A DNA stretch of 21,379 nucleotides, taken from the IMG/VR virus record IMGVR_UViG_3300006789_000218, positions 1-21,379 of that record. One strand, given 5' to 3'. Each line of letters starts with the position of its first letter. Within the stretch, counting starts at the first letter, position 1. The position numbers and the translations under genes were made by a program. This DNA is from a virus. Shown here in pieces: positions 1-21,379 of the stretch. Under the pieces are notes generated by a model. That model saw nothing but the letters and a program-made list of their open reading frames with translations. It searched no databases and was not told the origin of the DNA.

Positions 1-1669
1 GACATTCATGATCTGGTTCCTCGTCTGGTTCTGGTGGCGGAGGTGGTGGGGGTGGTGGGCAACAATTCGCATTATAAAGCGGATCATTGATTATACAATT
101 CTGTTCTGGATCATTTAATACTACTCCTGATATATTATAACTTCCATAATTATTTCCTCCTCCTGTGAAATTAAAAATATTACAAGTATAATTACCCATA
201 GCTAGACCGTTTGTTTGGAAATTACTTTGTGTAAAATCATTTGCAGGCATACTTGAAACTATTCCTGTTCCTACTGTTTGTGTAACAGTCCCTGCCGCTC
301 CATCATATATTCCAGCATGTACAACAACAGCATTACCATCTGTAACAGACCATTCATAATATGCATTTGGTCCAGTTGATGCTGGGAGTGGATCAAGACA
401 ATCTATAGTCCAAACTATACTTCCGTCAGAATTATTACCATAACAAGCACCAGTTGCATTACTACAATCAAATATTGGCACGCTAATAACGACTGGATCA
501 CAACTTAACCCTACCCAACTTGGAACTTGAACTGGTATTATCGGAGGACAGGGATTTACTTGCCCCGGCACTCCAGGACTACAAAGATGTGTTGCTGTTC
601 CTATATAAGACTTCAAAAGTATACCATTCAGAGTTGGATCATTGGCTTGTATCCATGTTTCAAAATCATATAAAGTATCAGCTGGTGTTCCCCCATAACC
701 AGTATTAGTTATTAGATCTAATATGAATTCGTTCCATTCTGTATAAACCCAACCATTTCTATTTATAAGAGTTGATCCATTTAATGCTGGGTTATTTATA
801 TTATCTAACATTAGTGCAAAATAATGAAATTGTCCAGTACAATACTGACCTGATGCTGTATCAGTACACTGACAACAATTTCCACCACAGAAAGACGCAT
901 CACAAGCTTTAAATCGAATAGTACGTACATCCTGATCTCTTAATGCATGCATTGGTTCAGATATATAACTTAATAGTCGCAGACCACTAGTATCCCAACC
1001 TGCTGGTGGAGGACCAGGAGGTAGATCATTTACACAATTTAGATTCGATGCTAATCCGGGGCCACAATTTACTGCATCATCACAAAAAGAATCAGGACAA
1101 CCCATACAGATGTTTGTTCTATCAACTGGATTTTGTCCCGCCATTGGTCCACATGACCAATCCATAGGAACATTATTTCCTGGTGCAAATATAACACCCG
1201 CTCCCCAAGGTGCGCCCGGATTGGTTTCTATTGGGCCAAACTTCTGTTCATATTGATAGATTGTATAGTTATTTGTTTCCAGAGGAAATTCCTCTACGTA
1301 TACGTTTGGTTCAGGTAATCTATCCTGAATAGCTTTAGTTCTATCTACAAGTGAAGCTGTATCATCACTGAAGCTTACTGAAGCGTTTGCTGCCGGATTA
1401 TACTCTTGAGAGTTTCCAAATAGTGCAGTCCATTCTAGTTCAGTATATCCTGCTAGCTTTGCTCTATTAAATCCTAAAGGTCCTACTATAGACTCTTTAT
1501 TTACAACAAATGGATCTATTTCAGTTCCTATTGCTTTTGTATCAAGATTAGTATGGGTAATATTACCCTCTAAAGTAAGGATGTCTAAAACCGCCAAAGC
1601 TCTGTCAGCGTCCGCCTGGGTATCCATCATTACGGTTCCTATCCCTGGTATGATTACTGGTATTGCCAT
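1..1669 (-). CDS. Large Cys-rich phage structural (tail-type) protein, C-terminus off the window
   Basis: An uninterrupted reading frame of 556 codons starts with ATG at 1669 and runs off the left edge. The start overlaps the stop of the upstream gene by one base (TAATG), which suggests translational coupling. The first ~165 residues contain no cysteine. From residue ~173 there are more than 20, some clustered (C188/C191/C196; C261, C265, C266, C268), with many Gly, Asn, Pro and aromatic residues. Residues ~437-520 resemble a beta-sandwich/PKD-like extracellular domain (tyrosine-rich, followed by a WSVTDG-type stretch). Residues 538-546 are nine consecutive prolines followed by an acidic segment, likely a hinge to a further domain outside the window. 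Size, composition and position at the end of a leftward operon with an HU-like gene suggest a tail, fibre or baseplate protein. No specific family is recognised. Confidence 0.8.
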   Translation of the reverse strand, partial: MAIPVIIPGIGTVMMDTQADADRALAVLDILTLEGNITHTNLDTKAIGTEIDPFVVNKESIVGPLGFNRAKLAGYTELEWTALFGNSQEYNPAANASVSFSDDTASLVDRTKAIQDRLPEPNVYVEEFPLETNNYTIYQYEQKFGPIETNPGAPWGAGVIFAPGNNVPMDWSCGPMAGQNPVDRTNICMGCPDSFCDDAVNCGPGLASNLNCVNDLPPGPPPAGWDTSGLRLLSYISEPMHALRDQDVRTIRFKACDASFCGGNCCQCTDTASGQYCTGQFHYFALMLDNINNPALNGSTLINRNGWVYTEWNEFILDLITNTGYGGTPADTLYDFETWIQANDPTLNGILLKSYIGTATHLCSPGVPGQVNPCPPIIPVQVPSWVGLSCDPVVISVPIFDCSNATGACYGNNSDGSIVWTIDCLDPLPASTGPNAYYEWSVTDGNAVVVHAGIYDGAAGTVTQTVGTGIVSSMPANDFTQSNFQTNGLAMGNYTCNIFNFTGGGNNYGSYNISGVVLNDPEQNCIINDPLYNANCCPPPPPPPPPEPDEEPDHEC

Positions 1670-2079
1670 TATACGTATCCTAGTACTGGGTCACATCCAA
1701 CCATTCCCCTTAATTCTATTTGTGTTCCTGGGGCTGGTGCTACTGACGGATTAATAACTGAAGGATCTATATCATCTATATTAAGTCCCCATACAGCAGG
1801 TGGATTTAAAGGCCCTGCAATTCCTAAAACCCATGCATTAGGGTCAGTCATAGGAATAGTCCTAAAAGGTAGATTATAGGTCATCTGAGCTGCATTAAGC
1901 ACTATATCTAATATATTTTGCTCGGCTACTAGTTGACCAGCATATGCTCTTACCCCTCTCTCATCGTTGTTTGAGAAGGCTGCATTTTTTGCAAGGTTTA
2001 CTTCTCCCATTAGCCGTTCAAGATAAACTGGGGCGCTATAGGGTAAGTATATATTAGCTGGATCTCCGCTTTGTGGCAT
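1669..2079 (-). CDS. Unknown 136-aa protein in the structural operon
   Basis: A 136-residue protein of unrecognised family. The N-terminal half is helical in character (about residues 15-70, with several Ala, Glu and Asn). The C-terminal half is rich in Pro, Gly, Ile and Asp and looks like loops or beta-structure. There is no signal peptide, membrane segment or nucleotide-binding motif. Its ATG overlaps the stop of the HU-like gene by one base (TAATG), and its own stop overlaps the start of the large Cys-rich protein in the same way, so the three genes are very probably translated in series from one leftward mRNA. That placement makes a minor virion or tail-assembly protein a reasonable guess, but nothing in the sequence proves it. 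Confidence 0.75.
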   Translation of the reverse strand: MPQSGDPANIYLPYSAPVYLERLMGEVNLAKNAAFSNNDERGVRAYAGQLVAEQNILDIVLNAAQMTYNLPFRTIPMTDPNAWVLGIAGPLNPPAVWGLNIDDIDPSVINPSVAPAPGTQIELRGMVGCDPVLGYV

Positions 2080-2291
2080 TAGGCTGTATTTTTATTAATT
2101 ATATATAATCTCTTTGGTTTAACTTTAAATACTCCAAAATGATGTAATCTCACTTTAGCGCATTCTCCTTCTTCAATTTTCTCCTGGACAAACTTAAACT
2201 GAGATTTAACTATACTTTCTATAACATAAGTTGGTAGATCGTATTTCTCAGCTAGATGTTCCAAAATATCTGCGTGATTCTTTTCAATCAT
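2079..2291 (-). CDS. HU/IHF-like DNA-binding protein
   Basis: A 70-residue basic protein with the layout of the HU/IHF family. An N-terminal helix pair (about residues 5-40, containing IVKSQFKFVQEKIEEG) is followed by the family's turn into the beta-sheet, where VRLHHFGVFKVKPKR matches the conserved Gly-Phe/Val-Phe-basic pattern of HU. It is shorter than the usual ~90 aa and lacks most of the long DNA-clamping beta arm, so DNA bending may be weak or it may act as a dimerisation partner. The family binds and bends double-stranded DNA. The gene sits between structural genes, with a 3-nt gap upstream and a 1-nt overlap downstream, which suggests a role in genome packaging or condensation, or in late expression, rather than host-type nucleoid work. 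Confidence 0.7.
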   Translation of the reverse strand: MIEKNHADILEHLAEKYDLPTYVIESIVKSQFKFVQEKIEEGECAKVRLHHFGVFKVKPKRLYIINKNTA

Positions 2292-2294
2292 GTT

Positions 2295-2624
2295 TTACTT
2301 ACATCGGTGGTAAAATAGTACCTCCCCATCTGATATATCACATGATTCAATATTCATTGCCCACATAGTATGACCCCCCCTTGCTGAGTCTAATGTTATT
2401 GTAGTTATTGGATTTTGATTTATTGAATCTACTATAGGCTCACCTTTCCATACTATATTAGACAATACAGTTGTTGAAGCACTAGTTGGATGAGCGAATG
2501 TATAATCACCCGCAGGTAAACTTTTCCCATCTACCACATGTACGCCTCCACATCCTCGTACTGGAGTATTATTAGTTTGCAGTTTTAATGCTGCTAATAT
2601 TCTTGAATTATTATCTATTGCCAT
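2295..2624 (-). CDS. Unknown 109-aa protein, probably structural
   Basis: A 109-residue protein with no recognised family. It starts MAIDNNSRILAAL and continues with Thr/Ser/Gly/Val-rich sequence typical of beta-structured virion proteins, including a VHVVDGK...LPAGDYTF segment and a Thr-rich stretch near residues 72-80. No signal peptide or transmembrane segment is seen. It lies 3 nt upstream of the HU-like gene and 24 nt downstream of the tRNA on the same strand. A head-decoration, head-tail or tail protein fits the context, but this is inference from neighbours and composition only. Confidence 0.7.
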   Translation of the reverse strand: MAIDNNSRILAALKLQTNNTPVRGCGGVHVVDGKSLPAGDYTFAHPTSASTTVLSNIVWKGEPIVDSINQNPITTITLDSARGGHTMWAMNIESCDISDGEVLFYHRCK

Positions 2625-2648
2625 TATTCTTATCTTTTATTAAATTAG

Positions 2649-2720
2649 TAGCGGGTGAAGGAATCGAACCTCCGGCTCCGGCTAATGAAACCGGCGAGTT
2701 CACCATTACTCTAACCCGCG
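2649..2720 (-). tRNA. tRNA(CAU) with initiator-like features
   Basis: A complete 72-nt cloverleaf can be folded by hand on the minus strand. The acceptor stem is CGCGGGU/ACCCGCU with only position 1 unpaired (C1xU72). The D stem is GAGU/ACUC with an 8-nt loop containing GG. The anticodon stem is CCGGU/GCCGG with loop UUCAUUA, anticodon CAU. The T arm is GGAGG-UUCGAUU-CCUUC and the discriminator is A. CCA is not encoded. The unpaired 1:72 position and the A11:U24 pair are hallmarks of bacterial initiator tRNA. However, only two of the three diagnostic G:C pairs of the anticodon stem are present (31:39 is U-G), and position 37 is U rather than the usual purine. It could therefore be initiator-like, an elongator tRNA-Met, or a tRNA-Ile2 precursor. 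It lies inside the leftward operon between two protein genes. Confidence 0.9.
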
Positions 2721-2723
2721 ATA

Positions 2724-3119
2724 TTATACTGCCTTCCCTCCTTCAATGTTGTGGGTCTTAAAATGCGCCGTATCTGGTTCAAGTGCTAATTTATCTTTTG
2801 CCTCATACCATTTAGTTCTGCATATATTAAGTTCCGCAAAATCGAATGTATCCTTCCAAGGGTCTTTCGTACTCTTTATACCTCCCATACCCCTAGCTGT
2901 AAACAAATAGCCTGCTGGATTACCTGAAGGGTCTTGAATGGTCCATAATCTTCTTGGAGTACCATCCTTAAGCTCTTTTAGATAATGCACTGTTAATTTA
3001 TGCTTATCTATGTAATCTCTCACCACTTGCTGATCAACTACACTTGCTGGCACTGATGCTCCAGCACAGCAGCTTTCTAATGATAAGGGTTGTTCTATCT
3101 CTTTCTTTTCTTCGTCCAT
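2724..3119 (-). CDS. Unknown 131-aa protein, first gene of the leftward operon
   Basis: A 131-residue protein with no recognised family. The acidic/charged N-terminus (MDEEKKEIEQ) is followed by a small Cys/Ala/Ser stretch (CCAGAS, about residues 17-22) and a mixed alpha/beta body containing RRLWTIQDPSGNPAGY and a C-terminal HFKTHNIEGGKAV. There is no signal peptide or membrane segment. It is the first gene after the leftward promoter box at 3170-3177 (about 40 nt of leader) and ends 3 nt before the tRNA. The position suggests a late virion or morphogenesis gene. The CC pair does not by itself indicate metal binding. Confidence 0.75.
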   Translation of the reverse strand: MDEEKKEIEQPLSLESCCAGASVPASVVDQQVVRDYIDKHKLTVHYLKELKDGTPRRLWTIQDPSGNPAGYLFTARGMGGIKSTKDPWKDTFDFAELNICRTKWYEAKDKLALEPDTAHFKTHNIEGGKAV

Positions 3120-3169
3120 TAAATTTTCTTTTCGCTATAGTTATAACACTACACCTCTTAATTCAAATG

Positions 3170-3177
3170 CAAAGATA
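3170..3177 (-). promoter_or_regulatory. Bacteroidota-type -7 box for the leftward operon
   Basis: The minus strand reads TATCTTTG, an exact match to the Bacteroidota -7 consensus TAnnTTTG. It would start transcription near 3163, leaving about 40 nt before the first ATG at 3119. The flank upstream on that strand (3178-3230) is almost pure A/T. A clear -33 TTTG is not seen, which keeps confidence moderate. The identical eight bases recur at 7326-7333 on the plus strand. Confidence 0.5.
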
Positions 3178-3230
3178 TATAAAAATAATCTATAAAATAT
3201 AATTTTTTATAAAAAATATTTTTTAAGAGG

Positions 3231-3263
3231 TATTTAGAGATGCAGACCATTATTGAAAACTCC
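3231..3263 (+). promoter_or_regulatory. Diverged copy of the 34-bp rightward module
   Basis: The start (TATTTAGA) and middle (GCAGACCATTA) resemble the three modules at 3931, 4167 and 4447. The end differs and lacks the TTTGG. It sits at the start of the rightward RNA/gene cluster, back to back with the leftward promoter, and may be the first promoter of that cluster. If so, transcription begins close to 3265, which favours the downstream ATG at 3340 for the next gene. Confidence 0.3.
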
Positions 3264-3339
3264 CCCCGGTCAACAAAGAAGATTGAATCCCCCCACGTCG
3301 AAAACTGATTTAGATCTATCACCTTTTCTGAAGATAGAT

Positions 3340-3624
3340 ATGGTAGATACAATTCAACCTATCGTTACTTCACCAGCAGTAGATACTACTCCAGCCGTTA
3401 AGGTAGAGTACATCTCTGTTGATGGTCCTTACACTCGTAAGAAAGATGGTGCACTAATCATGTTCTGTAGACAAGAACGTGATGTATCATTCGACTTGGA
3501 GACAGGGGAGATGATTGACGACACACAGTCGTGGATGCTTCCTTACACTCCTGAGAAGATGGACGCTATCCAAGGTATGATTGCCAAGTTCGGCAAGGTA
3601 TACCGCACGATACAGTCGAAGTAA
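3340..3624 (+). CDS. Unknown 94-aa protein
   Basis: A protein of 94 residues starting MVDTIQPIV. The N-terminal ~20 residues are rich in Thr, Pro, Ala and Val and probably flexible. The rest is charged alpha/beta sequence containing CRQERDVSFDLETGEM and a C-terminal helix (TPEKMDAIQGMIAKFGKVY). The family is not recognised. The frame stays open upstream to an ATG at 3253, but that extension crosses two C6 runs, looks non-coding and lies in the suspected promoter, so the start at 3340 is preferred. The gene uses noticeably more GC-rich codons than its neighbours. It is followed by two hairpins and an intrinsic terminator and therefore looks monocistronic. Confidence 0.65.
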   Translation: MVDTIQPIVTSPAVDTTPAVKVEYISVDGPYTRKKDGALIMFCRQERDVSFDLETGEMIDDTQSWMLPYTPEKMDAIQGMIAKFGKVYRTIQSK

Positions 3625-3634
3625 CGGGAACTAA

Positions 3635-3691
3635 CTATCCAGCCAGATAGAATGTTCTGAAGTCATGATACACTTCATCAATCAGTATCAT
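3635..3691 (+). ncRNA. Structured 3' region: two stem-loops before the terminator
   Basis: Directly behind the stop of the 94-aa gene lie CTATC-loop-GATAG (3635-3650, loop CAGCCA) and ATGATAC-13 nt loop-GTATCAT (3665-3691), then the terminator at 3695. There is no reading frame here. It may be a 3'UTR-derived small RNA or mRNA-stabilising structure; no known RNA family is recognised. Confidence 0.45.
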
Positions 3692-3694
3692 ACA

Positions 3695-3753
3695 CCACTC
3701 TCGAAGGTTACTAAGGAACTACGCCTAAAGCCGATGTGAGAGTGGTTTTTTTT
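3695..3753 (+). terminator. Intrinsic terminator with a large apical domain
   Basis: CCACTCTC (3695-3702) pairs with GAGAGTGG (3738-3745) and is followed directly by eight T. The 35-nt loop is much larger than in a simple terminator, so the hairpin may carry a further structured domain. Confidence 0.75.
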
Positions 3754-3775
3754 ATTCACCAAAAGATTAACTATT

Positions 3776-3919
3776 ATGCCTATAGAAGAAACGTACAACT
3801 GTAACCAATGTTGGGACTTAATACCACATCCAGGTTTATGTCCTACTTGCGAGGTTGAAGAAGCATCTTTAATTGAGTATGCTGAACAACTAAAAGAAGA
3901 AGAAGAAGAAGAGAGTTAG
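3776..3919 (+). CDS. 47-aa zinc-ribbon microprotein with poly-Glu tail
   Basis: ATG at 3776 opens a 47-codon frame that ends at TAG 3917-3919. Residues 9-12 (CNQC) and 22-25 (CPTC) form two CxxC knuckles 9 residues apart, the pattern of a small zinc ribbon. The C-terminus is helical and ends in six Glu and a Ser. Such proteins usually bind nucleic acid or a protein partner; the acidic tail makes protein binding or DNA mimicry possible, but this is inference. The gene is flanked by terminators on both sides and is a separate transcription unit or part of a read-through unit. It is too short for many gene finders, but the double CxxC and the tight fit between terminators support it. Confidence 0.65.
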   Translation: MPIEETYNCNQCWDLIPHPGLCPTCEVEEASLIEYAEQLKEEEEEES

Positions 3920-3933
3920 TCTCTTCTTTTTTT
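3907..3933 (+). terminator. Terminator whose stem is made by the poly-Glu codons
   Basis: AGAAGAGA (3907-3914) pairs with TCTCTTCT (3920-3927) across a 5-nt loop GTTAG, followed by a run of T to 3933. The 5' arm lies in the last coding codons of the zinc-ribbon gene and the stop codon TAG lies in the loop and its edge. Confidence 0.8.
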
Positions 3934-3964
3934 ATTTAAATCTATTTACCTGTACTTAATTTGG
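3931..3964 (+). promoter_or_regulatory. 34-bp module A (putative promoter)
   Basis: First of three similar modules. It shares TTTATTTA-R-ATCYA at its start, ACCTnTACTTAA in the middle and TTTGG at the end. It begins in the T tract of the preceding terminator and is followed by gene-free structured sequence. The end resembles a -7 box with one base missing (TTAATTTG for TAnnTTTG). Confidence 0.5.
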
Positions 3965-4169
3965 ACGCTGGGGACAAAACGCAGAAGGACTCGTTAATAG
4001 AGTTTGGAGTGAAAGAGTCAATGTAAGCAGAAGCTAGAGCATTGGTTATCGTAGTAACTCCATTTACCGCTCAATAAAAAAGTTTACTCTTTATGAGTAA
4101 CGAAGTAGGAACATTCTAAGCTAAGAACGATGGTGCACCGTCTCCCTGGGCTTCAGAGTGTTTTTTTTT
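3965..4169 (+). ncRNA. Candidate structured small RNA, unit 1
   Basis: About 200 nt with no plausible reading frame, bounded by module A and an intrinsic terminator. Visible stems: GACTC/GAGTC (3988-3992 with 4015-4019), GGTTA/TAACT (4044-4048 with 4054-4058), TTACTC/GAGTAA (4084-4089 with 4095-4100) and the branched terminator. No known RNA family is recognised. A discrete promoter-RNA-terminator arrangement argues for a stand-alone transcript, with a length near 200 nt. Confidence 0.55.
4110..4169 (+). terminator. Two-tier intrinsic terminator of RNA unit 1
   Basis: AACATTCT (4110-4117) pairs with AGAGTGTT (4155-4162), AAGC with GCTT, and an inner hairpin GATGG-TGCA-CCGTC (4129-4142) caps the structure. 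A T run follows to 4169. Confidence 0.8.
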
Positions 4170-4200
4170 ATTTAGATCCAAGACCTTTACTTAACTTTGG
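4167..4200 (+). promoter_or_regulatory. 34-bp module B (putative promoter)
   Basis: Second module copy. It ends in TAACTTTGG, which contains a perfect TAnnTTTG -7 box, with TTTA about 17 nt upstream as a weak -33 element. It starts inside the T tract of the preceding terminator. Confidence 0.55.
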
Positions 4201-4449
4201 GAGGTTAAGAGTTGTTCTCTTGTAATTGACGACTTAGAATGTGGTATAGAGTCCACTAGAAGTTATTGTATTGATGAAACCATAAGAACTCACAGAATGT
4301 ACAATAGAAGTCCGACAGAAGGTCTAATTCATAAAAGATGTCTTCCTCCCAAGTAAAGAACTAGTGTTGAGTGATGTGTGTGTGAGACACAGTAAAGACA
4401 GTATTACGACCTCTGAGTAAATGTAAGAGTTTACTGTCTTTATTTTTTT
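4197..4449 (+). ncRNA. Candidate structured small RNA, unit 2
   Basis: About 250 nt without a gene. A closing stem TTGGGAGG (4197-4204) with CCTCCCAA (4345-4352) would enclose AAGAG-TTGTT-CTCTT (4207-4221) and a multibranch domain closed by GACTT/AAGTC (4231-4235 with 4308-4312) holding GTGG/CCAC and TATTGTA/TACAATA (4264-4270 with 4300-4306). Then come a GTGT/ACAC hairpin and the terminator. The 5' arm of the closing stem overlaps the end of module B. If module B is a promoter starting near 4203, that arm is only partly transcribed, so either the stem or the start site needs revision. Confidence 0.55.
4393..4449 (+). terminator. Intrinsic terminator of RNA unit 2
   Basis: TAAAGACAGTA (4393-4403) pairs perfectly with TACTGTCTTTA (4432-4442), 11 bp, followed by a seven-T run. 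The T run merges into module C. Confidence 0.85.
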
Positions 4450-4480
4450 ATTTAAATCTATGACCTTTACTAAAGTGTGG
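4447..4480 (+). promoter_or_regulatory. 34-bp module C (putative promoter)
   Basis: Third module copy. It is nearly identical to B over TTTATTTA through ACCTTTACT but ends AAAGTGTGG instead of the TTTGG of A and B. It lies 250 nt upstream of the 241-aa gene and would give it a long leader. Confidence 0.45.
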
Positions 4481-4688
4481 TATGTGTGTGTATCATTCGT
4501 CTACTTGTATCTCGAATTACATTCCTATTCGTGTGTAAAAACAACTCAACACTTAAAGAACTAAACGATTTAACGAAAATAAGAGTATTCTTAGACAGTG
4601 TATACTCACACACCTACCATTTTAACTAACATTTTAATCATTGTTATTACAGTATATTAGTATATATATAGCTAAAGTTGTAATAACA
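4479..4688 (+). promoter_or_regulatory. Structured ~250-nt leader of the 241-aa gene
   Basis: GGTA-GTGTGTG (4479-4490) can pair with CACACAC-TACC (4607-4618), closing a ~140-nt domain. A second hairpin TGTTATTAC (4642-4650) with GTAATAACA (4680-4688) has a 29-nt AT-rich loop. No gene is visible. This could be a cis-regulatory leader or another small RNA ahead of the gene. Confidence 0.4.
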
Positions 4689-4731
4689 CCAAAACCGAAG
4701 AGAACAATGTGATAACCGTTCAACATTAACA

Positions 4732-5457
4732 ATGGATGTAACAAAAGTAAAACAATTCGTAACAAACTTACCTGAAAATGAATGTGCAGCTATCGCTGTG
4801 ACTCGTATTAAAGACGATAAAAAGACAGGTGCAAAAACATTTCAAGTAGAGTTTGGACACAAATTAACAGATACAAAAGTATCAACAAATTCAGGTACTA
4901 ATTTCGTACAATTAGCACAAGCTTCTAACCCTTCATTTACACCTTCTTCAGGTTGTAGAAGAGTATGGTTAAACTTTATGGAGCCTGAATTACATCAGTA
5001 TTTTCCTCAAATAGATAAGAATGCAATAGCACAATTACCTATCAGAACTACTAGTTCTGCAGGACCTGGTATCTTTATAGGTACTGTTAGTCCAAGTATA
5101 ACACATGCTGGAGTAGAAAAGTATTTCAGAATATGTGTGAATGAGGTATTTGAATCAGATGCAAATGAGTATGAGCTACAAAACATAGAGTCTCAAGCTA
5201 AAAAGGCAGGTTCAACAGGTAGAATGATTAAGGGTATGAATCCTAATACTAACCGTGTTGAACATATCTTTAGTAGAACTATGTTAAAGGCTGCAACTAG
5301 AGATGAGAACGGTGTGTATGCCAACGAGAATGGTTGGAAACACAACGAAATTGAAGAGTATGTAGGTGATGTGGATGTTTATTCTACTACTGAAACAGGT
5401 GTTGAGTTCAACACTAATACAGGAGAAATAGTGACTTCTACACCTTCACTACAATAG
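4732..5457 (+). CDS. Unknown 241-aa protein, monocistronic
   Basis: A soluble 241-residue protein with no family I recognise. The N-terminal half has alternating hydrophobic/charged beta-type segments (AAIAVTRI, FQVEFGHK). The middle holds a GPGIFIGTVSPS segment and a VEKYFRICVNEVFE helix-like stretch. The C-terminal third is acidic and Thr-rich (VGDVDVYSTTETG). There are no Walker, zinc-binding or membrane motifs. The gene stands alone: a long structured leader precedes it and an intrinsic terminator follows 18 nt after its stop. Isolated, well-translated genes of this type in an RNA-rich early-looking region are often host-takeover or abundant accessory proteins, but that is inference. A single-strand- or RNA-binding role cannot be excluded. 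Confidence 0.8.
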   Translation: MDVTKVKQFVTNLPENECAAIAVTRIKDDKKTGAKTFQVEFGHKLTDTKVSTNSGTNFVQLAQASNPSFTPSSGCRRVWLNFMEPELHQYFPQIDKNAIAQLPIRTTSSAGPGIFIGTVSPSITHAGVEKYFRICVNEVFESDANEYELQNIESQAKKAGSTGRMIKGMNPNTNRVEHIFSRTMLKAATRDENGVYANENGWKHNEIEEYVGDVDVYSTTETGVEFNTNTGEIVTSTPSLQ

Positions 5458-5475
5458 TTAAACTGGCTGGATAAT

Positions 5476-5520
5476 GAACTTGAGAGTGTGTGATGCACTC
5501 TCTTGTTCTTCCTTTTTATT
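5476..5520 (+). terminator. Intrinsic terminator after the 241-aa gene
   Basis: GAGAGTG (5482-5488) pairs with CACTCTC (5496-5502) around a 7-nt loop. An outer GAAC/GTTC pair (5476-5479 with 5505-5508) extends it, followed by CCTTTTT. Confidence 0.8.
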
Positions 5521-5549
5521 AGCCATCAATCATTTAAAATAAATAAATT

Positions 5550-5783
5550 ATGAAATCAAGTCTCAAACATTTTGGAGATGTATTTATTACATCTATAGCG
5601 TATCTTGCAATGATAGCAGCACCAATTATTATCATATTAGTTATACTTCGTGTAATTGAAACAGGTAGTGGATTAGTTGATCTGGTTCTTATCATGTTCT
5701 TATGTGTAATAACATTAGTAGCAAGAGTAATTAGCCGTGAGGGTTTATTAGCTCACAACAAAGGCGAAAGAATATTCTTTTAG
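5550..5783 (+). CDS. Two-TM small membrane protein
   Basis: A 77-residue protein dominated by two hydrophobic helices, about residues 11-35 (AYLAMIAAPIIIILVIL) and 42-60 (LVDLVLIMFLCVITLVA), joined by a short polar turn. The C-terminal tail is charged (ISREGLLAHNKGERIFF). This is the shape of a small inner-membrane protein with both ends on the same side. Holins and superinfection-exclusion proteins often look like this, but no lysin is adjacent, so the role is open. The start codon follows A-rich sequence with no clear SD. It lies between the terminator at 5476-5520 and a long series of RNA structures. Confidence 0.65.
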   Translation: MKSSLKHFGDVFITSIAYLAMIAAPIIIILVILRVIETGSGLVDLVLIMFLCVITLVARVISREGLLAHNKGERIFF

Positions 5784-5800
5784 TCTTATAAATATAAAAT

Positions 5801-5863
5801 AACCGTGATGACCATTCTCACCCTTTCACTACTTGTTTTGTCGTAACAAGAATGCGAGCGGTT
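5801..5863 (+). ncRNA. Nested stem-loop behind the two-TM gene
   Basis: AACCG (5801-5805) pairs with CGGTT (5859-5863). Inside, CATTC/GAATG (5813-5817 with 5850-5854) and TTGTT/AACAA (5833-5837 with 5845-5849) stack with a 15-nt bulge. No poly-T follows, so it is not a classical terminator. Candidate 3'UTR structure or start of a larger RNA. Confidence 0.4.
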
Positions 5864-5870
5864 AACTTAT

Positions 5871-5967
5871 AAAGATAGAAGAGTTTATGGTGTAGCGACT
5901 GCGCTCCCATATGAATGAGATTAGGCATAGTCTCAAATTAAGACTGATCATCTCTTTATCTATCTTT
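5871..5967 (+). ncRNA. Candidate RNA with a three-way junction
   Basis: AAAGATAG-AAGAG (5871-5883) pairs with CTCTT-TAT-CTATCTTT (5952-5967). Inside are two clean hairpins. The first is TATGG...CCATA (5886-5890 with 5907-5911) carrying AGCG-ACTG-CGCT. The second is GAGATTA-GGCA-TAGTCTC (5917-5934). A 17-nt single-stranded joiner links the second hairpin to the closing stem. Three helices closing exactly inside one another in 97 nt is hard to get by chance. No gene overlaps on the plus strand, and no known family is recognised. Confidence 0.55.
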
Positions 5968-5974
5968 ATCTCAT

Positions 5975-6090
5975 AAATAAAAGGTGTCTGAGCGTTGGTG
6001 GTTATTAATGTAATATGCCCTGGACCCGCACACTGACTTAATAGAGAATGGAAAAACATATGCGTTACGCAGTCTCTACCTTTTATTTTT
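5975..6090 (+). ncRNA. Candidate RNA closed by an 11-bp terminator stem
   Basis: AAATAAAAGGT (5975-5985) pairs perfectly with ACCTTTTATTT (6078-6088), followed by further T. The ~90 nt inside contain TATTA-ATG-TAATA (6003-6015) and TGCG-TTA-CGCA (6061-6071). The whole 115 nt could be one transcript domain or an ornate terminator. No reading frame of note on the plus strand. Confidence 0.5.
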
Positions 6091-6096
6091 AACTAT

Positions 6097-6167
6097 AATA
6101 ACTATTTATATTAACTGTAGATAAACCCAGCTGTGGTTTTGAAGGTTAGTATGAATAGTTGTTTTTA
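6097..6167 (+). terminator. Long hairpin with T run
   Basis: Three stacked helices: AATAACTATT/AATAGTTGTT (6097-6106 with 6154-6163, one G-U), ATATTAAC/GTTAGTAT (6108-6115 with 6145-6152, one G-U) and AAACC/GGTTT (6123-6127 with 6135-6139). A T-rich tail follows. It can act as a terminator and separates two RNA domains. Confidence 0.6.
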
Positions 6168-6172
6168 TTATT

Positions 6173-6366
6173 TTGAACACATTAACCCATGTCCAGAGTC
6201 TACACTAACTAATCAGGAACGATTAGGCGTCACAGTGTGTGTAAAGCTGGTCACGGATTGTAGATAAACAAAGTTCGCTGTCTCTATTGTGCACGCAAGT
6301 GTATCAAGGCCAGTTAGTAGTGTATTATTTAGAATTTGACTGCAAATAAAGGTTGTGTGTGTTCAA
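6173..6366 (+). ncRNA. Candidate ~190-nt RNA with GNRA-capped arm
   Basis: TTGAACACA (6173-6181) pairs with TGTGTTCAA (6358-6366), and AACC (6184-6187) with GGTT (6351-6354), across an internal loop. Inside: CTAATC-AGGAAC-GATTAG (6209-6226), TGCAC-GCAA-GTGTA (6290-6303) with a GNRA tetraloop, CTGG/CCAG, and an alternative long-range pairing ACTAACT/AGTTAGT (6204-6210 with 6312-6318) that competes with the first hairpin. No gene is visible on either strand. Competing pairings are typical of regulatory RNAs but may also be chance. Confidence 0.5.
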
Positions 6367-6369
6367 TCT

Positions 6370-6439
6370 GTATGAGTCAGTAATAGTATTGTTTGGGTCT
6401 CACAAGGGCCTATAACTAACGCTATTACTAGACTTATAC
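6370..6439 (+). ncRNA. 17-bp stem-loop upstream of the lipoprotein gene
   Basis: GTATGAGTCAGTAATAG (6370-6386) pairs with 6422-6439 over 17 bp, interrupted by one bulged A (6430) and containing one G-U. The 35-nt loop contains GGGTCTCACAAGGGCC. It starts 3 nt after the preceding RNA domain and ends 32 nt before the next start codon. It lacks a T run, so it reads as a leader structure or separate RNA rather than a terminator. Confidence 0.55.
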
Positions 6440-6471
6440 TATAAAATGAATGTAGAATTAAAACAATAGAT

Positions 6472-6681
6472 ATGAAAGATAATAGTAAATTAAGTGATGT
6501 AAGTTGGTTACGTGTGGTGTTATTTATAGTGGTTTGTGTGCTATTATCATCATGTTCATCTAAACTTACACCACGACAAGCAGAAATAAATTATGAATTA
6601 GAGAAAGCATACCTAGAGTATAGTTATCAAAGAGATTCATTATTTGTTGAGTATAACAAAGTATTAATTAATAAAGAATAA
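6472..6681 (+). CDS. Small lipoprotein (possible outer-membrane spanin)
   Basis: A 69-residue protein with a basic/polar start, a hydrophobic stretch (about residues 14-25, VVLFIVVCVLLSS) and a lipobox LLSSC ending at Cys28, so a lipidated signal peptide is likely. The mature part (~42 aa) is charged and helical (QAEINYELEKAYLEYSYQRD). It is followed after 4 nt by a gene for an N-terminally anchored coiled-coil protein. A short lipoprotein beside a TM/coiled-coil protein is the architecture of two-component spanins (Rz1/Rz), which fuse inner and outer membranes at lysis. The usual proline richness of Rz1 and a nearby lysin are missing, so this is only a possibility. Confidence 0.7.
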   Translation: MKDNSKLSDVSWLRVVLFIVVCVLLSSCSSKLTPRQAEINYELEKAYLEYSYQRDSLFVEYNKVLINKE

Positions 6682-6685
6682 AATT

Positions 6686-6940
6686 ATGGAAATAAGTAGC
6701 GAAATGTTATTATATTTGCTGACATTTGTAGTTGGAGTGGTTACAGGAATTGTAATCATGGTACAAGTCAATAGTAAACATGATAATAAGCTTATACACA
6801 ATTTATTAGAACTAGAAGATAATATGTTAGAATATAATAAAGTTGTGAATGAATTACGAGTTAAACTTCGTATAACTGAGACTAAATTAAAAGCCCATGA
6901 GTTAACTCATCAAGCTAAAGTCTTAAATGGTGTAAATTAA
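6686..6940 (+). CDS. TM/coiled-coil protein (possible inner-membrane spanin)
   Basis: An 84-residue protein with one N-terminal membrane helix (about residues 7-28, LLYLLTFVVGVVTGIVIMVQV) followed by a charged helical domain with heptad-like Leu/Ile spacing (LIHNLLELEDNMLEY...LRITETKLKAHEL), likely a coiled coil. The expected topology is N-in, C-terminal domain in the periplasm. It is cotranscribed with the lipoprotein 4 nt upstream. Together they could be a spanin pair, or a small membrane complex for exclusion or sensing. Confidence 0.7.
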   Translation: MEISSEMLLYLLTFVVGVVTGIVIMVQVNSKHDNKLIHNLLELEDNMLEYNKVVNELRVKLRITETKLKAHELTHQAKVLNGVN

Positions 6941-6946
6941 TGTATT

Positions 6947-7141
6947 ATGGCAAACAAGTATCAACATGTTATTGATTCCCTTAAGGATGACACAATAACT
7001 ACAGTGAGTGAACCACGATCTAATTGGAGAGTTAAAGTTTATCCTCCTCCTAGAGTATGGTTATGTGATAAAACACTGGCGACAAAATGGGTAAGTAATA
7101 AAATTAATACATTAAAATATGGCAAAAAAGAAGGAAAATAA
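6947..7141 (+). CDS. Unknown 64-aa protein
   Basis: A 64-residue protein starting 7 nt after the coiled-coil gene. It has a helical N-terminus (YQHVIDSLKDDT), a central beta-like stretch with Pro-Pro-Pro (WRVKVYPPPRVW) and a basic C-terminus. No known family or catalytic motif is recognised. Its last 23 nt overlap the start of the next gene in another frame. Compact spacing within the four-gene cluster supports it being real. Confidence 0.55.
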   Translation: MANKYQHVIDSLKDDTITTVSEPRSNWRVKVYPPPRVWLCDKTLATKWVSNKINTLKYGKKEGK

Positions 7142-7319
7142 GTGGAAAAGTTACGGACAAGTAGCTGAACCATTAACAGGTCGTAAAGAATCAGCGTTCT
7201 TTGATATTGACTTATCTCCCGCTCGTAAAGAGGATGAAACATATGAAGATTATGTTAAAAGGAGAAAAGAAGGTAAAAGAAGAATAAAATTGCATCTAAA
7301 GGGTAGAAAGGTAAACTAA
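7119..7319 (+). CDS. Small basic protein, 66 aa
   Basis: A 66-residue, strongly basic protein. It has a Lys-rich N-terminus (MAKKKENKWKSYG), a central acidic patch (EDETYEDYVKRRKEG) and a basic C-terminus (KRRIKLHLKGRK). There are no Cys pairs or membrane segments. Charge suggests nucleic-acid or ribosome binding, but this is inference. It overlaps the previous gene by 23 nt and is the last gene of the cluster; a promoter box starts 6 nt after its stop. Confidence 0.6.
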   Translation: MAKKKENKWKSYGQVAEPLTGRKESAFFDIDLSPARKEDETYEDYVKRRKEGKRRIKLHLKGRKVN

Positions 7320-7325
7320 TTTAGT

Positions 7326-7333
7326 TATCTTTG
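7326..7333 (+). promoter_or_regulatory. Bacteroidota-type -7 box before the tRNA-like element and RNR operon
   Basis: TATCTTTG is an exact TAnnTTTG match in a gap between genes. Transcription would begin near 7340, about 45 nt upstream of the tRNA-like element and 175 nt upstream of the RNR start. No clear -33 element is seen. Confidence 0.5.
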
Positions 7334-7385
7334 CTACCCTTTTGATTGAACTCAACACTACAAAACAATACAACTATGTATTTGT

Positions 7386-7478
7386 GGAGTAGGCAATGTT
7401 GGAATGTGCTTCAAAGAGAGAGTATACATGGTGCTCGAAATAGAATTCTATTTTAAGGTTCGAATCCTTGCTACTCTA
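7386..7478 (+). tRNA. tRNA-like element (non-canonical or decayed), 93 nt
   Basis: The ends fold like a tRNA. The acceptor is GGAGTAG/CTACTCT (one G-U) and is followed by A. The T arm is TAAGG-TTCGAAT-CCTTG with a standard T loop. A perfect 16-nt palindrome (7438-7453, AAATAG-AATT-CTATTT) sits where the long variable arm of a class II tRNA (Leu/Ser/Tyr) would be, and 93 nt fits that class. The middle does not fit. Positions 8-9 are missing or merged with a 3-bp D-like stem GCA/TGC (7393-7395 with 7407-7409). Ten unpaired bases precede a possible anticodon stem GAGTA/TGCTC whose loop TACATGG has A instead of the near-universal U33. The amino acid cannot be assigned. Confidence 0.5.
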
Positions 7479-7513
7479 TAAATACATTTATAAATAATAA
7501 AAAAGAAGAAGAA

Positions 7514-9367
7514 ATGGAAGTATCTAATCAGATCCTTAGTGATATAGTCACCTTTAATAAATACGCCAAGTTTCTGCCTAGTAAGGGTAGAAGAGAAACA
7601 TTTAACGAAATTTGTAGTCGTTATCAAGAAATGATGATTACAAAACATCCACACATGGGAAAGGATATAAAACATGCCATGAAACTTGTAAAAGATAAGA
7701 AAATATTACCTTCGATGAGGGCTATGCAGTTCGCGGGAGCTGCTATAACTAAGTCAGAATCAAGGATTTACAACTGTGCGTATTTACCAATAGATGATTA
7801 TAGAGCTTTCTCTGAAATCATGTTCCTTTTATTAGGAGGAACAGGAGTTGGATACTCTGTACAGTATAAACATGTACGAAATTTACCAGAAATAGTCAAA
7901 CCTATGAAATCTCAAAAGTATGTAATTGGGGATTCAATAGAAGGTTGGGCTGATTCTGTAAGACATCTAGTTGCGTCTTATTTAGGTATTAGAAAAACAA
8001 AACCGGTATTTGATTTTTCTGATATTAGACCTAAAGGATCGCGACTAGTAACAGCCGGGGGGAAAGCCCCTGGACCTGAGCCACTTAAGGTGTGCTTATT
8101 TCATTTAGAAACATTACTAAACAGAAAAGAATCAGGAAGTTCTCTTACGCCTTTGGAGGTGCACGATATGGTATGTTATATTGCCGACGCTGTGCTTGCA
8201 GGCGGAATTAGGAGAGCAGCATTAATTTCATTATTCTCAATGGATGATGAAGAAATGCTAACAAGTAAATATGGAAATTGGTGGGAGCTGAATCCTCAAC
8301 GAGGAAGGGCTAACAACAGTGCAGTAATTCGTAGACACCGCATCACTAAGGTTGAATTCAATAGGTTTTGGAAAAAAGTTAAAGAATCCAATGCTGGTGA
8401 ACCAGGTATGTATTTCACTAATAATAGTGATTATGGTACAAACCCTTGCTGTGAAATTGCTCTGAAACCATTCCAATTTTGTAATCTCACTGAGGTTAAT
8501 GTATCCAATATAGACTCACAAAGAGATCTTGAAGAACGAGTTAAGTACGCAGCACTACTAGGCACTTTACAAGCGTCCTTCTCAGATTTTCACTATCTCA
8601 GACCTATATGGAAACAAACAACTGATAATGATGCCTTAATTGGTGTCGGGATGACAGGAATTGGAAGTGGTACAATTTTGCAGTATGATTTAGAGCAGGC
8701 AGCGGCAGTTGCTATGCAAGCTAATGAAGACTATGCAGAATTATTAGGAGTTAATAAAGCAGCAAGAGTGACTACTATCAAACCTTCAGGTACTACGAGT
8801 TGTGTATTAGGAACATCTTCAGGGATCCATGCATGGCATAACGACTATTATATTAGACGGATGCAATGTACAAAGGATGAAACATTATATAAGTATTTAT
8901 ATAAGAACCATCCTGAATTGGTAGCTGATATGAAACTAATACCTAACAGCGCAGTGATTGAGATCCCTCAAAAAGCTCCTGCTAATTCCATTTTACGAGA
9001 TAAAGAGACAGCCTTGCAATTACTAGAAAGAATTAAATTATTTAATTTAGACTGGGTAAGAGCAGGCCATCGTAAAGGTGATAATACTAACAATGTATCA
9101 GCTACTATATCCATTAAAGAAAATGAATGGAAAGAAGTAGGTGAATGGATGTGGTCTAACCGGGACACATTCAATGGTTTAAGTATATTACCTTATGACG
9201 GCGGATCATACACTCAAGCACCATTCGAAAACATATCAAAATCAAAATACTATTCAATGATTAATGCATTACAAGCTATAGACTTACGTAAAGTTAAAGA
9301 ATTAGATGACAATACGACAAGAAGCCAAGAGATAGCATGTGCAGGCGGGTCATGTGAAATAGTATAA
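7514..9367 (+). CDS. nrdJ: Adenosylcobalamin-dependent (class II) ribonucleoside-triphosphate reductase
   Basis: Reduces ribonucleotides to deoxyribonucleotides using a thiyl radical made from adenosylcobalamin. At 617 aa it is smaller than the 739-aa Lactobacillus leichmannii RTPR, but the key residues align by spacing: Cys88 (NCAYLPID; redox pair partner), N310-x-C312-x-E314 (NPCCEI; thiyl-radical Cys and catalytic Asn/Glu), C323 (FCNL, 11 residues on, as C408/C419 in RTPR) and the C-terminal shuttle cysteines C609 and C614 (5 apart, as C731/C736). GGTGVGYSVQ (108-117) and TIKPSGTT (421-428) are further family motifs. A monomeric type is expected because one chain carries everything. No nrdG or nrdB-type partner is present; the enzyme needs host or environmental B12. 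It opens the rightward replication operon. Confidence 0.93.
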   Translation: MEVSNQILSDIVTFNKYAKFLPSKGRRETFNEICSRYQEMMITKHPHMGKDIKHAMKLVKDKKILPSMRAMQFAGAAITKSESRIYNCAYLPIDDYRAFSEIMFLLLGGTGVGYSVQYKHVRNLPEIVKPMKSQKYVIGDSIEGWADSVRHLVASYLGIRKTKPVFDFSDIRPKGSRLVTAGGKAPGPEPLKVCLFHLETLLNRKESGSSLTPLEVHDMVCYIADAVLAGGIRRAALISLFSMDDEEMLTSKYGNWWELNPQRGRANNSAVIRRHRITKVEFNRFWKKVKESNAGEPGMYFTNNSDYGTNPCCEIALKPFQFCNLTEVNVSNIDSQRDLEERVKYAALLGTLQASFSDFHYLRPIWKQTTDNDALIGVGMTGIGSGTILQYDLEQAAAVAMQANEDYAELLGVNKAARVTTIKPSGTTSCVLGTSSGIHAWHNDYYIRRMQCTKDETLYKYLYKNHPELVADMKLIPNSAVIEIPQKAPANSILRDKETALQLLERIKLFNLDWVRAGHRKGDNTNNVSATISIKENEWKEVGEWMWSNRDTFNGLSILPYDGGSYTQAPFENISKSKYYSMINALQAIDLRKVKELDDNTTRSQEIACAGGSCEIV

Positions 9368-9414
9368 CATAAGATCAGACGACAGGCATAGTTATTAATC
9401 TTAAAGAAGATCTT

Positions 9415-9495
9415 ATGATACAAATAGTAATCATACTATTAACCGTCGGACTATTTTGTCTTGCATGGATGGTAGTATTTGGAAATGAAAAATAA
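9415..9495 (+). CDS. 26-aa single-TM microprotein
   Basis: ATG at 9415 opens a 26-codon frame: MIQIVIILLTVGLFCLAWMV followed by VFGNEK. Nearly the whole chain is one membrane helix with a short charged end, a common shape for phage microproteins. It fills the gap between the RNR and the next gene and overlaps that gene by 11 nt, which supports translation. No known function is recognised. Being so short, it could also be chance. Confidence 0.4.
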   Translation: MIQIVIILLTVGLFCLAWMVVFGNEK

Positions 9496-9691
9496 TATGG
9501 GACATATGAATTGGATTTCTACCTTGAGTGAAAGTGACATTCAAGAGATGAAACAAAAGATAATAGATGCTAAACCTCAAGATGAGAATATAAACTTTCA
9601 AGGGGAGACGCATACTATCACTTATATAGAAGCAGTAATCAAAGTTTGGGAAACTAATATAGTTGACCCCGAATTATTAGATAATGTATAA
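9485..9691 (+). CDS. Unknown 68-aa acidic protein
   Basis: A protein of 68 residues if it starts at the ATG at 9485 (a TTG at 9479 is also in frame but less likely). It is acidic and mostly helical: SESDIQEMKQKIIDAK and a second helix near TYIEAVIKVWETNI, ending in VDPELLDNV. No catalytic or binding motif is recognised. It overlaps the end of the microprotein gene and ends 16 nt before the DNA polymerase start, so it belongs to the replication operon. Confidence 0.6.
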   Translation: MKNNMGHMNWISTLSESDIQEMKQKIIDAKPQDENINFQGETHTITYIEAVIKVWETNIVDPELLDNV

Positions 9692-9707
9692 TTAAAAATG
9701 AATAGAT

Positions 9708-11564
9708 ATGATAAAGTTAATCTGCGCGCACAAGAGTATAGACTCTATATTCGAGTGTGCATCAATGGATGAAGCTGTAGAATATCTTTCTAAACAAAGC
9801 GTACTTGGCGTCGATACTGAAACAGAAGGCAAAGATTTCTTAACAAAGAAAGTTGTTATGTTTCAGATCGGTACTAAGGATGTTCAATATGTCATCGATA
9901 CAAGATACCAAGGTATCGAACCTTTATTACCTATATTAGAGAACGAAAATATTATAAAGATATTTCATAATATTAAGTTCGATTATAAATTCTTAAAGAG
10001 CTGGTGGGGTGCGGATATTAAAAATCCATACGACACTATGTTAGCTGAAGGTGTTATAAATTGTGGAAGAAGTAAAGTGGGTTACTCACTTAACGTGCTG
10101 ACACAGAGATACTTAGGCAAAGAATTAAATAAAGAAGTTCGAAACAAGTTTGTTGGTCTTGATGGCAAACCATTTAGTACAGAACAAATATTATATGGTG
10201 CTGAAGATGTAGAGCACCTTATAGATATTAGAGAACAACAATTAGTAAAAGTTAAAGAATTAGACCTTGAGAAGGTTCTGCACTTAGAGAATAATGCAGC
10301 TTTAGCTTTTGCTGATATTGAGTTCAATGGATTAAACTTTGACTCAGAGAAATGGTTAGCAATAGCTGATAACTCTGAAGTTGAAGTAATTAGCATGGAA
10401 AAACAATTAGATGATATGATATATGCACTAGACCTTAATAGGTTTGTGAAGACATCATTTCAGACTGATATGTTTATTCCTGCTGAAGAGATCCGTAAGA
10501 TAGATATTAAATGGTCAAGTCCTACCCAAGTACTGAAAGTCTTTAAGGAATATGGTTTAGATATTGAAAAGGTTAATGCCTTTGAACTATCTAAGTTTAA
10601 GCATAAAGCATTCATTAATAAATATTTAAAGTATAAAGAGAAACAAAAGATTGTATCAACCTATGGTAAATCTTTTCTTAAATATGTTATGAAAGATGGG
10701 AAGGTAAGAACTAGCTTTTGGCAAATACTAAATACTGGACGAGTTTCCAGTGGTAGTAAGGAAGATAGAAAACCTAATATGCAAAATATACCTGCAGATA
10801 ATAAATTCAGAAATTGTTTTAAAGCAAGAGATGGATATTCATTAGTATCTGTAGACTATTCTGGTCAAGAATTAGGGATTATAGCATCGGGATCAAAAGA
10901 TCCTGTATGGATGACAGCACGTAAAGAGGAGGCAGACCTCCATAGTATATGTGCTGACATGGTATTTAAAGATAAATGGCGTGAAGCTGATGCTGATGAG
11001 AAGAAAAAACTTAGAACTATGATTAAGACTATTAACTTTGGTCTTGCTTATGGTATGAGTAAATTCAAATTATCAGATACTCTACAAATATCAGTCGATG
11101 AAGCTGAAGCATTAATTAAACAGTATTTTACAGAGTTTCCTAAAATTGGAGGCTTTTTAAATACATTGGGTAATTATGGTAAGCAACATGGACATATCAG
11201 AACATTTAAACCTTATAGAAGGATTAGATGGTTTGAAAACTGGCGCAATAACATGAGTCCTAAGAAAGATTTTAAGGAACTCGGTGCTATTGAGCGTGCA
11301 AGTAAAAATACACCAATACAAGGTACAGGAGCTGATATGATCAAACTAGCAATGATTAAGATAAGAGATCATATTAATAAAACTAATTTTCCTGCGCATT
11401 TAGTAACTCAAGTTCATGATGAAATAGGCGTGGAAGTGAGAGATGATGTAGCAGAAGATTGGGCAAGTATACAATGTAAACTGATGAGAGATGCAGGAGA
11501 AGAAATTATTCCTGATTTCCCTATGGGTGTAGATTTTACAATAACTAAAGAGTGGAGTAAATAA
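9708..11564 (+). CDS. Family A DNA polymerase with 3'-5' exonuclease
   Basis: Replicative DNA polymerase of the PolI/T7 type, 618 aa. The N-terminal proofreading exonuclease has all three motifs: Exo I D36/E38 (LGVDTETEG), Exo II D92 (HNIKFDYKF) and Exo III Y163/D167 (YGAEDVEHL). In the polymerase domain, TGRVSS and PNMQNIP (about 343-362) precede motif A, DYSGQELG (D383, E387). Motif B follows the PolI O-helix spacing R436-K440-F444-Y448-G (INFGLAYG). Motif C is QVHDE (H570, D571, E572). F444 at the O-helix position predicts normal discrimination against dideoxynucleotides. There is no 5'-3' exonuclease domain, as in T7-like phage enzymes. The gene is in tandem with an SF2 helicase 11 nt downstream. 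Confidence 0.96.
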   Translation: MIKLICAHKSIDSIFECASMDEAVEYLSKQSVLGVDTETEGKDFLTKKVVMFQIGTKDVQYVIDTRYQGIEPLLPILENENIIKIFHNIKFDYKFLKSWWGADIKNPYDTMLAEGVINCGRSKVGYSLNVLTQRYLGKELNKEVRNKFVGLDGKPFSTEQILYGAEDVEHLIDIREQQLVKVKELDLEKVLHLENNAALAFADIEFNGLNFDSEKWLAIADNSEVEVISMEKQLDDMIYALDLNRFVKTSFQTDMFIPAEEIRKIDIKWSSPTQVLKVFKEYGLDIEKVNAFELSKFKHKAFINKYLKYKEKQKIVSTYGKSFLKYVMKDGKVRTSFWQILNTGRVSSGSKEDRKPNMQNIPADNKFRNCFKARDGYSLVSVDYSGQELGIIASGSKDPVWMTARKEEADLHSICADMVFKDKWREADADEKKKLRTMIKTINFGLAYGMSKFKLSDTLQISVDEAEALIKQYFTEFPKIGGFLNTLGNYGKQHGHIRTFKPYRRIRWFENWRNNMSPKKDFKELGAIERASKNTPIQGTGADMIKLAMIKIRDHINKTNFPAHLVTQVHDEIGVEVRDDVAEDWASIQCKLMRDAGEEIIPDFPMGVDFTITKEWSK

Positions 11565-11575
11565 AACTATTAAAC

Positions 11576-12784
11576 ATGAAAGCTAATGAAGTAAAAGATA
11601 AGGTCCAGAGAGAGGGCCTTAACAAATGGTGGTCTCGCTTTAACGGTAAGGGCACCCTTCAATATGCTACAGGTGTGGGTAAAACCAGATGTGGTGTATT
11701 AGCGGCTGCTTTAATAGCAAAAAGAGTGGGTATGGATTGTAAAATTCTTATCCTTACTCCTACCCAAACTATTAGAGACAGGTCGTGGAAAGAAGAGTTT
11801 AAGAAATGGGATGAAGAGTTATTATTTGAATCATGTGTTAAGACTGTATGTATACAGACTGCATATAAATATACTGGAGAACAGTATGATTTAGTAATAG
11901 CTGATGAGATACATAATTATATATCTCCTGAATATTTTAATTTCTTTTCAAATAACCATAGTCCAAGAGTATTGGGACTAAGTGCTTATATAGACCCAGT
12001 TAAACTTAGATTATTAACAGCTGTAGCACCTATCTGTGCAAAGGTAAGTACTGCAGAAGCTAGTAAATTAGGATTAATTAGTGAATATAAGATATATAAC
12101 ATACCCTTAAAATTAAGCGGAACTGAAAAACAATCATATACAAGTGCTAATAATAATTTTAATAGATTATTTAGTATTTTTGATAAAGATTTAAAACTTA
12201 TGTATGCATGTATGAAACCAGCTACATATAATCAGTTCCTTTTACGTAAAGGTATGAATTTAGATGAGGAGAATAAAACGTTTCCTTATCAATGTAATGC
12301 TGCAATGGCTAAACGCAAGAAGATATTATATAATGCTTCCGCTAAAGTTACTGCAGTTCAACAACTATGTGATATGTATTCCGAGAGGAAAACAATCATC
12401 TTTTCTCAAACTATAGACTTTGCTGACAAAGTTTCTGAAGCGCTTGGTGATACTTGTGTTAGTTTTCACAGTAAGATAGGTAAGAAAGCAAGAACTGCTA
12501 ACTTAGATAAACTTATTGATAACAGAACTAAAGTAACAAGGATTTCAACTGCTAAAGCTTTGAACGAGGGCATGAATGTCCCGGATATTTCAATGGCTAT
12601 TATAGCCAGTGGAACTAGTAAAGTTAAAGACTTAATTCAACGAATCGGTAGAACCGTTAGATGGGAAGAAGGTAAGCAGGCGCTTATTTTTCATCTATAT
12701 ATTGAAGGTAGTCAAGAAGAGAAGTGGGTTAATTCCGCGCAAGATGGACATAGTGTTGAGTTAATGAGACTAGAGCAGAGCTGA
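11576..12784 (+). CDS. Superfamily 2 DNA/RNA helicase
   Basis: A 402-aa ATP-dependent helicase of the SF2 (DEAD/DEAH-like) type. Motif I ATGVGKT (31-37), motif Ia LILTPTQT (58-65), motif II DEIH (110-113) and motif III-like GLSAY (134-138) form the first RecA-like domain. TIIFSQT (273-279), LNEGMNVPD (329-337) and the motif VI QRIGRTVRW (355-363) mark the second. It resembles T4 UvsW-type and phage SNF2-like helicases used in replication-fork restart and recombination; the exact subfamily is uncertain. It starts 11 nt after the polymerase and is followed by a structured RNA region instead of the next gene. Confidence 0.9.
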   Translation: MKANEVKDKVQREGLNKWWSRFNGKGTLQYATGVGKTRCGVLAAALIAKRVGMDCKILILTPTQTIRDRSWKEEFKKWDEELLFESCVKTVCIQTAYKYTGEQYDLVIADEIHNYISPEYFNFFSNNHSPRVLGLSAYIDPVKLRLLTAVAPICAKVSTAEASKLGLISEYKIYNIPLKLSGTEKQSYTSANNNFNRLFSIFDKDLKLMYACMKPATYNQFLLRKGMNLDEENKTFPYQCNAAMAKRKKILYNASAKVTAVQQLCDMYSERKTIIFSQTIDFADKVSEALGDTCVSFHSKIGKKARTANLDKLIDNRTKVTRISTAKALNEGMNVPDISMAIIASGTSKVKDLIQRIGRTVRWEEGKQALIFHLYIEGSQEEKWVNSAQDGHSVELMRLEQS

Positions 12785-12815
12785 AGCTATTAAAATTCAG
12801 ATAACCTGGCCAGCG

Positions 12816-12945
12816 CTGAACTGCTCTAGGCCTCATTATTTAAAGATATTTGCAACAAGTTCAGTTGCAGAGCGGGGACACATAAAATTGTGCGCTATAG
12901 TGTCCAGAGCAGTCTCATAGCAAGTTAGTGGTTTTTCGTGCTATG
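12816..12945 (+). ncRNA. Structured RNA between the SF2 helicase and the zinc-ribbon gene
   Basis: The 205-nt gap has no gene but an ordered set of helices. A closing stem ACTGCTCT (12820-12827) with AGAGCAGT (12906-12913) encloses TGCAAC-AAGTTCA-GTTGCA (12851-12869) and GGACAC/GTGTCC (12876-12881 with 12900-12905); the last abuts the closing stem directly. A third hairpin, CATAGCA/TGCTATG (12916-12922 with 12939-12945), follows. The loop AGTTCA can also pair with TGAACT (12817-12822), giving a pseudoknot or a switch because that segment overlaps the closing stem by 3 nt. GATATTTG at 12845-12852 is a one-mismatch -7 box, so transcription could also start inside. No T run follows. Candidate riboregulator, cis element or small RNA. 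Confidence 0.55.
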
Positions 12946-12989
12946 TAGACAGTCTCCTTAACTTAATTATTAACCTAAAATCAAATGTT

Positions 12990-13226
12990 ATGTCATATGA
13001 TAACTGGAAACTCGCATCACCTGATGACGAGGGACCCCATTTAGTAAGCCCTTGCTGTGGCGATGAATACAGCGAAAAAGACTTTATTACAGAAATGGGA
13101 GAACAGTATATATGTAATAAATGTAATGAACTGTTTGATTACCCTGAAGAAGATCATGAGCATGCAGATAGAATGCGTGAAAATGCTCTAGAGGATCGGA
13201 TGGATGAAGATAGACTCGAAAAATGA
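12990..13226 (+). CDS. Small zinc-ribbon protein, 78 aa
   Basis: A 78-residue acidic protein with a treble-clef/zinc-ribbon pattern: PCCGDEY (C22, C23) and CNKC (C42, C45). The C-terminal third is very acidic and helical (EEDHEHADRMRENALEDRMDEDRLEK). Zinc ribbons of this size are common in phage replication regions and usually bind nucleic acids or a polymerase partner; the acidic tail favours a protein partner. Its stop overlaps the next start by 4 nt (ATGA), indicating coupled translation. Confidence 0.7.
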   Translation: MSYDNWKLASPDDEGPHLVSPCCGDEYSEKDFITEMGEQYICNKCNELFDYPEEDHEHADRMRENALEDRMDEDRLEK

Positions 13227-13663
13227 AAACTATAGTTGAAGCAAAACAGCACTTAAGAGATAATTTTAAAAAAGGTACTGAATGTCCTTGTTGTGGTAAG
13301 TATGTAAAAGCATATAAAAGAAAATTAAATTCTGGTATAGCTAGAGCATTAATACTTATGTATAGACTAGGAGCATATAATAGTAAATATATTCATGTGC
13401 AAAATGAATTTGCTAAATTAAAATTAAGAGCAACAACTATGGATTATGCATATGCTGAAAAATGGAAATTAATAAATGATGGTGATGATATAGGAACTTG
13501 GACTTTAACACAAAGAGGTGTTCAATTTGTGTTAGGCCAAACATTTTTACCTGATCATTGTTTAGTTTATAATGGCAATGTATATAGTTGGAGTGATGAT
13601 TTAGTAAATATTACAACTGCTCTAACAAATTCATTTAATTATGATGAATTAATGACCCTTTAA
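13223..13663 (+). CDS. Zinc-knuckle phage protein, 146 aa
   Basis: A 146-aa protein whose N-terminus holds one CPCCGKYVKAYKRKLN segment (Cys 21-24 region) followed by a helical part resembling a winged helix (about residues 37-105, ending WTLTQRGVQFVLG). Similar 'CPCCG...YKRKL' proteins are widespread in phages but, as far as I know, of undetermined function. A DNA-binding role is plausible because of the zinc knuckle and helical domain. It is translationally coupled (4-nt overlap) to the zinc ribbon upstream. Confidence 0.7.
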   Translation: MKTIVEAKQHLRDNFKKGTECPCCGKYVKAYKRKLNSGIARALILMYRLGAYNSKYIHVQNEFAKLKLRATTMDYAYAEKWKLINDGDDIGTWTLTQRGVQFVLGQTFLPDHCLVYNGNVYSWSDDLVNITTALTNSFNYDELMTL

Positions 13664-13674
13664 AATTTAATATT

Positions 13675-13863
13675 ATGTCGAAAAAGAAAGCAAGAGAGGT
13701 TTGTAAAAATCTCTATCGTACTATCATAAATATGAAGCCTACACCTATGGTTCATAATAATGAGATGTTTCAAGATCTTCCCGTACGTCCAAGTAAAGAA
13801 ATTTTTAAAGGGCTATATAATAAACTCGTTAAAAAATATGGATTTCGAAGAAGACAGTTATGA
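13675..13863 (+). CDS. Unknown 62-aa basic protein
   Basis: A 62-residue strongly basic protein (MSKKKAREVCKNLYRT ... LVKKYGFRRRQL) lying 11 nt after the preceding gene. Helical, with no recognised motif. Charge suggests nucleic-acid binding. Its last 26 nt overlap the next gene in another frame. Confidence 0.55.
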   Translation: MSKKKAREVCKNLYRTIINMKPTPMVHNNEMFQDLPVRPSKEIFKGLYNKLVKKYGFRRRQL

Positions 13864-14032
13864 AAAAGCTGTGAGAATATACGGCTCACAAGCTGAAGTA
13901 CAAGTCGTTGAAGATGTATTCTTTGATGATGATGGTCATGGTTATGTAACGACGCAAGTCATTGGTAATCATACTATTACAACGTATAAAAAGAAGAAGA
14001 AAGGTAAGAAAAAGTTAGTATATAAGCTATAA
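13838..14032 (+). CDS. Unknown 64-aa protein
   Basis: A 64-residue protein starting MDFEEDSYEKAVRIYG at 13838. The frame is open upstream to an ATG at 13760, but that would overlap the previous gene by over 100 nt, so the later start is preferred. A short acidic centre (VEDVFFDDDGHG) leads to a Lys-rich C-terminus (KKKKKGKKKLVYKL). It is not a recognised family. The overlap begins just after an A-run (TTAAAAAATATGG), so a programmed +1 frameshift fusion to the 62-aa protein is conceivable but unproven. Confidence 0.5.
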   Translation: MDFEEDSYEKAVRIYGSQAEVQVVEDVFFDDDGHGYVTTQVIGNHTITTYKKKKKGKKKLVYKL

Positions 14033-14038
14033 TTTTCT

Positions 14039-14046
14039 TATATTTG
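14039..14046 (+). promoter_or_regulatory. Bacteroidota-type -7 box
   Basis: TATATTTG matches TAnnTTTG and sits 22 nt upstream of the ATG at 14069, in the 36-nt gap between genes. Expected start near 14053. A -33 element is not clear. It may give the replication genes downstream an internal promoter. Confidence 0.5.
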
Positions 14047-14068
14047 TAAACCGTTTAAAAGCCTGCCT

Positions 14069-14656
14069 ATGAATGTAGAAATCAACGTTCCGGGACTCAT
14101 CAAAAATAAGTTAACAGCATCACAATACGTGATGTTGTTGCTTTTATTTGAAGGGAACACAGAACTATTTGTAAATTATGCAAACCTATATGGATTTGCA
14201 CAAAAGGAAATACAAGGCTTAGTTGATCAAGGATATGTATTATCTTGTGACCCTAAGAATCCTTTAACTTGTATAACAATAGCTAGAGATAAAGTAAGAA
14301 GCTTAATAGGAATAGAAGAATCATATTTCACTGAATTATTTAATACATATCCATTAAAAGTATCCGATGGTCGTTCAGTTAGAATGTTAAGACCCTCTAG
14401 TTTATCAGCTAAAGCAGCAAAAGTATGTAAGGAAAAATATGATCGTTTTATTAAAGGTAATCTTATTAAACATAAACATGTTATAGAGTGTTTAGAGAAA
14501 GAATTACAATTAAGAAAACGAGGTGGAAACTTACAATATATGCATGCCCTAGAAACTTATATTAATAAGAATGCTTGGGAGAACTATGCTGGGTTATTGG
14601 ATACCGAGACAACAATCCAAGCACAGGATACAAAATACGGACAAGATTTAATTTAA
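14069..14656 (+). CDS. Putative helicase-adjacent replication protein, 195 aa
   Basis: A 195-residue protein of no named family that I can confirm. The N-terminal ~75 residues look like a winged helix (LTASQYVMLLLLFEG ... EIQGLVDQGYV). The C-terminal part is helical and basic (SAKAAKVCKEKYDRFI, YMHALETYINKNAWENY). It lies directly upstream (2 nt) of the DnaB-like helicase. Phage helicase loaders and origin-binding proteins often occupy this position, so an initiation or helicase-loading role is a reasonable inference, not a demonstrated one. A promoter box precedes it. Confidence 0.65.
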   Translation: MNVEINVPGLIKNKLTASQYVMLLLLFEGNTELFVNYANLYGFAQKEIQGLVDQGYVLSCDPKNPLTCITIARDKVRSLIGIEESYFTELFNTYPLKVSDGRSVRMLRPSSLSAKAAKVCKEKYDRFIKGNLIKHKHVIECLEKELQLRKRGGNLQYMHALETYINKNAWENYAGLLDTETTIQAQDTKYGQDLI

Positions 14657-14658
14657 TT

Positions 14659-15642
14659 ATGGAAAATAAAAATAAACCAAGCTTATACTATAAAAGTATA
14701 GCAAAAGCAACGCATGATGCTGTACAATATATAGATCAGCGTCGTCAAGGACTTATAAAGTCTTTAAGAACTCCATGGTCTAAATATAATCATGTGAGTA
14801 TGGATGGAATAGAGTGGAACACTATACATACTATAGCGGGTATGTCTGGAAGTGGTAAAACTGCTATTATAAATCAATTAGAAACAGAACTATTTAAATT
14901 AAATCCTGATGAAAACTTTGCTGTACTTTCATTTAACTTTGAGATGCTAGCGCGTCAGTTAGTTAGTAGAAAGCTTTCAAATGAGTTGAATATGACTACT
15001 AGACAATTACATAGTGGTATAGATGGATTTAGTCTTTATGATGCTGAATTTTATAAAGTATTAACTGCTCAGAAAGAATTTAATAAACTTCCTATTTACT
15101 ATGTAGAAATGCCTGGTACTGTAGAGTTAATTAAAAATACTATTGAGAAATTTGTAAATGAAGCTTTTAATGTAGAGAGAGGAATCGTTGTTATGTTAGA
15201 TCATACTATATTAGTACGTGGTAAACAAGGTGAAATGGAACGATTAGTTCTTGTTGAACTTATGATTATGGCGAACTCATTAAAGAAAAGATTTAAAATA
15301 GCTTTTGTATTTCTATCTCAATTAAATAGAGAAATTGAATCTGCTGATAGAGTAACAGAACCGTCTCAACAATTTCCTAAGAAAAAGGATTTGTTTGGTG
15401 GTGATTCTGTATTCATGTTTTCGGATTTAGTTATGGTATCTATGAACCCTGAACAATTAGGGATGGATACTTATGGAGCTAAAGCATGGCCTACAGCTGG
15501 TGCTTTATTCTGGCATTTCATTAAAGTAAGAGAGGGACAACCTTGTATTGCTAAAATGAAAAATGAACTTAAGTATAATCGTGTAGTTGATTTCCCAAAA
15601 GAAGTTAATTACCAATTAAAAATTGAAACAGATGGCAAATAA
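14659..15642 (+). CDS. DnaB-like replicative helicase (RecA-fold domain only)
   Basis: A 327-aa hexameric-type helicase that unwinds the fork 5'-3'. Walker A is GMSGSGKT (61-68). The DnaB motif 1a appears as FNFEM (92-96, Glu95), Walker B is VVMLDH (D181) and the H4-type motif is LSQLNREIE (219-227). The C-terminal part (WHFIKVREGQ) matches the DnaB arginine-finger region in position. The N-terminal DnaG-interacting domain is absent: it is shorter than DnaB (~470 aa), so it may use a separate primase contact. The ATG at 14659 is chosen over an upstream in-frame ATG at 14575 because that extension overlaps the previous gene by 82 nt. It is coupled to the next gene by an 11-nt overlap. Confidence 0.9.
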   Translation: MENKNKPSLYYKSIAKATHDAVQYIDQRRQGLIKSLRTPWSKYNHVSMDGIEWNTIHTIAGMSGSGKTAIINQLETELFKLNPDENFAVLSFNFEMLARQLVSRKLSNELNMTTRQLHSGIDGFSLYDAEFYKVLTAQKEFNKLPIYYVEMPGTVELIKNTIEKFVNEAFNVERGIVVMLDHTILVRGKQGEMERLVLVELMIMANSLKKRFKIAFVFLSQLNREIESADRVTEPSQQFPKKKDLFGGDSVFMFSDLVMVSMNPEQLGMDTYGAKAWPTAGALFWHFIKVREGQPCIAKMKNELKYNRVVDFPKEVNYQLKIETDGK

Positions 15643-16057
15643 AATATATAACACAACAAATACGACTTTAGGGAATCATGTAAAAGAAGTAATATTTGAA
15701 ACAGAATTACCTCCAGCTGAAGGGTATGACAAATCTGTACGTGAATTATTAGATTTAGCTTATGAAATAGAAACAGCAAAACGCCCTGGATATACATTAG
15801 ATAGTCCAGATGTTTTAGCTAATTTTAAGAAAGCAGCTGAAATGACTGGATGTACACCTATGCAAGCCTGGGGAGCATACTTTTATAAGCATGTAGCAGC
15901 AATCTTAAGTTATGCTAAAGATCCGAATATAGAACAAGCAGAACCATTAGATGGTAGATTTGCTGATGCTATAAACTATTTAAAATTAGGATTTCATATG
16001 CTACAAGAAGAAAAACTAGAACAAGAAATTAATAACCAACAAAAATTACCTTTTTAA
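15632..16057 (+). CDS. DUF1599/MazG-like nucleotide-associated protein (tentative)
   Basis: A 141-aa helical protein. The core VLANFKKAAEMTGCTPMQAWGAYFYKHVAAIL (about residues 57-88) resembles the DUF1599-type phage proteins tentatively linked to nucleotide modification or dNTP pyrophosphatase-like activity; I am not certain of the family. The C-terminus ends QQKLPF, close to the SSB-type tip DLPF/DIPF that binds replication proteins. The start is the ATG at 15632, inside the last codons of the helicase (11-nt overlap). It is followed after 1 nt by the Sak4-like ATPase. Confidence 0.6.
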   Translation: MANKIYNTTNTTLGNHVKEVIFETELPPAEGYDKSVRELLDLAYEIETAKRPGYTLDSPDVLANFKKAAEMTGCTPMQAWGAYFYKHVAAILSYAKDPNIEQAEPLDGRFADAINYLKLGFHMLQEEKLEQEINNQQKLPF

Positions 16058-16058
16058 T

Positions 16059-16730
16059 ATGGCAAATTTAGTAATTATTTGTGGAAAGTCTGGATCAGGC
16101 AAATCCACAAGCGGGAGTAATCTCGACCCAAAAAAAACTCTTTGGTTGAACTGTGATCAAAAAGCACTACCTATTAAAGGATGGAAAAAGAACTATAGTA
16201 AAGAAAATAAAAACTATGCAACTGCTTCTAACCTTGTAGATATTGTAAATACACTCAAAGCTATACCAGAGAAAGCAAAGCACATCAAGACTATTGTGAT
16301 TGATACCATTAACAGAGTAATGACTGATAAAGTAATGGGAGAAAGACACATTAAAGGTTTTGAAAAATGGGCTAGCTTATCAGGTGGTATATATGATATA
16401 TTCACGGTCATAAACCAAGTTATACCTGATGATGTTGATGTATTTGTATTATCGCATTCCGATGAGGGATATACTGATATGGGAGCACAATATCGTAAAG
16501 TGATGACAGCTGGTAAACAGTTAGACAAGATTGTTTTAGAATCTATGTCGAGTATAGTATTATTTACACACATTGAATCAGATGGTAAAGGTAAGAATGA
16601 ATATTTCTTCCAGACACAAACAGATGGGGTATCGACTGCAAAGTCACCTGCTGGGATGTTTGAAGACTACCAAATACCTAATGATTTACAAATGGTAAAG
16701 GATACTATGTTTAAGTATTATAATGAATAA
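16059..16730 (+). CDS. Sak4-like RecA-fold ATPase (putative single-strand annealing protein)
   Basis: A 223-aa P-loop protein. Walker A is GKSGSGKST (9-17) and Walker B is TIVIDTINRV (78-87, Asp82). A sensor-like strand VFVLSHSDEG (127-136) follows. Size and motifs fit the AAA_24/Sak4 group of phage recombinases, which anneal or exchange single strands and typically work with a phage SSB; an SSB-like gene follows 31 nt downstream, which supports this. Replication-module position, between the DnaB-like helicase and primase, also fits. An alternative is another AAA_24 ATPase of unknown role. Confidence 0.75.
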   Translation: MANLVIICGKSGSGKSTSGSNLDPKKTLWLNCDQKALPIKGWKKNYSKENKNYATASNLVDIVNTLKAIPEKAKHIKTIVIDTINRVMTDKVMGERHIKGFEKWASLSGGIYDIFTVINQVIPDDVDVFVLSHSDEGYTDMGAQYRKVMTAGKQLDKIVLESMSSIVLFTHIESDGKGKNEYFFQTQTDGVSTAKSPAGMFEDYQIPNDLQMVKDTMFKYYNE

Positions 16731-16761
16731 AAGTGAAGTTTAATTAAATTAATTTAAAATT

Positions 16762-17337
16762 ATGAGTATGTATCAAATTAACCAGAAGGTTAAATCAGAG
16801 GGCTCGTCAGCCAAAGTATTTCCATTAGGAATTAGTGAAAATGCAGAAATGACAAATGTAAGTATGGAAACTGCTTCTAACGGAAATAGTTTCTTGAAGT
16901 TTTCTTTTACAGCACCAGATGGTTCTGCTTTAAGTCATTTAGAATGGCCTATTGATGTGAACAACGAGGGATGGGAAAAGAAAGCGCAATCTCAAATGAA
17001 GAGAGTAAAGCATATTATGACCAAATTCTTAGATGAGGATAAGGCTGTAGTAAATGCACAAGATTTCGAAGGATTCTGTCAACAAGTTATTGCATTATTA
17101 GGTAATAGCTATGTAGGTAAGAAAATGAGAGTTAAAACTGTTTATAGTTATAACAATTATGTTTCTATTCCTAAGTATGTTCCATTCTTAGAAGATATGA
17201 ATGTTGAGAAGACTAGACTTCAAATCACTAACTTCGATAAGATGGAAAAAGATGAAGCGGAAAACCCTTCAAATTTAACAACTACTGCACCAGCTAATGG
17301 TGTAGCAGCGGAGCCTGCGTCTGATTTACCATTTTAG
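16762..17337 (+). CDS. SSB-like protein with DLPF tip
   Basis: A 191-aa protein. The N-terminal ~140 residues have alternating beta-type segments (FLKFSFTAPDG, MRVKTVYSYNNYVSIPKYVPF) compatible with an OB fold. A flexible Asn/Thr/Ala/Pro-rich linker (about 160-185) follows, and the chain ends PASDLPF, the acidic C-terminal tip by which bacterial SSB recruits partners. It lies downstream of the Sak4-like ATPase and upstream of primase. The family is not proven by sequence motif alone, but length, linker, tip and neighbourhood make single-stranded DNA binding the best call. Confidence 0.65.
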   Translation: MSMYQINQKVKSEGSSAKVFPLGISENAEMTNVSMETASNGNSFLKFSFTAPDGSALSHLEWPIDVNNEGWEKKAQSQMKRVKHIMTKFLDEDKAVVNAQDFEGFCQQVIALLGNSYVGKKMRVKTVYSYNNYVSIPKYVPFLEDMNVEKTRLQITNFDKMEKDEAENPSNLTTTAPANGVAAEPASDLPF

Positions 17338-17349
17338 GTAATCGGATAT

Positions 17350-17411
17350 AGATAGGGGGGAGGTTACTAGAGACGAAGTAATATATGTACGTACACCCTC
17401 CCCTCTTATCT
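17350..17411 (+). promoter_or_regulatory. Strong G-rich hairpin in the primase leader
   Basis: AGATAGGGGGGAGG (17350-17363) pairs with the C-rich stretch at 17396-17411, with two G-U pairs and one bulged C, around a loop that holds a second small stem TTACT/AGTAA. It ends 7 nt before the primase ATG and lacks a T run. It could block or control translation of the primase, or be a protein-binding or origin element. Confidence 0.6.
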
Positions 17412-17418
17412 ATTTACA

Positions 17419-18432
17419 ATGGAATCCCCATATAAGATAACACTTTCTTTAACTAAAGACCATATCCTAGATAAAATTAGCCAATATCAAATATTTAGCT
17501 ACTATGTAGGATGTGATTTTAAGTCTGGAGTTGTAATGAATAGTCCGCTCCGACAAGATGATAAACCAAGCTTTTCCATCTTTACTGATCGTAAAGGTAC
17601 TCTGAGATTTAAAGATTTCGGTAATGGAGATACTGGTGATGCGTTTACATTTATTCAAACCCTATTTGGATGTGATTTTTATTCTGCGTTAGTTAGAATA
17701 AATGAAGATTTCAAATTAGACTTAATGTATAATAAAAAGAATGTTGTTGTTAAACCGTTTGATGGTTTTAAAACTGCAATCAAAGAGTTAAAATTTGATG
17801 CTAAGAAAACTATTGGTGTAAAGACGCAACCATTAACTTTTATAGATAAACATTATTGGGGACAATATGGTATAACAGAAGAAATTCTTAAATATTATAA
17901 TGTCTTTTCATGTAAATGTGTATTTATAGGAGAGAATGTAGTAGGCTATTATAAGAATAATGATCCAATTTATGGTTATTTATTCTATAAGGATAGTGTA
18001 TATACATGGAAAATTTACCGTCCGCTATGTCTTACGGGACATAAATGGATGAGTAATACTAATCGAACTATCTTTCAAGGTTGGGATCAATTACCTGAAA
18101 GAGGAGAGTTCATTATTATAACGAAGTCACTAAAAGATGTAATGGTTCTTAGGAGCCTTGGATTCATTAGTGCTGCGTTGCAGAATGAGATTACTAGTAT
18201 TAAAGATACTGTAGCCCGAGAGTTATATGAAAGATTTAATAAGATATATATATTAAATGATTTTGATTTAACCGGTGTTAAGGGAGCTAACAATCTTAAA
18301 AAGAAATATGGTTTTAAACCTATATTCTTACAAGATTTTAGTAACCGGAACAATGGCTTTAAAGATATTTCTGATTTTAGGAAAGATCATACTGCTGAAC
18401 AAAGTAAAAATAAAATAAATAAACTGATATGA
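17419..18432 (+). CDS. DnaG-type Toprim primase with a cysteine-free zinc-finger fold
   Basis: A 337-aa primase-like protein that would lay down RNA primers for replication. Residues ~28-85 align in pattern with the DnaG CHC2 finger: PSFSIF (50-55), FKDFGNG (64-70) and GDAFTFIQ (73-80) are in place, but the CHC2 metal ligands are replaced (NSPLRQ for CPFH; DFGNG for CxxCG), so no zinc site remains. The Toprim part has FIIITKSLKDVMVLRSLG (231-248), where the usual catalytic Glu (VxEGxxD) is Lys/Ser, and the intact DxD, NDFDLTG (D281, D283). It resembles primase-like proteins of some Bacteroidota phages. Activity could be reduced or use another acidic residue. It overlaps rIIA by 4 nt. Confidence 0.8.
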   Translation: MESPYKITLSLTKDHILDKISQYQIFSYYVGCDFKSGVVMNSPLRQDDKPSFSIFTDRKGTLRFKDFGNGDTGDAFTFIQTLFGCDFYSALVRINEDFKLDLMYNKKNVVVKPFDGFKTAIKELKFDAKKTIGVKTQPLTFIDKHYWGQYGITEEILKYYNVFSCKCVFIGENVVGYYKNNDPIYGYLFYKDSVYTWKIYRPLCLTGHKWMSNTNRTIFQGWDQLPERGEFIIITKSLKDVMVLRSLGFISAALQNEITSIKDTVARELYERFNKIYILNDFDLTGVKGANNLKKKYGFKPIFLQDFSNRNNGFKDISDFRKDHTAEQSKNKINKLI

Positions 18433-20882
18433 AAATAGAAAGAGAACATGTAGTCGATGAACTCATCGGCGATGTTAAAACCAATAAATTTAAAATTGGT
18501 GAAGATTCAATGGGAATTATAATAGACTCATTGATTAACTTATATTCTGATCCTATTGGTTCTATTGTAAGAGAGGTAACATCTAATTGTTATGACGCGC
18601 ATCGTGAGAAAGATCTCAAGATAAAAAAAGTCATACCATTAACAGATGAAGATGATCCTAAATGGTTTCATCCCTCTAGTAAAAAACCACAAATAGAATT
18701 TCAGGAAGAGAATATCCTTTTAGGTGTAGGTAATGCCTTTTTATTCCGTGATTTCGGAGTAGGTCTAAGTAAAAAACGAGTAGAAGAAATTTATACTCTC
18801 TTTGGTAATTCAACTAAAAGAGATAATAATCATCAAATTGGTGGTTTTGGAATTGGTGCTAAGTCTCCATTTTCATACACTGATACTTTTTATATTATAA
18901 GTAAACATAATGGTAAAATGTTTAGTTATATGTTATATAGAGGTAATGATGCATTTCATATGGATTTGTTAAAAACAACAAATACTACTGAATTGAATTC
19001 TACAGAAGTTATTATTCCACTAGGACAGGAAGACTCATGGAGAGATATTAAAAACTTTGCTAAAGCTATAAATAATCAGTTAATGTATTTTACAGATTTA
19101 GAGTTTATAAATATCGAGGAGGGAACTGGCAGAGACATAAAGCTAGCTACTCCGGATTATGAAGATGATGATGTATGTATAGATTTGTCTCAACAGAATT
19201 CAGGAGATGATTCAGATATTCATCTAATGGTGGGTAGAGTTAGGTATCCTCTTAATTATAATCAAATAGACTCGAACGTAATATGGGATACAGAAAGAAT
19301 TCCTTGCGCTATTAAATTTGATGTAGGTGAATTAGATTTGGTTCCTAGTAGAGAAGCAATTCGATACACGGATAAAACTAAGGATGCTATTAAAGATAAG
19401 ATTCTATTAATTCAGAGAAACTTTAAAGCTGATTGTGAAGTTGAATTAGCAAGTGCAGAGAATATGGTTGTTTGGTTAAAACAAGCATCTGCATTAGTAA
19501 GTAATTCTAGGCATAGTTGGAGACGAGAATTTAATTCAATCTTTCATGTTAAATCATATTTAGCAAAATTAAAAGAGAAGAAATCTATTGCGTGTAATTT
19601 ACATGGTGTTGAATTATCTAGAAGTTTGTTAGATGATGAGAATAGAAATTTAATGTTTACAGGTTTCACTGTTAACACAGTTAGACGTGTAATGGATAGT
19701 AATTATGTAGGAGGTTATAAATTAAGTAAATCTAAACCTGATATAGAAGATTTCATTAAATTACCCATACTCTTTCAACAGCAGTCTGATCCTTCAGGTG
19801 ATGATCCTCGAAAGGTTTTCTTAAAAACTAAAGATTTTCATTTATTATCTAAATCGGATTTTGAAGACGGTTTTATTCAAATTAGAAGAGATTTTGCTAT
19901 TAATGATAAACATTTTCAAGCAGAAAGAAATCTATTTAATACTACCGTGAGAGAAGACGAACAGATAGTAAAGGATTTTGAAAGTATGACTACTCTATTA
20001 TCTCATTGTAAGTTAGTTGATTATGAGAAAATTGATATGTCTGATGCAGAAGATATGGAAGATACTATAGGATCTTACGAATCTGAAGCTGAAAGGCGCA
20101 AAAGGCTTGGTAAAGCTTTTCTTAGACGAATTTATTTTAAAGATAGATATGGTAAACGTGATAAAATTGCATTTAGTAATGATGAATATCATATCCATGA
20201 TTTAGAAAAATATGTCGATGACGGTGGTATTGTTATTTGGGGAAACTCAGCTGACGCAGCATTATTGCAACAGGTAGCTGCTGCATGTGAACAAGCAGGA
20301 AAATTTCCAGATATGTCTGGATATGGTAAAAGCTCTTTAGATATACAGAGCTTTCCTGTGGTAATTATTAAAGTAGCTGCTACTCTCAATAAACAAATGA
20401 CTAAATTTATTAACGTTAAAGAAATGTTTAAAATGAAACATCCAATTTTAACAAACTGGCATACAGCTAAAATGACTAGAATAGATACTGATGATGTATA
20501 TTTCTTTTCTTGTTTTCAAAAGTTAAATTCTGATTTATATTATAAATGGAAAGAGCTTAAAGAAAATCATGAAAATAATTATAAGCAATTTCATTACTTA
20601 AGTAGAGTTGATGAAGATCAAATGGCTAGCTTATGTAAAGAAACTGATTGTACTAATCATAGAATGGTAAGTAATTTAAAAAATCTCGTAAGTTATTCAG
20701 AGAATTTAGAATTACTTAAGCATCTTGAGTTCGCTCAGAATGATACTTGTTCTCATAGTAATATACCTTCTAAAGAAGTTTTTCTAGCATTAAGAGAATA
20801 TCTTAGATTCAAGGGTAAAGCTGTAGTAAAGTTTAAAATTCAAAAAAAGAAAGAGGTGGAGGAGCCTCAAAGTACTAATTAA
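18429..20882 (+). CDS. rIIA: rIIA-like protein with GHKL ATPase domain
   Basis: An 817-aa protein with an N-terminal GHKL (Hsp90/gyrase B/histidine kinase) ATPase domain, as in T4 rIIA. N-box: REVTSNCYDAH (E49, N53, D56). G1: FRDFGVGLS (D108, G110, G112). G2 lid: GGFGIGAKSPFSY (138-150). The remainder is a long helical, charged region with no recognisable motifs, ending in a Lys-rich tail. rIIA/rIIB localise at the membrane in T4 and protect against exclusion by prophages (rex); that role is inferred here from homology of domain and pairing. It is coupled to the primase by a 4-nt overlap and lies 17 nt upstream of the rIIB-like gene. Confidence 0.88.
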   Translation: MKIEREHVVDELIGDVKTNKFKIGEDSMGIIIDSLINLYSDPIGSIVREVTSNCYDAHREKDLKIKKVIPLTDEDDPKWFHPSSKKPQIEFQEENILLGVGNAFLFRDFGVGLSKKRVEEIYTLFGNSTKRDNNHQIGGFGIGAKSPFSYTDTFYIISKHNGKMFSYMLYRGNDAFHMDLLKTTNTTELNSTEVIIPLGQEDSWRDIKNFAKAINNQLMYFTDLEFINIEEGTGRDIKLATPDYEDDDVCIDLSQQNSGDDSDIHLMVGRVRYPLNYNQIDSNVIWDTERIPCAIKFDVGELDLVPSREAIRYTDKTKDAIKDKILLIQRNFKADCEVELASAENMVVWLKQASALVSNSRHSWRREFNSIFHVKSYLAKLKEKKSIACNLHGVELSRSLLDDENRNLMFTGFTVNTVRRVMDSNYVGGYKLSKSKPDIEDFIKLPILFQQQSDPSGDDPRKVFLKTKDFHLLSKSDFEDGFIQIRRDFAINDKHFQAERNLFNTTVREDEQIVKDFESMTTLLSHCKLVDYEKIDMSDAEDMEDTIGSYESEAERRKRLGKAFLRRIYFKDRYGKRDKIAFSNDEYHIHDLEKYVDDGGIVIWGNSADAALLQQVAAACEQAGKFPDMSGYGKSSLDIQSFPVVIIKVAATLNKQMTKFINVKEMFKMKHPILTNWHTAKMTRIDTDDVYFFSCFQKLNSDLYYKWKELKENHENNYKQFHYLSRVDEDQMASLCKETDCTNHRMVSNLKNLVSYSENLELLKHLEFAQNDTCSHSNIPSKEVFLALREYLRFKGKAVVKFKIQKKKEVEEPQSTN

Positions 20883-20887
20883 ATTAA

Positions 20888-20895
20888 TATATTTG
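20888..20895 (+). promoter_or_regulatory. Bacteroidota-type -7 box immediately before rIIB
   Basis: TATATTTG matches TAnnTTTG. The ATG is only 5 nt downstream of it, so transcription from it would give an essentially leaderless or very short-leader rIIB mRNA. Could also be coincidence in AT-rich sequence. Confidence 0.4.
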
Positions 20896-20899
20896 TAAA

Positions 20900-21379
20900 A
20901 TGACAAATTCGTATTTAGTCTGTAAAGTCGGTAAAGATGATGTTCAAGTTATTATCGATGGACTACCAAAAAGTATCTCGAAACAATTTAAAGAAGCAGA
21001 TCAAGTTGTAACACTTGCTCGTAACTTTAATATGTCGAAAGATCAAGATGAACGTAACGCAATACTGGAGAAAGTAAAAACCTTACTTACACCAGCAAAC
21101 CGTATTCAGCACGCAACTGATGGTCGATTTGAGTTTGATGGAGGAAATAAAATGTATCTTAAAGGTACTACGGATCCTATTCCGAATTTCTTAGCAAAAA
21201 AACTCATGAAATGGCTTGAAGAAGGTGTGCCGTTAACTGGTTTGATTAATTTCTGGAAGCACCTATTACTAAATCCTGATAAAGCTGTTAGAAGACAGCT
21301 ATATGGGTTTTTAGAGCATAATGGGCACCCTATTACAGAAAAAGGTTATTTCTTAGCTTATAAAGCTTGTAAAGTCAAA
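20900..21379 (+). CDS. rIIB: rIIB-like protein, C-terminus off the window
   Basis: ATG at 20900 opens a frame that stays open for 160 codons to the right edge. The sequence has T4 rIIB character: an N-terminal helical region, then a domain with FLEHNGHPITEKGYFLAYKACKV near residues ~138-159, which matches the rIIB family signature of aromatic-flanked Ala-Tyr-Lys. Located 17 nt after rIIA, it would complete an rIIA/rIIB pair that protects the infection from host or prophage exclusion. Truncated by the window. Confidence 0.85.
   Translation, partial: MTNSYLVCKVGKDDVQVIIDGLPKSISKQFKEADQVVTLARNFNMSKDQDERNAILEKVKTLLTPANRIQHATDGRFEFDGGNKMYLKGTTDPIPNFLAKKLMKWLEEGVPLTGLINFWKHLLLNPDKAVRRQLYGFLEHNGHPITEKGYFLAYKACKVK

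Follow-up and report, generated by a model that had tools for sequence, protein, structure and literature searches.

What does a phage keep in a gene-poor stretch of DNA amid closely packed genes? The question is raised by positions 3625-6471 of IMG/VR record IMGVR_UViG_3300006789_000218, a 21.4-kb stretch of DNA analyzed as a whole (the window). An initial annotation had described this region as poor in genes, and we find only three plausible ORFs in it (3776-3919, 4732-5457 and 5550-5783), leaving it about 39% coding, in contrast to the gene-packed remainder of the window. The annotation had also proposed that the space is filled by structured RNAs, made early from repeated units, and it is this proposal that we follow here.

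A gene-poor locus between the late and early genes of marine crAss-like phages

Positions 1-3119 of the window are filled with minus-strand genes, and the plus-strand genes that then come include those for ribonucleotide reductase, DNA polymerase I, helicases, primase and an rIIA-like protein; all features described below lie on the plus strand. No close DNA relative of the window was found among the phages of the collection searched. Three related contigs of 86-88 kb (G001, G002 and G006) have the same layout, and G002 carries a crass-type capsid, portal and terminase. By the membership criteria of the order, G002 and G006 belong to Crassvirales, in both, the DFDID motif of crass RNA polymerases is present in a giant protein, and the relatives' capsid has 44% identity to cr118_1. 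The window itself is a fragment without the capsid, portal, terminase and giant polymerase genes and is tied to Crassvirales through its early genes and polymerase. Because the related contigs share its layout and carry crass-type genes, we conclude that the locus lies at the late/early boundary of an uncultivated marine crAss-like phage.

Protein and pattern searches recovered a dozen or so IMG/VR contigs of marine crAss-like phages in which the same locus again lies between late and early genes: L001/L084 (G001), L085 (G002), L014/L086 (G008), L083 and L093-L101, where L097 is G004 and L101 is G006. These relatives split into two clades, with the window in clade A. The 241-aa protein encoded at 4732-5457, referred to here as the hub protein, is 71-79% identical inside clade A and about 30% identical between clades. 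Extending the search for wider relatives with a hub-protein profile or a relaxed tRNA-like pattern added no contigs, and no convincing homologues of the RNAs were found in 81 other loci. The hub gene has no family assigned: homologues were absent from Pfam, PHROG and phages, the structural model has a mean pLDDT of 63, and a structure search found nothing in the PDB at E<=0.001, its one viral match being weak and unnamed. We have withdrawn an initial suggestion of a single-strand DNA-binding protein.

Comparative evidence for structured RNAs

The region had been credited with at least ten strong hairpins. Measured by energy this does not hold up, since the mean z per 100-nt window is -0.85, compared with -0.96 and -0.77 in coding stretches, and the region overall folds no lower than shuffled sequence. 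Energy outliers are limited to 6351 (z -5.5), RNA1 and a few others. We have rejected folding energy as proof of an RNA cluster, the region being at coding background. Structures closed by T-runs are indeed present near 3746, 3925, 4156, 4443 and 5513, and compensatory substitutions are clearly present among the relatives. Covariation bears out RNA1 (3625-3753, which forms the first early gene's 3' UTR and has a branched terminator at its end), U3 (4361-4449) and RNA5 (6186-6452) from the proposed set of hairpins, while RNA2 and the hairpins at 5784-6185 are left without comparative support. Changes on both sides of a pair were seen in 13/29 pairs of RNA1 and 23/54 pairs of RNA5. The alifold z values are best taken as a ranking, because the column-shuffle null does not model phylogeny, and in that sense run from -12 (RNA1) and -11.5 (RNA5) through -6.5 (a hairpin at the end of the helicase gene) and -3.4 (U4, the hub leader) to -2.5 (a tRNA-like element at 7386-7477). 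Judged by this comparison of sequences, and not by folding energy, the RNA cluster is real, and we hold with high confidence that its structured RNAs are.

RNA5 is a large structured RNA whose long 3' hairpin (6370-6439) is 98.8% paired in ten sequences, with only two pairs changed on both sides. Its terminal hairpin (about 6387-6420) is swapped between genomes as a unit. The 5' part of the window RNA is 100% identical to that of L095 and the apex 58%, and L100 and G006 compare in the same way (90% versus 57%); the reverse is found for the window and L096 (64% versus 98%) and for G004 and L099 (77% versus 100%). This mosaic suggests exchange or diversifying pressure. The RNA5 pattern was not found in bacterial genomes. 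Nothing was found in support of anti-defense decoys or host-takeover RNAs, both of which had been offered as roles, although the swapped RNA5 hairpin leaves room for them. RNA2 (3965-4164), a gene-free unit ending in a T-run, is present in the window only, and several predicted hairpins at 5784-6185 show little homology, if any, to relatives; for RNA2 and 5784-6090, homologues in relatives were absent or very weak. The 77-aa membrane-protein-like ORF just upstream (5550-5783) is kept in relatives.

The annotation had recognized no known RNA family, and none of the RNAs of the region has an Rfam match. At gathering scores, Rfam 15 yielded one tRNA in the window, outside the region, and permissive scans of the region in the window and L085 gave only sub-threshold, chance-like matches. 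A link to Ro60/Y RNA (TROVE) was rejected, as PF05731 is absent from six related records.

A repeated promoter-like module confined to the locus

The repeated module proposed in the annotation is real and corresponds to direct-repeat families D1 and D2. It is 30 bp long (approximate consensus TTTAGATCYATGACCTTTACTTAATTTTGG), lies directly after most terminators and is also found before the first early ORF. Copies are located at 3309-3338, just upstream of the first early ORF (31-32 bits in leave-one-genome-out scans; window, G001 and G002), at 3935-3964 (a weak copy of 6.1 bits with a one-base shift within the module), at 4171-4200 (38.5 bits leave-one-out) and at 4451-4480 (38.4 bits leave-one-out). 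In the 86-88 kb relatives the module occurs nowhere outside the locus: when both strands were scanned with leave-one-genome-out matrices, the top matches were always locus copies, at 31-40 bits, and the next-best match outside them reached at most 20 bits.

The modules separate constant units (first ORF with RNA1; U3; U4 leader with hub gene) from variable cassettes. The first early ORF (3340-3624) starts at the ATG at 3340; a 123-aa ORF listed from 3253 is an over-extended version of it, because in clade B the upstream frame is interrupted and the ORF begins at the same ATG. The cassette of the window holds RNA2 and a 47-aa ORF (3776-3919) followed by its own terminator, and relatives have other ORFs here (G002/G008/L083/G004) or nothing (L100). 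The comparison with relatives thus backs the repeated units of module, structured RNA and terminator and, with them, the idea that the transcripts may be early. From the position of the modules we infer that they are promoters, most likely for an injected virion RNA polymerase.

Scans for sigma-70 promoters and for simple terminators showed no excess over shuffles at the locus. This is expected because the promoter would be non-sigma-70 and the terminators are branched, and sigma-70 promoters were rejected here. The promoter of Bacteroidota hosts carries TAnnTTTG at -7. The modules at 4171 and in G002, with TAACTTTG/TAATTTTG, resemble this promoter, as does TATCTTTG, a promoter-like box that precedes the reductase leader; unlike it, the other module copies are without the TAnnTTTG element, and the upstream part of the module, GATCYANNNACC, is equally conserved and locus-specific. 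In crass-like phages, the RNA polymerase that transcribes the early genes is injected together with the phage DNA (PMC10136315, PMC8375218). The pre-early region of Thermus phage P23-45 is also transcribed by a virion RNA polymerase; like the locus, it has a dedicated promoter motif confined to the region and carries a conserved motif at several terminators (PMC10770324). The motif itself is different, base-pairing RNAs are unreported in P23-45, and the promoter function of the module is a prediction.

Conserved complementarity of RNA1 to the hub 3' UTR

An all-against-all comparison of seven non-coding blocks from seven genomes looked for reverse complementarity, keeping clusters of at least 9 nt in at least 6/7 genomes. 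This identified five conserved clusters, one of which is RNA1 with the 3' UTR of the hub gene. The other four join {U3, helicase end} to {hub leader, reductase leader} through a single 11-nt sequence, which reads UAGUGUUGAGU in U3 and the helicase end and ACUCAACACU(A) in both leaders. Reversed and complement-only controls gave GT repeats or nothing, and a same-strand control returned the motif's own copies. Conserved complementarity to targets elsewhere, one mark of a trans-acting phage small RNA, was thus found for both RNA1 and U3, giving concrete support, from two phage mRNAs, to the earlier suggestion that the RNAs may regulate neighboring genes.

The RNA1 segment TATCCAGCCAG (3636-3646) is complementary to CTGGCTGGATA (5463-5473) in the hub 3' UTR (5458-5530), where the target sits immediately 5' of the terminator-like hairpin that ends the hub mRNA. 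This complementarity is present in 7/7 genomes and is maintained as the sequences diverge, with TCCAGCCAG/CTGGCTGGA in clade A, ATCACACC(A/T)GAT/ATC(T/A)GGTGTGAT in clade B and a single A-U to U-A exchange in G004 within clade B. Overall, 93.3% of cells are paired, compared with 25-37% in slid controls, and 4/12 pairs are changed on both sides; since the seven genomes fall in two clades, these compensatory changes represent few independent events. None of 500 shuffles reached the percentage paired or the covariation score, and the two-sided pair count by itself was reached by 30/500. When partners were swapped between clades, 10-15 kcal/mol was lost in most combinations, favoring the native duplexes. 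In genome-wide duplex rankings the true site is at rank 1-3 in five genomes and outside the top 8 in G001 and G002, so ranking alone is no proof. Covariation within the hub 3' UTR was not significant in alifold as aligned. Taken together, trans pairing by RNA1 is well supported for a sequence-only study. Both segments are predicted to be mostly closed, that of RNA1 within a small local hairpin. Because of this hairpin and because the target adjoins the hub-terminal hairpin, an effect of RNA1 on hub termination, read-through or decay is plausible.

An 11-nt complementarity between U3 and two leaders

U3 consists of the 5' segment TAGTGTTGAGT (4362-4372), a hairpin and a branched terminator. In the window it is preceded by a variable 5' part of the unit (RNA3a, 4201-4360) that has a homologue in G006; elsewhere its place is taken by another RNA or an ORF, or is empty. 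Several relatives have U3 as a stand-alone unit of ~110 nt; in G002/G008, L100 and G004 it is a promoter-like module, RNA and terminator without an ORF, and in L096 it is the 3' UTR of a small ORF. Its module and terminator are present and conserved, and a transcript of its own is predicted. The structure was hidden in a MAFFT alignment (z -1). In a hand-made structural alignment, which was checked against the sequences and is biased towards its own structure, 10/21 pairs have two-sided changes and 95.9% of cells are paired; this number of two-sided pairs was reached by 1/500 shuffles, and slid controls had at most two such pairs.

The U3 segment is complementary to 4544-4553 (ACTCAACACT) in U4, the structured hub leader of ~250 nt (4481-4731), and to 7350-7360 (ACTCAACACTA) in the leader of the reductase operon (7326-7513). 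The hub-leader target is kept in 7/7 genomes and the reductase target in 6/7; the seventh, G006/L101, has CTCAACGCT, which keeps a G-U pair with U3. In G001 and G002, which are near-complete, the two leaders are the only sense-strand sites of the target 9-mer CTCAACACT. Because the seed of U3 and its targets hardly vary, base pairing and a bound motif are separable only by changes at the margins. In L093 and L094 both partners are altered (CCTCAACACTA with TAGTGTTGAGG), which argues for pairing, whereas a margin change in L098 is unmatched, which argues against it. By prediction, the reductase target is open (8-mer P 0.26-0.90, within the top 2-16% of the transcript), accessibility is moderate for the hub-leader target and lower for the seeds, and the targets of U3 and RNA1 lie away from ribosome-binding sites. 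Trans pairing by U3 is moderately supported by these data.

The helicase gene end (12751-12842) contains the second copy of TAGTGTTGAGT (12751-12761), then a hairpin of ~20 bp whose pairs are mostly invariant. This copy is coding, and its codon invariance is marginal evidence, 12/31 comparable codons being equally invariant; trans pairing by the helicase copy is weakly supported. The reductase leader also contains the tRNA-like element (7386-7477). It was rejected as a canonical tRNA, with no call by default ARAGORN or Rfam tRNA and poor-score tRNA calls at half threshold only.

DISCUSSION

We favor an early locus of serial units, each with a promoter-like module, a short RNA or small ORF and a terminator, from which RNA1 and U3 would act in trans on phage mRNAs, and we consider this account as a whole reasonably probable. 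The modules would fire early, most likely from the virion RNA polymerase that such phages inject. RNA1 would pair just upstream of the hairpin terminating the hub mRNA, and U3 with the leaders of the hub mRNA and the ribonucleotide-reductase operon, so that RNAs made early could determine how much hub protein is produced, or when, and likewise for the reductase/polymerase/helicase operon. Our guess is that pairing acts through the leaders by repression or stability control and that, at the 3' UTR, it changes read-through or stability. The conservation of the locus, its module, the RNA folds and the conserved complementarity are observed; that the RNAs are made and pair with the mRNAs is what we infer, and base pairing in trans by RNA1 and U3 is the most likely reading.

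Several features would also fit RNAs that serve only as cis-acting mRNA ends (terminators, 3' stabilizers and leaders), with complementarity that is incidental or a by-product of shared sequence: RNA1 is the 3' UTR of the first ORF, as U3 is of a small ORF in L096, both are terminator-ended, and U4 is a long leader. We consider this unlikely, since U3 stands alone, with no ORF, in several genomes and the complementarity is kept where the sequences diverge and missing from the controls. The 11-nt sequence might alternatively be recognized by a protein, as DNA or RNA and in both orientations (TAGTGTTGAGT/ACTCAACACTA), with no contact between RNAs. An almost invariant 9-11-mer with a copy in helicase coding sequence would suit such a site. 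Its orientation is strict, however, since a small RNA and a gene end carry the seed while two leaders carry the target, and the G-U-compatible change in G006/L101 and the matched margin change in L093/L094 also speak for pairing; a protein site would leave RNA1 and the hub 3' UTR unexplained, and we regard it as distinctly improbable.

Pairing could finally occur within one molecule. The reductase leader and the helicase end are complementary over 11-15 nt in 6/7 genomes and are the two ends of one likely operon, that of reductase, polymerase and helicase; the hub-leader target lies about 175 nt downstream of U3, where the two would share a molecule only in read-through transcripts. There is no reason, however, for two unrelated cis pairings to share one 11-nt sequence, and the helicase copy is coding, with marginal codon evidence. 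We give this very little credence and retain trans pairing by RNA1 and U3 as our interpretation.

Trans-acting or antisense RNAs that regulate phage genes are known from other phages, including lambda OOP, P22 sar, VP882 VpdS and lambda PreS (PMC12197685). Like the RNAs proposed here, these are short, phage-encoded and thought to base-pair, and two of them, OOP and sar, have mRNAs of their own phage as targets (PMC12197685), as would RNA1 and U3. They differ in that OOP and sar lie opposite their targets in temperate phages, whereas RNA1 and U3 are at separate loci, and in that VpdS and PreS depend on Hfq. The present case instead concerns a virulent-type crass-like phage in which two leaders share a target sequence and RNA1 and its target show compensatory change; the activity of RNA1 and U3 is a prediction. 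We found no report in the open literature of regulatory or non-coding RNAs in crass-like phages. Regulatory RNAs of phages being established (PMC12197685), the class is not new; what does appear new is these RNAs, their crass-like setting and the location of their targets in early and middle mRNAs of the phage itself.

The conserved complementarity points to a small-RNA regulatory circuit not previously described. Crass-like phages are among the most abundant human-gut phages, and to our knowledge the timing of their early and middle genes is poorly known. A broader and more tentative reading, which we regard as possible but doubtful, is a self-contained RNA regulon in which early RNAs made by the injected polymerase bind the hub mRNA at both ends, U3 in the leader and RNA1 in the 3' UTR, as well as the leader of the DNA-replication operon, timing a switch from early to middle expression that is coordinated by RNA; the exchangeable hairpins of RNA5 would then be shaped by conflict with hosts or rival phages. 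Base-pairing RNAs that target the phage's own mRNAs, with compensatory change between separate genes, would provide a directly testable circuit, and the module offers the crass virion RNA polymerase a concrete candidate promoter.

The leader of the ribonucleotide reductase gene contains a conserved tRNA-like element (window 7386-7477), which is carried by 14 contigs. This element has a T-arm, a long variable arm and acceptor-like ends, and the standard tRNA fold is absent. A tRNA-Met (CAT) is located on the minus strand, between late genes (window 2648-2720).

Comparing two copies by eye, we found like hairpins at window 5800-5866 and at about 392-468 of the related contig L093. In this pair AACCG...CGGTT surrounds CATTCT/AGAATG or CATTTC/GAAATG, and the changes are matched. 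At the apex of RNA5, a large structured RNA, a terminal hairpin of ~30 nt (window 6387-6420) is exchanged among the window and six relatives (L095, L096, G004, L099, L100 and G006). The genomes compared are elsewhere either near-identical or divergent, and the pattern is that of cassette exchange within a structured RNA.

Downstream (3') of the hairpin at the end of the helicase gene is a second structured stretch (window 12840-12990). It is possibly mobile, since related contigs G001 and G004 have no counterpart although G002 and G008 match it at ~94% identity and L094, which is more distantly related, at 74%.

Strong conservation was also evident for a C-rich element (ATGCAGACCATTATTGAAA...CCCCCCACGTCGAAA), which is located where the late and early genes diverge (window 3241-3309). 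In clade A, to which the window belongs, the element has an open coding frame, and this frame is broken in some clade B genomes, suggesting that the element may act as DNA or RNA.
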